Assembly (NCBI RefSeq): GCF_008642315.1
Contig: NZ_CP029192.1
Location: forward strand, 7,812,001-7,876,000
Direction: 5' to 3'
DNA length: 64,000 bases
DNA from: Streptomyces venezuelae
Lineage (GTDB): Bacteria; Actinomycetota; Actinomycetes; Streptomycetales; Streptomycetaceae
Part shown: positions 1-64,000 of the stretch, piece after piece
How positions within the stretch are numbered: position 1 is the first letter of the stretch
Layout of the letters: each line of letters starts with the position of its first letter
The notes under the pieces: model-generated
Told to the model about the DNA's origin: nothing
Seen by the model: only the letters and a program-made list of their open reading frames with translations
Database searches by the model: none
Translations under genes and position numbers: made by a program

Positions 1-260
1 TCCACCGGGCGAACCGCGTCCAATGGGGCGACCTCCCCGCGGAGCTCTCGCCCGATCACCTGTTCCCGGACCCGGCAGGACCGGCCCCCGACCGCTCGGA
101 CGAGAGGCGTGCCCTGCGCGCGATAGCCGACGCGTACGACGTGTCGCTGCCGCGCTTCGCCCTCACGAAGGGCAGACTGCCGACGGTGCTGACCCGGCCC
201 TGGACCAGGCCGGCGGGCCCGGGGGAGGTGTCCGTGACGATCACGGTCACTCCCCGGTGA
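1..260 (+). CDS. C-terminal fragment of an unidentified protein
   Basis: The frame starting at base 3 is open from the window edge to a TGA at 258-260 and encodes about 85 residues with the codon bias of a real Streptomyces gene. The visible part has a helix-like stretch containing DERRALRAIADAYDVSLPR and ends in a beta-type tail with VSVTITVTPR. I do not recognise a family from this fragment. The start and most of the protein lie outside the window, so no function is assigned. About 75 bases separate it from the next gene on the same strand. Confidence 0.5.
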   Translation, partial: HRANRVQWGDLPAELSPDHLFPDPAGPAPDRSDERRALRAIADAYDVSLPRFALTKGRLPTVLTRPWTRPAGPGEVSVTITVTPR

Positions 261-334
261 GCCGTTCCGTGCGTGCGGGGTGAGGGGGGCGGTGCCGGTG
301 GACGTCGTAGGGGGCGTTGAGCAGGATGACCGGT

Positions 335-879
335 GTGACAGAGCCAAGCGCCGTTCACATCGCTGACTACGACCCGAGCTGGTCCCGGCAAGCTGTCGAA
401 GCCATCGAGGCTCTCCGGGCAGCAGCACCCGGGCTGTTCGTGGAGGTCGAGCACATCGGCTCGACCGCCGTCCCGGGCCTCGCGGCCAAACCCGTCATCG
501 ACCTGATGGCCGCCGTCCACGACCTCACGTGCGCCGCCACCCACCGGCCGGCGCTCGCAGAATCGGGTACCACCCGCACGACAACGGGATGACGGACCGG
601 CAGTTGTACGTCCGTGCGGACGGCGGGGCCCGCAGCCACATCCTGCACGTGGTGACCCAGGAGAGCTGGCCCACCGGTAACCAGCGCATCTTCCGGGACC
701 ACCTGGGCACCCATCCTGAGGACGCCCGCTGCTACGCGCAGCTCAAGTGGGCGACCGCCGCCGCCAGTACGGGCGCGGGCGAGTACTCGCGGGGCAAGAC
801 GGCGCCGGCGCAGGAGATCACCGACCGCGCTCGCGCGGCACTGGGATTGCCGTCGGTTCCCGTGTGGGAGAAGGGATGA
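335..879 (+). pseudogene. GrpB-family protein (UPF0157, nucleotidyltransferase fold), frameshifted
   Basis: The first part contains the GrpB hallmarks VEHIGSTAVPGLAAKP and VIDLM. After about base 563 the similarity continues in another frame, with GYHPHDNGMTDRQLYVR, RSHILHVV and FRDHL. One missing base near 563-564 accounts for the switch: the upstream frame reads ALAE and the downstream frame resumes at GYHPH. Joined, the product would be about 180 residues, the usual size of the family. The start is taken as GTG 335 behind AGCAGGA; ATG 326 and TTG 317 are alternatives. It is either a recent pseudogene or a sequencing error. The family belongs to the nucleotidyltransferase superfamily, but its cellular role is poorly defined. 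Confidence 0.8.
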
Positions 880-904
880 GTGTCCGCCATGTTCGCGGCC
901 GGGC

Positions 905-1442
905 TCACAGCACGCGTCGGAGGCGGAGTTCCGTGAGGGTGACCTCGTCGTAGACGTCGTCCTGCGTGGCGCCGTCCGCCTCGTAGCCCGCACGCTCGTA
1001 GAAACGTCGGGCTCGTCGGTTGTCGGCAAGCAACCCACAACGCCGACGCCTCGAAACCCTGGACCTTCAATTGCACGTGCGCCTCCTCGAGGAGCCTGCC
1101 GCCGATGCCCCGGCCCGTCAGTTCGGGCGAGACGTACAGGGCGTAGACCTCACCGAACCGCATCCGCGCACCCGTCGGCCCCGCGGCGGACACCTCACTC
1201 CGGCACGGCCCGAAGCAGACCCATCCCACCGTGTCACCGCGCTCGTCGACCGCCACCAGGTCCCGGAAGGCGCGGCGCGGGTGGGAGAGCATCCGCCGTC
1301 GTTGGGCCGTGTCGCCCTCGACCGTCATCGCGTCCAGATACGTCCGAGGAACGATTCCCGCGTACGCCGACTGCCACCCCCGGACACGTATCGCCGAGAC
1401 GGCCGCGATGTCGGCCTCATCCATCTCTCGTACATGAATCAT
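905..1442 (-). pseudogene. GNAT family N-acetyltransferase, frameshifted
   Basis: Reading from ATG 1442, the product begins MIHVREMDEADIAAVSAIR and carries the acetyl-CoA-binding signature YVSPELTGRGIGGRLLEEA. The downstream GNAT signature RRARRFYERAGYEADG is in a different frame. Deleting one base near 1031-1036 restores ALWVLADNRRARRFYERAGY and leads to a TGA at 905-907, giving about 178 residues, a normal GNAT length. The protein would transfer an acetyl group from acetyl-CoA to an unknown amine. The gene converges on the GrpB-like gene with about 25 bases between them. Two neighbouring frameshifts of opposite sign suggest local decay or local base-calling errors. Confidence 0.82.
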
Positions 1443-1509
1443 CGCGTCAGCGTAGGCCCGTGAACAGGACGGACGCCCCCGCTCCCGCACACGCCGCCGG
1501 AGCGCCGAA

Positions 1510-3048
1510 TCACCCCGCCCGCACCCTGATCCGCCGCGCCGTCAAAGCCCCCGCCAGCGCCGCCACCGCCGTCAGCGAGAACGTCGCCGTGAGCGCCGCG
1601 GACACCGACGACCCCTGCGCGTCCGACAGTGCCACCGCCGCGCCGCCGAGGCCGGTGAGCACCGCGACCGCCAGCGTCTGCGCGAGCTGCATCGCGCCGC
1701 TCGCCTCGCCCTGCCGGTCCGCCGGAGCCTGTTCCATGGTGTCGGTGGTCGCCGCGTTGAAGGCGACGCCCATCCCCGCGCCACCGATCGCCCAGCCCGC
1801 CACAGCCGTCAACGAAGGCGTCGCGTCGACCAGCACGCCCAGCGCCATCACCACGATGCCGACGAGCAGCACCGCGAACCCCGCCCCGATCGGCACCGCC
1901 CGCGACCGCCCGCTCCAGCGGCTGTCGGCCCTGCCCTGCCAGGCCGCGCCGAGCACCCATGTGATCGCACCCGCCGAAAGCCCGAGCCCCGCCTCCGTCG
2001 CGCTCAGCCCCCGCAGCTCGACCAGGCCCAGCGGCAGGAACGCCTCGCTCCCGAAGTACGCGCCGCAGAGCAGGAAGCGCAGGACGACACCCGTCGGCAC
2101 ACCTCGTCGCGCGCTGAGCGTGCCGGCCGGAGTGACCGAGCGCAGCGCCATGACGGCCGCGGCGCCGCCGGCCAGTACCAGTACGGCCAGCAAGGCCGGT
2201 TGGCGCAGTTCGAGGCCGGCCAGGAGAACTCCCGTGCCCGCGGCGAGCAGCACGCTGCGCGCTGTCGGCGTGGACCACCACGGCCCGCGGTCCGCCGCAG
2301 GCACCCGCTCGGGCCCACCGAGACGACGCAGCGGCGGCAGGGCGAGCGCGGCCGCCAAGGCCACCAGCGGAAGGAGGAGCACGAACACGCCCCGCCACGA
2401 CACGTGGTCGGATACGAGCGCGGCGATCGTCGGCCCGATCAGCGAGGGGACGGTCCAGCCGCCCGACACGAGCGCGAACATCCGGGCGCGCAGCCGCTGC
2501 GGGTAGGCCAGCGCGATCGCGGTGTACGCGAGCGCCATGACGGCGCCCACGCCCAGCCCTTGCAGGAAGCGTCCGGTGAGGAACAGCGGCCAGTCGGGCG
2601 CCGACCCGGCCAGCGCGCAGCCGACGGCGAAGACGGAGAGGCCGAGGGCCAGCGGGCGAGCGGGGCCGCGCCGGTCGGCGGCGCGGCTCGCGGCGACGGT
2701 GCCGATGAGGTTGGCGAGCATCAGCGCGGACAGGCCCCAGCCGTACGCACCGAGGCCGCCGAGTCTGCCCGCGATCTCGGGCAGCACGGTGGCCACGCCC
2801 ATCGACTCGAAGGCCACGAGCCCGACCGAGAGCACGATGCCCCAGGTCAGGGCGGCGTGAGGCGCGCGTAAGACGCTTTCGCGGGTGGCGTCGGTGCCAT
2901 CGGTGCCGTGAGTGGCATCAGTGGGGGCAATGGCGTCCACCGTGCCAGTGGTGTCCGTGATGTCCCCAGCGCCCATGGCGCCGGTGATGTCCCCAGCGCC
3001 CATGGCGCCCGTGGTGTCCGCCTGCTCGGGCAAGGCAACCCCTCCCAT
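1510..3048 (-). CDS. MFS transporter, drug:H+ antiporter type, with an unusual repetitive N-terminal tail
   Basis: This is a 512-residue integral membrane protein with about 12-14 hydrophobic segments. It shows MFS features such as SRAADRRGPARPLALG after the second or third helix and GRFLQGLGVGAVMALAY in the region of the drug-exporter signature. The start is ATG 3048, next to a palindrome shared with the divergent TetR gene, which suggests local repression and drug-induced export. The first roughly 55 residues are not typical of the family: they consist of degenerate tripeptides rich in Asp, Thr, Gly and Ala, including a nine-residue unit present twice, and are encoded by 9-bp repeats. A later start would remove this tail. 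The substrate is unknown. Confidence 0.88.
   Translation of the reverse strand: MGGVALPEQADTTGAMGAGDITGAMGAGDITDTTGTVDAIAPTDATHGTDGTDATRESVLRAPHAALTWGIVLSVGLVAFESMGVATVLPEIAGRLGGLGAYGWGLSALMLANLIGTVAASRAADRRGPARPLALGLSVFAVGCALAGSAPDWPLFLTGRFLQGLGVGAVMALAYTAIALAYPQRLRARMFALVSGGWTVPSLIGPTIAALVSDHVSWRGVFVLLLPLVALAAALALPPLRRLGGPERVPAADRGPWWSTPTARSVLLAAGTGVLLAGLELRQPALLAVLVLAGGAAAVMALRSVTPAGTLSARRGVPTGVVLRFLLCGAYFGSEAFLPLGLVELRGLSATEAGLGLSAGAITWVLGAAWQGRADSRWSGRSRAVPIGAGFAVLLVGIVVMALGVLVDATPSLTAVAGWAIGGAGMGVAFNAATTDTMEQAPADRQGEASGAMQLAQTLAVAVLTGLGGAAVALSDAQGSSVSAALTATFSLTAVAALAGALTARRIRVRAG
2885..3022. repeat. Degenerate 9-bp tandem repeat inside the MFS 5' coding end
   Basis: On the plus strand the sequence can be cut into about fifteen consecutive 9-mers such as GTGGCGTCG, GTGCCATCG, GTGGCATCA, GTGGTGTCC and GTGATGTCC. 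The triplet GTGATGTCC-CCAGCGCCC-ATGGCGCC occurs twice in direct tandem with only the last base varying. In the MFS coding direction the units become tripeptides such as DIT, DTT, GAM, DAT and DGT. The period of 9 keeps the frame, so slippage would change the tail length without disrupting the transporter. Confidence 0.7.
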
Positions 3049-3049
3049 T

Positions 3050-3078
3050 ACGTTTCGATCCGGACCGGAACGAAACGT
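3050..3078. promoter_or_regulatory. 29-bp palindrome between divergent MFS and TetR genes (candidate operator)
   Basis: The left arm ACGTTTCG-A-TCCGG and the right arm CCGGA-A-CGAAACGT are reverse complements apart from one symmetric mismatch pair around an odd centre. The site lies 2 bases before the MFS start and 22 bases before the TetR start, overlapping where both promoters must be. This is the usual layout of an autoregulated TetR operator; binding itself is inferred. Confidence 0.75.
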
Positions 3079-3100
3079 CATGCTACCTATACTCGGCCCC

Positions 3101-3808
3101 ATGGCAACCCCCGACCCCGTGCTCCCCGAAGGCCGCGCCACCCGCACCGCCCCGGAAGCCCGCCCCGCCGGCCGCCCCCGCGACACCCGGCTCGACGAGG
3201 CGATCCTGACGGCGACTCAGGAGCTGTTGGAGGAGGCGGGCTACCCGGGACTGACGATGGAAGCGGTGGCCCGCCGCGCCGGTACGACCAAGCCCGCCAT
3301 CCGGCGCCGCTGGCCGTCCAGGCAGCACCTCGTCATCGCGGCGCTGGCCGACACGATGGGCACGGCGCCCACGCCGGACACGGGCTGCACGCACTGCGAC
3401 CTGATCGAAGGCATCGACACCCTCAGCCGGGCCTTCGGAGGAAGCCTCGGCCGGCGTACGCTGCCCGCGCTCATGGCCGACCTCGCCGACGACCCCGCTC
3501 TGGACCGCGTCTTCACCGAGACGATCTTCCACCCCAGGAGGGCCACCACGGAGGCGGCCCTACGGCGAGGCGTCGAGCGCGGTGACATCCGGCCCGACGC
3601 CGACATCGATCTGCTCCTGGACATGCTCGGAGCCCCGACCTACCACCGGGTCCTCTTCGGCCACCTGCCCGTGACCGACACCCTCGCCCATGACGTCGTG
3701 ATGACCGTCATGGGCGGTGCGGCGACGCCGAGTTGGCGCGAGCACTACCAGTCGCACCACGAGGTGACGCGGGACTTCAGCCAGCCCCGTGCTCGGGCGG
3801 GTCGATGA
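3101..3808 (+). CDS. TetR family transcriptional regulator, probable repressor of the adjacent MFS gene
   Basis: This 235-residue regulator has the TetR DNA-binding domain at about residues 27-75, with TMEAVARRAGTTKPAIRRRW as the helix-turn-helix. A ligand-binding C-terminal domain follows (DLLLDMLGAPTYHRVLFG). ATG 3101 is preferred because a -10-like TATACT at 3088-3093 lies only seven bases upstream, which predicts a leaderless mRNA; ATG 3080 is an in-frame alternative. The gene is divergent from the MFS transporter and shares a palindrome with it, so it most likely represses both genes until a transported compound binds. Its 3' end overlaps the convergent STAS gene by 32 bases. Confidence 0.9.
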   Translation: MATPDPVLPEGRATRTAPEARPAGRPRDTRLDEAILTATQELLEEAGYPGLTMEAVARRAGTTKPAIRRRWPSRQHLVIAALADTMGTAPTPDTGCTHCDLIEGIDTLSRAFGGSLGRRTLPALMADLADDPALDRVFTETIFHPRRATTEAALRRGVERGDIRPDADIDLLLDMLGAPTYHRVLFGHLPVTDTLAHDVVMTVMGGAATPSWREHYQSHHEVTRDFSQPRARAGR

Positions 3809-4172
3809 GTGCCGCGCTGAGCGTCGGCGCCGGTGACAGCGCCGCCGTGAGCTTCGTGACGCTCAGCATGCGCAGTGTCAACCGGTGCGAACAGACGAGG
3901 CAGAAGCGCCCGCCTCGCGCCGTCACCCTCCGGTGCGCCCGCATGAGCAGGGAGAGCCCGGAGCAGTCGATGAACGTGATCCGGCTCAGGTCGACGACCA
4001 CGACGGGCTCGGGGCCCGCGGTCACGGCGTCCATCAGCGCGACGGTGCGCTGGTAGGCCACCAGGTCGATCTCTCCGTTGAGTTCGATCACTATCGCGTG
4101 GTCGAGTCCGTACACCCGCGGAGGTTGATCGGAGTCCTCGCGCGTGAATGCCTTGAGTTCGTGCTGCCGCAT
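3777..4172 (-). CDS. STAS-domain anti-sigma factor antagonist
   Basis: A 131-residue single-domain protein with a STAS fold. The conserved phosphorylation loop is FIDCSGLSLL, with Ser71 as the predicted phospho-acceptor of a cognate RsbW-like kinase. It also has the strand GEIDLVAYQRT and the motif VVVVDLSRITF. Such proteins sequester anti-sigma kinases in the cytoplasm and release an alternative sigma factor, often in stress or developmental responses. No kinase or sigma factor gene is adjacent; the nearest RsbW-like ATPase is at 55.4-55.9 kb, and a link between the two is only possible. The gene overlaps the end of the TetR gene. Confidence 0.9.
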   Translation of the reverse strand: MRQHELKAFTREDSDQPPRVYGLDHAIVIELNGEIDLVAYQRTVALMDAVTAGPEPVVVVDLSRITFIDCSGLSLLMRAHRRVTARGGRFCLVCSHRLTLRMLSVTKLTAALSPAPTLSAALIDPPEHGAG

Positions 4173-4485
4173 AATCCCCCCAGCGCCGGCGCCGACATGC
4201 TCCCGAGGGAGTGCGGCGCAACGGGAGTGCCAGTTACGAGAGGCGCCCGGGGACTGGGGGGCCTGCAGGGGAAAACGCTAGCGGGGGTGGATGCGCCTTG
4301 CAGTGCGGGAACGATTCACGGAAGGGCGACGCCACACCTTGGGGTGAAGTTGCGTCGATCCCCTTGACGAGCAGCGTGCGGCGCGAAACCTGAGAGCCAC
4401 GGGCGGTTCCACTCCCATCAGGGCCGGGTTTCCATGGCAGGGTGTTGCGGGCAAGCCACAGGGGGCCAACAGAAGAGGGGGAACC
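4173..4485. other. Intergenic region between divergent genes (313 bp)
   Basis: No plausible gene is present. The region must hold the promoters of the STAS gene (minus) and the kinase-NUDIX gene (plus). A TTGACG hexamer is visible near 4362-4367, but no good -10 follows at the expected distance. No strong inverted repeat was seen. Confidence 0.4.
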
Positions 4486-5523
4486 GTGATCGTCTGGATC
4501 AATGGTGCGTTCGGCGCGGGGAAGACGAGCGCCGCACGGGAACTGATCGAGCTGATCCCGAACAGCACACTCTTCGACCCCGAGGTCATCGGCGGCACCC
4601 TTCCCTACCTCCTGCCGCCCAAGCGCCTCGACGAGGTGAACGACTATCAGGACCTGCCGATCTGGCGCCGTCTGGTCATCGACACCGCGGCCGCGCTGCA
4701 CGCCGAGGTCGGCGGCGTCCTCGTGGTGCCGATGACGCTGCTGCGCCAGGAGTACCGCGACGAGATCTTCGGAGGTCTGGCGGCACGCAGGATCAGCGTC
4801 CACCACGTTCTGCTCGCACCCGACGAAACGATCCTGCGCGAGCGGATATCCGGCCGCCCCGTGCCGCCGGAGCCCGACAGCGAACTCCGGGTGCGGCAGT
4901 GGGCCTTCGACCACGTCGAGCCCTACCGCGCGGCCCGCGCGGACTGGATCGACCGCGACGCCCACGTCGTCGACACCAGCGTCCTCACGCCCTTCGAGAC
5001 CGCCGAACGCCTCGCCGAGGCCGTCCGCAACGGCGCCGCGCCCGTCTGCGACATCGTGCAGACACCGGAACCCACCGCCGAGACCCTCGCCGCCGGGGTG
5101 CTGCTCTTCGACGAGCAGGACCGGGTGCTGCTCGTCGACCCCACGTACAAGGCCGGCTGGGAGTTCCCAGGCGGCGTCGTCGAGCCCGGCGAGGCGCCCG
5201 TACGCGCGGGCGTGCGCGAGGTCGCCGAGGAGACCGGCATCCAGCTCACCGGCACCCCGCCCCTCTTGGTCGCCGACTGGGAACCGCCGAACCCGCCGGG
5301 CTACGGAGGGATGCGCTTCCTCTTCGACGGCGGACGGCTCGACAGCGGCGCGGTCCGCATGCTCCTGCCGGGACCCGAGCTCCGCGACTGGCGCTTCGTC
5401 ACCGAACAGGAAGCGGCCGACCTGCTGCCCGCCGTGCGCTACGAGCGGCTGCGCTGGGCGCTCCGCGCACGCGAACGCGGCGCCACGCTCTACCTGGAGG
5501 CCGGCGTCCCGCTCCGCGGATAG
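4486..5523 (+). CDS. TmrB-like P-loop kinase fused to a C-terminal NUDIX hydrolase
   Basis: The 345-residue protein joins two enzymes. Residues 1 to about 185 form an AAA/P-loop kinase of the kind seen in tunicamycin-resistance protein TmrB, with Walker A GAFGAGKTS at residues 7-15. Residues about 200-345 form a NUDIX domain, with GGVVEPGE at about 229-236 and REVAEETGI in the Nudix box, matching GX5EX7REUXEEXGU. NUDIX enzymes hydrolyse nucleoside diphosphates linked to another group; the kinase half suggests coupling of phosphorylation and hydrolysis on a nucleotide-like or antibiotic-like substrate. GTG 4486 follows a purine-rich AAGAGGGGGAAC. The gene ends 111 bases before the next. Confidence 0.85.
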   Translation: MIVWINGAFGAGKTSAARELIELIPNSTLFDPEVIGGTLPYLLPPKRLDEVNDYQDLPIWRRLVIDTAAALHAEVGGVLVVPMTLLRQEYRDEIFGGLAARRISVHHVLLAPDETILRERISGRPVPPEPDSELRVRQWAFDHVEPYRAARADWIDRDAHVVDTSVLTPFETAERLAEAVRNGAAPVCDIVQTPEPTAETLAAGVLLFDEQDRVLLVDPTYKAGWEFPGGVVEPGEAPVRAGVREVAEETGIQLTGTPPLLVADWEPPNPPGYGGMRFLFDGGRLDSGAVRMLLPGPELRDWRFVTEQEAADLLPAVRYERLRWALRARERGATLYLEAGVPLRG

Positions 5524-5634
5524 CCGTCGCGAAGGGTCTGCCTCTGCGCCCAGGCCCCGGGCCCGGCCCCAGCCCCGGTTCCGTCCCAGGGCCCGGCCTC
5601 ACGGGATCGGGTGCGGCCGTTATGCTCTCGCCCC

Positions 5635-6372
5635 GTGGACGAAGTCGTGGTGGTGCGCGCCGGGTCGGGGCCGGAGGTCCTGCTCGTGCACGGGGGCGCC
5701 GGGCCGCGGACGACGTGGGGCGCGCTGTCCGCGCTGGGCGACCGCTGGACGCTGGCGTACGTCCATCGGCGCGGCTATCCGCCGAGCCCGGCACCACGGA
5801 CGAGGCAGGACTACGAAGTGGACGCCCAGGACCTGGCGCCGCTGCTCGTCGGCCGCCCGCACGTCGTCGCCCACTCCTACGGCACGCTCGGGGCATTGGC
5901 CGCCGTCGCGGCCGCGCCGGACAGCGTGCGCTCGCTCACCCTCATCGAGCCGCCCCTCGCCTTCCTCGTCCCGGACGATCCCGACGTGGCACGGCTGGAG
6001 CGCCTCGGTGACACGGTCCTGACTCAGGGAATGGACACGGACCCCGCCGAGCTGCGGGAGTTCCTGCGCCTGGCGGGCGCCCCCGTCGACGACGGACCGC
6101 TCCCGGACGGCGTGGTCGCCGGTGTCCGTCGGGCGCACGGGGCCCGGTTGCCCAGCAGGGCGCGGCCGCGACTCGACCTCGTCCGCCAGGCCCGAGTGCC
6201 GGTGCTCGTCGCGTCGGGGGGCCACGCGGCCGCCCACGAGCGGATCTGTGACGCCCTCGCGGTCACGCTCGGCGGCGAGCGCACCGTACATCCCGGCGCC
6301 GGGCATTTCGTCGCCGCGGCACCGGGCTTCGCCGACCGGCTCGACACCTTCCTGCGCACGAGCGGGAACTGA
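5635..6372 (+). CDS. Alpha/beta hydrolase
   Basis: A 245-residue cytoplasmic alpha/beta-hydrolase-fold protein. The oxyanion region is LLVHGGAGPRTTWGAL, the nucleophile elbow is AHSYGTLG with Ser81, and the likely catalytic His lies in HPGAGHFVAAAPGF near the C terminus. There is no signal peptide. GTG 5635 is chosen because a TATGCT -10-like hexamer at 5621-5626 ends eight bases upstream, predicting a leaderless message; an in-frame GTG at 5611 would lie above this promoter. The substrate cannot be predicted. Confidence 0.87.
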   Translation: MDEVVVVRAGSGPEVLLVHGGAGPRTTWGALSALGDRWTLAYVHRRGYPPSPAPRTRQDYEVDAQDLAPLLVGRPHVVAHSYGTLGALAAVAAAPDSVRSLTLIEPPLAFLVPDDPDVARLERLGDTVLTQGMDTDPAELREFLRLAGAPVDDGPLPDGVVAGVRRAHGARLPSRARPRLDLVRQARVPVLVASGGHAAAHERICDALAVTLGGERTVHPGAGHFVAAAPGFADRLDTFLRTSGN

Positions 6373-6468
6373 CGCCGCACGCACGCGGAAAGGTCGTCGA
6401 CCAGAGCCCGAATGCGCTGCCAGCGGCGCGCGCAAGTCGTCAGCGGCGCGCCGGTCGGCGGACCGTGC

Positions 6469-7824
6469 TCAGTTCGCCGCGTACTTCTGGAGGAACAGCG
6501 CCTCCGCCACCGAGAGTCGCTCCAACTCCTCGGGCGACACGCTCTCGTTGACCGCGTGGATCTGCGCCTCCGGCTCGCTCAGGCCGATCAGCAGGATCTC
6601 CGCGCTCGGGTAGAGCGACGAGAGGGTGTTGCAGAGCGGGATCGAGCCGCCCTGCCCCGCGTACTGCATCTCCTCGCCGGGGTAGGCCTCACCCATGGCC
6701 TCGGCCATCGCCGCGTACGCCGGGCTCGTCGTGTCCGCGCGGAACGGCTGCCCCTGCCCGATCTGCTCCGTCCGCACCTGCGCACCCCACGGAGTGTGCG
6801 ACTCCAGATGCGCCTGGAGCAGCTTCGTCGCCTCGGCCGCGTCCACGCCCGGCGGCACCCGCAGGCTGATCAGCGCCCGTGCGGCCGCCTGCACCGACGG
6901 CGTCGCGCCGATCACCGGCGGGCAGTCGATGCCGAGGACCGTGACGGCGGGGCGCGCCCAGATGCGGTCGGCGACCGTGCCCTCGCCGATGAGCCCCACC
7001 CCGTCGAGGACCTTCGCGTCCCTGCGGAAGTCGCTCTCCTCGTACTGCAGCCCGTCCCAGACGGCGTCGCTCGTCAGGCCGTCGATCGTCGTCGAGCCGT
7101 CCTCGGCGCGCAGCGAGTCCAGCGCGCGCACCAGCGCGGCGAGCGCGTCCGGGGCGGCGCCGCCGAACTGGCCGGAGTGCAGGTTCCCTTCGAGGGTGTC
7201 GACACTGACGCGTACGAGCGTCATGCCGCGCAGCGTCGACGTCACCGTCGGCAGGCCGACGCGGAAGTTGCCCGCGTCACCGATGACGATGGTGTCGGCC
7301 GACAGGAGGTCGGGGTGGGCCTCCGCGTACCGCTCGAGGCCGCCCGTGCCCTGCTCTTCGGAGCCCTCCGCGATCACCTTCACGTGCACCGGCACGCCGC
7401 CGTTCGCCTTCAGGGCGCGCAGCGCGAGCAGGTGCATGATGACGCCGCCCTTGCAGTCGGCGCTGCCCCGGCCGTACCAGCGGCCGTCGCGCTCCGTCAG
7501 CTCGAACGGCGGGGTCGCCCACGCGGCCTCGTCGAGCGGCGGCTGAACGTCGTAGTGGGCGTAGAGGAGGACCGTCGGCGCGCCCTCGGGGCCCGGCAGG
7601 AAGCCGTACACCGACTGCGTGCCGTCCGGGGTGTCGAGCAGCGACACGTCCTGGAAGCCCTCGGCGCGCAGCGCGTCCGCCACCCAGCCGGCGGCGGCCT
7701 CGCTCTCGCTCTTCGGGAACTGATCGAAGTCCGCCACCGACTTGAAGGCCACCAGTTCGGTGAGCTCCGCCTTCGCCCTCGGCATCAGTGAGGCGACGGT
7801 CTCGGCGATCGGATTCGGCGACAT
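6469..7824 (-). CDS. M20 family dipeptidase / metallopeptidase
   Basis: A 451-residue zinc peptidase of the M20 (ArgE/DapE/CNDP) family. Metal-site motifs are YAHYDVQPP (His90, Asp92), GRGSADCKGG with the bridging Asp, and EGSEEQGTGG with the catalytic Glu pair. The lid/dimerisation domain follows around residues 210-330. Members hydrolyse dipeptides and related amides in the cytoplasm. ATG 7824 has GAGGAG eight bases upstream; a longer in-frame reading to 7932 lacks family similarity. Convergent with the alpha/beta hydrolase and divergent from the flavoprotein gene, it stands alone. Confidence 0.93.
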   Translation of the reverse strand: MSPNPIAETVASLMPRAKAELTELVAFKSVADFDQFPKSESEAAAGWVADALRAEGFQDVSLLDTPDGTQSVYGFLPGPEGAPTVLLYAHYDVQPPLDEAAWATPPFELTERDGRWYGRGSADCKGGVIMHLLALRALKANGGVPVHVKVIAEGSEEQGTGGLERYAEAHPDLLSADTIVIGDAGNFRVGLPTVTSTLRGMTLVRVSVDTLEGNLHSGQFGGAAPDALAALVRALDSLRAEDGSTTIDGLTSDAVWDGLQYEESDFRRDAKVLDGVGLIGEGTVADRIWARPAVTVLGIDCPPVIGATPSVQAAARALISLRVPPGVDAAEATKLLQAHLESHTPWGAQVRTEQIGQGQPFRADTTSPAYAAMAEAMGEAYPGEEMQYAGQGGSIPLCNTLSSLYPSAEILLIGLSEPEAQIHAVNESVSPEELERLSVAEALFLQKYAAN

Positions 7825-7851
7825 GGGCACGCTCCTCGTGGGTGCGACGTT

Positions 7852-7871
7852 GTACGTGTGAGTACATGTGA
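7852..7871. promoter_or_regulatory. Tandem 10-bp direct repeat in the M20 / flavoprotein divergent region
   Basis: GTACGTGTGA is followed immediately by GTACATGTGA, a direct repeat with one mismatch. It sits 28 bases upstream of the M20 start in the 135-bp divergent region. A ten-base period places both copies on the same face of the helix, as in activator sites. No regulator can be named. Confidence 0.35.
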
Positions 7872-7959
7872 TCCTCCCACAGGCGGAACCCGAGAGGGTC
7901 CGCCGTAGGATGCCGGGGGAAAGCGCGGCCAACAGCGGGATCAGGAGCGGTAGACCAAC

Positions 7960-9174
7960 GTGAGCAGCGAGAACTCAGCGGACGACACCCGGCACGTGTG
8001 GGACGTCGTCGTGGTCGGAGCCGGCCCTGCGGGGGCCTCGGCGGCCTATGCGGCAGCGGTCGCGGGACGCACGGTCCTCCTCCTGGAGAAGGCCGACATT
8101 CCCCGGTACAAGACGTGTGGCGGCGGCATCATCGGCCCCTCGCGGGACTCCCTGCCGCCCGGCTTCGAGCTGCCGCTGCGCGACCGGGTGCACGCGGTGA
8201 CGTTCACCCTCGACGGCAAGTTCGGCCGCACCCGCCGCTCCCGGCAGATGCTGTTCGGCCTGATCAACCGCCCCGAGTTCGACCAGCAGCTCGTCGAGCA
8301 CGCGCAGAAGGCCGGCGCCGAGCTGCGCACCGGCGTCACTGTCGCGCGCGTGGAGCAGCACGGCACCGAGGTGCCCGACCGGCGGACCGTCGCCGTGGTG
8401 CTGCAGGGTGGCGAGACGGTCCTGGCACGCGCCGTGGTCGGCGCCGACGGCAGCGCGAGCCGCATAGGCGCGCACGTCGGCGTGAAGCTCGACCAGGTCG
8501 ACCTCGGTCTGGAGGCCGAGATCCCGGTGCCCGAGACCGTCGCCGAGGACTGGGCCGGGCGCGTCCTCATCGACTGGGGCCCCATGCCGGGAAGTTACGG
8601 GTGGGTGTTCCCCAAGGGCGACACCCTCACCGTCGGCGTGATCTCCGCCCGTGGTGAAGGGGCGGCGACCAAGCGGTATTTGGAAGACTTCATCGCCCGG
8701 CTCGGTCTCGCCGGCTTCGAGCCCAGCATCTCCTCCGGGCATCTGACGCGCTGCCGTGCCGACGACTCGCCGCTCTCCCGCGGCCGTGTCCTGGTCTGCG
8801 GCGACGCGGCGGGCCTCCTGGAGCCGTGGACCCGCGAGGGCATCTCCTTCGCGCTGCGTTCCGGGCGCCTCGCGGGGGAGTGGGCGGTGCGGATCGCCGA
8901 GGCGCACGACGCGGTCGACGCGCGCCGCCAGGCCCTGAACTACGCCTTCGCCATCAAGGCGGGGCTCGGCGTGGAGATGAGCGTCGGCCGTCGCATGCTC
9001 AAGGCCTTCGAGCGTCGCCCCGGCATGCTGCACACGGCGATCACCGGCTTCCGGCCCGCGTGGAACGCGTTCGCGAGGATCACGCGAGGCTCGACGACGC
9101 TGGGCGAGCTGGTGCGTACGCATCCGATGGTGGGGCGGGTTCTGCAGGCACGGGGCGAGAAGGACGACCGCTAG
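7960..9174 (+). CDS. Geranylgeranyl reductase family FAD-dependent oxidoreductase
   Basis: A 404-residue flavoprotein of the geranylgeranyl reductase/PHBH-like group. It has the dinucleotide-binding motif VVVVGAGPAGASAAYAA near residues 16-32, KTCGGGIIGPS typical of geranylgeranyl reductases, and the second FAD motif RVLVCGDAAGLLEPWTREG. In actinobacteria such enzymes saturate isoprenoid chains, for example of menaquinone, or act in secondary metabolism. The GTG start at 7960 follows AGGAGCGG. The gene is monocistronic here, with a divergent M20 peptidase and a convergent DDN-type reductase. The true substrate is not evident from the context. Confidence 0.92.
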   Translation: MSSENSADDTRHVWDVVVVGAGPAGASAAYAAAVAGRTVLLLEKADIPRYKTCGGGIIGPSRDSLPPGFELPLRDRVHAVTFTLDGKFGRTRRSRQMLFGLINRPEFDQQLVEHAQKAGAELRTGVTVARVEQHGTEVPDRRTVAVVLQGGETVLARAVVGADGSASRIGAHVGVKLDQVDLGLEAEIPVPETVAEDWAGRVLIDWGPMPGSYGWVFPKGDTLTVGVISARGEGAATKRYLEDFIARLGLAGFEPSISSGHLTRCRADDSPLSRGRVLVCGDAAGLLEPWTREGISFALRSGRLAGEWAVRIAEAHDAVDARRQALNYAFAIKAGLGVEMSVGRRMLKAFERRPGMLHTAITGFRPAWNAFARITRGSTTLGELVRTHPMVGRVLQARGEKDDR

Positions 9175-9223
9175 CGACGTCGTCGCTTTCCCTCCCCGCT
9201 TTCCCTCCCCGCTCACCTTCCCT

Positions 9224-9697
9224 CTACCGCTTCCTCTGCACGGTGATGCGGAAGACGGGGTGATCGGGTGCGGCCGCCTGGAGCTCCTCGTCCGAGGAGC
9301 TCGCGGTCACGCCCTGGAAGTACTGGTTGACCTCCCAGCCCCACTTCTCCAGGTAGCCGCGCAGCAGGGGCAGCTTCTCGGCGTCGGGCACCTCCACGGC
9401 GGTGAACTCCCGCACCTTGCGCCCCACCCGCAGCTCGCCGCCACCGGCGACACGCATGTTGCGCACCCACTGGGAGTGCCCGCGCGCCGACACGAGGTAC
9501 TGGCCCTGGTCGCCGTCGTACGTGAACGGGTTGACGGGGATCCGCTGCATCTTGCCGCTCTTGCGCCCCCGGACGGAGAGCTCGGCGCTGCCCATCAGGC
9601 TGACCCCGTGCCGCGCCAGCCAGCCGATCACGCTGTTCATGCGGACGTTGAGGCGGCTGCCCTTGAGGTAGTACGGCGGCGTGGGAGTCGTGGACAT
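9224..9697 (-). CDS. Deazaflavin-dependent nitroreductase (DDN) family protein
   Basis: A 157-residue split-barrel protein of the DDN family, with LSVRGRKSGKMQRIPVN and YLVSARGHSQWVRNMR as the characteristic core. Known relatives use reduced F420 to reduce quinones or nitro compounds. The start is ATG 9697 with a perfect AGGAGG at 9703-9708. Upstream it shares an array of GAGAGCA/TGCTCTC sites with the divergent TetR gene at 9886, which strongly suggests repression by that protein. The 3' end lies in a pyrimidine-rich stretch with a 13-bp direct repeat (GCTTTCCCTCCCC, twice, from about 9185). Confidence 0.9.
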   Translation of the reverse strand: MSTTPTPPYYLKGSRLNVRMNSVIGWLARHGVSLMGSAELSVRGRKSGKMQRIPVNPFTYDGDQGQYLVSARGHSQWVRNMRVAGGGELRVGRKVREFTAVEVPDAEKLPLLRGYLEKWGWEVNQYFQGVTASSSDEELQAAAPDHPVFRITVQRKR

Positions 9698-9777
9698 GGT
9701 GCCCTCCTGGGGTGGGTGGCGGCGCGGGTCCGGGCGGCGTCGTGCGGGAGCCGTTCGGGCCGACCGGAGCCGGTTTC

Positions 9778-9844
9778 GAGAGCACTGCTCTCGCTTGAGA
9801 GCAGTGTGCCGGACATCGCCGATCCAAAGCAAGAGCAGTGCTCT
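9778..9844. promoter_or_regulatory. Cluster of three AGAGCA-type operator sites between DDN and TetR genes
   Basis: Site 1 at 9778-9792 is GAGAGCA-C-TGCTCTC, a perfect odd palindrome. Site 2 at 9797-9806 is the half-site GAGAGCAGTG; with the right half of site 1 it forms 10-bp inverted arms around a 4-base loop. Site 3 at 9832-9844 is AGAGCA-G-TGCTCT, again perfect. The cluster lies between divergent starts at 9697 and 9886, the usual position of TetR operators controlling both genes. Confidence 0.82.
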
Positions 9845-9885
9845 CCTTTGTGTGCGCTGCTCCGGATGCGTGGCACACTGGCCGT

Positions 9886-10617
9886 ATGAGCAGCAGCACG
9901 AACGTCGGCTCCGGCGCCGGCACCAGCGCCACCCGGGGAGCCCGGGCCCGGGCCCGCGAAGAAGTGACCGCGGCGATCAAGGACGAGGCCCGCAAGCAAC
10001 TGGCGGCCGACGGTGCCGCCAAGCTCTCCCTGCGCGCGGTCGCCCGCGAGCTCGGCATGGTCTCCTCGGCCCTCTACCGCTACTTCCCCAGCCGCGACGA
10101 CCTCCTGACCGCCCTGATCATCGACGCGTACGACGCCGTCGGCGCCGCCGCCGAGGCCGCGCACGCGGGGGCAGCCGGCGAGGAGCCGGTGCGGCAGTGG
10201 ACGGCGGTGTGCGAGGCGGTGCGTTCCTGGGCGCTGGAGCATCCGCATGAGTACGCGCTCATCTACGGCTCGCCCGTGCCCGGGTACAGCGCGCCGGACA
10301 CGACCGTGCGCGCCGCCGCGCGCGTGGGCCTGGTCCTCATCGGCATCGTGCGCGATGCCCATCGGGGGAGAGGCGTCGCCTATGAGCGGCTGCCCGCCGA
10401 GCTCCGCACGGAAGGTGAGCGGCTCGCGGCGGACATCGCGCCCGACCTCCCGCCCGCGACGATCACGGCCATGGTCGCCGCGTGGGCACAGCTCTTCGGA
10501 CTCGTCGGGTTCGAGGTGTTCGGCCAGTTCAACCGGATCGTCGAGGACCGCCCCGCGTTCTTCTCGCACGCGGTGACACAGCTCGCGCACGGGGTGGGGC
10601 TGCTGCGCCAGGGGTGA
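9886..10617 (+). CDS. TetR family transcriptional regulator, probable repressor of the DDN gene
   Basis: A 243-residue TetR protein. The helix-turn-helix is LSLRAVARELGMVSSALYRY at about residues 47-66, followed by FPSRDDLLTALI. The C-terminal half has WTAVCEAVRSWALEHPHEYALIYG, typical of the WHG-domain subgroup. The N-terminal 25 residues are Ser/Gly/Ala/Arg-rich linker. ATG 9886 is the first good start after the operator cluster. The gene is divergent from the DDN-type reductase and probably autoregulated through three AGAGCA-type sites. The inducer is unknown, but a nitro or quinone compound would fit the target gene. Confidence 0.9.
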   Translation: MSSSTNVGSGAGTSATRGARARAREEVTAAIKDEARKQLAADGAAKLSLRAVARELGMVSSALYRYFPSRDDLLTALIIDAYDAVGAAAEAAHAGAAGEEPVRQWTAVCEAVRSWALEHPHEYALIYGSPVPGYSAPDTTVRAAARVGLVLIGIVRDAHRGRGVAYERLPAELRTEGERLAADIAPDLPPATITAMVAAWAQLFGLVGFEVFGQFNRIVEDRPAFFSHAVTQLAHGVGLLRQG

Positions 10618-10667
10618 GGCACTGGGTCGGATTCGGATGTGTGCAGACCGTGGGAGCAAGGGAGACC

Positions 10668-11207
10668 GTGAACCGACCGTTGCTGTTCCTCGACGTGGAC
10701 GGGCCGCTCAACCCCTATGCGGCCCAACCGGAGAGGCGCCCCAAGGGCTACACCACGCTGAGGGTGCCCCGGGGCGACGAAGGCCTCACGGGGCTCGGAG
10801 GGCTTTCGGGCCGACGGCGGACCCTGCGGGTCTGGCTCAATCCCGAGCACGGCCCGGCCCTGCTGCGTCTCGGCTACGACCTGTGCTGGGCCACCACGTG
10901 GATGGGTGAGGCCAACCGGTGGATCGCCCCCGTGCTGGGCCTCCCGGAACTCCCGTTCGTCGACTTCGGCGACGCCCTGCTCCAGGAGCGCCCGGACGGT
11001 GTCCACTGGAAGACCGGCCTCCTCGTCGACTACGCCGACGGCCGCCCCTTCGCCTGGGTCGACGACGAACAGAGCGGGCTCGACGACGCGTACGTGACGG
11101 CCCATCACCCCGCCTCCGCGCTTCTCCATCACGTGAACCCCCGCATTGGCCTGTGCGAAGGCGACTTTCAGGTGCTCGCGCGGGCCCGTGAGGCCGCGCT
11201 CGCGTAG
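10668..11207 (+). CDS. HAD-like domain protein, function unknown
   Basis: A 179-residue protein whose N terminus LLFLDVDGPLNPY resembles HAD motif I (DxDGxL), with both aspartates present. Further recognisable elements are LCWATTWMGEANRWIAP, ALLQERPDGVHWKTGLLVDYA with a candidate Lys, and FAWVDDEQ, which resembles the acidic HAD motif IV. A family of similar uncharacterised proteins is common in Streptomyces. A phosphatase or phosphotransferase activity is inferred only. GTG 10668 has GGGAGA seven bases upstream. It lies 50 bases downstream of the TetR gene on the same strand and may be read through. Confidence 0.75.
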   Translation: MNRPLLFLDVDGPLNPYAAQPERRPKGYTTLRVPRGDEGLTGLGGLSGRRRTLRVWLNPEHGPALLRLGYDLCWATTWMGEANRWIAPVLGLPELPFVDFGDALLQERPDGVHWKTGLLVDYADGRPFAWVDDEQSGLDDAYVTAHHPASALLHHVNPRIGLCEGDFQVLARAREAALA

Positions 11208-11307
11208 GGCGGGTGCCTGAAGGTGATGCCCTGGTGGTCCATGAGGGCAGCGTAGGGGCGGTGAGGGCATCGCCTGTGACGGAACGAAGACGTCGTGGGG
11301 CACCGCC

Positions 11308-11328
11308 TGTAACTCGGTGCGAGTTACA
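11308..11328. promoter_or_regulatory. Perfect 9-bp inverted repeat upstream of the lipoprotein gene
   Basis: TGTAACTCG-N3-CGAGTTACA is a perfect palindrome with 9-bp arms. It ends 48 bases before the lipoprotein start at 11377, in the expected promoter region, and looks like a dimeric repressor site. No divergent regulator adjoins it: the upstream gene is the HAD-like protein reading toward the site, so a trans-encoded regulator is likely. Confidence 0.7.
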
Positions 11329-11376
11329 AATAGTTCCGTCAGCAAACACCGCACCGCGACCTTCTGGGGGAACACC

Positions 11377-12060
11377 ATGAAGAACACCCGTATCGCTGCC
11401 CTCGCTGCCCTCGGCCTCGCCGCCTCCCTCTCGCTCACCGCCTGCAACGGTGACGACACCGCGGCGGACGCGTCCTCTCAGGGCTCCTCGTCCTCCAACT
11501 CGTCCTCCTCGTCGTCCTCGGGCAGCGGCTCGAAGACCGAGGGCGGCTCGTCGGAAGGCGGTTCGGAGGCCGGTGCGGGGAAGTCGGGCTCCGGGCAGAA
11601 CTCCGAGGCCGGCACCGACGCCCCGGACAGCGGGGCCAAGTCCGGCGGCGGCAAGGTCACGTTCTGCAAGACCGCTGACCTGGCGATCGACGCCCAGGAC
11701 GCCGCGCCGGACGAGAACACCGGCCGGATCGACATCACGATGATCAACCGGGGCTCGAAGACCTGCTCGGCGACGGGCTTCGCGGGCGTCGACATCAAGG
11801 ACGAGGACCACACCTCAAGCCCCATCGAGCGCGGCCAGGCCCAGCCCCGTGTGACCACGCTGAAGCCCGGCGACGCCGCCGTCTTCAACCTGGCCTACGA
11901 GATCGACAACAGCGGCGAGAGCCTCGCGTCCCCGACCCACATCCAGGTGACGCCCCCGAACGAGACCCACACCGTCGACCTGAAGTGGCCCGCCGGTGCC
12001 GGTGCGATCAAGGGCGCGTACACCGACGTCCAGGTCTTCCCCACGCACACCACCAAGTAG
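11377..12060 (+). CDS. DUF4232-type secreted lipoprotein
   Basis: A 227-residue predicted lipoprotein: basic N terminus, hydrophobic core and lipobox LSLTAC with the lipidated Cys at residue 23. A Ser/Gly-rich linker of about 65 residues then precedes a C-terminal beta domain with CKTADLAIDAQDA, SKTCSATGFAGVDIKD and LKPGDAAVFNLAYE, features of the DUF4232 family found in actinobacterial envelope proteins. Two Cys of the mature domain may form a disulfide. Its function is not known. ATG 11377 follows a TCTGGGGGAAC purine stretch. The convergent DUF1906 gene ends 9 bases away. Confidence 0.85.
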   Translation: MKNTRIAALAALGLAASLSLTACNGDDTAADASSQGSSSSNSSSSSSSGSGSKTEGGSSEGGSEAGAGKSGSGQNSEAGTDAPDSGAKSGGGKVTFCKTADLAIDAQDAAPDENTGRIDITMINRGSKTCSATGFAGVDIKDEDHTSSPIERGQAQPRVTTLKPGDAAVFNLAYEIDNSGESLASPTHIQVTPPNETHTVDLKWPAGAGAIKGAYTDVQVFPTHTTK

Positions 12061-12069
12061 CCGCCGCCC

Positions 12070-14271
12070 TCACTGCCCTCGCAGCGGCGCATGGTACTTC
12101 TCGAACACCCGGTAGAGCCCGAGCAGCGCGGTCCCGTACCCCTGTGCACTCTCGTCGGTGCCGTTGTAGCGGGCGAGGGCGCGCCTGCTGTCCTCCTCGC
12201 TCGTGTCGAGGCCGGGGCGTGCGGCGCCGACATCGTGGGCGCCCTCGATGAGGACCAGCGGGACGGTGCTCATGTTGTGGACCGTGTCGTCGTGGAGCCG
12301 TTGCCAGACGGCCCAGAGGTCGCTCTCCTTGGTGGCATCCATGATGGTCCCGGCGATCAGCCCCTGCCGGATGGCGTGGTTGCGGGAGCGGATCGCGGTC
12401 GCCGCGAAGATCTGGCCGGGCCCGGTGCTGCTGTCGTTCTTGGTGCTCGAACCGCCCGTGTAGTGGTCGATGACGAGTTCGTCGGCCAGCCCGTCGGCGG
12501 TGTTCATCGCCCGCAGCTCCCACATCAGCGGGCACTGGATCAGCGCTTTGCGCATCCGCAGGCTCCTGGCGAGCCGGGTGAGGAGCCAGTCGTGGTCCAT
12601 GAGGATGTCGAAGCACTTCGTCGTCGTCCGCACGCTGAACGCCAGGCCTCCGGTGCCGCCTTGTTCGGGCACTTTCATCACGTTCACGAAGTACGACTGG
12701 ACGTCCGCGAGCATCGCGTCGCGCTGGGCCTTGTCGAAGCTGACGTCGAGGCCGTCGTCGGACTGCCCCATGTCGTACTCGCCCTGGCCGTCGTCGCGGC
12801 CGGAGACGATGTTGTTGTCGATCTCGATCTCGCCGCTCCCGGAGCCGACCTTGACGGTGGCGATCTGGTCGAAGGCCCAGTCCTCCGGCAGCGGGTAGCC
12901 GAGGTTTCCGGAGAAGCCGGTCGACATTCCGCTGACGAAGCTCGCCGAGGTGAAACCGGCGGCACGGACGCGGCTGCACACGTTGCGGGGACCGTAGATG
13001 CCGACCTGGTACTCGGAGCCGTGCTCGCTCATCGTGTCCCTGACGGCACGGAAGTGCGGCAGAATCCGCTCCGCCACCTGCTGGTCGAGCGCGTCGAAGT
13101 CGACGGCGAAGTAGATGCGGGTGCCCGCCCGGTAGCCGTAGTGGCGTGCTCGTTCGATGGCGTGCAGGGCGTCGGCGATGCCGGTTGCCCTGCTGAAGTA
13201 GCTCGCCTCACCGCCGTTGGTCTGGTAGATCGGGAACGACCGCAGCCCGTTCGCGGCCATGACCCCCAACTCGCCGGGTCGGATCTGCTTGTTGAGCGTC
13301 GACCCCGCGTAGTTCGCCAGGTAGCGCCCCACGATGCGGTAGCCGGCGTTTCGCAGCGCCTGCGCCCGTGCCGCCGTGACCTCGGTGACGCAGTCGGACG
13401 CGGTTCCTCTGCGCGTGTGGTCCCCGGTGGACACCAGCAGGGAGGCCCAGGTCTGGAAGTCCCCCCGCCCGCTCACGGGCAGTTTCACGAAGTTCTGGAA
13501 CTCTTCGACCCGGTCGCCGAGCGAGGCGTCGAACCGGTCGGTGAACGCCGCCCCGGCACGCCGGTTGAAGACCATGGCCGCGCTGAACAGGCTCACCCAG
13601 GTGCCCGTCGAACCCTGCGCCACCGGATGGTTCCGCAGCCCGTCACGGGTCGCGGGTCCGAACGCCCCGGTCGCGACCGCGTCACTCATCCCCATCTCGA
13701 ACTGCAGGGCGTAGATCAGCGCTTTCTGAACGTCCCTGGAGAAGTTGCCGTCGCAGGGGATGACGAAGAAGTTCTGGCGACCGACGTACCGGCCGTTGAG
13801 CCACTGCTGGATGGTGCGGATCTGGTCGGTTCCGCCGGACACGACGGTGTACGCGTCCATCGTGAGCAGCGCCTTGAACACCTTCGGCGTGACCCCGTCC
13901 CCGGGATACACGCCGCTCACGCCCATGTTCTGCTTCACCCGGGTCACGGACGCCGCCACCCGCGGGTTGTAGGTGCCCTCGATGTCGCCGCCGTCATAGC
14001 CCTTGCAGTACAGGGCGGACTGCACGACCCGGCAGACGGCCTCGTGCCGGGTGTTCGCGTCGATGACCGGGAACCGGGACCGCAGGGCGGTGAGCGTGGC
14101 GGGGCCGAAGCTGTCGGAGAGCGGAGTGAGGCCCAGTTCGTGCTGGAGCACACGGGTCAGCGCGTGCATCACCGTCCAGCTGGTTCTGCCGTTCTCCTCG
14201 ACATCCGGAATCCCGTCGACGGCGTAGCTGTTGATGAACCTCTGCGCCTTCAGGACCATCTCGTCGGCCAT
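12070..14271 (-). CDS. DUF1906 glycoside-hydrolase-like protein with peptidoglycan-binding-like N terminus; no signal peptide
   Basis: The 733-residue protein has three parts. Residues 1 to about 285 contain helical repeats resembling peptidoglycan-binding modules, with AFGPATRDGLRNHP and FGPATLTALRSRFP as cognate motifs. Residues about 290-500 match the DUF1906 (Rv2525c-like, TIM-barrel, glycoside-hydrolase-like) domain, with RIVGRYLANYAG, RIYFAVDFDALD and YQVGIYGPRNVCSRV. Residues about 505-733 form a helical domain I do not recognise. The N terminus, MADEMVLKAQRFINS, has no Sec or Tat signal, although DUF1906 relatives are often exported. ATG 14271 follows GGGGG. The protein may use non-classical export or act inside the cell. 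Confidence 0.82.
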   Translation of the reverse strand: MADEMVLKAQRFINSYAVDGIPDVEENGRTSWTVMHALTRVLQHELGLTPLSDSFGPATLTALRSRFPVIDANTRHEAVCRVVQSALYCKGYDGGDIEGTYNPRVAASVTRVKQNMGVSGVYPGDGVTPKVFKALLTMDAYTVVSGGTDQIRTIQQWLNGRYVGRQNFFVIPCDGNFSRDVQKALIYALQFEMGMSDAVATGAFGPATRDGLRNHPVAQGSTGTWVSLFSAAMVFNRRAGAAFTDRFDASLGDRVEEFQNFVKLPVSGRGDFQTWASLLVSTGDHTRRGTASDCVTEVTAARAQALRNAGYRIVGRYLANYAGSTLNKQIRPGELGVMAANGLRSFPIYQTNGGEASYFSRATGIADALHAIERARHYGYRAGTRIYFAVDFDALDQQVAERILPHFRAVRDTMSEHGSEYQVGIYGPRNVCSRVRAAGFTSASFVSGMSTGFSGNLGYPLPEDWAFDQIATVKVGSGSGEIEIDNNIVSGRDDGQGEYDMGQSDDGLDVSFDKAQRDAMLADVQSYFVNVMKVPEQGGTGGLAFSVRTTTKCFDILMDHDWLLTRLARSLRMRKALIQCPLMWELRAMNTADGLADELVIDHYTGGSSTKNDSSTGPGQIFAATAIRSRNHAIRQGLIAGTIMDATKESDLWAVWQRLHDDTVHNMSTVPLVLIEGAHDVGAARPGLDTSEEDSRRALARYNGTDESAQGYGTALLGLYRVFEKYHAPLRGQ

Positions 14272-14362
14272 TCGTGCCCCCTTCGTCCGCCCGCACCTGT
14301 GACAGATCGTCCACCCGCGCCCAGGCTTCGAGGGGCCTGTCGGAGGTGAAGGCACCCGAAAG

Positions 14363-14396
14363 GCCGTACGGCCGGGGCTCGTCCCGGCCGTACGGC
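14363..14396. promoter_or_regulatory. Perfect 14-bp inverted repeat between divergent genes
   Basis: The arms GCCGTACGGCCGGG and CCCGGCCGTACGGC are perfect reverse complements around a 6-base loop. It lies between the divergent starts at 14271 and 14448, so a terminator role is less natural than an operator or 5'-leader hairpin. It would be 52 bases upstream of the inhibitor-like gene start. Confidence 0.6.
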
Positions 14397-14447
14397 GCAC
14401 GGGTGGTTTGCCGCGTGGAAAGGCGAGTCGAGGGGAAAGGCTGCGGC

Positions 14448-14831
14448 ATGCGCCTTCGTCACCTCACGCTCGCCCTGATCCTCGCCGCGGGATCAGCCGT
14501 GCTGCCCATCGCCTCGCCCGCCCAGTCCGCCGCCGCCGGATTCGGACGCTGTCCGGGCGGCAGCTACTGCCTCTTCGAAGACCCGGACGGAAACGGCCGC
14601 ATGGTCGCCTTCCAGGGCGGAAGCCCGGATCTGCGCCGGCAGAACATGGACAACACGGCCTCCTCGTACGCCAACAACAGCGGCCGTCTGTGGTGCGTCT
14701 TCGACGACTACCGGTACAGCGAGGCCCACATCTCCCACGGGGCGCTGAACGGCCAGAGCGGGAACTTCGGCGAGATCAACGACCTCGCCAGCTCCACCCG
14801 AGGAGGGAACCTGCAGACCGGCTGCGGCTGA
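14448..14831 (+). CDS. Secreted peptidase inhibitor family I36-like protein
   Basis: A 127-residue precursor with a Sec signal peptide of about 27 residues (RHLTLALILAAGSAVLPIA) and a small Cys-containing beta domain. The mature part begins near AAGFGRCPGGSYCLFEDPDG and has SSYANNSGRLWCVFDDYRY and a C-terminal TGCG, consistent with the I36/crystallin-like fold of streptomycete metalloproteinase inhibitors. Four Cys residues could form two disulfides. It likely acts outside the cell on a protease; the target is unknown. ATG 14448 has AGGGGAAAGG upstream. The amidase gene converges 12 bases beyond its end. Confidence 0.8.
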   Translation: MRLRHLTLALILAAGSAVLPIASPAQSAAAGFGRCPGGSYCLFEDPDGNGRMVAFQGGSPDLRRQNMDNTASSYANNSGRLWCVFDDYRYSEAHISHGALNGQSGNFGEINDLASSTRGGNLQTGCG

Positions 14832-14843
14832 CGGGAGGGGTCC

Positions 14844-16001
14844 TCAGGTGCGGTACGCGAAGTAGCGCGCGTTGGGGTAGGACGCGACCAGGCTCGCGAG
14901 CGACCTGCGGTAGGTGTCCGTGTCGTGGTAGGTCAGGTACGGCATGCCCTGCCTGTCGCGGTACGTCACCAGCATGGTGTGGTCCTTGGACCCGTCCTTG
15001 TCGAAGTCCACCTGCAGGACGTCGCCGACGTCCATCTGGTAGGCGCTCGCCAGGTTCGGGGCCCGCCGGTTGGACAGCGTGAACCAAGCCCATTCGTTCA
15101 CCCCGACCCACGAGGTGCTCTGGCCCGCGCTCTCGTACCACCAGTTCCGGTAGTCGTAGGCGGAGCCGGGGACGGGCTTCCAGCCGCCCGCCTTCAGAGC
15201 CTGGCTGACGAAGTTGGTGCAGTCGCCGCCGGATCCGTTGAACTTGCGGTAGGCCGGGTTGTAGCTGCGCCAGTACTTCTCCGCGTACTGCGCCATGGCG
15301 GAGTAGCCGTAGGTGCCGCCCGTCTTGCCCGAGGGCATCGGCGTGCTGGGGTACTTGGTCGAGGCCGGCGTGCCGTCCGGGTACTGGTTGCCGTCGTCGT
15401 CGACCGTCTTCGTCCGGGCCACCGAGGGCTCGTCGACCGCGACGGGACCCTGGTCGCGCGCGGTGATCCTGGTCAGCTGCCAGCCGCCGTCCTTCGTGCC
15501 GGCGAGCTTCAGCTCGTGCCGCGTCGAGGACGCGGTGGTCTTCGGCCCGTCCCCGCGCACGTTCTTGTACGTGAGCGTCGAGGACGCGGTGACCTGGACG
15601 GTCGCCGTGTTGCCGGTGAGCGTGGCGCTGTCCACGACGACGCGGGTGTCCGCCTTCGTGTAGGCCTCGCCGAGCTGGGCAAGGCGCGACTTGCGGGCGC
15701 GCAGCGACCGCAGCGCGGCGTCCTCGTCCGTCCGCAGCCGGCCGGACATGCGCGTCGTCCCCGCGCCGGCGTCCGTGCCGCCGCGCCCCGCGCGGTCCTC
15801 CACCAGGGCCTGGGTGCGCCGGGAGAGGACATCGTCGGCGATGCGGGCGAAGGCGGCGAGTGACCGGTGGTCGGCCTTGCGGGGCGCATCACCGGCGTCC
15901 GCGTGCGCGGAGGGCGCGAGCAGACAGCCGGACGCCACGGCCGCGGTCAGACCGACGATGGCGGCGGGTCTGTATCTCTTGGGTATCGCTATGGATATCA
16001 C
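14844..16001 (-). CDS. Secreted amidase-domain protein (Amidase_6 type)
   Basis: A 385-residue exported protein. Residues 1 to about 33 form a signal peptide ending near PSAHADA. The middle part (about 45-220) has a beta-rich region with a Ser/Thr-rich stretch. The C-terminal 160 residues match the putative amidase domain: YGYSAMAQYAEKYWRSYNP, the catalytic-type GGDCTNFVSQAL and DHTMLVTYRD providing Cys and His. Such proteins are thought to cleave amide bonds, possibly in cell-wall material. GTG 16001 follows GAGGAAA at good spacing. The neighbouring PBP and deacetylase genes fit an envelope theme. Confidence 0.86.
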   Translation of the reverse strand: MISIAIPKRYRPAAIVGLTAAVASGCLLAPSAHADAGDAPRKADHRSLAAFARIADDVLSRRTQALVEDRAGRGGTDAGAGTTRMSGRLRTDEDAALRSLRARKSRLAQLGEAYTKADTRVVVDSATLTGNTATVQVTASSTLTYKNVRGDGPKTTASSTRHELKLAGTKDGGWQLTRITARDQGPVAVDEPSVARTKTVDDDGNQYPDGTPASTKYPSTPMPSGKTGGTYGYSAMAQYAEKYWRSYNPAYRKFNGSGGDCTNFVSQALKAGGWKPVPGSAYDYRNWWYESAGQSTSWVGVNEWAWFTLSNRRAPNLASAYQMDVGDVLQVDFDKDGSKDHTMLVTYRDRQGMPYLTYHDTDTYRRSLASLVASYPNARYFAYRT

Positions 16002-16203
16002 TGCGTTTCCTCTTTCTTTGCCCGATCTCCCCGACCGGGGCACGAAATCTTGACACAACTGCGGCCCTTTTCAGACCCGTTGCCCCCGCTTTTTCGGCAC
16101 CCGAAGGGCCCCGGACCAGGCATCCAGGGCCCCGGCGGCCGGGCCGCACGCCTCCAACTGCCTCTAATGTGAGCGCCAGAGCGCAGCAGAGGAGGCACAC
16201 GGG

Positions 16204-18306
16204 GTGGGTGGGCGCAAGATGGCCACAGGTCAGGGCGGCGGGAGACGGCGGGCGGCAGCGGGGGAGCGCCGCGCGGCGACCGGCCGGCGCAGGAAGTCCA
16301 GGCAGCGGACCACGGGCGGCATACCCGGCGCCCTCGCCGGGGTGCGCGGACAACTGCGCCGACTGCGTCCGGCCTATCCCCGGCCGGGGCGCAGCGGTTG
16401 GCGCCGGTGGCTTCCCTCGTGGCGCCAGTGGCTGGGCGCTTTCGTGTACTCGGTCCTCGGTTTGACCGGCTTCGTCACGATCGCGTACGCCACCACGGAC
16501 ATACCGGATGACCTCAACTCGTTCGCCACGCAACAGGACAATGTGTACTACTGGTCCGACGGCAGCGTCATGGCCCGCACCGGCTGGGTCATCCGGCAGG
16601 AGATACCGCTGAAGAGGGTGCCGCCGAAGGTCCGGGGCGCCGTCCTCGCGGCCGAGAACGCGAGCTTCTACTCGGATGCCGGCGTCTCACCGTCCGGTGT
16701 GCTGCGCGCGGCGACCGCCGCGATCACGGGAGGAGAGACCCAGGGCGGGTCGACCATCACCCAGCAGTACGTGAAGAACGTCTACCTCAGCCAGGACCGC
16801 ACCCTGTCGCGGAAGTTCACCGAAGCCCTGCTCGCCGTGAAGCTGGACAACCACATGAGCAAGGACGAGATCTTCCAGGACTACCTGAACACGAGCTGGT
16901 TCGGGCGGGGCACCTACGGCATCCAGCGCGCCTCGCACGCCTACTACGGCAAGGACGTCTCGCGCCTCAATCCCAGCGAAGGCGCCTTCCTGGCCTCTCT
17001 CCTCAAAGGCGCCGGACTCTACGACCCGGCCCTCGGCAAGGAGAACCGCGAGCGGGCCGTCGAACGCTGGAACTGGATCCTGGACCGCATGGTGTCGACC
17101 GGCCACCTCAGCCAGGCCGAGCGGGCCACCTACAAGAAGTTCCCCGAACCCACGAAGTCGGGCTCCGGCGACATCCCCGGCGCGCGGACCGGCTACCTGG
17201 TGGAGCTGGCCAAGCGCCACGCGATCAAATCCGGGCACATCACCGCGGCCGACTACGACCTGGGCGGCTACCAGATCCGCACGACCTTCGACCGCAAACG
17301 CACCAAGGCCCTGACCGCCGCCGTCCACCGGGCCGAGAAGGACTTCGACGCCGAGCGGCGGCCCGACACCGACCAGCACGCCAGGATCGGCGCGGCGAGC
17401 GTGGCCCCGGACGGCCGGCTGCTCGCCGTGTACGGCGGCCGCGACTTCCTGAAACAGGGCTTCAACCAGTCCAACGCGACGACCATTCCGGCCGGTTCGG
17501 CGTTCACCCCCTTCGTCTACGCCGCCGGGCTCGAGGACGGCGTCAAGCGCACCCGGGAGGGGGGCCGCACCCCCGTCTCCCCGGCCAGCGTCTACGACGG
17601 CGACGACAAGATCGCCGTACAGACACCCGAGGGGCCCTACTGGGACCGCAGCGGCAAGGTGGTCAAGGGCCGCAACGAAGGCGGCCGCGACTGGGGCGAG
17701 GTGACCTTGCGCCGGGCTGTCGCCGACTCCGTGAACACGCCCCTGCTCCAACTCGGCCTAGACGTCGGCCTGGACCGGGTGGAGAAGTACGCGCTGCGGG
17801 CGGGACTGCTCCCCTCCAGCCTGGGCCAACGGGTCCCCGTGTTCGCACTCGGGGAGAACTCGACGCCCAGCGCCATCCGGATGGCCGGCGCCTACCAGAC
17901 CTTCGCCGCCGACGGCATGCACACCGACCCCTACTCGGTGAGCTCGGTGACCCGGGCCGGGGACGCCGTGCCGCTGACCGTGCCGCGACCCGCCCGGGCG
18001 ATGTCGAAGAAGACCGCCCAGGCCGTCACGGACGCCCTGCGGGGCACCATGGCCGACGGGTCGGCGAAAGCGGCGGGCGCGGCACACCCCGGCGCCGTGG
18101 GCAAGACCGGGACGACCACCGCGAACACGGCGGGCTGGTTCGTGGGAGGCACCCACGACGAGACGACGGCCGTGGTCGTCTACCGCATGTCGCTCAAGGA
18201 CCTGGTGCCCCTGCCGCTCAAGGGTCTTGGCGGCGACGATCCCACCACACCCGCCAGCCGACGGGCGGTGGACCTGTGGACCCACTACATCGAGGCGCTC
18301 ACCTAG
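16204..18306 (+). CDS. Class A penicillin-binding protein with an altered transpeptidase motif
   Basis: The 700-residue protein has a basic cytoplasmic tail, one membrane segment near residues 78-97, a GT51 transglycosylase domain at about 115-290 (AAENASFYSDAG with Glu151, GGSTITQQYVKN) and a transpeptidase domain at about 340-690. The latter retains SVNTPL (SxN) and GKTGTT (KTG), but the SxxK position reads SAFT: Ser432 is present and Thr435 (codon ACC at 17506-17508) replaces the general-base Lys. The glycan polymerase half therefore looks active, while peptide cross-linking is doubtful. GTG 16204 is preceded by AGGAGG at 16190-16195. Confidence 0.93.
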   Translation: MGGRKMATGQGGGRRRAAAGERRAATGRRRKSRQRTTGGIPGALAGVRGQLRRLRPAYPRPGRSGWRRWLPSWRQWLGAFVYSVLGLTGFVTIAYATTDIPDDLNSFATQQDNVYYWSDGSVMARTGWVIRQEIPLKRVPPKVRGAVLAAENASFYSDAGVSPSGVLRAATAAITGGETQGGSTITQQYVKNVYLSQDRTLSRKFTEALLAVKLDNHMSKDEIFQDYLNTSWFGRGTYGIQRASHAYYGKDVSRLNPSEGAFLASLLKGAGLYDPALGKENRERAVERWNWILDRMVSTGHLSQAERATYKKFPEPTKSGSGDIPGARTGYLVELAKRHAIKSGHITAADYDLGGYQIRTTFDRKRTKALTAAVHRAEKDFDAERRPDTDQHARIGAASVAPDGRLLAVYGGRDFLKQGFNQSNATTIPAGSAFTPFVYAAGLEDGVKRTREGGRTPVSPASVYDGDDKIAVQTPEGPYWDRSGKVVKGRNEGGRDWGEVTLRRAVADSVNTPLLQLGLDVGLDRVEKYALRAGLLPSSLGQRVPVFALGENSTPSAIRMAGAYQTFAADGMHTDPYSVSSVTRAGDAVPLTVPRPARAMSKKTAQAVTDALRGTMADGSAKAAGAAHPGAVGKTGTTTANTAGWFVGGTHDETTAVVVYRMSLKDLVPLPLKGLGGDDPTTPASRRAVDLWTHYIEALT

Positions 18307-18325
18307 GGCCTGTGTCGGAAGTCCC

Positions 18326-18344
18326 GCCTGCCCGCGCGGCAGGC
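18326..18344. terminator. Hairpin between convergent PBP and deacetylase genes
   Basis: GCCTGCC and GGCAGGC form a perfect 7-bp GC-rich stem with a 5-base loop. It sits within the 45-bp gap between two convergent genes, where it can terminate both. There is no U-tract, as is usual in high-GC actinobacteria. Confidence 0.65.
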
Positions 18345-18351
18345 CGTCCCG

Positions 18352-19686
18352 CTACCGGATGACCGATTTCCACTTCGGTGCCTGCGCCGGGTCGAGCAGG
18401 CGCAGCCGGTCCAGGACCTTCGGGTCCTGGACGTCGAGCCAGTCGGCCAACTCGCGGAAGGACACGCAGCGCACCTCCTTGCGCGGACAGACCTTGCGCA
18501 TCACGTCCTCGACGGCGTTCATGTAGATGCCGCCGTTCCAGTCCTCGAAGTGGTTGCCGATGAACATCGGCGCCCGGCTGCCGTTGTAGACGCGGTTGAA
18601 CCCGTTCATGTACGACGTGGCGACCTGCGTCTGCCACGCCGGGTACTTCGCCGGGTCGCCCTCGGTGCTGTCACCGGACTGGTGATAGAGGAAGTTGAAG
18701 TCCATGGAGAGGACCTGCACCTCCTTGCCCTCCAGGGGCAGGAGTTGCAGGGGGAAGTTCCAGAGGCCTCCTGCCTTGGACGGCCATATCTGGAAGTCGC
18801 CCGACGAGCTCGCGTCGTAGCGCCAGCCGAACGGCTTGGCCGCGGCGAGGAGGTTCTGCTGCCCCTCCAGGCAGGGCGCACGGCCGCCGACCACCTCCCG
18901 GTCCGGATCGAACGGCAGGGGCGCCTCCTTGGTGAACCCGGTGTTGGTCTTCCACTCCTTCATGAACGCGTACGTCTGCTCGATCTCGCTCTTCCACTCC
19001 CCGGCACTCCAGTCACCGCCGCCCTTGGGGCCGCAGAAGTGCCCGTTGAAGTGCGAACCGATCTCGTGCCCGTCCTTCCAGGCGCCGCGCAGCTGCTCCA
19101 GCGTGGTCTGGATGTGCGGGACGGTCGGATACGAGATGGCGGCCGACCCGGGGTTGTGCTGCGGCGGACGGTAGAGCGACTTCTTGCTCTCCGGCAGGAG
19201 GTAGATCCCGGTGAGGAAGAACGTCATGTGAGCCCCGCTCTCGCGGGCCACTTGGCGGAAGTGGGAGAAGCGGTGGTCATCGCCCTCCAGCGCGCCGTCC
19301 CAGGAGAAGACCACGAACTGCGGCGGCTTCTCACCGGGCTTGAGCTTCTTGGGCTTGAGCTGCTTGGACTGCGGCCCGGTGTACGAGGTGGAGCCGTCCC
19401 CCAGCACCCGCACCTTGCCGTCCCACTTCTCCTCCCCCTTCTTCGCCCGCTTGGCAGCACGGGCCTTCTGCGCCGCACTGCCCGAAGAAGCGGACGCGGT
19501 GCGCCCGGAGCCGTCCCCGTCCCCCGAGGAGTCGCCCAGAGCGATGACACCTGTGGTGGCCACCCCGCCCAGCCCGATCACAGCCGCGACCACGGCCATC
19601 TGCTTGCGCCGCCGCGCCTTCGTACGCGCCTTGCGGGCAGCGCGGGCCCCGGCCCGGGCGGGGCCAGTGCCGTCGGGTTCGATCAC
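18352..19686 (-). CDS. Membrane-anchored polysaccharide-deacetylase-like protein (NodB fold), degenerate motif 1
   Basis: A 444-residue type II membrane protein: an Arg/Lys-rich cytoplasmic tail (about 1-30), one membrane segment (about 30-52), a charged linker and a NodB-like domain from about residue 125. Motif 1 reads FSWDGA instead of TFDDG, keeping the first Asp but replacing the metal-binding second Asp by Gly. Motif 2 GSHFNGHF keeps the two His of HxxxH. MFIGNHFEDWNGG lies in the C-terminal region. Relatives remove acetyl groups from cell-wall glycans outside the membrane; activity here is uncertain because of motif 1. GTG 19686 is chosen; GTG 19722 is in frame. Confidence 0.82.
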   Translation of the reverse strand: MIEPDGTGPARAGARAARKARTKARRRKQMAVVAAVIGLGGVATTGVIALGDSSGDGDGSGRTASASSGSAAQKARAAKRAKKGEEKWDGKVRVLGDGSTSYTGPQSKQLKPKKLKPGEKPPQFVVFSWDGALEGDDHRFSHFRQVARESGAHMTFFLTGIYLLPESKKSLYRPPQHNPGSAAISYPTVPHIQTTLEQLRGAWKDGHEIGSHFNGHFCGPKGGGDWSAGEWKSEIEQTYAFMKEWKTNTGFTKEAPLPFDPDREVVGGRAPCLEGQQNLLAAAKPFGWRYDASSSGDFQIWPSKAGGLWNFPLQLLPLEGKEVQVLSMDFNFLYHQSGDSTEGDPAKYPAWQTQVATSYMNGFNRVYNGSRAPMFIGNHFEDWNGGIYMNAVEDVMRKVCPRKEVRCVSFRELADWLDVQDPKVLDRLRLLDPAQAPKWKSVIR

Positions 19687-19895
19687 TGCGGTCCCACCCC
19701 GTGGCCGGCGCGGCAGGGCCACGCGTGAATTGTTTGTATGAATATAGGACCGAGTGCGTGAGTGTTCGCAATCCGGGTCGCTTGAAGGGCCTCGCCGGTG
19801 CCGCGCGCCGCGCCCCTCCTACTCCCGGGGGAGTACGTGTGATCACCTCGCCCGTCGGACGCCCGGGCCGGCCGCCCCGGTCTAGCGTGACCGTC

Positions 19896-21197
19896 ATGGA
19901 CGAGCAGCGCGAAGGCAGGCCGGACGGTCCGCCCCCGAGACGGGGCGGGCCGCCCTGGTGGCGGCACGGGCCGCCCTGGTGGAACTCCGGGTCCGCAGGG
20001 ACGGCCGGGGCGGAGGCGGGGGCGACGGCCCGTCGTCTGCCGTGGCTGACCACGGCCGCGCTCACCGTCTTCGTGCAGGTCGGCTCCAGGTTCGCCGAGC
20101 ACGGCCAGCTCGAACGGCAGGACCTCGACGCCTTCGCCCGGGTGCTGCTGTTCCTGGCCACGGCGGTACTCCTGCTCCGCCACCGGCACCCCGTACCGGT
20201 CGTGTACGCCACCGCGGCGCTCACCCTCGTCTATGTCGCCGCCGGTTTCCCCTACGGCCCCGTCTTCCTCGCCGTCGCCGTGGGCTGCTTCGCCGCGATC
20301 GTCGCGGGCCGCCGGCGTGCGGCCTGGGGCGCGGTCGGCGGGCTGTGGGCGGGGCATCTGCTGATCGCCCACTGGCTCTACCGGTGGCTGCCGCCCGGCG
20401 ACGACGGCGCCCGCCCCTGGAGCGAGGAACTCGCCGTCGCCGTCTGGGTCGTCGCGATCGTCGCCGTCTCCGAACTCGCCCGCGTACGCCGTGAACAGTG
20501 GGCGAAGGAGCGTGCCGAGCGCGCGCAGGCCGCGAAGCGGCGGGCGGACGAGGAACGGCTGCGGATGGCACGCGAGCTGCACGACGTCCTCGCGCACAGC
20601 ATCTCCGTCATCAACGTGCAGGCGGGCGTCGGCCTCGCGCTGCTCGACTCCGACCCGGAACAGGCCCGCACCGCGCTGACCACCATCAAGGCCGCGAGCA
20701 AGGAGGCACTGGGAGAGGTGCGCCAGGTCCTCGGCACCCTGCGCGCCCCAGGGGACGCACCGCGCGCCCCGGCACCCGGCCTCGACCGGCTGCCCGAACT
20801 CGTCGAGCAGGCCGGGAGCGCGGGCCTGACCGTCGAAGTCACCACGGAAGGAGCCCTGGTGAAGCCGGCACCCGGCACGGACCTCGCCGCGTTCCGCATC
20901 GTCCAGGAGGCGCTGACCAACGTCGTACGTCACTCCGGTTCACGTCACGCACGCGTGCTGGTGCGCCACGAAGCGGCCGCGCTCACCCTGCGGATCGACG
21001 ACGACGGACCCGCCACCGGCACCGACGCGGGCGGCAGCGGCAACGGACTCGCCGGAATGCGGGAGCGCGCCGCCGCACTCGGTGGCACGATCGAGGCGGG
21101 CCCGCGCCCGGACGGCGGCTTCCGCGTGACCGCCGTACTGCCCCGGGCGGCGGACGAGGATTCCGGGGCCCGCACGGCACCTCGGGAGGACCAGTGA
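19896..21197 (+). CDS. Sensor histidine kinase of a LuxR-type two-component system
   Basis: A 433-residue kinase. About four to five hydrophobic segments in residues 50-185 form a membrane sensor, followed by a short coiled coil (KERAERAQAAKRRADEERLR). The HisKA_3 dimerisation domain contains RELHDVLAHSISV, with His229 as phospho-acceptor, and the HATPase_c domain includes FRIVQEALTNVVRHS and GNGLAGMRERAAALGG. The first 25 residues are rich in Pro, Gly and Trp. ATG 19896 lies eight bases below a TAGCGT -10-like element, which suggests a leaderless message. The gene overlaps the response regulator by a GTGA junction, so the pair is co-translated. Confidence 0.93.
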   Translation: MDEQREGRPDGPPPRRGGPPWWRHGPPWWNSGSAGTAGAEAGATARRLPWLTTAALTVFVQVGSRFAEHGQLERQDLDAFARVLLFLATAVLLLRHRHPVPVVYATAALTLVYVAAGFPYGPVFLAVAVGCFAAIVAGRRRAAWGAVGGLWAGHLLIAHWLYRWLPPGDDGARPWSEELAVAVWVVAIVAVSELARVRREQWAKERAERAQAAKRRADEERLRMARELHDVLAHSISVINVQAGVGLALLDSDPEQARTALTTIKAASKEALGEVRQVLGTLRAPGDAPRAPAPGLDRLPELVEQAGSAGLTVEVTTEGALVKPAPGTDLAAFRIVQEALTNVVRHSGSRHARVLVRHEAAALTLRIDDDGPATGTDAGGSGNGLAGMRERAAALGGTIEAGPRPDGGFRVTAVLPRAADEDSGARTAPREDQ

Positions 21198-21859
21198 TCC
21201 GCGTACTGCTCGCCGACGACCAGTCGTTGGTCAGAGCGGGTTTCAAGGCGCTGCTCGACGCACAGCGGGACATCGGCGTCGTGGGGGAGGCCGCGGACGG
21301 CGACGAGGCGGTGCGGCTGGTGCGGGAGCTGCGCCCCGACGTCGTCCTGATGGACATCCGGATGCCGGTTCTCGACGGGCTCGCCGCCACCCGCAGGATC
21401 ACCGACGCACCCGGCCTCGGCGACGTGAAGGTGGTCATGCTCACCACCTTCGAACTGGACGAGTACGTCTTCGAGGCGATCCGCTCCGGCGCTTCGGGTT
21501 TCCTCGTCAAGGACACCGAGCCGGACGAACTGCTGCGCGCGGTCAGGGCGGTGGTCGAGGGGGACGCGCTGCTGTCGCCGGGCGTGACGCGCCGCCTCAT
21601 CGCCGAGTTCGCGGCGCGTTCCAAGGAACCGGCGGCGGCCGACACCCTCGCGGGCCTGACCGAGCGCGAGCGTGAGGTGATGGCCCTGGTCGGCATCGGC
21701 CTCTCCAACGAGGAGATCGCGCGCCGTCTGGTCGTCAGTCCGCTCACGGCCAAGACCCATGTCAGCAGGACGATGGTGAAGCTGAACGCCAGGGACCGCG
21801 CTCAACTCGTCGTCCTCGCCTACGAGTCGGGCCTCGTCCGCCCCGGCTGGCTGGGCTGA
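21194..21859 (+). CDS. LuxR-family (NarL-type) response regulator
   Basis: A 221-residue regulator paired with the kinase immediately upstream. The receiver domain (1 to about 120) has the acidic pair ADDQ near residue 9, the phospho-acceptor Asp54 in VVLMDIRMP, and the conserved Lys in FLVKDT. The C-terminal GerE/LuxR helix-turn-helix (about 150-215) contains LTEREREVMALVGIGLSNEE and AKTHVSRTMVKLNARDR. GTG 21194 overlaps the kinase stop. The target genes are unknown; nothing nearby shows an obvious shared site. Its end overlaps the convergent small membrane protein gene by 40 bases. Confidence 0.94.
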   Translation: MIRVLLADDQSLVRAGFKALLDAQRDIGVVGEAADGDEAVRLVRELRPDVVLMDIRMPVLDGLAATRRITDAPGLGDVKVVMLTTFELDEYVFEAIRSGASGFLVKDTEPDELLRAVRAVVEGDALLSPGVTRRLIAEFAARSKEPAAADTLAGLTEREREVMALVGIGLSNEEIARRLVVSPLTAKTHVSRTMVKLNARDRAQLVVLAYESGLVRPGWLG

Positions 21860-22113
21860 TCCGACGGATCAGGCGGCCGCGGCGCCCGCCCGTGGCGCAG
21901 GAGGACGGCCACGAGGACCGCGAAGAAGACGACGGCTCCGGCGATCATGCCGGCCCGGACCAGCGTGCCCTCGCTGGGTGAGCGCACGCCGAAGAAGAAC
22001 GCCGGTGACGCCACCGCCAGCATCGTGCCTCCGGCGAGGGACGCCGCCACGAACAGCGCGTAGGCGATCTCGACCGTGTCCGCGTCGCGCTCCGCCTGCG
22101 TCCGTCGCCCCAT
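21820..22113 (-). CDS. Small two-helix membrane protein (resembles the DUF6332 group)
   Basis: A 97-residue protein with a charged N terminus (MGRRTQAERDADTVEIAYA), two hydrophobic segments at about 17-40 and 53-75, and a basic, Pro-rich tail. The N-terminal sequence resembles a family of small Streptomyces membrane proteins annotated DUF6332; this assignment is from memory of the pattern and is tentative. No function is known. Its 3' end overlaps the response regulator gene by 40 bases on the opposite strand. Confidence 0.6.
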   Translation of the reverse strand: MGRRTQAERDADTVEIAYALFVAASLAGGTMLAVASPAFFFGVRSPSEGTLVRAGMIAGAVVFFAVLVAVLLRHGRAPRPPDPSDQPSQPGRTRPDS

Positions 22114-22295
22114 CCTCCGAGTGTGCGGTGCGCACTCCCCGTGGGCAATGACCCGGTCGCGTACGGGGCTGCGCCCGGCCGCCGCGCCTGCCGCCGACAG
22201 GCCCCCCTCCAGTGGCGGCCCGCATGAAGCGTGCATACAACGGGATACACGCTCATGTGCGGGGCGAGGGTGCCCCGCTGAAATGGAGAGACGAC

Positions 22296-23558
22296 ATGGC
22301 CGCTGAGTCATTCTCCGCCGCAGGGGAAACGTCCGGGACCGGCGAACCGCTGGTGTCCACGTCGGTCCATTGGGGCACCGCGCAGCTCGGCGTCCCGACG
22401 CGCGCGGAACCCGCCCCCTGGCAGCAGCCGGCCGCCCGCACCACCGAAGAGGCAGTACCGGACCGGCCAAGGGCCGCGGACGTCGCCGACGCCGTTCCCC
22501 CCGTGCGCGACCGGGCCGTTGACGCCACCGAGGGCAGGCCGCCGGACACGGCGGCGCCCGATACCGAGGACGACGCGGTGGAGGAGCTCATACGCGTCGC
22601 CGTCGTGTCGCGGCCGCTGGACGACGTGGTCGACCTCGTCACCCTCCTGGAGCAGTCGCCCGACGGCATGCCGACCGCCGCCTCCGTACTCCGCCTGGCG
22701 GCCGTGGCCCGCTCCGTCGACGACGTCACCCGGCTGGTGGAACTCCTCGGCCCGCCGCAGCACCCCGCCGACCACATGGACGAGGCCATCCGGCACGCCG
22801 CCGAGGAACGGCCCATCCCCGAGGTGAGCCGACTCGTCCACCTCCTGTCCCGTCCTCCGCACGACCCGCACAGCGGCGCCGAAGTGGTGCACGCCGCCGG
22901 CACGACCAGGACGGTCGAGGATCTGATGCAGCTGATCGGCAGCCTGCGGGAACAGCAGGAGACCGGGGGCGCCCCCGGCGTGCCGGTCGGCGACAGCGCC
23001 GTGGCCACCGGCACGGACGGCACGGCGGCAACCAACACCACCGCGGGCACCAGCACCGGCGCGGACACCACCGCCGCCGACGCCGGGAAATCGACCGCCG
23101 CCCCCGCCCGCACCGCGTCCGCTCCGAACGCTCCCGAGGCCCCGGCCACGCAGGTCCGGAGCCGGACCTCGCTGGTGTGGCTGCGCCGCGTGGCGGGCGT
23201 CCTGCTCCTGCTCTGCGCGGCGGCCCACTTCCCGCTGACCTGGTCGGGCGCGCCGACCGTCGGCCTCGCCGCCGCGCTCGGCATCTCCGTCGTCTGTGCC
23301 GCGGCGGGTGCGGCCCTGTGCCTGAGCGGATCCCCGTTCGCGGCCGTGGCCGGCACCTTGGTGGCCGGTGCGCTGACCGTCGCCCATCTCGTGGACGACC
23401 GGATCGACTCGCGGACGCTGGCCTTCGCCCTGCGGCCCGAGCGGGTGACGGCACCGGTCCCGACCCTGTCCGCGGCGATCGCGACCCTCGCCTCGCTGCT
23501 GGTCGTGGCTCTCACGATCGCCGCCCTGAGGGCATCGGCCGACCGCGAGCGCGCCTGA
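22296..23558 (+). CDS. Membrane protein with four cytoplasmic-type helical repeats and a four-helix C terminus
   Basis: A 420-residue protein without a recognised family. Residues about 95-230 contain four copies of a roughly 33-residue unit with the pattern AxxxRxxxDVxxLVxLL: VAVVSRPLDDVVDLVTLL, AAVARSVDDVTRLVELL, HAAEERPIPEVSRLVHLL and HAAGTTRTVEDLMQLIGSL. A Thr/Ala/Gly-rich linker follows (about 245-290), then four hydrophobic segments (about 300-415). The repeat block looks like helical hairpins suited to protein-protein contact. ATG 22296 has GGAGAG six bases upstream. The gene is divergent from the small membrane protein; a MarR gene follows 69 bases later. Confidence 0.7.
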   Translation: MAAESFSAAGETSGTGEPLVSTSVHWGTAQLGVPTRAEPAPWQQPAARTTEEAVPDRPRAADVADAVPPVRDRAVDATEGRPPDTAAPDTEDDAVEELIRVAVVSRPLDDVVDLVTLLEQSPDGMPTAASVLRLAAVARSVDDVTRLVELLGPPQHPADHMDEAIRHAAEERPIPEVSRLVHLLSRPPHDPHSGAEVVHAAGTTRTVEDLMQLIGSLREQQETGGAPGVPVGDSAVATGTDGTAATNTTAGTSTGADTTAADAGKSTAAPARTASAPNAPEAPATQVRSRTSLVWLRRVAGVLLLLCAAAHFPLTWSGAPTVGLAAALGISVVCAAAGAALCLSGSPFAAVAGTLVAGALTVAHLVDDRIDSRTLAFALRPERVTAPVPTLSAAIATLASLLVVALTIAALRASADRERA

Positions 23559-23566
23559 CCACTCTG

Positions 23567-23580
23567 AATGCGTATGCATT
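23567..23580. promoter_or_regulatory. AATGC-N4-GCATT inverted repeat upstream of marR
   Basis: The 5-bp arms AATGC and GCATT flank GTAT, and a further TTAATGC half-site follows at once. The site is 47 bases upstream of the MarR start, a position consistent with autoregulation by the MarR protein. Its AT content contrasts with the surrounding DNA. Confidence 0.55.
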
Positions 23581-23627
23581 TAATGCCGGTGCAACGACCG
23601 GTCGGAACTCTGCTACCGTGCGGTCCC

Positions 23628-24050
23628 ATGGCGGCGAAAACGGCCGAGCAGGGGCTCGTGGAGCGCGAGCAGGGGCTCGTGGATCAATGGCGCGGCATCC
23701 TCGCGGTGCACGCGCGCACCCTGTGCGAGCTCGACCGGGAGTTGCACCCGCACGGTCTGGGCGCGAGTGACTTCGAGGTCCTCGACGTACTGGCCGAGGG
23801 ATCGTCGGACGACGGCGGCTGTACGTTCCGCGTGCAGGAGATCTCCGCTCAGGTCCACCTGAGCCAGAGCGCGCTCTCCCGCCTCATCGGACGGCTGGAG
23901 AAGGACGGTCTCGTGGAGCGCGGCATGTGCAGCGAGGACCGTCGCGGCGTACGCGTGTCCCTCACCGACAAGGGGCGCGCACTGCACCGCAAGGTGCGGC
24001 CGCTGCAGCGGGCCGTCCTCGGGCGGATGCTCGACACGTCCACGAGCTGA
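23628..24050 (+). CDS. MarR family transcriptional regulator
   Basis: A 140-residue winged-helix regulator. The DNA-binding part is VQEISAQVHLSQSALSRLIG, followed by RLEKDGLVERGMCSEDRRGV with the MarR-typical DRRG wing motif and SLTDKGRALH. The N terminus holds a duplicated EQGLVEREQGLVDQW stretch. ATG 23628 lies nine bases below a TACCGT -10-like hexamer (23614-23619), predicting a leaderless mRNA. An AATGC-N4-GCATT site upstream suggests autoregulation. No obvious effector gene is adjacent; the next gene is convergent. Confidence 0.92.
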   Translation: MAAKTAEQGLVEREQGLVDQWRGILAVHARTLCELDRELHPHGLGASDFEVLDVLAEGSSDDGGCTFRVQEISAQVHLSQSALSRLIGRLEKDGLVERGMCSEDRRGVRVSLTDKGRALHRKVRPLQRAVLGRMLDTSTS

Positions 24051-24071
24051 CGGTCCCACCCGCCGCTCGCG

Positions 24072-24806
24072 TCACCCCATGACGATGGCCGACTTCTCCC
24101 GCCACAGCGCCGCCAGCGCGGTCTCACCCGTCACCTGCGGGAACGGCAGCCTGTTCCACAGCGCGAGATAGAGCCGCGTAGCGGGCCCCGACACCTCGCA
24201 GTCGGCGGGCGCCGTCGCGCCGTGCTCAACGACCGGTGGCCCGTCGGAGAGGCGCAGCGTCCAGGTCCGCGCGTCGGTGGCCCGCACCCTCAGTACGCAC
24301 GGAACGTCACTGCGCACCCGGCTCTTCTTGCGGGCGTGGAAGCCGAACAGCAGCTCCTCGATCCCGTCCACGGCGAAGTCGACGTCCAGCGGCGACGGCG
24401 TGCCCCCGCGCGCGGACTCGGCGTCCACCCGGTGCACGGTCGTCTCGTTCGCCTGCCGCCGGGCCCAGAAGGCCAGCGGCGAGGGCGAGGGCAGAAAGGT
24501 CCAGCACTCGACGTCGGGCGGGGCCGATTCGAGCGTGGCGACGAGGGCGGCGTGGCCCTCGCGGAACCACTCGACGAGGGAGTCGCCGTCCAGGTCGGGG
24601 AGTTCGCCGCCGAGCCGGTAGGAGGTGCGCCGCTCGGTGAGGAACGCCGCGGCCCAGCGGTGCACCATCCCGGCGTGCCGCAGCAGGTCCCGCACCTGCC
24701 AGCCCGGGCAGGTCGGCACCTTGGCGTCGGTCCCCGCCTCAGCGGCGGCCCGGGCGAGCAACTTGCCCTCTTCGGCGACTATTTGAATGTGCTCGGAAAT
24801 CTCCAT
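24072..24806 (-). CDS. Maleylpyruvate isomerase N-terminal domain (MDMPI) family protein
   Basis: A 244-residue protein of the DinB-like MDMPI family. It has KVPTCPGWQVRDLLRHAGMVHRW at about residues 29-51, a conserved His-containing metal-site segment, and RRQANETTVHRVDAE at about 128-142, the other metal-binding region. The C-terminal domain (about 160-240) is the small helper domain with PADCEVSGPATRLYLALW. Characterised relatives isomerise maleylpyruvate using mycothiol or other thiols; most Streptomyces copies are uncharacterised. ATG 24806 is used. The gene is divergent from an F420-type oxidoreductase, and the shared promoter region contains CGATTGTGT twice (24812 and 24865). Confidence 0.86.
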   Translation of the reverse strand: MEISEHIQIVAEEGKLLARAAAEAGTDAKVPTCPGWQVRDLLRHAGMVHRWAAAFLTERRTSYRLGGELPDLDGDSLVEWFREGHAALVATLESAPPDVECWTFLPSPSPLAFWARRQANETTVHRVDAESARGGTPSPLDVDFAVDGIEELLFGFHARKKSRVRSDVPCVLRVRATDARTWTLRLSDGPPVVEHGATAPADCEVSGPATRLYLALWNRLPFPQVTGETALAALWREKSAIVMG

Positions 24807-24917
24807 GCGGGCGATTGTGTCGGACGGAGCGCGCCGGAACCGGAACCTCCGGGTGATCTGGGACCGATTGTGTACGCTCCGTAGCCACCGGGGCCGCGGA
24901 CTTCTAGGGTGACGCCC

Positions 24918-25754
24918 ATGCGGATAGGTGTGAACGTCCCCAACTTCGGGCCGGGGACGCACCCGGAGCACCTCGCCCGTTGGGCCGAGACCGTGGAGGG
25001 CCTCGGCTTTGAACTCCTGATGATGTCCGACCACGTGGCGGTCACCCCCGACGTGGCCGAGCAGTACCCCGCGCCGTTCTACGAACCGTTCACCACCCTC
25101 GCCTGGATGGCGGGCATCACCACCGGGGTACAGCTGGGCACGACCGTGCTCATCACCCCCTACCGGCACCCCCTCCTCGTCGCCCGCATGGCCGCCAACC
25201 TCCACCAACTCAGCGGCGGGCGGCTGATACTCGGGGTCGGGGTCGGCTGGGCACGCAAGGAGTTCGAGGCGCTCGGCGTCCCCTTCGAGCGGCGCGGCGC
25301 GCTGACCGACGCACACCTGCGGACACTGCGCACCGCGTGGCGGAACGACGCCGACTACCGCTCCGGACAGATCCCGCTCTGGATCGGCGGGAACAGCGAC
25401 GCGGCCATGCGCAGGGCGCTGCGTTTCGACGCCCCCTGGCATCCGCTGCGGTTCACGATGCCCTGGTTCAGGGAGGCACTGGTGCGGCTGAAGGGAATAT
25501 CGGCCCGGCTCGAAAGGCCCGTACCGGGTCTCGCGCCGCGCATCCGCCTGCGGCTCACCGGGAAACCGGTCGACGGCCCGGACCGCCGCGCCGGAGAAGG
25601 CACTCTCGAGCAGCTCCTGGAGGACCTGGAGGAGCTGCGTCTGGCGGGCGCCGACACCGTGCTGCTCGACCCGTACCACGGAGATCCGGACGAGACCTTG
25701 CGGCCCGAGAAGGCCTGGCAGGCGCTGGCCGTCGTGGCCGCGCACCGGACGTGA
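24918..25754 (+). CDS. LLM class F420-dependent oxidoreductase (TIGR03619-like)
   Basis: A 278-residue luciferase-like TIM-barrel enzyme: MRIGVNVPNFGP at the N terminus, FELLMMSDHVAVTP, GVQLGTTVLITPYRHPLLVAR, LGVGVGWARKEFEALGVP and LWIGGNSDAAMRRALRF in the expected order. Such proteins transfer hydride using reduced F420 or FMN. ATG 24918 is seven bases below a TAGGGT -10-like hexamer (24905-24910), so the message is probably leaderless. The deaminase gene follows 70 bases later across a run of 9-bp repeats. Confidence 0.9.
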   Translation: MRIGVNVPNFGPGTHPEHLARWAETVEGLGFELLMMSDHVAVTPDVAEQYPAPFYEPFTTLAWMAGITTGVQLGTTVLITPYRHPLLVARMAANLHQLSGGRLILGVGVGWARKEFEALGVPFERRGALTDAHLRTLRTAWRNDADYRSGQIPLWIGGNSDAAMRRALRFDAPWHPLRFTMPWFREALVRLKGISARLERPVPGLAPRIRLRLTGKPVDGPDRRAGEGTLEQLLEDLEELRLAGADTVLLDPYHGDPDETLRPEKAWQALAVVAAHRT

Positions 25755-25816
25755 CGGGTATAACGAATATAACGGATGCAACAGACATCGCGGATGTTAC
25801 GGACGTGACGGAAAGG
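25745..25816. repeat. Eight degenerate 9-bp tandem repeats between two genes
   Basis: From 25745 the sequence divides into consecutive 9-mers: CCGGACGTG, ACGGGTATA, ACGAATATA, ACGGATGCA, ACAGACATC, GCGGATGTT, ACGGACGTG and ACGGAAAGG. The run covers the stop codon of the LLM gene and reaches the ribosome-binding site of the deaminase gene. In one frame it would encode tripeptides of the form D-x-T, like the repeat tail of the MFS protein at 3.0 kb. Confidence 0.7.
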
Positions 25817-25824
25817 AAGCCACA

Positions 25825-26328
25825 GTGGTGATGCCTCACGACCGCGACCTGCCCCACCTGCGCCGCTGCATCGAGCTGGCGGCCGAGGCGCTGGACGCGG
25901 GCGACTTGCCGTTCGGGTCCGTGCTCGTCGACGCGGACGGCGCGGTCAGGGCCGAGGACCGCAACCGCGAGTCCACCACCGGCGACCCGACGGCCCACCC
26001 GGAGCTCGCCCTCGCCCGCTGGGCGGCGACCCGTCTGACCCCCGCGGAACGCGCCGCGGCGACGGTGTACACCTCGGGGGAGCACTGCCCCATGTGCGCC
26101 GCCGCGCACGGCTGGGTCGGCCTCGGCCGCATCGTGTACGCGAGCTCGTCCCGGCAGGCCCGCGAGTGGAAGGCCGAGTGGGGCGTGCCCGCCACCTCGC
26201 CCTTGAGCCCGCTGACCATCCAGGACGTCGTGCCTGGCCTGGACGTCGCCGGGCCGTTCCCCGAACTGTCCGACGAGGTACGCGAGTTGCAGTGGCGCTA
26301 CCGCAAAGGGCGGGCCGGGACCGACTGA
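25825..26328 (+). CDS. Nucleoside deaminase (CDA/tRNA-adenosine-deaminase-like fold)
   Basis: A 167-residue zinc deaminase. The active-site segments are TAHPELALARWA (HxE, with Pro between His and Glu instead of the more usual Ala) and SGEHCPMCAAAH (CxxC zinc pair). Catalysis would deaminate a purine or pyrimidine base or nucleoside; guanine or cytosine-type substrates are both possible. GTG 25825 is selected because AAGGA lies eight bases upstream; ATG 25831 is six bases further in. It is probably co-transcribed with the LLM oxidoreductase. Confidence 0.9.
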   Translation: MVMPHDRDLPHLRRCIELAAEALDAGDLPFGSVLVDADGAVRAEDRNRESTTGDPTAHPELALARWAATRLTPAERAAATVYTSGEHCPMCAAAHGWVGLGRIVYASSSRQAREWKAEWGVPATSPLSPLTIQDVVPGLDVAGPFPELSDEVRELQWRYRKGRAGTD

Positions 26329-26359
26329 CGCCGGCCCCGGCCCACTCGATGCCGCCGCC

Positions 26360-26812
26360 TCAGACCATGAACTGGTCGTACTTGGCCATGTGTTCCCGCA
26401 GCTCCTCCATGCTGGGGTTGCGCCCGTTGGCGGTCAGCCGACCGAGGCCCCGGAAGTAGTCCTCGCGGTCGTAGATCGGGTAGAACATGATCAACAGGGT
26501 GGCGTCCTCGGTGCCCCGGTTGGTGAAGCCGTGCGGCTCGCCCCTGGGGACGTACGCGAACGCGCCCGGCTCACCGACCACCTTGCGGTCGCCGATGGTG
26601 AACTCGATCTCACCCTTGACCACGTAGAACATCTCGGTGGACTGCTTGTGGATGTGCGGGGCCGCGCCCTTCGCCTCCGGAGCCATGTGGTGCTCGAAGA
26701 AGCCGAACTCCCCGTTGGAATCGGGCGTGGTGAGCTTCAGATACGTCCTCTTCGTGTCCCGGATGTCGACGTACTCACCTTCACCTGCGGGGACGTACAG
26801 CGGAACGGACAT
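26360..26812 (-). CDS. Cupin domain protein, last gene of the NRPS operon
   Basis: A 150-residue single-cupin protein. Motif 1 is PHIHKQSTEMFYVVKGEIEF and motif 2 is PRGEPHGFTNRG, giving a two-His, Glu and His metal site. Cupins of this form are found as isomerases, dioxygenases or regulators of secondary metabolism, so the role is open. ATG 26812 has GGAGGGA eight bases upstream and begins 15 bases after the MFS gene, which makes it the sixth gene of the minus-strand operon. It converges on the deaminase gene with a 31-bp gap. Confidence 0.88.
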   Translation of the reverse strand: MSVPLYVPAGEGEYVDIRDTKRTYLKLTTPDSNGEFGFFEHHMAPEAKGAAPHIHKQSTEMFYVVKGEIEFTIGDRKVVGEPGAFAYVPRGEPHGFTNRGTEDATLLIMFYPIYDREDYFRGLGRLTANGRNPSMEELREHMAKYDQFMV

Positions 26813-26827
26813 TGATCCCTCCAAGGG

Positions 26828-28087
26828 TCACGGGCTGATGGATTGCGGAAGTTGCGGGGTCATCGAGGCGCGGGCCTGCGCCCACCGGCCGATGACCGGC
26901 GCGGCGAGGCCGCAGACGGCGAACAGCGCGGCAAGCACGGCCCACCCGGTGGTGCCCGCCGTGATGACCAGGCCGACCACGAGCGGTGCCGCGATCTGCT
27001 GGACGGCCACGCCGAGCCAGAAGACCGACAGATAGACGCCTTCCTGGCCGGGCGCCGCCAGCAGATACGAACCGCCCCAGCCGCCGGCGGACTGGAACAG
27101 CTCGCCCGCGGTCAGCGCGACCATGGCGAGGAGCAGCACGCCGACCGCCACGAGGACGGGCGGCTTCGGCGCCGCGATCAGGAGCAGACAGCAGACGGCG
27201 AGGGCGATGCCCGCCCGCACCAGCGCCCGCGCGGACCCGGCGATGGTCTCGGTGCCGCGGCTCGCGCGGACCTGAAGCGCCACCGCGAGCACGGTGTTGA
27301 CCGCCACGAGGGGCGAGATCACCGCGGCCGGGGCCTCGGTGTGTTCGACGATCCACAGCGGGACGCCGATGCTCAGCAGCGTCATGTGCATCGTGAGCAC
27401 CGCGTTGATCCCGGTGAACGACAGGAACGGCCCGTCCCGCAGCGCGTCGGCGGAGAAGCGGCGGCGCAGGCTCTTCGCCGGGGTGCCGAGCACCGGCAGC
27501 CGGTGGGCGAGGAGCGCGAGCACGGCGAACGAGACGGCGTTGAGCAGGAGGATCGCGGCGTAGCCCGCCCGGGTGTCGATGAGCAGCCCGACACCGCCCA
27601 GCAGGGCGCCGACGGTGAAGCCGACATTGCGCAGCGACCGCAGCACCGCGACGACCCTGACCCGGTCGTCGGTCGCCGTAACCTGCCCCACCAGGGCCTG
27701 TTCCATCGGCGCCGCGGCCTTGTCGACGAGGCCGAGCAGGCACACCACCGTCAGGAACTGCCACAGGTTCTGGACGAACGGGTAGAGGACGAAGCAGCCG
27801 CAGCGCCACAGGCTGACGCCGACCAGCACCTTCTTCGGGCCGATCCGGTCGGCGAGGATGCCGATGGGGACGGCGGTGGCCAGCGCGATCGTGGCGGACA
27901 GGGTCAGGCCGAGACTCAGCTCGCCCACGGAGAGCCCGACGGACCGCGTGATGAACGGTACGGAGACGGCCAGGAAGGCGCCCGTGCCGACGGCGTCGAT
28001 CATCGCCATCACGGACAGCCGCAGGCCGACCCGTCCGCCCGGGACGGACCTCGGCCATCCCCGGACGCGCTGCCAGAGAACAGACAT
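26828..28087 (-). CDS. MFS transporter of the NRPS/ATP-grasp operon
   Basis: A 419-residue membrane protein with about 12 hydrophobic segments and the MFS signature GILADRIGPKKVLVG in the loop between helices 2 and 3. VDKAAAPMEQALVGQVTATDDRVR forms a cytoplasmic loop. The start ATG 28087 is 8 bases after the stop of the tandem ATP-grasp gene, so co-transcription is likely. Its position in a biosynthetic operon suggests export of the product or self-protection; import of a precursor cannot be excluded. Confidence 0.92.
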   Translation of the reverse strand: MSVLWQRVRGWPRSVPGGRVGLRLSVMAMIDAVGTGAFLAVSVPFITRSVGLSVGELSLGLTLSATIALATAVPIGILADRIGPKKVLVGVSLWRCGCFVLYPFVQNLWQFLTVVCLLGLVDKAAAPMEQALVGQVTATDDRVRVVAVLRSLRNVGFTVGALLGGVGLLIDTRAGYAAILLLNAVSFAVLALLAHRLPVLGTPAKSLRRRFSADALRDGPFLSFTGINAVLTMHMTLLSIGVPLWIVEHTEAPAAVISPLVAVNTVLAVALQVRASRGTETIAGSARALVRAGIALAVCCLLLIAAPKPPVLVAVGVLLLAMVALTAGELFQSAGGWGGSYLLAAPGQEGVYLSVFWLGVAVQQIAAPLVVGLVITAGTTGWAVLAALFAVCGLAAPVIGRWAQARASMTPQLPQSISP

Positions 28088-28095
28088 CTGCTTCC

Positions 28096-30627
28096 TCACT
28101 CCGTGGTGATGTGGATGGCCGCGTCCGCGTCCAGGACGCGTCGGCGTGCGCTGTACGCGTCGGGTCCTGTCGCGATCACGTGTCCGGCGCGGTCCCACGA
28201 GGACGCCCACGGCCGGACCTCCTGCCCGGCCTCGACGTCGATCTCCACCGTCTCCACGCCGGGCAGTGCCCGCGCCGCGTCCGTCCCGTCGACCGCCGTG
28301 ACGGTGCCGGGTTCGGCGGCGAGGAACCGGATGGCCGAGGTGAGCCGGGCGGTACGGGGGAGGGTGACCGGACGGCCGGCGAGCAGGTCGATGAGGGCCA
28401 GCCTGATCCGCGTGCCGTACGCCAGGTCGTTCAGGTCGATCAGATAGTCGCCGGGGCAGCGTCCCGCGCACTCCACCAGCGCGGGGCCGGACGCGGTCAG
28501 GATCCACTCGGCGTGCAGGATCCCGGTGTCGTACCCGGTCGCCGCGACCAGGGCCCGCATGGCCGCCTCGAACGCGTCCCGGGTGTCCCGGTCGAGCGGA
28601 GCGGGCAGGAGGTGGCCGATCTCCACCGGGTACGGTCCCGGGATCACCGTCTTGGCGGTGACGTTGTGGAAGATGATCTCGCCCTGCCGCACCAGTGCCT
28701 CGACGCTGTACTCGGGCCCGCGCAGGCGCTCCTCGGCGAGGAAGCGCCACGTCATCCGCCGGTCGGGCACCTGCTCGTACTCGGCGGCGCGGGACGTGCG
28801 CTCCCACGCCCGCGCCGCGCCGTCCGCGTCGACGGAGTCGAGGAGCTGTACGCCGACGCTGGCCTGCCGGTTGGCCGGCTTGACCACGACGGGGCTCTCG
28901 CCCGCGAAGGCGAGGATGTCCTCGGGCCCGTGCACCTCGCGCCAGCGCGGACCGCGGACACCGCCCGCGTCGCACACCTCCCGCAGCCGGACCTTGTCCC
29001 GCAGCGCCTGCGCGGCGGGTTCCGTCGCGCCCGGCAGCCCGAGCTTCTCGGCCAGCGCGGCCGCCGCCGGCACCGCGTACTCCAGGCCCGGCACGACCGC
29101 CGCCACCGGGCGTTCGGCCGCCAGATCGGCCGCCAGGTCCAGGGCCCCGGCCGACTGCTGGTAGTGCGCGGGCACGATCCGGTCGAGGCAGCCGAAGCGG
29201 CTCGCCGCGTCCCGCAGTCCCCGCTTGCGGATGATGTCGGGCTCTTCGAGCACGACGACACAACCGTCGGGAACACTCCCGTCGATGGCGCGCAGGTAGG
29301 CCGCGTTGTAGCCGACGAACACGACCTGCGCGTCGGTGCCGGGGGCGGCAGGTGCCCCCTCGGCCCGGCCGTCCGCACGGACCGGCGTCCCGTCGATGAC
29401 GACCTCCAGGGTGGCGAGCGCCTCCGCCAGCCGGGCCCGGGTCTGCCCGGGTGTGGAGCCGGAGACGATGACGTGCCCTTGGCGCGCCTTGGAGTCACGC
29501 ACCTCCCCGACGGTGTCGCCCGGACGCAGTCGGAGCGTCAACTCATCCACGTACGGCAGCCGTTGCAGCCTCTCCAGGCCGCGGATCGCGTCGACGCGTC
29601 CCGGCGGGAAGGTGAAGAACCGCACGGCGGCCGTCGCCGTCGGCTCCGGCACCTCGGCCGGCGCGCCCGCCAGGCCCGCGAAGACCGCCCGCTCCATGTC
29701 GAGTCCCGCGGCCAGCTCGACGAGGCGCGGGATGCGGTCGCCGCCGAGCCGGGCCTGCGACTCGACGATGCGCGGCCCCCGCTCGGTCCAGATCACCTCG
29801 GTGTGCGCGGGCCCGAACCGGTACCCGCACACCGTCAGGAAGCGGACCGCCAGCTCCTCGACGGCCCTCCTGCGATCCGCCGGCAGCGGCGCGGGATGGA
29901 CGTGCCCCACCTCCACGAACAGCGGCGGCGGCCCCAGCACCTTCTCGGTGACGCCGACGACCCGGTGCACGCCGTCCTGGCTCAGCGTCTCCACGCTGTA
30001 CTCGGGGCCGCGCAGATACTCCTCGACCAGGAAAGGACCGTCATAGCCGTACGTGTCCACGAGCGTCGTCCACGCCGCCCGGTCCCGCGGCTCACGCCAC
30101 AGGAACACGCCCCGGCTGCCCGCGAGCGCGACCGGTTTGACCACCGCGGGAAGGCCGATCCGGTCGACGGCGGCCGGCACCTCGTGCCGCGTCGGCGCCG
30201 ACTCGTAGGCCACCGGCGACAGTTCGCGCCGCGCGAGCAGCTCGCGCATCGCGTGCTTGTCGGAGAGGCAGCGGATCGCCGTGACCGGATTGACCTCGGC
30301 ACGCAGCTCCTCGGCCACCTCGTGGGCCGTCACCATCGTCTCCTCCCTGCCGAGGTGGAGGATCACCGACGCGCGGTGTTCCGTGGCCACGTCGCGCAGG
30401 GTGCGCCGCAGCAGCTCCCGGTCACGGAAGTCCACCGTCACGAACAGGTCGGCGGCGGCGCGGACGTCGTCGAGGTAGCCGGGCGTCTCCAGACGCGGAT
30501 CCCAGATCGCGCCGACCCAGAACCCTTCGGCCCGTGCCTTGCGCACGAACTGGCGGTAGGGCATCACCATCAGCAGGCGAGGCCGGTCGCCGGTGTGCCA
30601 GCTCGACAGCGGCAAAGGAGCAGTCAT
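28096..30627 (-). CDS. Tandem ATP-grasp ligase (two modules)
   Basis: The 843-residue protein repeats one architecture twice. Module 1 (about 1-410) has LPAVVKPVALAGSRGVFLW, VEEYLRGPEYSVETL and IVESQARLGGDRIPRLVELA. Module 2 (about 430-843) has SPVVVKPANRQASVGVQLL, AEERLRGPEYSVEAL and LVECAGRCPGDYLIDL. These are the nucleotide-binding Lys, the E-L-x-G-P-E-Y-S-V strand and the metal-binding acidic segment of ATP-grasp carboxylate-amine ligases such as BacD-type L-amino-acid ligases. Each module would activate a carboxylate as an acyl phosphate and couple it to an amine. The start overlaps the preceding gene's stop by 4 bases, implying translational coupling. Confidence 0.92.
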   Translation of the reverse strand: MTAPLPLSSWHTGDRPRLLMVMPYRQFVRKARAEGFWVGAIWDPRLETPGYLDDVRAAADLFVTVDFRDRELLRRTLRDVATEHRASVILHLGREETMVTAHEVAEELRAEVNPVTAIRCLSDKHAMRELLARRELSPVAYESAPTRHEVPAAVDRIGLPAVVKPVALAGSRGVFLWREPRDRAAWTTLVDTYGYDGPFLVEEYLRGPEYSVETLSQDGVHRVVGVTEKVLGPPPLFVEVGHVHPAPLPADRRRAVEELAVRFLTVCGYRFGPAHTEVIWTERGPRIVESQARLGGDRIPRLVELAAGLDMERAVFAGLAGAPAEVPEPTATAAVRFFTFPPGRVDAIRGLERLQRLPYVDELTLRLRPGDTVGEVRDSKARQGHVIVSGSTPGQTRARLAEALATLEVVIDGTPVRADGRAEGAPAAPGTDAQVVFVGYNAAYLRAIDGSVPDGCVVVLEEPDIIRKRGLRDAASRFGCLDRIVPAHYQQSAGALDLAADLAAERPVAAVVPGLEYAVPAAAALAEKLGLPGATEPAAQALRDKVRLREVCDAGGVRGPRWREVHGPEDILAFAGESPVVVKPANRQASVGVQLLDSVDADGAARAWERTSRAAEYEQVPDRRMTWRFLAEERLRGPEYSVEALVRQGEIIFHNVTAKTVIPGPYPVEIGHLLPAPLDRDTRDAFEAAMRALVAATGYDTGILHAEWILTASGPALVECAGRCPGDYLIDLNDLAYGTRIRLALIDLLAGRPVTLPRTARLTSAIRFLAAEPGTVTAVDGTDAARALPGVETVEIDVEAGQEVRPWASSWDRAGHVIATGPDAYSARRRVLDADAAIHITTE

Positions 30628-32840
30628 CGGGCACCGCCCGCGGTGTTCTCGTGGGCGAGCAGGCTGAGGTAGCGCTCGCCGGTGTCGGGCAGCAGCGTCA
30701 CGATGCGCCGGCCCCGGTACTCGGGGCGGGCGGCGAGCACGCCCGACGCGTGGACGACCGCGCCGCCCGAGACACCGGCCATCAGACCGGCGTGCAGGGC
30801 GAGCCGCCGGGTGGTGTCCAGGGCGTCCGCGTCGGACACCGTGATCACCTCGTCGATGAGGCTCTGCTGCGTGGTCGGCGCGATGAAGCCGCCGTTGAAG
30901 CCCGGGATGCCGTGCGCGCCGGGCTCACCGCCGGACAGCAGCGGCGAGCCCGCCGGCTCCACCGCCACGATCCGCACAGCGGGATGACTCTCGCGGAGAT
31001 AACGCCCCGCGCCACTGAGCGTACCGCCGGTTCCCACTCCGCAGACGAACACGTCGACGCGTCCGCCGACGTCGCTCCAGATCTCGGGGCCCGTGGTCTC
31101 GTAGTGCGCCCGAGTGTTGTCCGGGTTGTCGTGCTGGCGGCAGAACCACGAGCCCGGCGTCCGCCGGTGGAGCTCCTCCGCCCTGTCGACCGCCGCCCGG
31201 TAGCCGTCGGAGTGCGGGCTGCGCACCACTTCGGCGCCCAGCGACCGGAGCATCGACACACGCTCCGGCGTCGCGTTGTCCGGCAGCACGATGACGCAGC
31301 GGTAACCGCGGTCCGCGGCCAGAGCGGCCAGCGAGATGCCGGTGTTGCCGGAGGTCGCCTCGATCACGGTGCCGGAACCCGGCACGAGCAGCCCCTGCTT
31401 CTCGGCGCCCCGCAGCATCGCGAGGGCGGCCCGGTCCTTGCTGCTCGACCAGGGGTTGAACAGCTCCAGCTTCGCGAGCACCTCGGCGTCCGCCGGGGCG
31501 CCGTCGACGATCCGGTCCACCGGCAGCCTCAGCAGCGGCGTGCCGCCGATGAGGTCGACGAGGGAGTCCGCGACCGGACGCCGGGAGACCGGCTCGGTGC
31601 GGATCCCGATCTCCTGGACGGCCGCCTCCGCGGTGCGCGCCGCCAGTTCGGCCGTCTCGGCCACCACGAGCACATGGCCGGCGCGGTCGCCGTTGCGCCT
31701 CAACTCCCGTGCAACGGCACCCGGTGTGGGCTTGACGACGACTTCCTCGACGCCCGGGAGCGCGGCGGCGCGCTCCCGGCCTGTGACCGACACCACCCGG
31801 CCGGGCTGCGCCGTCAGATAGCGGATCGCCGCGCCCCCGACCGGATTTCGCGGCAGCACCGGGTCGGGCAGCGGCTGGCCGAGGTACTGGCGTGCCACCA
31901 GCTCCAGGGACTTGATGCCGAGGGCCCGGTCGACCAGGTAGGTGATCTTCCCACCGGCCGGCCGCGGGTTGATCTCCACGAGCTTGGGCCCGGACGCCGT
32001 CAGCTTCACTTCGACATGGGCCATGCCCAGGTCGAAACCGACCGCCCGCAGCGCCTGCACGGCCAGGTCGCCGCAGGCACGCACGAGCGGCTCCGGCAGC
32101 CGGGACGGGAAGGTGTGGGCCAGCTCGACGAAGTAGCCGAGGCCGACGACCGACTTGTCGGTCACCCCGAACACCTCGTACCGGTCGCCGTCGGCGAGCA
32201 CCTCCACGCTGACCTCGGGGCCGCTCATGTACTCCTCGACCATCAGCTCGTCGTGGCGGGCCTGGCCGCGGGTGTTCTCCGCGCGGGACCGGATCAGGGC
32301 GACGTGCTCGGCGGCCTGCTCCGGGGTGTCCACGAGGCGTACGTCCGCGCTGCTGGTCTCGTCGGCCGGCTTCACCACACAGGGCAGGCCGACCTCGGCC
32401 GCGGCCGCCGCCGCCTCGCCGGGTGTCCGTACGGTGCGGAACGCCGGTATGGGAACGCCGAGTTCGGCGCAGCGGCGGCGCATCAGCGCCTTGTTGCGCG
32501 CGGTGGCGACACCGTCGACGCTGACCGTGGGGAGCCCGAGGTGGACCGCCACCTCGGCGGCCACGACCACGTCGTACTCGGCCAGGGTGAGGAACGCGTC
32601 GAAGGGCTGCTCGGCCCCGGCGGCGTGCACGTGCGGCAGGAGCTCCTCGAAGACGTTCGTCTCGCACCGGACGATGTCGTCGACGTAACGGTCGAAGTAG
32701 GCGGGCCCGCCCGGGACGTCGAGGTAGCGCTCCAGATCGCGGGTGAAGAAGGTGACGCGGCAGTCGAGTTCCTTGATGATCTGCAGGCCCTCGAAGCCGG
32801 AACCGGAGAGATTGCTCTCCAGGACTCCGACGTGGATCAT
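30624..32840 (-). CDS. ATP-grasp ligase fused to a PLP-dependent cysteine-synthase-like domain
   Basis: A 738-residue two-enzyme fusion. Residues 1 to about 410 are an ATP-grasp ligase: LPCVVKPADETSSADVRLV, VEEYMSGPEVSVEVL and KLVEINPRPAGGKITYLV (Glu289, Asn291). Residues about 422-738 are a fold-type II PLP enzyme of the cysteine synthase group: SLVDLIGGTPLLRLP, the PLP Lys468 in NPWSSSKDRAA, the substrate loop EATSGNTG (494-501) and the phosphate loop GVGTGGT. The PLP half would replace the acetyl group of O-acetylserine, supplied by the adjacent SAT, with a nucleophile; the ligase half could couple the product directly. The gene begins 70 bases after the SAT stop. Confidence 0.94.
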   Translation of the reverse strand: MIHVGVLESNLSGSGFEGLQIIKELDCRVTFFTRDLERYLDVPGGPAYFDRYVDDIVRCETNVFEELLPHVHAAGAEQPFDAFLTLAEYDVVVAAEVAVHLGLPTVSVDGVATARNKALMRRRCAELGVPIPAFRTVRTPGEAAAAAAEVGLPCVVKPADETSSADVRLVDTPEQAAEHVALIRSRAENTRGQARHDELMVEEYMSGPEVSVEVLADGDRYEVFGVTDKSVVGLGYFVELAHTFPSRLPEPLVRACGDLAVQALRAVGFDLGMAHVEVKLTASGPKLVEINPRPAGGKITYLVDRALGIKSLELVARQYLGQPLPDPVLPRNPVGGAAIRYLTAQPGRVVSVTGRERAAALPGVEEVVVKPTPGAVARELRRNGDRAGHVLVVAETAELAARTAEAAVQEIGIRTEPVSRRPVADSLVDLIGGTPLLRLPVDRIVDGAPADAEVLAKLELFNPWSSSKDRAALAMLRGAEKQGLLVPGSGTVIEATSGNTGISLAALAADRGYRCVIVLPDNATPERVSMLRSLGAEVVRSPHSDGYRAAVDRAEELHRRTPGSWFCRQHDNPDNTRAHYETTGPEIWSDVGGRVDVFVCGVGTGGTLSGAGRYLRESHPAVRIVAVEPAGSPLLSGGEPGAHGIPGFNGGFIAPTTQQSLIDEVITVSDADALDTTRRLALHAGLMAGVSGGAVVHASGVLAARPEYRGRRIVTLLPDTGERYLSLLAHENTAGGAR

Positions 32841-32910
32841 TCTGTGCCTCCGTTGGCAAACCGGCTCGCGGCCGGGGACGAATTCGTTGATGTACGGGAC
32901 GGGCGGGCCG

Positions 32911-33519
32911 TCACCAGCAACCCGCGGTGGCCAGGGTGCGGAGCAGCTGCTCCGACTCGGCGCGCTCCGCGGCCGACAGCGGTACGGTGACCGCGGCCAC
33001 GGGGGCGGCCACCCGGGCCCCGGGCGGCACGTCGCCCAGGACCAGCGAACCGGCGCCGATCAGCGCGTCGTCGCCGACGGTGACCGGACCGAGGACGATC
33101 GCGTTGGTGCCGATCACCACCCGGTCGCCGACGACGGGGTGCCGCCGGGCGCCCGGCGGCCGCCGCCCGTCCCGCCACCAGCCGACCGCGCCCAGCGTGA
33201 CCTGGTGGAAGATCGTGACGTCGTCGCCGATCTCGACGGTCTCCCCGATGACGACGGCGGCTCCGTGGTCGATGAACACGCGCCGGCCGAGCCGGGCGCC
33301 CGGATGGATCTCGATGCCGCCGGTCGCCGCCCGGGCCACGTAGGCGATGAAGCGGGCGAGTTGACGCCGTCGGCGGGTGTGGAGGGCGTGCGCCGCCCGG
33401 TGGGCCCACAGGGCCGGCAGAGCGGGGTGCAGCAGCGCCTGCGCACGTGTGTGGATCGACGGGTCCCGCTCCACGATCATGGAGAGGTCCTCCCGCGCCC
33501 TGGTGATTGCCTCGCGCAT
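32911..33519 (-). CDS. Serine O-acetyltransferase (CysE-like)
   Basis: A 202-residue left-handed beta-helix acetyltransferase. It has the hexapeptide-repeat core GIEIHPGARLGRRVFIDHGA with the catalytic-type Asp84-His85, VIGETVEIGDDVTIFHQVT and PVVGDRVVIGTNAIVLG. It is the short form, with a reduced N-terminal helical part, as in many Gram-positive CysE proteins. Expected reaction: L-serine plus acetyl-CoA to O-acetylserine. ATG 33519 lies 13 bases after the NRPS stop and immediately upstream of the cysteine-synthase fusion, so it probably supplies a dedicated O-acetylserine pool rather than housekeeping cysteine. Confidence 0.93.
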   Translation of the reverse strand: MREAITRAREDLSMIVERDPSIHTRAQALLHPALPALWAHRAAHALHTRRRRQLARFIAYVARAATGGIEIHPGARLGRRVFIDHGAAVVIGETVEIGDDVTIFHQVTLGAVGWWRDGRRPPGARRHPVVGDRVVIGTNAIVLGPVTVGDDALIGAGSLVLGDVPPGARVAAPVAAVTVPLSAAERAESEQLLRTLATAGCW

Positions 33520-33532
33520 GGGATCAGCCGCC

Positions 33533-33757
33533 TCAGTAGTCCGGACTCTTGACGAGATGGCCCGGGTCTTCGACGATCTCCGGGATGTAGACCCGCTCGT
33601 TCCACACGTCCTGCGCGACGGGCTCCAGGGCGATGGACACCACCCCCTCGTCGACGGAGAACGCGGTCCTGACCGCGCTCGTGATCGCGTCCACGAGGGC
33701 CGATAACTGGGCCTCTTCGAGGTTGTTCGGGAAGTGCTTGATGTTGACGTGGGGCAC
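33533..33757 (-). CDS. Possible separately translated tautomerase nested in the NRPS 3' end
   Basis: An in-frame GTG at 33757 would start a 74-residue protein beginning M-P-H-V-N-I-K, the size and start of free-standing PptA/4-oxalocrotonate tautomerases. A GAAAGG at 33766-33771 (coding direction) lies eight bases upstream, a credible ribosome-binding site. These enzymes need an N-terminal Pro as catalytic base, exposed after Met removal. In the full NRPS this Pro is internal (residue 1307) and could not act in that way, so internal initiation or proteolysis would explain how an active form arises. The alternative is a non-catalytic or folding role in the fusion. Confidence 0.45.
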   Translation of the reverse strand: MPHVNIKHFPNNLEEAQLSALVDAITSAVRTAFSVDEGVVSIALEPVAQDVWNERVYIPEIVEDPGHLVKSPDY

Positions 33758-36700
33758 CGGGATGACCTTTCGGGTGAGTCGTGCGGCGCGGAGGGCGGTG
33801 ACGAGTTCGTCCACCCCGTGCGCGCGCAGCAGTGCGTAGTGGTCGGCCCGCAACCGGTTGATCCGGGGAGGCGCGGTCGACAGCGCGGGGCCGTGGCGGC
33901 GGCCGGGTCCGTGTCCGTGGTCGATGAAGGAGTCCTGGTCACCGGCGGCCCGGAACACGGTGACCGGCGCGGTGACCCGGTGCCCCGTCATGTCCTCGGG
34001 CCCGTACTCGAACAGGTACGTCAGCCGCACCACGGCGACGATCCTGCGCACCAGCTCGCGGTCCAGATGCTCGAACCGGTCGCAGAGGCACGCGACGAAG
34101 GACTCCTCGTCGTGGGTCGACGCCAGGCATTCGGCGATCGCGGACCGCTGGATGTTCCCGGCGAAAACGGAGTAGAGAATGGCGACGAAGGCGGGGTCGG
34201 TGAAGTCGACCGACGCCCCCGTGGGCGCACCGTCCCGTGCCTCCACGGTCTCCACGGGCGGCTTGCCGGGCGCCAGGAGGATCACCTCGTCGACGCGCTC
34301 CCCGGCCTGTTCCAGCTGCCGGGCCACCGCGAAGGCGACCCGGGCCCCGAAGGAGTAACCCCACAGCGTGTACGGTCCCTTCGGCTGCGCCTGCCGGATG
34401 AGCTCGATGTCCTTCGCGACCATCTCGTCGAACGTCGGGTACGCGCGCTCGCCCGGGTTGATGCCGTACGCCTGGACGCCGAGGAACGGCCGCGCGAGGC
34501 CGAGCCTGCCGGCCAGCAGCCGCAGACTCATGGGGTAGCCGCCGAGGCCGGGCCAGCAGAACACCGGCCGCCCGTCGTCCGGGCCGCCGAGCCGCACCAG
34601 ACGGGACAGCGCGGTGGTGGGCGTACGGTCGACGAGCCGCGCGAGACCAGCGACGGTCGGCGCGTCGAACAGCACCTGGAGCGGCAGGGAACTGCCCAGC
34701 TCCCGGTTGATCCGGCCGACCAGGTTGACGGCGGTCAGCGAATGGCCGCCGATGGCGAAGAAGTTGTCCCGGATCGAGACCCGCTCCTGTCGCAGCACCT
34801 CGCGCCACAGCGCGGCGACCGCCTCCTCGGTGGGCGTGCGCGGCGGTACGACCGGTGCGTCGGCGTCGTCGACGGCTGCCTGGTCCAGCTCGCGCAGGGC
34901 CTGGTGGTCGATCTTGCCGTTGGGGGTGAGCGGGAAGGAGTCGAGGACGGTGACGCGGTTGGGCACCATGTACGGAGGCAGGGTCTCGGCGAGGTTCTCC
35001 TTGAGGATCTCGGCGGGACCCCGCATATGCACGGCGTCCTCCTTCATGCCCTCGCTGAGCCGCTGCTCCTCGCTGACCCGGCCGCCCACGGCGAAATAGG
35101 AGGCCGTTTCGGCGCGGGGTGCGGAGTTCGCACCGCCGGATTCGGATGCGAGGAGAGCCGTGATGCGCCGGGCCGATGCCAGCGGGTGGCCGGTCTCCGA
35201 GCTGTAGCCGGAGGACATGAGCCCCAGGCCGATGTCGTTCATCTGGAGGCGCTGCAGCTCCCGGCCGAGGTCGGCGTAGCGCTGCCAGGGCGCCGCGGCC
35301 CGCCCGATCATGCTGACCCCGAAGCTGGACCGTGCGTAGACCTCCTGGTTGATGGCGATGACGTCCTGCTTGCGGATCAGCGCATCGGAGATCCGCACCA
35401 AATCCCCGTCGCGGTACCGGTACTGGCCCTCGGCGAGATCGGCGATCCGGCCGGGGTGCGCCTGCACGTACACGTCGACGGGGCGGGGCGCGGCCGGCGC
35501 GGCGGCCGTCTCCACCTCGTACGTGCCCAGGTAGAGGTCCTCGTCCGGGCAGCGCAGCACGTCCTTGACGCCGGGTTCGTCCGCGCGGGCGTCGACGCGC
35601 AGCCCGCACTCGGGGAGCACGTGGTCGAACAGCCCGACCATGTGCCCCGCCTCGAACCCCAGCACCTCCCGGATGTTGTTCCGGTAGACCGGCTCGATGG
35701 CGGACCGGCGCCCGACGAAGTGGACCCGCATCCTGGGCGCGGTCCCGGTGGTGGCGGGCGCGGACGCGGGGGCGATCGGCGTGAGGTGGTGGCCGACCGG
35801 GTGGTAGTAGTAGTGGCCCGCCTCCAGGCCGGCGATGCCGGACAGTTCCAGGTAGAGCTGGGTGGCGTAGAGGGAGCCGGGGGAGGCGTAGCCGTACTTG
35901 GGCAGGAGGCGTTCGCCGCTGGGGAACTGTCCGAAGTGGCGCAGCAGGGCACCGAGTTCGTCCAGGGCCAGGGTGGCCGGGTCGCGGGGTGCGGCGGTTC
36001 CCTCGGCCGGCGGGGTGAGCAGGGCAAGGAGGTCGTCGCGGGTGACGGGGCCGCCCTCGTAGAAGCGGTACGTCTTGCGGGCGAACACGGTGCGGCGCTG
36101 CCGGACCGTCGCGGCCCGCCCCGGTAACTCCACGACGGACCGGCCCACGTCCTCGCGCACTCCCAAGTTTCCCAGCTGAGCCTTGAGTTGAAGTTTGCTC
36201 CGCTTGGACTGATGGTGGGCGCCGTGGTTGCCCTGGTCCATCAACGCGGCGCGTTCGGGGTCGAGTTCCACGAAGGCGACGAGGTTGGCGCCGGTCCGCG
36301 GGTCTTCGCGGACCAGCACGGCGGCGGACTTCACCCAGTCGTGCTTCTCGACGGACACCTTGATCTCGTCGAGCTCGACCCGGAAGCCGCGCAGCTTGAC
36401 CTGGCTGTCGGTGCGGCCGAGGAACTGCACGGTGCCGTCCGCGTTCCACCGGGCCAGGTCTCCGGTGCGGTAGAGACGGGTGGCGCGGGCCGCCCCACCA
36501 CCGGTGACGAACCGGTCCGCGGTCAGTTCGGGGTTGTTCAGGTAGCCGCGGGCCAACTGGGGCCCCGCTATGTACAGTTCACCGGACTCGCCCGACGCGA
36601 CCGGCCGACGATCGGCGTCGAGGACATGGAAGCGCATCCCGCGCACGGGCCGCCCGATGGGCAGATGCTCCGGAGCGTGCCGGAGGGCGTGCCGGTCCAC

Positions 36701-37672
36701 ACGGTGGGAGGAGGCGTTGATGGTGCACTCGCTCGGGCCGTACAGATTGACGAGGTCGCAGCCGGGCAGCGCGTCGAGGAGCTCGGTCGCCAGACTCCTG
36801 GTGAGCGCCTCGCCGCCGCTGAAGACCTGGGAGAGCGAGGTGCAGTCGGCGAGCCGGCCGGTGTCGGCGAGTGCCTGCAACAGGGTCGGCACGCCCTGGA
36901 GGGTGGTCACACCGTTGGCAAGGATCAGGTCGACGAGTCCGCCCGGGTCGGCGTAGACCCCCGGTTCGCTCATCACGACGCGAGCGCCGCAGGCCGGGGC
37001 GAGGATCTCCCACTGCGCGGCGTCGAAGCTCAGCGGCGTCTTCTGCAGCACGGTCTTCGTCCGGTCGAGCCCCTGCTCGTCGGCCAGCCAGCGCATCTGG
37101 TGGACGATGCTGTGGTGCTCGATCCCGATGCCCTTGGGATGGCCCGTGCTTCCGGAGGTGTAGATGACGTACGCCAGGTCATCACCCCGCACGCGAGACC
37201 GTGCCGGCTCCACGGGATTCCATGCCTGCGTGGCGGCGTGCACCTCGGCGGCGCCCTCCTCCCCGGCGAGGGTGAGGATCCGCGTCTCCGGTGGAGCCAG
37301 GGCCGCCAACCGGTCGGACAGGGAGGCGTCCGTCAGGACGACCCTGGTCCGTGAGTCCGTGACCATGTAACGCACGCGCTCGTCGGGATACTCGGGCGAC
37401 AGCGGAAGATAGGCGGCGCCCGCGCGCAGCACGCCCCAGACGCTCACCATGAGGTCGACGGACGGCGGCAGGAAGATGCCGACGGGTTCATCCGCCGCGA
37501 CGCCCGCGTGCCGCAGGCGTTCCGCCAGATTCCCGCTCCGCTCGCCGAGCTGCTGAAAGGTCAGTCTGTCCGCGCCGCAGGAGACGGCGGTCCTGTCGGG
37601 CTGGGCGAGAACGGCCGCGCGCAGCATGTCTGGCAGGGAAAATTCGTGGGGCCCCGTGGGGTTCGTCATCAT
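33533..37672 (-). CDS. Indigoidine-synthetase-like NRPS (A-Ox-T-TE) with C-terminal tautomerase domain
   Basis: A 1379-residue single-module synthetase. Adenylation domain: about 20-460 plus 890-925, with YTSGSTGHPKG, LVNLYGPSECT, YRTGDLARW and Lys920 in TPNGKID. An FMN-type oxidase/dehydrogenase domain (about 470-870) is inserted between A8 and A10, as in BpsA/IndC, including MDQGNHGAHH and FARKTYRFYEGG. Carrier domain: about 945-1010, Ser978 in IGGHSL. Thioesterase: about 1035-1290, Ser1107 in GYSFGAR, His1278. A PptA-like tautomerase (about 1306-1379) is added, beyond the roughly 1280 residues of BpsA. The pocket reads D217, A218, W221, Q259, V283, S285, L310, I318, N319, compatible with the glutamine use of this class. 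ATG 37672 is chosen; 37669 is in frame. Confidence 0.93.
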   Translation of the reverse strand: MMTNPTGPHEFSLPDMLRAAVLAQPDRTAVSCGADRLTFQQLGERSGNLAERLRHAGVAADEPVGIFLPPSVDLMVSVWGVLRAGAAYLPLSPEYPDERVRYMVTDSRTRVVLTDASLSDRLAALAPPETRILTLAGEEGAAEVHAATQAWNPVEPARSRVRGDDLAYVIYTSGSTGHPKGIGIEHHSIVHQMRWLADEQGLDRTKTVLQKTPLSFDAAQWEILAPACGARVVMSEPGVYADPGGLVDLILANGVTTLQGVPTLLQALADTGRLADCTSLSQVFSGGEALTRSLATELLDALPGCDLVNLYGPSECTINASSHRVDRHALRHAPEHLPIGRPVRGMRFHVLDADRRPVASGESGELYIAGPQLARGYLNNPELTADRFVTGGGAARATRLYRTGDLARWNADGTVQFLGRTDSQVKLRGFRVELDEIKVSVEKHDWVKSAAVLVREDPRTGANLVAFVELDPERAALMDQGNHGAHHQSKRSKLQLKAQLGNLGVREDVGRSVVELPGRAATVRQRRTVFARKTYRFYEGGPVTRDDLLALLTPPAEGTAAPRDPATLALDELGALLRHFGQFPSGERLLPKYGYASPGSLYATQLYLELSGIAGLEAGHYYYHPVGHHLTPIAPASAPATTGTAPRMRVHFVGRRSAIEPVYRNNIREVLGFEAGHMVGLFDHVLPECGLRVDARADEPGVKDVLRCPDEDLYLGTYEVETAAAPAAPRPVDVYVQAHPGRIADLAEGQYRYRDGDLVRISDALIRKQDVIAINQEVYARSSFGVSMIGRAAAPWQRYADLGRELQRLQMNDIGLGLMSSGYSSETGHPLASARRITALLASESGGANSAPRAETASYFAVGGRVSEEQRLSEGMKEDAVHMRGPAEILKENLAETLPPYMVPNRVTVLDSFPLTPNGKIDHQALRELDQAAVDDADAPVVPPRTPTEEAVAALWREVLRQERVSIRDNFFAIGGHSLTAVNLVGRINRELGSSLPLQVLFDAPTVAGLARLVDRTPTTALSRLVRLGGPDDGRPVFCWPGLGGYPMSLRLLAGRLGLARPFLGVQAYGINPGERAYPTFDEMVAKDIELIRQAQPKGPYTLWGYSFGARVAFAVARQLEQAGERVDEVILLAPGKPPVETVEARDGAPTGASVDFTDPAFVAILYSVFAGNIQRSAIAECLASTHDEESFVACLCDRFEHLDRELVRRIVAVVRLTYLFEYGPEDMTGHRVTAPVTVFRAAGDQDSFIDHGHGPGRRHGPALSTAPPRINRLRADHYALLRAHGVDELVTALRAARLTRKVIPVPHVNIKHFPNNLEEAQLSALVDAITSAVRTAFSVDEGVVSIALEPVAQDVWNERVYIPEIVEDPGHLVKSPDY

Positions 37673-38394
37673 TCTCTGACCTGAAATCCGTAGAATTTTG
37701 GGATACGTCATTGCAGAGATTCGCCGACGGTCGACGACCATCGCGGCGCAAGAGCAGCCGAAACAGGCTGAAAAATGGAAAGGGCGCGACGAAACGCGAT
37801 TACGGGTGCTTGCCCACGTGGATTTCGTCTCGACCGAAATGCGCTGAAGTGCGCGTCAAGCGCGTGCCGTGCATGTCAGGCAGTACGGGGTGTGACATGC
37901 GGACGAGCGGCCGCCTGCGGTGAAGGCCCAGAGGGCTCAGCAGCGGGAACCGGTGTGCCGAATCGCCTCAAGGAATTTCACGTACATGCCTTTACACTCT
38001 CCCCGTTTTGACTGATCGGCTTGCGATCGAGCGGTACGGATCAAAGGATCCGACATCGAATTCCTGATACCGGCAAGCCGTCTCTAGTTGAGCGCTCACC
38101 TTAATTCCTGGGAACGCCGCTTGTAAAACACTAATTTCGATGCATTACTCAGGAGATGGCCTGACTGCATGACTTGGGGGCGCTCGATCGGCATCCGGTT
38201 GTGCCGCGTGACGGCATGCGGGCGCACGCGTGCTGGCGAAACGGGCGTCCGCTTTACAGCCGCCGCGTTCCGGCAAGGGTCGGCCAGTTGGCCGGATATG
38301 GGGGTTGACGTAACGCCCGGCGCGATGGCCTCGGGTCACTTCCCGCTCAGGACGCGGCAAGGGGCAACAGGACGCGCAGGCGTACGGCCCTTGC
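37673..38394. other. Gene-free region upstream of the NRPS operon (about 720 bp)
   Basis: The region is poorer in GC than its neighbours, especially around 37960-38150, and I see no open frame with convincing codon bias. It must contain the promoter of the NRPS operon. It holds AATT-rich patches (AGGAATT near 37971, GAATTCC near 38058), a perfect TGAGCGCTCA palindrome at 38089-38098 and a TTGACT hexamer at 38008-38013 on the plus strand without a clear -10. A transferred-island boundary or a lost regulator gene is possible but not shown. Confidence 0.5.
38089..38098. promoter_or_regulatory. TGAGCGCTCA palindrome (candidate operator) upstream of the NRPS operon
   Basis: The 10-bp palindrome is perfect, and the flanks extend it as AG-t-TGAGCGCTCA-c-CT. 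It is in the middle of the gene-free region, about 420 bases upstream of the NRPS start. It looks like a TetR- or GntR-type operator core, but there is no regulator gene adjacent. Confidence 0.45.
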
Positions 38395-39609
38395 TCAGGG
38401 GCGGGTCGTGTAGCCGATCACGGCGGCGACACCTGCGAGCACGGCCACGCTGGTGAGCGCGGTGGGGAGGGTGAACCAGTCGGCCATGAAGCCGATGGCG
38501 GGCGGGCCGAGGAGCATGCCGCCGTAGCCGAGGGTGGAGGCGGTGGCGACACCGCCCGGCCCGGCCAGCGCACCCGCGCGCTCGAAGGCGACGGGGAAGA
38601 TGTTGGCGAGGCCGAGACCGGTGACGGCGAAGCCGAGCAGTGCCAGCCATACGGTCGGGGCGAGCGCGCCGAGCAGCATGCCGGCGGCCGCCGTGGCGCC
38701 GCCGGCGACGAGTATCGGGGTCTGGCCGAGCCGCTCCAGCAGGGTGGTTCCGCCGAGCCGGCCGAGGGTCATGGCGAAGGCGAAGCAGGAGTAGCCGGCG
38801 GCGGCGATGCCCGGGTGGGCGGCCAGATCCTGTTCGAGGTGGAGGGCGCCCCAGTCGGCGAGTGCGCCCTCGCCGAAGGCGGTGCAGAGCGCGATGAGAC
38901 CGAAGACGAGAACGAGGCGGCGGGTGCGGGTGTCGAGGCGGGGGGTGCGGGTGCCCGGGGCGGGCCCGCCCTCGCGCTCCTGGCTGCTGTCCGCGGGCGC
39001 CGGAGGCTCGATCCGCAGCAGGGCGCGTCCGGCGACGCCGGTCACGAGCAGGCCGATCACGGTGAGGCCCAGCAGATGGCGCGTGGGGGAGAGGGAGCCC
39101 GCGATCAGCCCGCCGAGTCCCGCGCCGGCCATGCCGCCGAGGCTGAACGCCGCGTGGAAGCTGGGCATGATCGGGCGGCGCAGCGCGGCCACGAGGTCGA
39201 CGGCGGCACTGTTGAAGGCGACGTTGATGCCTCCGTACGCCGCCCCGAAGATCAACAGCACCGCGCCCAGAGCAGGTGCCGAGTGTGTCAGGGGAGGCAG
39301 GGCCACGCTGAGGGAGAGCAGTACGCCGCAGGCGACGGTCACGGGGTGGGTGCCGAAGCGGCGGCAGAGCCGTCCGGTCAGCGTCATCGTGATGACGGCG
39401 CCGACGGAGACCCCGAGCAGCGCGAGCCCGAGATCGCTGGCCGACGCGCCCGTCTGGTCCTTGATCGCGGGGATGCGGACGACCCACCCGGCGAAGATGA
39501 ATCCGTCCAGGGCGAAGAAGAGCGTGAGGATGACGCGGAGACGGCGCAGGCCGGGGGGCGTGGGGGAGGATCGCGACGCTGCGGTCCCGATTTTGTTTAG
39601 TAGCGGCAC
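38395..39609 (-). CDS. MFS transporter paired with a ROK regulator
   Basis: A 404-residue MFS protein with about 12 membrane segments. Conserved parts include TGRLCRRFGTHPV after helix 2, GAAYGGINVAFNSAAVD and ALADWGALHLEQDL. The N-terminal start is set at GTG 39609 because a TACTCT -10-like hexamer (minus strand) lies six bases upstream, suggesting a leaderless mRNA; the frame is open far upstream but only as an antisense shadow of the ROK gene. The divergent ROK regulator suggests a sugar or sugar-like substrate. An inverted repeat overlaps the start codon. Confidence 0.88.
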   Translation of the reverse strand: MPLLNKIGTAASRSSPTPPGLRRLRVILTLFFALDGFIFAGWVVRIPAIKDQTGASASDLGLALLGVSVGAVITMTLTGRLCRRFGTHPVTVACGVLLSLSVALPPLTHSAPALGAVLLIFGAAYGGINVAFNSAAVDLVAALRRPIMPSFHAAFSLGGMAGAGLGGLIAGSLSPTRHLLGLTVIGLLVTGVAGRALLRIEPPAPADSSQEREGGPAPGTRTPRLDTRTRRLVLVFGLIALCTAFGEGALADWGALHLEQDLAAHPGIAAAGYSCFAFAMTLGRLGGTTLLERLGQTPILVAGGATAAAGMLLGALAPTVWLALLGFAVTGLGLANIFPVAFERAGALAGPGGVATASTLGYGGMLLGPPAIGFMADWFTLPTALTSVAVLAGVAAVIGYTTRP

Positions 39610-39612
39610 AAA
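39592..39612. promoter_or_regulatory. TTTGT-N11-ACAAA inverted repeat over the MFS start (candidate ROK operator)
   Basis: TTTGT at 39592-39596 and ACAAA at 39608-39612 form an inverted repeat whose AT-rich arms stand out in GC-rich DNA. It overlaps the predicted leaderless start of the MFS gene, so bound protein would block transcription. The neighbouring ROK protein is the natural candidate. Confidence 0.5.
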
Positions 39613-39786
39613 GTCAGAGTAGGGGTGCGCGCGGGGCGCGGACAAGACGAGTGCGCGGCGGTTCGCGCGAGGTCGACGTGGCCGGGTGGGTGACGGCGCG
39701 ACGGCGTACGCGGCGGTGCGGGGAGGGGACGGCAGGATGACGAACGAACGGCGGGGGCGTGTACGGATCATGGGAGACTCGCCCTC

Positions 39787-41019
39787 ATGAACGGCAAGGC
39801 TGACCCCCGTGCCGAGGGGGAAGTGACCACGCGTACCCGCCTGGAGCGAGGGCGCGGCGCGCTGGGCCCCGCGCTCGAACTGGTCCACACCGGGCGTGCC
39901 CCCACCCGTGCCGTGCTCACCGCGGAGCTGGGCGTCACCCGCGCCACGGCGGGCGCGGTCGCCGCCGAACTGGAGGCGCTCGGGCTGATCCGGATCGACG
40001 CGAAGCCGAGCGCGGCAGCGGGCTCGCAGGGCAGGCCCTCGCACCGGCTCGCCGTCGCCGAGGCGGGGCCCGTGGCACTCGCCGCGCAGGTGCACGCCGA
40101 CGGGTTCAGGGCCGCGCTGGTCGGGCTCGGCGGCGGCATCGTGGCGACGGCGCCGGGCTGCGAGACCGTCGACGCCGATCCCGCACAGGTCCTCGGAGCG
40201 GTCGTCGACGCGGGCGCGCGGCTGCTGCGCGAGACCGGGCGGCGGTGTGTGGGCGCGGGCCTCGCCGTGCCGTCCGCGGTCGCCAAGCCGGAGGGCACCG
40301 CTCTCAACCCGCTGCACCTGGCGTGGCCCGCGGGCGCGCCGGTCAGCGAGATCTTCGCGGAGTGCGTACGGGACGCGGGCATCGAGGGGCCGGCCTTCGC
40401 GGGCAACGACGTGAACCTCGCCGCCATCGCCGAGCACCGCCACGGCGCGGGCCGCGGCGCCCGGGACCTGCTGTGCGTGGCGACCGGGCACCGGGGCGTC
40501 GGCGGCGCCCTCGTCCTCGACGGCCGCCTGCACACCGGGAGTTCGGGCCTGGCCCTGGAGGTGGGGCACCTCACCGTGCACTCCGAGGGCCGACCGTGCT
40601 ACTGCGGAAGCCGGGGCTGCCTGGACGTCGAGACGGACCCCCTGGCCTTCCTGACGGCGGCGGGCCGCGAGCCGGGCCCCGAGGGACTGCTCGTGCAGGC
40701 CCGCGAACTGCTCCGCGGCGCCTACGACGACCCGTCCGTGCGCTCCGCCGCCGAGGCCCTCATCGACCGGCTCGGTCTCGGACTCGCCGGCCTGGTCAAC
40801 ATCCTCAACCCCGACCGCATCATCCTCGGCGGTCTGCACCGCGCGCTCCTGGAGGCGGACCCGGAACGGCTGCGCGCGGTCGTCGCGGACCGGAGCCTGT
40901 GGGGACGCAGCGGCGGCGTACCGATCCTGGCGTGCACCCTGGACCACAACAGCCTGGTGGGGGCAGCCGAGTTGGCGTGGCAGCCGGTCCTTGACGACCC
41001 GCTGGGAGCGTTGGGGTAG
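39787..41019 (+). CDS. ROK family transcriptional regulator
   Basis: A 410-residue ROK protein: an N-terminal winged helix-turn-helix (about 30-75, RAVLTAELGVTRATAGAVAA), then a ROK sugar-kinase-like domain. The zinc-binding segment CYCGSRGCLDVE is intact, with EVGHLTVH before it. The kinase-type phosphate-binding motif is weak (ATGHRGVGGALV), in keeping with a regulator rather than a kinase. ATG 39787 follows GGGAG. It is divergent from the MFS gene 177 bases away, and likely represses it until a sugar ligand binds. Confidence 0.9.
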   Translation: MNGKADPRAEGEVTTRTRLERGRGALGPALELVHTGRAPTRAVLTAELGVTRATAGAVAAELEALGLIRIDAKPSAAAGSQGRPSHRLAVAEAGPVALAAQVHADGFRAALVGLGGGIVATAPGCETVDADPAQVLGAVVDAGARLLRETGRRCVGAGLAVPSAVAKPEGTALNPLHLAWPAGAPVSEIFAECVRDAGIEGPAFAGNDVNLAAIAEHRHGAGRGARDLLCVATGHRGVGGALVLDGRLHTGSSGLALEVGHLTVHSEGRPCYCGSRGCLDVETDPLAFLTAAGREPGPEGLLVQARELLRGAYDDPSVRSAAEALIDRLGLGLAGLVNILNPDRIILGGLHRALLEADPERLRAVVADRSLWGRSGGVPILACTLDHNSLVGAAELAWQPVLDDPLGALG

Positions 41020-41070
41020 GGCCGCCCCCCCCACGGAACCGCGGCCGTCTGCGCGCGCACGGCGACACCC

Positions 41071-42225
41071 TCAACCGGAGCGCCGCACGCGCTCCGCGAT
41101 GCCGTCGGTCAGCTCCAGTTGGCCGTCCTCCAGGTTCCAGTTCCCCTTCTGGTACGCGTGGTTGCTTACCCAGAACACCAGGATCCGCCGGCGTCGGTAC
41201 TCCGCGACGGTCGCCAGCGACCAGTCGTTGCCGCCGTCGTGCCAGGCGACCCGGCCGTCGGGGGAGTCGACGACGACCCAGCCGTAGCCGTACGAGCCGT
41301 CCAGCTCCGGCACCCGCACCTGAGGGGCGAGCAGCTTCCGTTTCGCCGCCTCGGAGAGGACGGTGCCGCCGGTGAGGGCGCGGTGCCAGCGGAACATGTC
41401 CCGGGCGGTGGAGAGCATTCCGCCGTTGCCGCGCAGATTCCAGTACGGGCCGTCGGGCGCCCACGGGTGATCCATCGGCCGTCCCTGGGCCCGCCCGTTC
41501 CGGTCGTACTCGACGGCCACTTGCGCGCGGTCCCAGGCAGGCAGTACGTAGCCGGTGCGGGTCATCCCGGCGGGCCGGAACAGACGCTCCGCGAGGAAAC
41601 GCTCGTAGCTCTGTCCCGAGACCTTCTCGACGATCGCGGCCAGCAGGCTGTAGCCGACGTTCGAGTAGTGGAACTCCTGGCCCGGCGCCGATCGCAGCGG
41701 TGCCTTCATCGCTCCCGCGAGCATCTCCGCGCGCGACACCGGCTCGTAGTCGTCACCGAGCCCCTCGGGCAGGCCGGCCGTGTGCGTGAGGAGCTGGTGC
41801 AGGGTGATGTCCCGCTTGTCCTCGGGGACGGGGCCGAGATAACGGTCGATCCGGTCGGTGACCCGCAGTTCGCCCGCCATCTCCAGCTTCAGGACGGCCG
41901 CGGCGGTGAACTGCTTCGTGATGGACATGACGTCGTACACGGTGTCGCACGTGGCCGGGGTCTTCGCCGCGCGGTCGGCGAGACCGCGTCCCGCGCAGTG
42001 CCCCAGATCGTCGCCACGGGCGGCGGCGACGGTGATGCCGGGCCCCGCGGGGAGAACCGCGTCGAGGTAGTGGTCCACAGCCGGGTCGTGCGGGTCCGAC
42101 GACCGGACCGGCGCCTCCCTCGCCCGAACGCCATCGGACTCCGTGCCGGTCACGGCGGGAGCGGCGTTCGAGCATCCGGCGAGGGCGAGTACGAGCGACA
42201 GCGCGAGGGAACCGAGGCGATGCAC
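41071..42225 (-). CDS. Lipoprotein serine hydrolase, S12 beta-lactamase/D-Ala-D-Ala carboxypeptidase family
   Basis: A 384-residue exported hydrolase. The signal peptide ends in lipobox LALAGC with Cys18, so the enzyme is probably anchored to the outer face of the membrane. The SxxK motif is SITK (Ser101, Lys104), followed by LLTHTAGLPEG and the YxN motif HYSNVGY; the third motif is HDGG near residue 345, replacing KTG as in many class C-like proteins. Substrates may be D-amino-acid peptides, esters or beta-lactams. GTG 42225 is preceded by GGAGG. The divergent gene encodes an HTH membrane protein. Confidence 0.92.
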   Translation of the reverse strand: MHRLGSLALSLVLALAGCSNAAPAVTGTESDGVRAREAPVRSSDPHDPAVDHYLDAVLPAGPGITVAAARGDDLGHCAGRGLADRAAKTPATCDTVYDVMSITKQFTAAAVLKLEMAGELRVTDRIDRYLGPVPEDKRDITLHQLLTHTAGLPEGLGDDYEPVSRAEMLAGAMKAPLRSAPGQEFHYSNVGYSLLAAIVEKVSGQSYERFLAERLFRPAGMTRTGYVLPAWDRAQVAVEYDRNGRAQGRPMDHPWAPDGPYWNLRGNGGMLSTARDMFRWHRALTGGTVLSEAAKRKLLAPQVRVPELDGSYGYGWVVVDSPDGRVAWHDGGNDWSLATVAEYRRRRILVFWVSNHAYQKGNWNLEDGQLELTDGIAERVRRSG

Positions 42226-42371
42226 GCGGGCCTCCAAGACAACGACGACAGTGACGAGGCCGAGACTGACCGGCGGTCCGGGGCTCGCTCGACGCATGAG
42301 CTGTTCGAGGTTGTGCGAGTTTCCGTTCACGCAGGTCAGCGGAGTACGCAGAAACCGGAGGAGCCCCACAC

Positions 42372-42869
42372 ATGACGCCCCCGATGCCACCGCCCGCGCA
42401 GTCCGCACCGCCCCACCCCGCCGGAGAAGCCGCGTTCATGGCCGAGCTGCGCCGCCTCAAGGCCTGGTCGGGCCTCAGCTACCGGGAGTTGGAGCGCGCG
42501 GCGGCCGCGGCGGGCGAGGTGCTGCCGTACTCGACGGCGGCGACCATGCTGCGCCGTGACCGCCTGCCCCGCGAGGCCGTCCTCGTGGCCTTCCTCGTCG
42601 CGTGCGGGCTCGACACCGACGACACCCGGCGGTGGGTGACCGCCCGCCGGGAACTCGCGGCGGGCCCACGGCCTCCCGCGCTCATCCCCGACCAGCCGGT
42701 GTCGTCCGTACGGCACAGATGGCGGCGGCCCCGTCTCGCGGTCGTCGGCCTCGCCGCGGCCGCGGCGGTCCTCGTCGGCGCGGGCGCGGCGGCGACCGGC
42801 GCGACGACCGCGCAGGAGGAGCAGCAGACGGAGGCGCAGCAGACGGTGGGCATCGCGCAGCGGCCCTGA
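42372..42869 (+). CDS. Helix-turn-helix protein with one C-terminal membrane segment
   Basis: A 165-residue protein. Residues about 20-90 form a helix-turn-helix domain of the type found in Streptomyces XRE-like proteins (AELRRLKAWSGLSYRELERA, PYSTAATMLRRDRLP), followed by a linker and one hydrophobic segment (about 120-142), with a Gln/Glu-rich tail. The arrangement suggests a membrane-tethered regulator or anti-sigma-like protein. ATG 42372 is preceded by GGAGG. It is divergent from the S12 hydrolase gene and could control it, though no site was found. Confidence 0.75.
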   Translation: MTPPMPPPAQSAPPHPAGEAAFMAELRRLKAWSGLSYRELERAAAAAGEVLPYSTAATMLRRDRLPREAVLVAFLVACGLDTDDTRRWVTARRELAAGPRPPALIPDQPVSSVRHRWRRPRLAVVGLAAAAAVLVGAGAAATGATTAQEEQQTEAQQTVGIAQRP

Positions 42870-42958
42870 GCGGCCGCGGCCCGACGCGGCAGGCGTGCTG
42901 GCGCGGAGGTGGTCCGCCGGATCCGCAAGGGGGTCGCACGAGGAGGCCGGCGGAGCAC

Positions 42959-42984
42959 AGCCGGCGCGACCTGCCGCGCCGGCT
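42959..42984. terminator. Hairpin between convergent HTH and protease genes
   Basis: AGCCGGCGCG and CGCGCCGGCT are perfect 10-bp reverse complements with a 6-base loop. The hairpin lies between two convergent genes and begins 13 bases beyond the end of the protease gene (minus). No U-tract follows. Confidence 0.75.
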
Positions 42985-42996
42985 CGCTCGTACGCG

Positions 42997-44871
42997 TCAG
43001 GCCGGCGGATACACCAGCGTGATCTCGCGGTTCAGGCCCGTCTCGTCGGCGTCCGGGTACATGGACACCTCACCGTCGGACCAGCGCACCAGGAAGTCGT
43101 CCGGGTGGCGGTTCTCCGTGTAGTCGCCTGCGGCCAGGACCGTGGCGTGCTCCCAGAGGCGGTTGGGCTTCTTGAGCTGCGTCTCGCCGTGGAAGCCGTT
43201 CTGGTCGATGTCCTTGTAGAGCGTCAGCTCGCCGTCGGTCCAGCGCACCATCAGGTCGTGCTGGTCGTTGCCGGTGAAGTCGCCCGAGGTCAGCGTCGAG
43301 GCGTGCTTCCAGGTGCCGTTGGGGGCGGCGAGTTTCTTCTCGCCGTGGAAGCCGTCGCGGTTGACGTTGGTGTAGAGGGTGACTTCGCCGTCGCTCCAGC
43401 GGACCAGCAGGTCGTCGGTCCACTTGTTGTCGCTCGTGTAGCGGCCGCCGGTGATGGACGTGGCGTTCTTCCAGAGCTCATTGGGCTTCTGGAGCTGGAC
43501 CTCGCCGTGGAAGCCCTTCTCGTCGACGTCCGGGTAGAGCGTCAGCTCACCGTCGGACCAGCGGACGATGAGATCGTCACGGTCGGCGCCGGTGAAGTCG
43601 CCGGACGCCATGGTGGCCGCGTGCTTCCAGGTGCCGTTGGGGCCGGTGAGACGTATCTCCTTGTCGAAGTTGTCGGCGTCCTCGCCCGCACCGCGGTACA
43701 GGGTGACCTCGCCGTCGGTCCAGCGCACGATCAGGTCGGAGTAGTCCCACGTACCGGCGTTGCCGTCGGTGAAGTAGCCACCGGCCATGGCTTCGGCGTG
43801 CTTCCAGGTGTCGGCCTTGCCGAGGACGCCGCGGCCGGCCGGCGGGCGGTTGTTGACCGCGTCGTCGTACAGCGCCTTGGCGTCGCCGTCGAGGTACGAG
43901 CTGTACGAGATGTCGTCCTTGTCGCCGCCGGTCTTCCAGCCGCCGATGACGCCGATGAGGCCCCAGCCGTTGCCCTGCTTGATGAGGAAGGGGCCGCCCG
44001 AGGCGCCACCGGAGTACTTGTCGCACTGGATGCGCAGGAAGCTGCCGGGGATCTTCGGGTCGGTGCTGTTGTAGCGGACGGTCTTGTCCGTGCAGTCCAG
44101 CGGGCGCTTCTGGTTGGCCGGGTAGCCGATCAGACGGACCGGGGAGTGGTCGTACCCCGCGTTGATCTTCAGTTCGGCGCCACCGACGACGTCCTCGACG
44201 TTCTTGCCGCCGCGCGGTTCGAGCTGCAGGAAGTTGAAGTCGAGGTCCGCCGCGGCGTCGGGGCCCTTGGACAGATACCGCTTGTCGACGTAGATGCGTC
44301 CGGGCTTGACGGTGAACGCGCCGTGCGGCTTCTTGCCGTCGTCGTACTGCGGGACGAACGTCAGGTTCTTGCGCGCGTCCTGGTCGTCGAAGCAGTGACC
44401 GGCGCTCATCACGAGGTTCTTGCCGGGGCTCTTGACGACGGTGCCGCCGCAGAAGCGGCCGGTGTTGGTGCCGTCGTTCCAGAAGAAGGTGCCGACGATC
44501 GGCAGCCCCTCGAAGGGCCGGCTGGCGGAGCGGGGCAGCCGGGTGGGAGCGGAGAACCGCTTGTCCTCCTGCTCCCGCACGGGCCGGGCCTCCCGCATGC
44601 GCTCCGGGGTCCAGTAGTCGTCGGCGTCGGCCGGCGTGAAACCGCGCGCGTCCTCGTCGCCGTGGGCCGGGACGGGAGTCGGCGGGACGGTGGCCGCAGG
44701 TGTGGCGGTGGCGGGAGGCGTGGCGGTGGCCGTCGGTGTGGCGGGCCGCTGCGCCGCGGTGGCTTCCCCCGAGGGCGTCGGATCGCCGGGTTCCGCGTAC
44801 GCCGGTAGGCCCGGCAGCAGGATCAGCGCCGCGGCCCCCGCCGCGACGCCCAGCGCTCTGCGCACATGCAT
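42997..44871 (-). CDS. Secreted trypsin-like serine protease with five C-terminal repeats
   Basis: A 624-residue secreted enzyme. Signal peptide about 1-26, a Pro/Thr-rich linker (about 30-70), and an S1 protease domain (about 105-345) with MSAGHCF (His159), Asp209/211 in DLDFNF, and CDKYSGGASGGPF (Ser291). Cys pairs 141/160 and 260/283 could form the usual disulfides. From about residue 355 follow five units of about 53 residues, each with a GDFTG or GYFTD type turn, DDLIVRW-S/T-DGE and LTLYPD, resembling the VCBS/FG-GAP-type tachylectin-like beta-propeller repeats. The repeats probably bind a surface or polymer. ATG 44871 follows GGGGGA. Confidence 0.92.
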   Translation of the reverse strand: MHVRRALGVAAGAAALILLPGLPAYAEPGDPTPSGEATAAQRPATPTATATPPATATPAATVPPTPVPAHGDEDARGFTPADADDYWTPERMREARPVREQEDKRFSAPTRLPRSASRPFEGLPIVGTFFWNDGTNTGRFCGGTVVKSPGKNLVMSAGHCFDDQDARKNLTFVPQYDDGKKPHGAFTVKPGRIYVDKRYLSKGPDAAADLDFNFLQLEPRGGKNVEDVVGGAELKINAGYDHSPVRLIGYPANQKRPLDCTDKTVRYNSTDPKIPGSFLRIQCDKYSGGASGGPFLIKQGNGWGLIGVIGGWKTGGDKDDISYSSYLDGDAKALYDDAVNNRPPAGRGVLGKADTWKHAEAMAGGYFTDGNAGTWDYSDLIVRWTDGEVTLYRGAGEDADNFDKEIRLTGPNGTWKHAATMASGDFTGADRDDLIVRWSDGELTLYPDVDEKGFHGEVQLQKPNELWKNATSITGGRYTSDNKWTDDLLVRWSDGEVTLYTNVNRDGFHGEKKLAAPNGTWKHASTLTSGDFTGNDQHDLMVRWTDGELTLYKDIDQNGFHGETQLKKPNRLWEHATVLAAGDYTENRHPDDFLVRWSDGEVSMYPDADETGLNREITLVYPPA

Positions 44872-44971
44872 GGTCGTTTCCCCCACAGAAGACGAGAGGC
44901 GGGTCACGCTTTGTGGCGTGACCGCGCCAATATGAGTCATGATCGTAGAACTATGGCGGACTGGAGGACAT

Positions 44972-45544
44972 ATGGACAACTTCACTTCTCTGTCCGTACG
45001 TAGCGGATATGTCGCAATTGCTGTGCCTGTACTGCTTCTTGGGGCCGCGGGCGCGGCGCACGGCGACGCGCTGCCGTTCCCGGGACGGGGTTACGTCTCC
45101 GTCGGAGGCCCCGCGGAGGCGGGCGAGGTCGTGGACATCACGGTGAAGGAGCGTCCGGGCAATCCGCATCCGACGGCGGTGGACGTCTCCAGCCCCGCGC
45201 TGACCGATGACACCGTCCTGGGGGACTCCGGGCGGGCGTGGGTGGGCGCGGCCCGCATCAAGAAGAACGTGAGGCCCGGCACGTACGAAGTGAAGGTCAC
45301 CCTCCGCCACAAGGACGCGGACTGCGTCGGCGAAGGGGAGCAGGAGTACGTGTGCGACTACCCGCCGATCGTCCTCAAGGGGAAGGTGAAGGTGGCGGCG
45401 GCATCCGAAGAGGCTGCTGGGAGCGGGCCCGGGTTCGGTGCGGGCATCGCGCTCGGCGTCGGCGCGACCGCCGTCGCGGCGGCGATCGGCGCGGGAGCGG
45501 TACGGGCCCGGAGCAAGCGCCGGGCAGGAGGCGAACCCTCGTGA
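44972..45544 (+). CDS. Exported membrane-anchored protein of unknown function
   Basis: A 190-residue protein with a signal peptide (about 1-30, VAIAVPVLLLGAAGAAHG), an extracytoplasmic beta domain (about 35-145, with one CVGEGEQEYVC Cys pair) and a C-terminal hydrophobic segment (about 155-180) followed by a basic RARSKRRAGG tail. This is typical of surface-displayed proteins anchored by a C-terminal helix. The domain has no recognised family. ATG 44972 has GGAGGA six bases upstream. It overlaps the M1 peptidase gene by 4 bases, so the two are coupled and may work together. Confidence 0.72.
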   Translation: MDNFTSLSVRSGYVAIAVPVLLLGAAGAAHGDALPFPGRGYVSVGGPAEAGEVVDITVKERPGNPHPTAVDVSSPALTDDTVLGDSGRAWVGAARIKKNVRPGTYEVKVTLRHKDADCVGEGEQEYVCDYPPIVLKGKVKVAAASEEAAGSGPGFGAGIALGVGATAVAAAIGAGAVRARSKRRAGGEPS

Positions 45545-46977
45545 TGTCGAGACGCACGACGAGGCAACGTCACACCCGCCACGCGCTCCTCGCGGCACTG
45601 CTGCTTCTCGCAGGCACCGCCTGCACCGGCGGCGACGGCACCTCGGCGGTGGCCCGCCCGGGAGCGAGCGGCGTCAAGGACGCGCTCTTCCCCACCCTCG
45701 GCAACGGGGGTTACGACGTCTCCCACTACGCCCTCGACCTCGACTACGTCCCCGACACCAACCACCTCAAGGGCACCGCGGTCATCACCGCCCGCGCCAC
45801 CCAGGGCCTCAGCCGCTTCAACCTCGACCTGGCAGGGCTCAAGGTGCGCACGGCCACGGTGGACGGAGCCGAGGCCCGCTTCAGCCGCTCGGGGAACGAA
45901 CTGACGGTGACGCCCGCCGAGGCGCTCGGCGACGGCGACACCTTCAAGACCACCGTCACCTACGACGGCACCCCGAAGATGATCGAGGGCGCGGACGGCG
46001 GCCTGGAGGGCTGGATCGAGACGGACGACGGCTCGACCGCCCTCGGACAGCCGACCGGCTCCATGACGTGGTTCCCGGGCAATCACCATCCTTCGGACAA
46101 GGCGACGTACGACATCGCGGTCACCGTGCCCAAGGACGAGGACGGCGACCCCTACGACGTCGTGAGCAACGGGGAGTTGACGAAGGAGCAGGACAAGGGT
46201 GACCGCGTCACCCGGCGTTGGCGGACCGAGGAGCCCATGGCGAGCTACCTCGCCAACGTCACCGTCGGTTACTTCGAGGTGCACAAGGGCCGGACCTCCG
46301 ACGGCGTGCCCCTGTACATCGCCGTCGACCCGGACCAGAGCGAAGACGCCGATGGCGTCGAGGAGTTGGTCCCCGACGTCATCGACTGGGCCACGGAGAA
46401 CTTCGGACCCTATCCCTTCTCCTCCGCGGGCGCCGTCGTCGACCACCTCCCCGGACTCGACTACGCCCTGGAGACCCAGACGAAGCCGTACTTCGAAGAG
46501 GCGCCCGAGGACACGCTGGTGGTGCACGAGATGGCACACCAGTGGTTCGGCAACTCGGTCACCCCGCGCGCGTGGAAGGACCTGTGGCTCAGTGAGGGCC
46601 TCGCCACGTACGCGGAGTGGCTCTGGCAGGAGGACCAGGAAGGCAAGCCCGCGCGGCAGACCTTCGAGGAGTTCTACGACGGCACGCATCCGGAGAGCGA
46701 GGGAATCTGGGACTTCCCGCCGGCCGCGCCGCCCAGCGGGGGACGCATGTCGGACTCTCCCGTCTACGGACGGGGCGCCATGGTCGTGCACCAGGTGCGC
46801 GAGGCCGTCGGCGACGACACCTTCTACGACATCCTCCACACCTGGACCGAGCGCCACCGCCACCGGAACGCGGACACCCGGCAGTTCATCGACCTCTGCG
46901 AGGAGAAGTCGGGCAAGGACCTGTCCGGGGTGTTCGACACCTGGCTCTTCGGGGCGAAGAAGCCGTCAGGCTTCTGA
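45541..46977 (+). CDS. M1 family metallopeptidase, exported
   Basis: A 478-residue zinc aminopeptidase-like enzyme. The zinc-binding motif is HEMAHQWFGN with His329, Glu330 and His333 and the third ligand Glu352 in LSEGLATY, giving HExxHX18E. The N terminus is hydrophobic with LLLLAGTAC, possibly a lipobox. The exopeptidase GxMxN motif appears as GSMTWFPGNH, less typical, so the substrate spectrum is uncertain. It is shorter than classical M1 enzymes, lacking the large C-terminal domain. GTG 45541 has AGGAGG at 45526-45531, nine bases away; ATG 45544 is an alternative. It is the second gene of a two-gene unit. Confidence 0.92.
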   Translation: MMSRRTTRQRHTRHALLAALLLLAGTACTGGDGTSAVARPGASGVKDALFPTLGNGGYDVSHYALDLDYVPDTNHLKGTAVITARATQGLSRFNLDLAGLKVRTATVDGAEARFSRSGNELTVTPAEALGDGDTFKTTVTYDGTPKMIEGADGGLEGWIETDDGSTALGQPTGSMTWFPGNHHPSDKATYDIAVTVPKDEDGDPYDVVSNGELTKEQDKGDRVTRRWRTEEPMASYLANVTVGYFEVHKGRTSDGVPLYIAVDPDQSEDADGVEELVPDVIDWATENFGPYPFSSAGAVVDHLPGLDYALETQTKPYFEEAPEDTLVVHEMAHQWFGNSVTPRAWKDLWLSEGLATYAEWLWQEDQEGKPARQTFEEFYDGTHPESEGIWDFPPAAPPSGGRMSDSPVYGRGAMVVHQVREAVGDDTFYDILHTWTERHRHRNADTRQFIDLCEEKSGKDLSGVFDTWLFGAKKPSGF

Positions 46978-48144
46978 CGGGGCGGCCAGCTCCAGGCGGG
47001 CCTTGGCATTCCGCCGCCGCAGGTCGGGCACCAGGGAGACCAGGCCCAGTACGGCCAGACCCGCGCCGATCCACAGCGGGGCCCGCAGTCCGAACGTGTC
47101 GATCGCGGGCCCGCCGACGGACGTGGCGATGATGATGCCGAGCGTGATGAACGACGAGTGGACGGTGTTCACCAGGGACCGCGCGTTGCCGACTCGCTGG
47201 ACGCGGGTCACCAGGGCCGGGTTCATGGTGACGCCCACGAGACCGATGCCGAGCATGAACACCACTGCGGGAACGGTCAGTTCGGCGAAGAGCGCGAATG
47301 CGACGAGGAAGGCAAGGTTGAGCCCCAGGCCGACGACGAGCACGGGAAGGGTGCGCCGGTCGGCGAACCGGCCGACGACGGTGTTGCCGATGACGGTGGC
47401 GGCGCCGTAGGCGACGAGCAGCAGCGGCACGGTTCCCGTGGAGAAGCCCGTCAGCTCGGTGAGGATCGGGTTGAGGTAGCTGAAGGCGGAGAAGGTCGCG
47501 CCGATCACGAACGTGCTGGTGGTGAGCGTGAGCCACAGCCGGGGGTTGCGGAAGGCGCCCAGCTCCTGGCGGAGGCCGCTGGGCTCCTCGCTCTCGCCCT
47601 CGGTGCTCGGAACGCCGATGAGCGTGGCCGCGGCGGCGAGCACGGTCAGCACGGTGATCGCCCAGAACGCGGAACGCCAGCCCAGGTGTTCACCGACGAC
47701 CGTGGCGAACGGCAGCCCGAGCAGCGTGCCCAGCATCAGCCCGTTGAGTGCCACCGCCACGGCGCGGCCGCGCACTTCGGGCCGGGTGATGCGGGAGGCC
47801 AGCGATATGGAGACGCCGAAGAACGCCTGCGACGCGATGCCGGTGAGAACGCGGGCGACGAGCAGGGTGCGGTAGTCGGGGGCGAGGGCGGCGAGCACGT
47901 TGCCCGCGAGGAAGATCCCGAAGAGCAGCATGAGCGCCGACTTCTGACGCAGCCTCAGTACAGCCACGGTGAGGAAGGGCCCGCCGAGCGCCATCGCGGC
48001 GGCGAAGGCGGTGATGAGATAGCCGATCTCGGGAATCGTGGCGTCCAGACCGTCCGCCATCTGCGGCATCAGGCCGGCGACCACGAACTCGCTGGTCACC
48101 ATGGCGAAGATGCCGAGGGCTAGTACGTATACGGCGCGGGGCAT
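46966..48144 (-). CDS. MFS transporter (DHA1-type) controlled by adjacent TetR
   Basis: A 392-residue MFS protein with 12 predicted membrane segments and typical DHA1 elements: MVTSEFVVAGLMPQMADGL at the N terminus, GISLAS and GFSTGTVPLLLVAYGAATVIG. Members of this group export small drugs or sugars. ATG 48144 has AGGAG nine bases upstream. The gene converges with the M1 peptidase gene by 12 overlapping bases and follows the TetR gene on the same strand, 114 bases apart. The region before it shares AGGTTTTGGA with the TetR promoter. Confidence 0.93.
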   Translation of the reverse strand: MPRAVYVLALGIFAMVTSEFVVAGLMPQMADGLDATIPEIGYLITAFAAAMALGGPFLTVAVLRLRQKSALMLLFGIFLAGNVLAALAPDYRTLLVARVLTGIASQAFFGVSISLASRITRPEVRGRAVAVALNGLMLGTLLGLPFATVVGEHLGWRSAFWAITVLTVLAAAATLIGVPSTEGESEEPSGLRQELGAFRNPRLWLTLTTSTFVIGATFSAFSYLNPILTELTGFSTGTVPLLLVAYGAATVIGNTVVGRFADRRTLPVLVVGLGLNLAFLVAFALFAELTVPAVVFMLGIGLVGVTMNPALVTRVQRVGNARSLVNTVHSSFITLGIIIATSVGGPAIDTFGLRAPLWIGAGLAVLGLVSLVPDLRRRNAKARLELAAPSEA

Positions 48145-48165
48145 GGCGGAGTACTCCTGTCGGGT

Positions 48166-48175
48166 AGGTTTTGGA
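48166..48175. promoter_or_regulatory. AGGTTTTGGA site upstream of the MFS gene (candidate TetR site, copy 1)
   Basis: The 10-mer AGGTTTTGGA lies 21 bases before the MFS start. The same 10-mer recurs at 48872-48881 inside the TetR promoter, in the same orientation. Two exact copies in front of neighbouring regulator and exporter genes suggest a common binding site. Confidence 0.6.
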
Positions 48176-48258
48176 TGGATCGGTACAGAAAAAGGACACG
48201 GGAAGGCGCGGAGGCACGCGAGGGCGCCGCGAACGCGGCAGGAATCGCGGTGTCGTCG

Positions 48259-48858
48259 CTAGATGCCGGTGAGCGCGTCCATCGCGGTGTCGGCGATGGC
48301 CCGCAGTGCGGCCAGGTCGGCGCCGCCCTGCGCGGAGACCCGCATGCCGCCGATGACGGCGTTGAGATAGCGGGCGAGTGTGTCCGCGTCGCGCCCCGAG
48401 GTGATGTCGCCGTCCGTCTGGCCGGCGCGGATCGTGGCGCGCAGCGCGGTGAGCCGCGCGGCGAGGTCCCGCTCCAGCATCGCGGCGGCCTCCGGGTCGC
48501 GCCCGGCGAGCTCGACCGTGGTGTTGACCGTGAGGCAGCCGATGCTGTGGCCGTCCCTGCGCTGCGCGAACTCGCCCTCGATGATCCGGTCGAAGAGCGC
48601 GCGCAAGCGCTCCGTGGCCGATCGCTCCACGTCCTCCAGGATCTGCGACTGGCCGGCGTTCATGCCGTCCATGTACCGGGTCAGGGCGCGGCGGAACAGG
48701 TCGTGCTTGCTGGTGAACGTGTTGTAGATGCTGCTGCGGCCCAGGCCGGTGGCTTCGCACAGATCCTGGGTCGAGGTGGCTTCGTAGCCGTTCGCCCAGA
48801 AGGCATGCATCGCCGCGTCCAGGGCCCGTTCCTCGTCGAAGCTCCTCGGTCGGGCCAT
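48259..48858 (-). CDS. TetR family transcriptional regulator, probable repressor of itself and the MFS gene
   Basis: A 199-residue TetR protein. The helix-turn-helix is TSTQDLCEATGLGRSSIYNTF, preceded by MARPRSFDEERALDAAMHAF; the C-terminal domain includes GCLTVNTTVELAGRDPEAA, as in regulators close to the AcuR/RutR type. ATG 48858 is six bases below a TACGGT -10 element (48870-48865), with TTGCAC (48894-48889) 18 bases further up, a strong vegetative-type promoter giving a leaderless mRNA. An AGGTTTTGGA element lies in the spacer, so binding would block the promoter. Confidence 0.92.
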   Translation of the reverse strand: MARPRSFDEERALDAAMHAFWANGYEATSTQDLCEATGLGRSSIYNTFTSKHDLFRRALTRYMDGMNAGQSQILEDVERSATERLRALFDRIIEGEFAQRRDGHSIGCLTVNTTVELAGRDPEAAAMLERDLAARLTALRATIRAGQTDGDITSGRDADTLARYLNAVIGGMRVSAQGGADLAALRAIADTAMDALTGI

Positions 48859-48864
48859 GCGGAG

Positions 48865-48894
48865 ACCGTACAGGTTTTGGAACGCTCGGTGCAA
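48865..48894 (-). promoter_or_regulatory. Predicted promoter of tetR with embedded operator copy 2
   Basis: On the minus strand TTGCAC (48894-48889), an 18-base spacer and TACGGT (48870-48865) match a sigma-70-like promoter, with the ATG six bases downstream. AGGTTTTGGA (48872-48881, plus strand) is inside the spacer, an ideal position for repression. Confidence 0.7.
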
Positions 48895-48924
48895 TACGAG
48901 GTCCGCCGGGCTCCCCGGGTGCTC

Positions 48925-49851
48925 CTACCTCCAGCGCACCCCGAAGGCCCGCCCGGGGTTCACCGTCAGGATCTGTTCCACCAGTTCCTCGCCCACGGCC
49001 GTCGCGAGCCGCGGGCGCACCCGGCGCAGCAGATGCGGCATGCCGGGGCCGCCGTGCACCGATCGCGCCCCGGCCGTCGTCGTGTCGCCGCCCAGGAGGA
49101 GGCGGTCGCCGAAACCCGCGTCCGCCAGGGAGCGCACCGCGTCCGGCATGCGCCAGTCCGTGGCGTGGTGGGCGCGAGAGGGGCCGTCCAGAGCCAGGTA
49201 CGCACCCGACTCGGCGGCCTGGAGATGGGCGGTGAGGTCGGGGGAGCGGTTGAGGTGGCCGAGGACCACGCGGTGCGGCGGCACACCGCAGTCGCCGCAG
49301 AGCAGGTCGAGTACGTCGAGCGCGCCGGTGCCCAGCTCCAGGTGGACGGTGATGGGCGCGCCCGTGGCGTGGTGCGCCTCGGCCGCCGCCGTCATGGTCC
49401 AGCGCGCGTGCGCGTCGAGGCCGTGGAACCCGCCCGCGACCTTGATGAGCCCCGCTCGCACCCCGGACTCCCCGATGCCTTCGGTGAGTTCACGGGTGAA
49501 GAGCGCCGCGAGGCCGTCCGCACGCAGGTGATCCAGCAACTCGGTTTCGTAGTGGGCCGCTTGATGCAGCCCCGTCGCGGCGACGACCCGTACGCCCGCG
49601 GCCCTCGACAGCTCCGGCAGCAGTTGGGCGCGGCGCCCCATCCCGTGCGGCGTCCACTGGATGACGCTCTGCCCGCCCGCCGCGCGGAACGCGGCCAGTT
49701 CCTCCGCCGCCGCGGACGGCGAGTCCAGCTCCTGGCCCGGGAGTTGCGGGCTGCGGAGGAAGAGGTGGTCGTGGGCGTCGCAGACGCCGAGATCCGCCGG
49801 GGCGACGTCGCCGAGGACGGTACGGACCGTGAGGCCGCCTCCCTCGGTCAC
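48925..49851 (-). CDS. Phosphotriesterase-family metal hydrolase
   Basis: A 308-residue amidohydrolase-superfamily TIM barrel resembling the phosphotriesterase/lactonase group. Metal-site residues are H27 and H29 in CDAHDHLFL, a Lys in LIKVAGG that could be carboxylated, His in TVHLELG and GHLNRSPD, and an Asp in LLGGDTTT. Substrates of the group include lactones and organophosphates; the exact one here is unknown. GTG 49851 overlaps the DUF4865 stop by four bases, so the gene is the last of the TetR-cupin-DUF4865-hydrolase operon. Confidence 0.88.
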   Translation of the reverse strand: MTEGGGLTVRTVLGDVAPADLGVCDAHDHLFLRSPQLPGQELDSPSAAAEELAAFRAAGGQSVIQWTPHGMGRRAQLLPELSRAAGVRVVAATGLHQAAHYETELLDHLRADGLAALFTRELTEGIGESGVRAGLIKVAGGFHGLDAHARWTMTAAAEAHHATGAPITVHLELGTGALDVLDLLCGDCGVPPHRVVLGHLNRSPDLTAHLQAAESGAYLALDGPSRAHHATDWRMPDAVRSLADAGFGDRLLLGGDTTTAGARSVHGGPGMPHLLRRVRPRLATAVGEELVEQILTVNPGRAFGVRWR

Positions 49852-50432
49852 CACTGCCGCCCCCGCGGCAGCTTCTCCCGCTCCGGTGCCGACACGTGCA
49901 GCACCTGGAAGACGTCCCCGACGCCCTGCGGCGCCTCGCTCTCCCAGAGCGAGAAGTGCACGGCCTCCCACGTCCGCGGATCCACCGCGGTCAGTGCGCT
50001 CACCGCGCCCTCGTTCCGCGCCAGACGCCCTGCTTCCGCGGCGAGTTCGGCCGCCGTGCCGGGGAGGTGCATCGATGCCGGAACGCGCTGCCGACGGCGG
50101 ATCGCCGCTCGCGGCACGGCCCCGGACGCGGACCCCTCCTCGTACGCGAGCGTCGTCCAGTGCTCCACCGTCGGGCGCCCGAAGTCCTCGCTCAGCCCCT
50201 GGAATCCGGGCCCCCAGAGGAACGAGTTCATGCCCTCGGCCGTGTTCCAGAGATAGAACGGCGCGTACTGGTTCACGGGCGAGTCGTCCTTGCCCCGCTC
50301 GCGCATCAGGTACGCCTTGAAGCCGAGCCCGGGGAAGTCGTCCAGCAGGTGGCCCTTCGTCTCGACCCGGTTGCGTATGACGCCCATGTCGTAGTCGGCG
50401 GGCAGGGTGATCTCGTACTGCATCGCGTGCAT
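49848..50432 (-). CDS. DUF4865 family protein
   Basis: A 194-residue protein recognised as DUF4865 by MQYEITLPADYDMGVIRNRV, KGHLLDDFPGLGFKAYLMRERG and YAPFYLWNTAEGMNSFLWG. The fold resembles dimeric alpha/beta-barrel (EthD-like) proteins, and such proteins often occur next to small oxidative or hydrolytic enzymes, but the activity is unknown. ATG 50432 has AAGGAG upstream, 23 bases after the cupin gene. Its stop overlaps the phosphotriesterase-like gene. Confidence 0.88.
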   Translation of the reverse strand: MHAMQYEITLPADYDMGVIRNRVETKGHLLDDFPGLGFKAYLMRERGKDDSPVNQYAPFYLWNTAEGMNSFLWGPGFQGLSEDFGRPTVEHWTTLAYEEGSASGAVPRAAIRRRQRVPASMHLPGTAAELAAEAGRLARNEGAVSALTAVDPRTWEAVHFSLWESEAPQGVGDVFQVLHVSAPEREKLPRGRQW

Positions 50433-50455
50433 GGCGTACTCCTTCCGCAGCGGAC

Positions 50456-50851
50456 TCAGGCGGCGCGACCGGGGGTGTCGACCAGGTCGCCCCACTCGGT
50501 CGTCGTGCCGTCGGCGGCCGCCTCCACCACGGCCAGATGTGTCATGAACGTGCGCGGTCCCGCGCCGTGCCAGTGCGACTCGCCGGGCTCGATCCACACC
50601 GTGTCGCCGGCCCGGATCGGCTCGACCGGGCCGCCCTCGCGCTGCACGAGTCCCTCGCCCTCGGTCACGTACAGGACTTGGCCGTGCGGGTGGCGGTGCC
50701 AGGCCGTGCGGGCGCCGGGGGCGAAGTGCACGCTGAACATGCGCAGGCGGGACGGGGCGTCGGGCGCGGCTATCTCGTCGAGCCAGACGGTGCCGGTGAA
50801 GTTCTCGGCGGGGCCCTGGTGGGTGTCGGGCCGGTTCCGGGTGATGTGCAA
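50456..50851 (-). CDS. Cupin domain protein of the TetR-DUF4865 operon
   Basis: A 131-residue single-domain cupin: motif 1 TAWHRHPHGQVLYVTEGEG and motif 2 IEPGESHWHGAG supply three His and one Glu for a metal. The start is uncertain. TTG 50851 (L-H-I-T-R-N) is chosen from GAGG about ten bases upstream and a gap of 11 bases to the TetR gene. Relatives act as small-molecule isomerases or as quercetin-type dioxygenases, but many are uncharacterised. The tight spacing suggests co-transcription with TetR and DUF4865. Confidence 0.83.
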   Translation of the reverse strand: MHITRNRPDTHQGPAENFTGTVWLDEIAAPDAPSRLRMFSVHFAPGARTAWHRHPHGQVLYVTEGEGLVQREGGPVEPIRAGDTVWIEPGESHWHGAGPRTFMTHLAVVEAAADGTTTEWGDLVDTPGRAA

Positions 50852-50862
50852 CGTTCCAGTCC

Positions 50863-51438
50863 TCAATGGGAGTTGGGGGTGCGGGCGGCGGCGAGCAGGG
50901 CGAGCAGGCCGCGCACCGCCGTGTCGAACGCGGCGGGCGAGCCCGACGACCGCGCCAGGACATAGCCGCCCTGCACCGTCGCGACGACCGTCGACGCGAT
51001 GTCCTGCGGGACGAGCACGGCCGTGAACTCGCCCTGGGAAAGCCCTTCTTCGACGATTCCGGCGATCCGGTCGCGCAGCCAGTCGAGGGTCTCGGTGACG
51101 GGTGCGCGCAACGCGTCGCTCGCGATGACGTCCGGGTCCATGGTGAGCCGCCCGACCGGGCAGCCCTTCAATACGTCGCGCTCGCGCAGCAGGTACGACT
51201 CGATGCGCGCGTACGCCGATCCGTCGCCGCCCAGGGTCGCCTCGGCCGTGGCGCGCATCTCCTCGGCGGTGCGCCGGATCGCGGCGAGCGCGAGGTCGGG
51301 CTTCCCGGCGAAGTGGTGGTACATGCTGCCCTGCCCCGCGCCCGCGTGCTGCTGGATGGCCTTGGGGCTCGTGCCGACGTACCCCCGCTCCCACAGCAGC
51401 TCGCGGGTGGACTCGATCAGACGCTCCGGAGTGCTCAT
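50863..51438 (-). CDS. TetR family transcriptional regulator, first gene of a four-gene operon
   Basis: A 191-residue TetR protein with TSPKAIQQHAGAGQGSMYHH as helix-turn-helix and FAGKPDLALAAI after it; the C-terminal half includes LKGCPVGRLTMDPDVIASD. ATG 51438 is 9 bases from a near-perfect 20-bp palindrome at 51447-51466. This places the regulator under its own control together with the cupin, DUF4865 and hydrolase genes downstream. The effector is likely a substrate or product of these enzymes. Confidence 0.92.
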   Translation of the reverse strand: MSTPERLIESTRELLWERGYVGTSPKAIQQHAGAGQGSMYHHFAGKPDLALAAIRRTAEEMRATAEATLGGDGSAYARIESYLLRERDVLKGCPVGRLTMDPDVIASDALRAPVTETLDWLRDRIAGIVEEGLSQGEFTAVLVPQDIASTVVATVQGGYVLARSSGSPAAFDTAVRGLLALLAAARTPNSH

Positions 51439-51446
51439 GAAGCCAC

Positions 51447-51466
51447 TGTACATACTAGTAGGTACA
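51447..51466. promoter_or_regulatory. 20-bp operator-like palindrome before the TetR operon
   Basis: The halves TGTACATACT and AGTAGGTACA are reverse complements except for one position in each. The core TACTAGTA is perfect. It lies directly upstream of the TetR start (9 bases) and includes a TACTAG-like -10 on both strands, so bound protein would cover the promoter. Confidence 0.75.
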
Positions 51467-51627
51467 AAGAGCCAGTGGGCCGTGTGATCAGGCCGGGCGT
51501 AGCCGTCGCGGTCCGGCGTACTCCCGCGGTGGTACGCGCGGTGCCGCTGGCCGTACGACGACGTGAGGGCACCCCCGGGGCGAGTTTGGAGGCATCGCGG
51601 AAACCGCTTCGGAGGAGATGAGTTCAG

Positions 51628-51948
51628 ATGCAGACCTTGGCGCACTGGGACGGCGGGCCCGGCCCGTGGATCCTGTTCTTCCCGCTGATCTGGGCGGCTG
51701 TCGTGGTCGGCGCCGTCACCCTGCTCCGCCGCACCGTGTGGCGCGGCCGCCGCGGTCCGTTCCGTGGCATGGGCGGACCCGCCGGGCCCACGGGGTACGC
51801 CGGGCGAGCGGGCGTCGACGAGCACTCGCCCATCGCCGTGCTCGGCCGCCGCTTCGCCTCCGGCGAGATCGACGAGGACGAGTACTGGCGCAGGCTGACC
51901 GTCCTCAACGAGGAGTTCGGCCGCACCTCCAAGGGCGGTCCGGCATGA
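51628..51948 (+). CDS. SHOCT-domain membrane protein
   Basis: A 106-residue protein with one hydrophobic segment (about 12-33, [20 protein letters not shown]), a Gly/Arg-rich middle, and a C-terminal SHOCT motif (about 70-98) with [20 protein letters not shown]. The SHOCT motif is a short helical-pair element that often links to other domains. ATG 51628 has GGAGGAGA nine bases upstream. The gene overlaps the ABC ATPase gene by four bases (ATGA), so it is coupled with the exporter. Confidence 0.87.
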
Positions 51949-52808
51949 GCACCGCCACCGGACGGGCCGCGAGGCCCGTGGGCACCGGCGCCGCCCGCGT
52001 CGCCGACGCCGTGAAGGTGTACGGCAGCGGGGACACCGCCGTACGGGCCCTTGACGGGGTGAGCGTCGAGTTCGCCGCCGGACGCTTCACCGCCATCATG
52101 GGCCCGTCCGGGTCCGGCAAGTCCACCCTGATGCACTGTGCCGCGGGCCTGGACACGCTCACTTCGGGCGCCGCGTTCATCGGCGACACGGAGCTCGGGA
52201 AGCTGGACGACCGGCGCCTCACCCTGCTGCGGCGCGACCGCGTCGGCTTCGTCTTCCAGGCGTTCAACCTGGTGCCGACGCTGACCGTCGCCGAGAACAT
52301 CACCCTGCCGATGGACCTCGCCGGGGTCCGCGGCGACCGTGACTGGGCGGACGCCCTGATCGACGTCGTCGGGCTCCGCGACCGGCTGCACCACCGGCCC
52401 GCCGAACTCTCCGGCGGCCAGCAGCAACGCGTCGCCGTGGCGCGGGCGTTCGCCGGCCGTCCCGACGTCGTCTTCGCCGACGAACCGACGGGCAACCTCG
52501 ACTCGCGCTCCGGCGAGGAGGTGCTGAACCTGCTCGGCCGTGCGGTACGTCAGATGCGCCGCACCGTCGTCATGGTCACGCACGACCCGGTGGCCGCCGC
52601 CCACGCGGACGAGGTCGTCTTCCTCGCCGACGGACGCCTCGTGGACCGCATGGAGTCACCGACGGCCGACCGGGTCCTGGACCGCATGAAGGCGTTCGAC
52701 GCGCGGCCGCCGGCTCCCGCCGCGCCCTCCCCCACGCACTCCGCCGCGCCGCCCCACGCACCGGGCGCGCGGCCGATGGGAAAGGAGTCCCGGTCATGGA
52801 CTCCCTGA
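51945..52808 (+). CDS. ABC transporter ATP-binding protein (LolD/MacB-type)
   Basis: A 287-residue ABC ATPase. Walker [10 protein letters not shown], the signature [14 protein letters not shown], Walker [14 protein letters not shown] and H-loop MVTHDP are all present, along with the LolD/MacB-type [16 protein letters not shown]. The C-terminal 40 residues form a Pro/Ala-rich tail overlapping the permease start by 13 bases. This subfamily drives FtsX-like mechanotransmission or extrusion from the membrane. It forms a complex with the permease directly downstream. Confidence 0.95.
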
Positions 52809-55366
52809 CCGCCGCCGTGCGGCTCAGCGCCTCCTCGCTGCGCGGCCACAGACGACGCTTCGCCGGTACGTTCCTCGCCGTGATGCTGGGCGTCGCCTTC
52901 CTGGCGGGCACCCTCGTCATGGGCGACACCCTGCGCGCCAGTTTCGACACGATGTTCGGCAACGCCACGAGCGGCACCGACGCCGTCGTCCGGAGCGCCG
53001 CCACCATCACCACCCCCGACGACAGCCAGGGCACCCGCAAGCCCGTCGACGCCGGCCTCGTGGACACGATCGAGAAGACCGGGCACGTGGCCGCGGCCGC
53101 ACCCGAGATCCAGGGCGCGGGCCAGCTCCTCGGCAAGAACGGGAAGCCCGTCGGCGGTCAGGGCCCGCCCACCCTCGCGGGCAACTGGATCGACGACAGC
53201 GAGCTGAACGCGTACCGACTCGCCGAAGGGCGCGCCCCGTCCGGGCCCGGTGAGGTCGTCGTCAACCGCGGCGCCGCGAAGACCGGCGACCTCGAGGTCG
53301 GCGACACGACGACGCTGCGCACCCCCGACCCCGTGCGGGTGAAGATCGTGGGCCTCGCGACCTTCGGCGGCGAGGACGGCATGGCGCAGACCACCTTCAC
53401 CGGCATGACACGCGCCGACGCCGAGAAGTACCTCACCCCGAAGCCCGGCGAGGCCTCCGCCATCCGGGTGCGGGCCGGACCCGGCGTCAGTCAGCAGGAA
53501 CTCGTCGACGCGCTGACTCCCGTACTGCCCAAGGGCGTTGAGGCCATCACGGGCGAGGCGTCGGCCACGGAGAGCACCGACAACATCTCCGGCCAGTTCC
53601 TCTCCGTCTTCACCACGTTCCTGCTGGTGTTCTCCGGGGTGGCGCTGCTGGTCGCCACGTTCAGCATCCACAACACCTTCGCCATCGTCGTCGCCCAGCG
53701 CACCCGCGAGAACGCGCTCCTGCGCGCGCTCGGTGCCTCGCGCCGTCAGGTGACGGTGTCGACCCTCGTCGAGGCGAGCGCCGTCGCCGTCATCGCGTCG
53801 GCCGCGGGTCTCGCGGGCGGCATCGGCGTCGCGGCCGGACTGCAGGCACTGTTCCCGGCGATCGGATTTCCCTTCCCCGAGGGCGACCTGGTGATCAGTG
53901 CGCTCTCCATGCTGCTGCCCCTCGCCGTCGGCCTCGTGGTCTGCCTGGGCTCCGCGCTGCTGCCTGCCCTACGGGCCGGGCGCACCGCCCCGCTCGCCGC
54001 ACTGCGCGAGACGGCCGTCGACCACTCCGGTGCCTCCCGCCGCCGCACCGTCGTCGGCAGCGGCCTCGCCCTGGTCGCCGTGGGCCTCGCCCTCACCGGC
54101 GTCCTGGTGAGCCCCTCCATCTGGCTCGCCGCCGGGGGAGCGGTGCTTGCCCTCGTCTCCTTCGTGGTGCTCGGCCCCGTCGCCTCCTCGCGGGCGGTAC
54201 GTGTCCTCGGCGGGCCGCTCGACCGGCTGCGCGGCGTCACCGGCGGTCTCGCCCGGCGCAATGCCCTGCGCAGTCCGAAGCGGACGGCCGCCACCGCGAG
54301 CGCGCTGATGATCGGCGTCGCCGTCGTCTCGCTCTTCACGGTCTTCGGGGCCTCCCTGAAGGCCACGATGGACCAGACCGTGAACCGCTCCTTCGCCGGG
54401 GACGTCGCGGTGAGCACCCCCGGCTTCGGCGCGGGCGGCAGCGGGCTGAGCCCGAAGCTGGCCCCGGCGCTCGCGCGGCTCCCCGAGGTCGAGACCGCCG
54501 TCGGCCTCGGCAAGGGCGCCGCGGAGGTCGACGGCGAGGGTCGCGCCCTCACCGTCACCGACCCGAAGCCCTTCGCCGAGTCCTTCGACCTCGGCGACGT
54601 CGACGGTTCGCCCGGCGCGCTCGGCGACCGAGGCATCGCGATCACCCGGTCGGAGGCGGAGAAGCAGGACCTGAAGGTCGGCTCGCGCACCGAACTGGCC
54701 TTCGCCGACGGCAAGAAGGAGACCTTCACGGTCCGCGCGGTCTTCGGCAGGTCGGAGCTCGCGGGCGACTACGTCATCACCCGCGAGGCGTGGGCACCGC
54801 ACCGCATGCAGGACTCCGACACGCTCGTGTCCGTCACGTTCAAGGACGGCGTGAGCACCGCCGAGGGGAAGGCCGCGGTCGCCGCCACGGCGCGGGACTT
54901 CGGGAATCCGGACGTGCAGACCCGGTCCGGGTACGCGGAGACCTCCGCGAGCGGCATCGACATGATGCTCACCCTCGTCTACGCCCTGCTCGCCCTCGCC
55001 GTGCTGATCGCCCTGCTCGGCATCGCCAACACGCTGACCCTCGCGGTCCACGAACGCACCCGTGAGCTGGGCCTGCTGCGCGCGGTCGGCCAGACCAGGG
55101 CGCAGCTGCGCGCCATGGTCCGCTGGGAGTCGGTGCTCGTCGCCGCCTTCGGGACGGCGGGCGGGCTGGCGCTCGGCGGCTTCCTCGGCTGGGTGCTCGT
55201 CAAGGCGTCCGACAGCACGACGGAGAGTGCCTTCGCGTTCGCCGTACCACCGGCGCAGCTGGTAGTGGTCGCCCTGGTGGGCCTGGCGGCGGGCGTGTTG
55301 GCGGGCCTGCGTCCGGCTCGGCGGGCGGCGCGTCTCGATGTGCTGCGGGCCATCGCCACCGAGTGA
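52796..55366 (+). CDS. FtsX-like ABC permease
   Basis: An 856-residue membrane protein of the FtsX/MacB group: a first membrane segment (about 20-42), a large extracytoplasmic region (about 45-250), three membrane segments, a duplicate membrane/external unit after about residue 480, and three final segments. Each half contains an FtsX-type block: HNTFAIVVAQRTRENALLRALGAS and ANTLTLAVHERTRELGLLRAVGQT, showing an internal duplication. It likely exports peptides or lipophilic compounds or relays a force signal. It overlaps the ATPase gene by 13 bases, so the pair is translated together. Confidence 0.93.
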   Translation: MDSLTAAVRLSASSLRGHRRRFAGTFLAVMLGVAFLAGTLVMGDTLRASFDTMFGNATSGTDAVVRSAATITTPDDSQGTRKPVDAGLVDTIEKTGHVAAAAPEIQGAGQLLGKNGKPVGGQGPPTLAGNWIDDSELNAYRLAEGRAPSGPGEVVVNRGAAKTGDLEVGDTTTLRTPDPVRVKIVGLATFGGEDGMAQTTFTGMTRADAEKYLTPKPGEASAIRVRAGPGVSQQELVDALTPVLPKGVEAITGEASATESTDNISGQFLSVFTTFLLVFSGVALLVATFSIHNTFAIVVAQRTRENALLRALGASRRQVTVSTLVEASAVAVIASAAGLAGGIGVAAGLQALFPAIGFPFPEGDLVISALSMLLPLAVGLVVCLGSALLPALRAGRTAPLAALRETAVDHSGASRRRTVVGSGLALVAVGLALTGVLVSPSIWLAAGGAVLALVSFVVLGPVASSRAVRVLGGPLDRLRGVTGGLARRNALRSPKRTAATASALMIGVAVVSLFTVFGASLKATMDQTVNRSFAGDVAVSTPGFGAGGSGLSPKLAPALARLPEVETAVGLGKGAAEVDGEGRALTVTDPKPFAESFDLGDVDGSPGALGDRGIAITRSEAEKQDLKVGSRTELAFADGKKETFTVRAVFGRSELAGDYVITREAWAPHRMQDSDTLVSVTFKDGVSTAEGKAAVAATARDFGNPDVQTRSGYAETSASGIDMMLTLVYALLALAVLIALLGIANTLTLAVHERTRELGLLRAVGQTRAQLRAMVRWESVLVAAFGTAGGLALGGFLGWVLVKASDSTTESAFAFAVPPAQLVVVALVGLAAGVLAGLRPARRAARLDVLRAIATE

Positions 55367-55440
55367 CGCCGCGGCCCGAAGCGGCGCCCACCCCGTCCTC
55401 GTGTCCGACGCGGGTGAGCGAGCGGACGATCACCGCCCGG

Positions 55441-55914
55441 TCAGCCGACAACGGCCGACCGGGCGGGAGTCTTCTCTGCCGCCCCGTACACGGGATACGG
55501 CGCGAGGGCCACCGCCGGGGAGACCGCGGGGAGCGTGAACCACACGACCTTTCCCGCGTCGCCCTGCGGCCGCACGCCCCAGCTCTCGCTCACCGCCGCG
55601 ACCATCGCGAGCCCCCTGCCACAGGTGGCGAAGGCATCGGATTCACGGAGTTCGGGAAGCCGGGGGTCGTGGTCGTGGACGGAGACCGTGAGCCGGTCGA
55701 GCAGCAGCTCGATCTCCACGGTGCACATCTTGTCCGGCTCGGCATACCGGTGGACGTTGGTGAGAAGCTCCGTCACACCGAGGGCGGCCTGGTCTATCAA
55801 GGGATCGAGATGCCAGTAGCGCAACTGCGCAGATACGATTCTGCGGACCTGGCCGATCCGCGACGGCAGGGCTTGGAGCTCTACCGTGCAATGCCTGCTT
55901 GGCTGGCTGATCAC
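55441..55914 (-). CDS. RsbW-like ATP-binding protein (anti-sigma kinase family)
   Basis: A 157-residue HATPase_c-type protein with the N-box ALGVTELLTNVHRYA and the G1 region VSVHDHDPRLPELR, followed by GRGLAMVAAVSESWGV. This small single-domain type is abundant in Streptomyces and usually acts as an anti-sigma factor/kinase for STAS proteins. The STAS partner at 3.8-4.2 kb is far away, so linkage is not implied. GTG 55914 has GGGGAG about eight bases upstream. Confidence 0.9.
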   Translation of the reverse strand: MISQPSRHCTVELQALPSRIGQVRRIVSAQLRYWHLDPLIDQAALGVTELLTNVHRYAEPDKMCTVEIELLLDRLTVSVHDHDPRLPELRESDAFATCGRGLAMVAAVSESWGVRPQGDAGKVVWFTLPAVSPAVALAPYPVYGAAEKTPARSAVVG

Positions 55915-56107
55915 GGCTGCGACTCCCCGAATTGAGGTCCGGAAGAAGACGACGATCGGATCCAGCAGGGGCCGCGTGGTCTGCCGCCTGCTGTGTGGCC
56001 GGCGGGGCTGGTTCGCAGCGTCATCGCCGGTAAACCCAGAGTGATGTGAGACCAGAGTGACCCAGGGGGTGCGGGCATGCAACTCGCGCGTCGTGCCGAG
56101 TGTCCGA

Positions 56108-56440
56108 TCAGCTCCGCCGGACCCGGTGTTCCGTGGCGTCGCGCACCGCCTCGATGAACCTGCGCACCGTGGGCGGACCCGCTTCGCCGGGGCGCGGTTC
56201 GTGCTCGCCGAGCGTGAGGCGGTAACGGGTGCCGTTCACTTCGGCGAGAGCGCTGTCGTCCGGGGCGAACCAGGGCTTGCCCGTGCGGACCGCCTGCAGC
56301 GGTGCGCTGTCGATCTCCGTGCCGTAACTGGTCAGCAACTCCAGCCTGCCGTCGGCGATGCGGACCTGACCGGCACGGGTGAGGGAGCGCAAGCGCCGCC
56401 CGATCCGCACGCCCGTGGCCGTGAATTCCGGCTCCGCCAT
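56108..56440 (-). CDS. Conserved small protein of unknown function
   Basis: A 110-residue protein, [20 protein letters not shown] at the N terminus, beta-rich with [20 protein letters not shown] and [15 protein letters not shown], and a helical C terminus with [14 protein letters not shown]. It has no signal peptide or membrane segment. I recognise it only as a protein of the kind often left hypothetical in Streptomyces. ATG 56440 has GGGGCGGAG upstream. It is divergent from the PLP enzyme gene, with a 297-bp gap that holds the AGGTG repeats. Confidence 0.65.
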
Positions 56441-56627
56441 GGCACTCCGCCCCCTTGTGCGTTTCGGGTGAACAGCTCCGACTCGGGACAGATGCCCCGT
56501 GCCCTGAAGTCTGCACGTCCAGGGCGTCGAGCACCAGTACACATGGGGACGTCCGGCCCAGGCTTCCGGGACGCCCGCGACGGCCCGCCGGCAAGCTCTG
56601 CCCAAGGCTGTGACAGCTGCTCCTTTG

Positions 56628-56689
56628 AGGTGCTCAAAGGTGTGTTTATGCAGGTGAGAAGGGTGTTGGAGGTGTTTAAGATCGAGGTG
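56628..56689. repeat. Cluster of AGGTG direct repeats overlapping a promoter
   Basis: AGGTG occurs at 56628, 56638, 56652, 56670 and 56685, and GGGTG at 56661, six same-orientation copies in 62 bp with spacings of 9-15. A TAAGAT hexamer at 56677-56682 matches a -10 element, with the GTG start 56 bases further. The stretch is AT-richer than its surroundings. The arrangement looks like multiple binding sites for one protein. Confidence 0.6.
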
Positions 56690-56737
56690 TACGGCCGCGT
56701 CCGAATCGCGTCCGGCACGACGCGAAGGAGCCTTGCC

Positions 56738-57871
56738 GTGAGCACCCCACAGCAGTTTCGAGCCGACGGACCCATGCCGACGCTCGACGTCGACCACAGC
56801 GACGCGACGTACCGGGCATGGCTCAAAGAAGCCGTCCGCAAGGTCCAGGCGGACGCCAACCGTTCGGCCGACACCCACCTGCTGCGCTTCCCGCTGCCCG
56901 AACACTGGGGCATCGACCTGTATCTCAAGGACGAGTCCACGCACCCCACGGGCAGCCTCAAGCACCGCCTCGCCCGCTCGCTCTTCCTCTACGGCCTGTG
57001 CAACGGCTGGATCCGGCCGGACCGGCCGGTCATCGAGGCCTCCAGCGGGTCGACGGCCGTCTCCGAGGCGTACTTCGCGAAGCTGATCGGGGTGCCCTTC
57101 ATCGCGGTGATGCCCCGCACGACCAGCGCCGAGAAGATCCGTCTCATCGAGTTCCACGGCGGCCGGTGCCACTTCGTGGACGACCCGCGCACGATGTACG
57201 CGGAGTCCGCCGCCCTCGCCGTCGAGACGGGCGGCCACTACATGGACCAGTTCACCTACGCGGAACGGGCCACGGACTGGCGGGGCAACAACAACATCGC
57301 CGAATCGATCTACCAGCAGCTGCGGCTCGAGCGCTATCCGGAGCCCGCGTGGATCGTCGCCACGGCGGGCACCGGCGGCACCTCGGCGACCATCGCGCGC
57401 TACGTCCACTACATGCTGTACGACACCCGCATCTGCGTCGCCGACCCCGAGAACTCCTGCTTCTTCGACGGCTGGACGAAGAACGACCCCGACGCGACGA
57501 GCGACTGCGGCTCCCGCATCGAGGGCATCGGCAGGCCCCGCATGGAGCCGAGCTTCGTGCCCGGCGCCATCGACCGCATGATGAAGGTGCCGGACGCCGC
57601 GTCCGTCGCCGCGGTCCGCGCCCTGGAGCAGGCCATCGGCCGCAAGGCGGGCGGCTCGACCGGCACGGGCTTGTGGAGCGCGCTGAAGATCGTCGCCGAG
57701 ATGGTGGCCGCGGGGCGCACGGGCAGCGTCGTCACCCTGATCTGCGACCCCGGCGACCGCTACCTGGACAGGTACTACTCCGACGCGTGGCTGACCGAAC
57801 AGGGCCTGGACATCACGCCCTACGCGCAGGCCATCGACACGCTCCTGGAAACCGGGGCGTGGCCCGAATAG
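56738..57871 (+). CDS. PLP-dependent cysteine-synthase-like enzyme
   Basis: A 377-residue fold-type II PLP enzyme. Key elements: [15 protein letters not shown] with PLP Lys75, [14 protein letters not shown] (substrate loop), and [13 protein letters not shown] (phosphate loop). The S-S-G-S-T-A loop differs from the usual TSGNTG, and GSLKHR replaces GSVKDR, so it is not a canonical cysteine synthase. The substrate is unknown. GTG 56738 has AAGGAG at 56725-56730. The upstream region carries AGGTG repeats. It is the second cysteine-synthase-like protein in the window but has no adjacent acetyltransferase. Confidence 0.88.
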
Positions 57872-57908
57872 CAAACGGACCGCCCGGCGGCCACGCCTGC
57901 GAGGAGGG

Positions 57909-58388
57909 CTACGCCGCCTGTGCGGCGAGCCGCTCGTCCAACGCCACGACGGCGTCCCGGAACGCCCGGCCGAGTCCCGCGCGGCCGAGCTTCAGGGCGC
58001 CGCGCAGCGGCGCCGCGCCGTCCATGGCGAAGGTCCACTGCACACGGGTGCCGGTGCCGGCGGGGGAGAGCAGCCACTCCTCGACGAGGGCACGCAGGCC
58101 GGGCGCGTTCGCCCGGTCGACGCGGTAGACGTAACGCTCGGGGCCCTCCGCCGCCAGTATCGACTCCTGGAAGCGCGTGCCGCCCTTGAGCCGCACCTCA
58201 CGGCCCGTGCCGCCCCCGGTCGGCCGGCACAGGGTGACCGCGGTGAACCACTGGGGCCAGCCCGTCACATCGTCCGCCAGCGCGCCGTACACCGCCTCCG
58301 GAGGCGCGGACACCTCACGCGTGAAGACCAGACGCACCGGAGCGGATGCGACGAAGTCGGGCCCCACAGGGTTCAGTCGGTGTGCCAT
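57909..58388 (-). CDS. SRPBCC (START-like) family protein
   Basis: A 159-residue helix-grip-fold protein with VRLVFTREVSAPPEAVYGAL at the N terminus and DVTGWPQWFTAVT, a pattern typical of polyketide cyclase/dehydrase-type SRPBCC proteins, and a C-terminal helix LGRAFRDAVVALDERLAA. Such proteins bind hydrophobic ligands in a deep cavity. ATG 58388 is used. The gene is convergent with the PLP enzyme gene and 62 bases from the DeoR gene on the same strand. Confidence 0.88.
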   Translation of the reverse strand: MAHRLNPVGPDFVASAPVRLVFTREVSAPPEAVYGALADDVTGWPQWFTAVTLCRPTGGGTGREVRLKGGTRFQESILAAEGPERYVYRVDRANAPGLRALVEEWLLSPAGTGTRVQWTFAMDGAAPLRGALKLGRAGLGRAFRDAVVALDERLAAQAA

Positions 58389-58450
58389 CGGACTCTGCCC
58401 CCAGCGGAACGTGACGGTTGACCGGCGACGTCACCATAGCTGGCGGGCCG

Positions 58451-59317
58451 TCAGATGTCTGCGTCGGCCTCGGAGTCGACCGAGCCGGAGACCTCGTCGG
58501 GCACCGCGCGCTCACCCGTCACCACGACCCGGTTCACGTGCTCGGAGATGTCCACGTGCGCCTCCGCCGGCAGCCCCGCGTCCGTCACCAGCGTGTCGAC
58601 CTGCGAGAGCGAGGCGAACGAACTCAGCCCCACCGTCCCCCACTTGGTGTGGTCGGCGACGACCACCACGCGCCGGGCCGACTGCACCAGACGCCGGTTG
58701 GTCTCCGCCTCGGCCAGGTTCGGCGTCGACAGGCCGGCCTCCAGCGATATGCCGTGCACACCGAGGAACAGCACGTCGAAGTGGAGCGCGCCGATCGCCT
58801 GGTCCGCGACCGGACCGACCAGCGAGTCCGACGGGGTCCGCACGCCACCGGTCAGCACGACCGTCGCCGCGCCCTGCCGCTGCCCGGAGACGCGCTGCGC
58901 GGAGTGGAAGACGTCCGCCACCCGCACCGAGTTCGTCACCACCGTCAGATCCGGCACGTCCAGGAGGTGGTGCGCCAGCGCATACGTCGTCGTACCCCCG
59001 GAGAGGGCGATCGCCGTGCCGGGCGCCACCAGAGACGCCGCGGTCCGCGCGATGTCCTCCTTGGCGGTCAGCTCAAGGCCCGACTTGGCCTCGAACCCCG
59101 GCTCGTGCGTGCTCGCCTCGACCACCGGGACCGCGCCGCCGTGCACCTTCTCCAGGACGCCCTGACGGGCCAGCGCGTCGAGGTCACGACGCACCGTCAT
59201 GTCGGACACACCCAGCTTGCGGGTGAGTTCGTTGACCCGGACCCCGCCGCGGCGGCGCACCTCGTCCAGGATCAGGGCACGGCGCTGCTCGGCCAGGAGG
59301 TTCTGATTGTCGCTCAC
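58451..59317 (-). CDS. DeoR/GlpR family transcriptional regulator
   Basis: A 288-residue regulator: N-terminal winged helix-turn-helix (about 18-60, RVNELTRKLGVSDMTVRRDL), with RRRGGVRVNELT and LHGGA-type motif VHGGAVP, then a DeoR sensor domain with ISLSGGTTT-like IALSGGTTTYALA, VTNSVRVADVF and DHTKWGTVGLSSFA. It would bind a sugar phosphate and repress a sugar-use operon, but no such genes adjoin. GTG 59317 starts V-S-D-N-Q-N; the SRPBCC gene lies downstream on the same strand. Confidence 0.92.
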   Translation of the reverse strand: MSDNQNLLAEQRRALILDEVRRRGGVRVNELTRKLGVSDMTVRRDLDALARQGVLEKVHGGAVPVVEASTHEPGFEAKSGLELTAKEDIARTAASLVAPGTAIALSGGTTTYALAHHLLDVPDLTVVTNSVRVADVFHSAQRVSGQRQGAATVVLTGGVRTPSDSLVGPVADQAIGALHFDVLFLGVHGISLEAGLSTPNLAEAETNRRLVQSARRVVVVADHTKWGTVGLSSFASLSQVDTLVTDAGLPAEAHVDISEHVNRVVVTGERAVPDEVSGSVDSEADADI

Positions 59318-59536
59318 GCCCGGTCCGGCCCTTCTGCCGCGTCGTCCCCCACGCGCCCGCCCGGCGCGCTGCCTCATCCTCGCACGCGCCACCGACAGCC
59401 GTGCCACCGACCGGGTGGGCCGTACGACGGCGGGGAAGAACACGGGAGGGGGAGATTACGTGACGAGGGGTGCACGCGGACCCGCGCCCCTGGATCCTTG
59501 TCCTCTCACCACGCGCATCTCGGGGGAAGCGGAACA

Positions 59537-61909
59537 GTGGAACGAGCAACGCAGGACGAGACGGCCCTGGAACTCCTGGTCCACGGAGTCGGGGGAACCA
59601 CACCGGAAGAGATGCTGGGCGACCCGCGCACCGTGCGGATCTCCGGCGACGACACGGCGGCCGTGTTCCGCCGCACCGAGGACGCCGACGCGGAACGCCG
59701 CCCCGACGACTACCGCGGCAAACCGGTCCCCGAGGCGTACGTCTGGTGCAACCTGACCTCCGGCAACGGCTCCCGCGCCCTGTGGCTCCTGCTGCTGCCC
59801 TTCATGGTGGTCAACCTCGCCCACTGGATGCGGCCCACCTCCCGCCACCGCAAACGCCTCGTGCGCACCTACGGCCTCCTGGTGCGCCTCGTCGGACTCA
59901 CCCTCACCGTGCTGCTCGTCGCCGCCGCCTGCGAGCTCGCCCTCGACCTCACCGCCTGGCAGTGCGCGGGCACCCCCGAGTGCTCCGGCGACCGCGACTG
60001 GCTCGGCTTCCTCTCCACCGACGCCTCCGGCGACGGCGGCTGGTGGTCCCAGCCCGGCCGCCGCCTCGCCCTCGCCGCCCTGCTGCCCGCCGCCCTCACC
60101 GGCCTCCTCTGGTACCTGTCCCACCGCACCTGGAGCGCGTACGAATCCCAGCAGCCGCTGCCCCAGCAGCCCGACCCCGAGGAGGAGACCAGCCGCACCG
60201 CGCTCGGCAGGCCCGGGTTCTGGTACGGCCGGCGCCTGGTGGCCCGCCTGCGCGCCGCCCACACCGCGGCCGGACTCCTCACCGTCGCCGCGGCGGTCGG
60301 CACCTCCGCCGCGCGGCACGACCGACGCCCCGGCGGGCCCGGCCTCCTGGAGACCATCGGCTGGGCACTGGACGCGACGCTCGTCCTGGGCGGGGCGGTC
60401 GTGGTGTGGGTGGTGTGCCGCAGGGGACGTACGGAGAACAGGCTCGACCGGCAACTGGACAGGACTCTCGTCCGTTGGCTGCCCCTCGGCGCGCTGGTCC
60501 TCCTCGTCCTCGTCCTCCTGTACGCGGGCTGGTCACGCCCCGGCTGGCGCTCGGAAGGCAGGCTGCCGGGCGACGCGACCTTCGGCGGCATCGCGCTCGT
60601 CCAGGGCGTCCTGATCCTCGGCCTCGCGGTCGTCGCCCACCTCCTGTACCGCACGTCGCCCGACTCCCGCACCGCCATCCGCGGCTTCGGCGGACCCGCC
60701 GTCGCCATGCTGTCCTGCGCGCTCGGCGGGGTCATGACCGGCGGCGGGGCGCAGCGCGTCTCCGACTGGCTCGACGGCAGCCAGGGCTCCATCGACGGAC
60801 CCGCCCTGGTGCTCACCTGGCAGGCCTCCGTGATTCCGCCGCTCCTCGTGGTCGTCGCGGTGCTCTGCGGCTGGTTCGGGGTCCGCACCGTCCAGCGCAA
60901 GCGCCGGGAGATGGCGCGGATGGCCGACGACTATCCCGACGAGCGCAAGGACTCCACCCGCACCCACCGCATCGCGGGCACACGCGCGCGTGCCGCCCTC
61001 ACCGACCGCGCGCCCCTGCTCGTCGGCATCATCTCCGCCGTGACGCTGCTCCTGGGAGCGGCCGCGCTCATCGGCGCGTGGATGACGGACGAAGTCCCGG
61101 CGCGGGCTGCGGACGGCACGCCCGACGTCGTGGAAGGGGCGGCGCAGACCTCCCAGGCTCTCGGCTCCTGGCTGATCGGCTTCGGCTTCATACTCTTCGT
61201 CACCTGGGGCCGCCGCGCCTACAAGGACCCCTCCGCCCGCCGCACCATCGGCATCCTCTGGGACGTCGGCACCTTCTGGCCGCGCGCCGCCCACCCCTTC
61301 GCGCCGCCCTGCTACGCCGAGCGCGCGGTGCCCGACCTGACCTGGCGGATGGCCAGTTGGACGCGCGCCACCAGCGCCACGGGCGGCCGCCTCGTCCTCT
61401 CGGGCCACTCGCAGGGCAGCGTCCTCGCGGCGGCCGCCGCCTGGCAGCTGCGTCCCTCGGTCCGCCGACGCGTCGCCCTGCTCACCTACGGGTCGCCCCT
61501 GGAGCGCCTCTACGGACGGTGGTTCCCCGCCCACTTCGGGCCCGCGGCGCTGAGCTCCCTGCATCGCGAGGTCGACTGCTGGCGCAACCTGTACCGCACC
61601 ACCGACCCGATCGGCGGCCCCATACAGCTGCACGGCGACTGCGGCCCGCAGGTCGACCGCGCCGCCCTCAAGGACCCCTTGGCCTACGGCCGTACGGAAG
61701 GCCACCCACTGCCCGCGCCGATCCTCGGCCACGGCGACTACCAGGCGGACCCCGCCTTCGCAGAGGAACGGGCCAGGCTCCTGGCCCGCCTCAAGGCGAA
61801 CGTGCCGCCCCCGAGGCCGGAGGCGACGCCCTCGGCGGCCGCGCAGGGCGCCCCGGAGGCGGGGAGCTTCACGCGGGCTCCGGCAGATCCTCCGGGTACA
61901 GCAGGGTGA
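59537..61909 (+). CDS. Large multi-pass membrane protein with C-terminal alpha/beta-hydrolase (lipase-like) motif
   Basis: A 790-residue protein. The N-terminal 45 residues include LELLVHGVGGTTPEEML, like the oxyanion-hole segment of lipases. About nine to ten hydrophobic segments follow. The C-terminal domain contains GGRLVLSGHSQGSVLAAAA, a GxSxG elbow with a candidate Ser nucleophile, and DYQADPAF near the end with possible acid residues. It seems that one alpha/beta hydrolase is split around a membrane insert. GTG 59537 has GGGGGAAG upstream. The gene ends 41 bases inside the convergent AAA gene. Confidence 0.8.
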   Translation: MERATQDETALELLVHGVGGTTPEEMLGDPRTVRISGDDTAAVFRRTEDADAERRPDDYRGKPVPEAYVWCNLTSGNGSRALWLLLLPFMVVNLAHWMRPTSRHRKRLVRTYGLLVRLVGLTLTVLLVAAACELALDLTAWQCAGTPECSGDRDWLGFLSTDASGDGGWWSQPGRRLALAALLPAALTGLLWYLSHRTWSAYESQQPLPQQPDPEEETSRTALGRPGFWYGRRLVARLRAAHTAAGLLTVAAAVGTSAARHDRRPGGPGLLETIGWALDATLVLGGAVVVWVVCRRGRTENRLDRQLDRTLVRWLPLGALVLLVLVLLYAGWSRPGWRSEGRLPGDATFGGIALVQGVLILGLAVVAHLLYRTSPDSRTAIRGFGGPAVAMLSCALGGVMTGGGAQRVSDWLDGSQGSIDGPALVLTWQASVIPPLLVVVAVLCGWFGVRTVQRKRREMARMADDYPDERKDSTRTHRIAGTRARAALTDRAPLLVGIISAVTLLLGAAALIGAWMTDEVPARAADGTPDVVEGAAQTSQALGSWLIGFGFILFVTWGRRAYKDPSARRTIGILWDVGTFWPRAAHPFAPPCYAERAVPDLTWRMASWTRATSATGGRLVLSGHSQGSVLAAAAAWQLRPSVRRRVALLTYGSPLERLYGRWFPAHFGPAALSSLHREVDCWRNLYRTTDPIGGPIQLHGDCGPQVDRAALKDPLAYGRTEGHPLPAPILGHGDYQADPAFAEERARLLARLKANVPPPRPEATPSAAAQGAPEAGSFTRAPADPPGTAG

Positions 61910-64000
61910 GGTCGTCCGTGCTCGGCTCGCCGAGCTGCGCGACCCGCCCCGCGTGCCGTTCCACCATCGCCTCGAAGGTCTGGCGCGCGGTGCGGCCGTT
62001 GCCGAACGCGGGGCCCTTGGGGAGCACCGTGAAGTACTTCAGGAGCGCCTCGGACGTGCCCGTGCCGAGGCGGTACTCATGCTCCTCGGACTGCTGCTCC
62101 ACGATCCGCAGCAGCTCCTCGGGGGCGTAGTCGCTGAAGGTGATGGTCCGTGAGAAGCGGGACGCCACACCGGGGTTGACGGAGAGGAACCGCTCCATCT
62201 CCACGGTGTATCCCGCCACGATCACCACAACGGCCTCGCGGTGGTCCTCCATCAGCTTCACGAGTGTGTCGATGGCCTCCCGGCCGAAGTCGCGCCCCGA
62301 GTCCTCGGGGGAGAGGGCGTACGCCTCGTCGATGAACAGGACGCCGCCGCGCGCCCGGTCGAAGGCCTCCTGGGTGCGGATCGCCGTGGAGCCGATGTGC
62401 TCCCCGACGAGGTCGACGCGGGACACCTCGACGAGGTGGCCGCTCTCCAGGACGCCGAGCGAGGCGAGGATCTCGCCGTAGAGACGGGCGACGGTCGTCT
62501 TGCCGGTGCCGGGGGAGCCGGTGAAGACGAGGTGGCGGCGGACCGAGGCGGCCTTGAGCCCGGCCTGCTGCCTGCGCCGGCCCACCTCGATCATGTCGGT
62601 CAGGGCGCGCACCTCGCGCTTGACGCTGTCGAGGCCCACCAGGGCGTCGAGTTCGCCGAGGACTTCCTTGGAGGCCCGGGAGCTCTTCTCGGCGGCGGGC
62701 GCCGAGGGCTGCGGGGTCTGCGCGCTCTGCTGGGCGGGCAGGGCGCCGAGGAGGCCGACGGTCTGGGTGGCCGTCTGCACGGCGGGCGCGGGCTGCGCGG
62801 GCGCGCCGGGGGCACGCAGGCCGCCGCTCTCGTCGCTCGCGCAGTCCTCGACGATCGGGCCCTCCTCGGAGAACTCGAAGCCGCCGCGGGCGCACCGCTC
62901 CGTGCGGCACTTCTTCAGCGTCGTACGGCAGCCGTCTATGACGTGGAAGCCGTAGCCGTCGCTGTTGCTGACCCGGCAGCCGTGGAAACTGCCGCGCCCG
63001 CCCGCCGACACGTAGAAGCCCGCCTCCGCGGGCGAGGTGACCGTGCACCGCTCGATCGTCGGGTCCGCGCCCTTGGTGACGATCACGCCCGTCTGCACGG
63101 CGTCCACCGTGCAGTTGGCGAGCGTGCCGCCGCTGCCGTGGTCGCGGAACCAGGCGCCCGTCGCCGCCTCGCGGATACGGCAGTCGTCGAGCTGCGCGGT
63201 CGCACCGTCGCTCACCGACACCGCGGTGTTGCGCACCTGCGAGAGGTCGCTGTCGACGACGTCGGTGCGCGAGCCGCGGTCCAGGACGAACAGGGCGTCC
63301 GGCACGTCGTGCACCCGGCACGACTCCAGGACGGCCGTCGCGCCGTCGCTGACCCAGACCGCCGGATAGTCGCCCGTACTGTCGTGGATCTCGCACTGAT
63401 TGGCGTCCACGCGCGTGCCCGGGTCCCAGACCGAGAGACCGTTGCGCCCGAACCGGCTCACCGTGGACCGGGTGAGCGTGAGCACGGAGCGCGAGCGCAG
63501 GTCGATCGCGTTCTCCGGGATGTCGTGGATACGGCAGTCGGCCAGTGTGAGCACGGCGTCCGTGTCGAGCGTGACGCCGTCCGAAGTGGTCCGGTGCACG
63601 TCGCAGTCGGTCAGGTGCGCGGCCGCCCGCCCGGTGACCTGTACGCCCGAACCCTTGACCTCGTACACCTCGCAGCCGATCGCCTCAAGACCCGTGTGCT
63701 CCCCGGTCACCGAGAAGCCCGCGCCCGACGCGTGGTGCACCCGGCACCGCTCAAGACGGGGGTGGGCGCCGCCGCGCACCGCGACACCGGACTGGCCCGC
63801 CGCGACGATCTCGCACTCCTCGAAGACACCGCCGCCCCCGTCGAGCACCGCGATGCCGATGCCGCCGGGGTTGTCGACGGTGCAGCGCCGCACCGTCGGC
63901 CGCGCCCCGCCGCGCACTTCGAGACCGGCCGCCGACCGCGTCACGACACGGATGCCGGTGAGTTCGGGTGCGCCGTCCTCGACGAGCAGCGCGGGCGCGG
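61869..64000 (-). CDS. Right-handed beta-helix protein fused to CbbX-type AAA ATPase (partial)
   Basis: The frame runs past the window edge; the visible 710 residues lack the N terminus. The first 420 or so residues are right-handed beta-helix repeats (about 23 residues each, e.g. LTDCDVHRTTSDGVTLDTD, RSRSVLTLTRSTVSRFGRN), followed by an Ala/Pro-rich linker and a CbxX/CfqX-type AAA+ ATPase domain (about 460-700) with Walker A GSPGTGKTT, Walker B GGVLFIDEAYAL and sensor-like GYTVEMERFLSVNPG. A similar AAA fold is found in EccA of type VII secretion, but no ESX genes are visible. The convergent lipase-like gene overlaps by 41 bases. Confidence 0.88.
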   Translation of the reverse strand, partial: APALLVEDGAPELTGIRVVTRSAAGLEVRGGARPTVRRCTVDNPGGIGIAVLDGGGGVFEECEIVAAGQSGVAVRGGAHPRLERCRVHHASGAGFSVTGEHTGLEAIGCEVYEVKGSGVQVTGRAAAHLTDCDVHRTTSDGVTLDTDAVLTLADCRIHDIPENAIDLRSRSVLTLTRSTVSRFGRNGLSVWDPGTRVDANQCEIHDSTGDYPAVWVSDGATAVLESCRVHDVPDALFVLDRGSRTDVVDSDLSQVRNTAVSVSDGATAQLDDCRIREAATGAWFRDHGSGGTLANCTVDAVQTGVIVTKGADPTIERCTVTSPAEAGFYVSAGGRGSFHGCRVSNSDGYGFHVIDGCRTTLKKCRTERCARGGFEFSEEGPIVEDCASDESGGLRAPGAPAQPAPAVQTATQTVGLLGALPAQQSAQTPQPSAPAAEKSSRASKEVLGELDALVGLDSVKREVRALTDMIEVGRRRQQAGLKAASVRRHLVFTGSPGTGKTTVARLYGEILASLGVLESGHLVEVSRVDLVGEHIGSTAIRTQEAFDRARGGVLFIDEAYALSPEDSGRDFGREAIDTLVKLMEDHREAVVVIVAGYTVEMERFLSVNPGVASRFSRTITFSDYAPEELLRIVEQQSEEHEYRLGTGTSEALLKYFTVLPKGPAFGNGRTARQTFEAMVERHAGRVAQLGEPSTDDLTLLYPEDLPEPA

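Follow-up and report, generated by a model that had tools for sequence, protein, structure and literature searches.

A conserved Streptomyces gene cluster proposed to make a β-(heteroaryl)alanine peptide, with a tautomerase probably started inside its NRPS gene

We propose that a gene cluster in the window (the whole stretch of 64,000 nucleotides of Streptomyces venezuelae DNA that was analysed) makes a small peptide, joined by ATP-grasp ligases, which bears an unusual β-(heteroaryl)alanine. In this proposal, to which we assign a probability of about 0.5, a CysK-like domain couples O-acetylserine to a ring and a tautomerase is translated from a start inside the gene of a non-ribosomal peptide synthetase (NRPS). 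A broader version is more tentative, and we would not bet on it: one gene would yield both the NRPS and a tautomerase with proline as its first residue; the CysK subfamily would make amino-acid counterparts of the C-nucleosides, with alanine in place of ribose, that are exported as peptides; and related clusters would swap the source of the ring while keeping tautomerase, SAT (serine O-acetyltransferase), CysK and often a cupin, as a general heteroaryl-alanine module. If true, the CysK proposal adds a way in which bacteria make amino acids that bear a ring, and it points to a widespread peptide family, of which we found no description. The initial annotation did not know the gene combination as a described pathway, and no paper describing it was found in the openly licensed literature.

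The features are collected in Table 1. The six operon genes, all on the minus strand, are separated by 13, 70, -4, 8 and 15 bases, and their places, strand, gaps and domains are confirmed by coordinates and profiles; for the Ox domain this rests on its location and on similarity. The NRPS gene has an additional in-frame ATG at 37741. By comparison with other loci, the conserved block is the eight genes from 24918 to 37672, because window genes outside these limits almost never recur in 18 other loci. The initial annotation was thus right that the six genes belong together but missed the convergent deaminase and LLM genes, whose opposite orientation means that they do not share a transcript with the operon.

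Table 1. Features of the conserved block (positions in the window)
Feature	Position	Strand	Basis
NRPS of the indigoidine/minimycin family, 1379 aa (A-Ox-T-TE plus a tautomerase at the C-terminus)	33533..37672	-	Pfam profiles and similarity
YdcE/PptA-type tautomerase, encoded in frame by the 3'-terminal part of the NRPS gene	33533..33757	-	YdcE alignment, PF01361
Putative own start of the tautomerase: GTG, next codon Pro (GTG-CCC)	33757-33755	-	sequence
Putative ribosome-binding site within the gene (CGAAAGG), 8 nt 5' of the GTG	33766..33772	-	anti-SD comparison
Serine O-acetyltransferase (SAT), CysE/EpsC type, 202 aa	32911..33519	-	NCBIfam profiles
ATP-grasp/CysK fusion gene	30624-32840	-	ATP-grasp_4, LAL_C2, PALP
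AG1, ATP-grasp and LAL_C2 part of the fusion protein	31581..32840	-	profiles
CysK-like PLP domain of the fusion protein	30624..31580	-	PALP profile, structure-relative search, loop comparison
Tandem ATP-grasp ligase AG2-AG3, LAL_C2 on each	28096..30627	-	profiles
MFS transporter, 419 aa, presumed exporter	26828..28087	-	MFS_1
Single-domain cupin	26360..26812	-	Cupin_2
Zinc deaminase, convergent with the cupin	25825..26328	+	profile, solved relatives
F420-type LLM oxidoreductase (TIGR03619), last gene of the conserved block, lying upstream of the deaminase	24918..25754	+	profile

Of the 18 other loci, 7 were retrieved with the tandem ATP-grasp protein as query and 11 with the fusion protein, so that both genes are present in 18/18 by selection; the sequence of one locus, L095, stops early, inside the tandem gene. 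Gene order, which the initial annotation had proposed to search for, holds across the 18. NRPS and SAT are present in all of them, the MFS gene in 17, and the cupin, deaminase and LLM oxidoreductase in the same 16; L098 lacks these three together in the 6 kb past its MFS gene. On the NRPS side, where about 1.5 to 5 kb were covered, genes of the window recur in 0/18 loci, and those past the LLM gene recur in at most one (L029). Four loci (L094, L101, L105 and L106) were left out of the counts as the same loci as L030, L034, L033 and L029, as were L108-L110, which carry distant PALP genes. The complete set occurs in 8/392 genomes of the genus, the present one counted; with the order kept in 18 loci, this argues that the gene set is not a chance assembly. 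Among the best 120 of 173 relatives of the fusion protein, 41 carry both ATP-grasp and PALP domains, including proteins of Streptomyces, Phytohabitans and Geodermatophilus.

The description of the NRPS as A-Ox-T-TE was correct as far as it went but missed a C-terminal tautomerase. The last 74 residues align to E. coli YdcE (residues 1-72 of 76, E 9.7e-7), and PF01361 (Tautomerase) scores 21.1 bits here, slightly below its cut-off of 22. The alignment to YdcE is nearly full length, but unlike the 4-OT/YdcE tautomerases this one is encoded in frame inside another gene. According to excerpts of one account, an N-terminal, catalytic proline is the hallmark of the tautomerase superfamily and a “mechanistic imperative” on experiments to date, with 346 members lacking Pro-1 (PMC5818174). 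Fusion to the C-terminus of the NRPS would hide this proline. NRPSs of this type with a tautomerase are already published, as excerpts of the sources show for MinA (PMC8724604) and indigoidine synthetases (PMC5818174, PMC12766979). Although tautomerases of this kind depend on an unblocked N-terminal proline, the literature places one at the C-terminal extremity of a large synthetase; if true, a conserved internal start would resolve the buried-proline puzzle for indigoidine and minimycin synthetases too. We found no mention of such a start in the openly licensed literature, a scope outside which the primary minimycin/oxazinomycin papers lie.

We sorted 78 NRPS loci into those with the tautomerase fused (28), those with it as a separate gene (21, or 20 further loci with L034 set aside) and those with none within 1.5 kb downstream (29). 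In all 28 fused loci the codon before the tautomerase proline is a possible start (ATG 4, GTG 22, TTG 2), and no stop separates the NRPS and tautomerase frames. At the protein level the preceding residue is V in 69, M in 16 and L in 2 of the 87 proteins found, and the residue one place earlier varies over ten letters. In the two fused loci with TTG, this codon accounts for 0.7% and 2.2% of the gene's Leu codons. Within the 18 fused genes of the window clade, 2 of 79 Val columns consist wholly of start codons, the tautomerase start among them. The codons upstream of the start in this clade are mostly AGA-AAG-G. The Shine-Dalgarno (SD)-like codon is AGA, GGA or CGA in 17/18 genes and the rare AGA (2% of Arg codons) in 12/18, and GAAAGG is retained in four genes in which Gly replaces Arg. 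Of 1277 full codon columns, 3 have A at the third position in 17 or all 18 of the genes, and the SD-like codon is one of the three. Since orthologues share ancestry, these conservation counts are not independent.

Pairing was scored first against the E. coli-type anti-SD, which gave no clear signal in the window clade (286/1093 other in-frame start-like codons pair at least as well, which is unremarkable; 28/576 in the ten other fused genes), and then against a Streptomyces version, which did (42/1093 and 13/576, respectively). The latter is the presumed 3' end of Streptomyces 16S rRNA, which we take to be the anti-SD of the host; it occurs at six places in the genome, presumably the 16S genes. 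L034, with an NRPS frame that breaks in TE, was left out of the Streptomyces anti-SD and codon-column tests. In a quick tree of 76 rows (L160 and G379 left out) the fused state has to change three times, once solely for L034, and the fused genes lie across several deep branches. The conserved start codon and SD-like motif, together with sister genes that carry the tautomerase separately, make it probable in our view that the tautomerase is made from an internal start.

Two observations concern individual loci. In L034, a member of the window clade, the TE and tautomerase frames differ near 13427-13517, and the tautomerase there would therefore need its own start, unless this is a sequencing error. 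L129 and L132, counted as having no tautomerase, have tautomerase-like matches near 15.2 kb on the NRPS strand, about 6.7 kb upstream of the TE region.

Pfam places AMP-binding at residues 42-401 of the NRPS, AMP-binding_C at 910-943, PP-binding at 974-1037 and Thioesterase from 1058. The Ox domain has no Pfam match and is assigned from the long stretch inserted between the two AMP-binding profiles (residues 401 to 910) and from matches in 62 other genomes of the genus; a large insertion before the C-terminal part of the A domain, followed by T and TE, is the layout of indigoidine- and minimycin-type NRPSs. Nine pocket letters of the A domain are identical in the window, in L113 and in 50 of the 59 loci scored, with the letters chosen by a pattern of our own, one of them beside the usual pocket place, and 19/78 loci unreadable. 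The pocket positions, and the reading of these letters as glutamine, are presumed. By these letters the A domain resembles that of the minimycin-type relative, L113, in agreement with the initial annotation. L113 itself looks like a minimycin-type cluster, with Indigoidine_A, HAD, questin-oxidase-like and UPRT genes after its NRPS; upstream it has weakly similar ATP-grasp and PALP genes (30% and 25%).

Excerpts of a review describe MinA as an A-Ox-T-TE-Tau synthetase that uses L-Gln, after which a partner enzyme takes the tautomer (PMC8724604). The minimycin (oxazinomycin) cluster, MinA-MinB-MinC-MinD-MinT, resembles the present one in that here too the NRPS has a C-terminal tautomerase domain. 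It differs in what follows, which here is SAT and CysK with no C-glycosynthase (Indigoidine_A family) gene near, and ATP-grasps, MFS and cupin are added. Among the indigoidine NRPSs, fused or discrete tautomerases are reported in Streptomyces and myxobacteria, in excerpts of two sources (PMC12766979, PMC5818174). Indigoidine clusters (BpsA/IndC) share the NRPS family, but here there is no Indigoidine_A nearby and SAT, CysK and ATP-grasps are present. The initial annotation had not seen the IndA partner, and indeed no Indigoidine_A gene lies near the cluster; the only match in the genome, at 6742705, is over 1 Mb away. MinC-type HAD/DUF4243 and UPRT are not among the eight cluster genes, which belong to other families.

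Profiles bear out the presence of a SAT and a PLP-dependent β-substitution enzyme. The SAT scores 174.7 bits with cysE (under the cut-off of 210.65) and 160.0 with EpsC (over the cut-off of 150). For the CysK domain, solved cysteine synthases score 302 bits against 226 for O-ureidoserine synthase (3x43); the best NCBIfam profiles among the matches listed are cysKM (334 bits) and cysK (331 bits), both somewhat below cut-off, and the related SbnA-type 2,3-diaminopropionate profile is lower at 224 bits. The domain retains the PLP lysine loop and the TSGNTG loop of cysteine synthases. Its nearest relatives outside its own clade have 60-68% identity, and other PALP genes, in seven genomes picked for having such a cluster, at most 48%; the subfamily differs from these other PALP enzymes of its hosts in the loops compared.

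At E<=1e-85 the CysK domain has a match in 52/392 genomes of the genus, or 48 without the copies of about 55-60% identity, which are the only ones in 4 of the 52; such second copies differ in the loops where aligned. In 20 of the 52 genomes a BpsA-type Ox match is found no more than about 15 kb from CysK. The NRPS gene has a fused or adjacent tautomerase in 16 of these 20 (the genome of L034 counted), and none was found in the other four (G289, G221, G158 and G023). In L114 and L120 the NRPS-tautomerase is accompanied by a transporter that looks EamA-like by eye, by SAT and by CysK, and then comes a questin-oxidase-like protein (Pfam) or a cupin; no ATP-grasp gene was found in the 16 kb read. 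The cupin directly after CysK in L120 is 42% identical to that of the window.

Of the 32 genomes in which CysK is not linked to Ox, 20 were fetched and the other 12 left out. Eleven of these 20 loci (L219-L224, L231, L232, L234, L236 and L237) have SAT-CysK-cupin, and the 10-19 kb read at each contained no BpsA-type NRPS; nine of the eleven also have a tautomerase that starts with proline. Across the 20, 11 have a tautomerase gene (a possible start codon, then Pro) at most about 8 kb from SAT-CysK, two of them confirmed by Pfam. The CysK subfamily is therefore independent of the NRPS monomer, the idea that it is tied solely to the NRPS is rejected, and the link of tautomerase, SAT and CysK is wider than the NRPS. 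L219 adds asparagine-synthase, PrpF, acyl-CoA-dehydrogenase and dihydroorotase-like genes; loci of its type perhaps use another ring source with the same coupling.

The confirmed three ATP-grasp modules, one in the fusion and two in the tandem protein, resemble amino-acid ligases. The fusion protein has one ATP-grasp_4 and one LAL_C2 stretch besides PALP, and the tandem protein two of each; whole-protein scores are over the Pfam cut-offs in both. ATP-grasp with LAL_C2 is shared with the L-amino-acid ligases BL00235, BacD and DdaF, although the sequence match is weak, and these differ in that here two ligases are joined in one protein and the third is joined to CysK. The fusion of AG1 to CysK suggests that AG1 takes the CysK product as substrate. 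The best solved relatives of the cupin are quercetin 2,3-dioxygenases, the closest structures to the deaminase are CMP/dCMP-like deaminases, and the LLM protein passes the cut-off of its F420 family; the roles we give these three are guesses.

In the proposed pathway, the NRPS would activate L-glutamine and, as its family suggests, oxidise and cyclise it to the aminopyridinedione monomer of the indigoidine and minimycin pathways. The tautomerase, translated from the internal GTG with a free N-terminal proline (a start site for which the comparative evidence is strong), would convert the monomer to the tautomer that, on the minimycin model, is used instead of the blue indigoidine dimer. SAT would supply O-acetylserine, and the CysK domain would exchange its acetate for the ring monomer, as the MinB C-glycosynthase attaches the monomer to ribose. 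We infer that the ring monomer is the CysK nucleophile, and propose use of the NRPS-tautomerase product mainly because SAT-CysK in L114 and L120 replaces the Indigoidine_A of L113. Modification of the ring might fall to the cupin, perhaps together with the deaminase and the LLM oxidoreductase; the three ATP-grasp domains would add amino acids and the MFS protein would export the peptide, as their families suggest.

The initial annotation inferred a product combining a β-substituted alanine with a glutamine-derived heterocycle. In its scheme the two parts are made apart, with CysK alone making cysteine, 2,3-diaminopropionate or a similar β-substituted alanine and the ATP-grasps joining on the NRPS heterocycle. 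We regard this as less probable than joining by CysK. It accords with the ranking of cysteine synthases and cysKM/cysK as best relatives and best listed profiles, with the (lower-scoring) kinship to SbnA-type enzymes at 224 bits, and with the occurrence of the subfamily without an NRPS. However, in L114 and L120 CysK stands beside the NRPS-tautomerase with no ATP-grasp found that could link the parts, which is why we favour joining by CysK; moreover, the tautomerase recurs beside SAT-CysK even where there is no NRPS, and the subfamily loops depart from those of the hosts' other PALP enzymes. Nor do we think it likely that the tautomerase functions solely as a fused NRPS domain, or is a vestige, with no internal start and with V/M/L a structural need. 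The frames are unbroken by a stop in 28 loci, the SD-like site of the window clade is moderate under the E. coli-type anti-SD, and a review, in the part cited, draws the MinA tautomerase as a synthetase domain (Tau) (PMC8724604). Against this stand the conserved start-codon and SD-like nucleotides, the separate tautomerase of relatives and the catalytic N-terminal proline given as the superfamily hallmark in the excerpts of PMC5818174.

That the NRPS merely makes indigoidine, with the peptide genes as unrelated neighbours, is very improbable. In architecture and pocket letters it conforms to the indigoidine/minimycin type, but NRPS and SAT adjoin the other genes in 18/18 other loci with mostly different flanks, and the NRPS lies within the same tight run of genes; we reject a plain indigoidine cluster on the conserved synteny and the lack of a nearby Indigoidine_A. 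SAT, CysK-like and ATP-grasp genes evoke the dcs set of D-cycloserine biosynthesis, a likeness the initial annotation had raised. It fails for the PLP enzyme, where O-ureidoserine synthase scores below the cysteine synthases; to our knowledge a Gln-type NRPS and a tautomerase are no part of that pathway, and we reject it on the CysK ranking as having almost no chance of being correct.

Some public entries bear on the fusion protein. P0138 (956 aa) has SAT, the AG1 ATP-grasp and CysK in one chain. P0115 (451 aa), the window's own sequence, starts inside the ATP-grasp part of the fusion gene, and several similar entries are without the ATP-grasp half; the shortened entries are probably errors of start-site annotation.

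Seven sister clusters (G316, G359, G379, G080, G092, G142 and G158) have a BpsA-type NRPS, CysK, MFS and several ATP-grasps. Their tautomerase is a separate gene in 6/7 and was not found in G158. They add chorismate mutase and prephenate dehydrogenase (read by eye) and an aminodeoxychorismate-synthase-like gene (by profile on the G316 copy). In G316 (L084, L085), nitrosuccinate lyase scores 793 bits against a cut-off of 650 and a diazotase-like ligase 350 bits against one of 975, which suggests p-aminophenylalanine and diazo chemistry in clusters of this type. The sister cluster in G112, larger than that of the window like the others, likewise combines a BpsA-type NRPS and ATP-grasps with these three added kinds of gene (chorismate mutase, prephenate dehydrogenase and aminodeoxychorismate-synthase-like).
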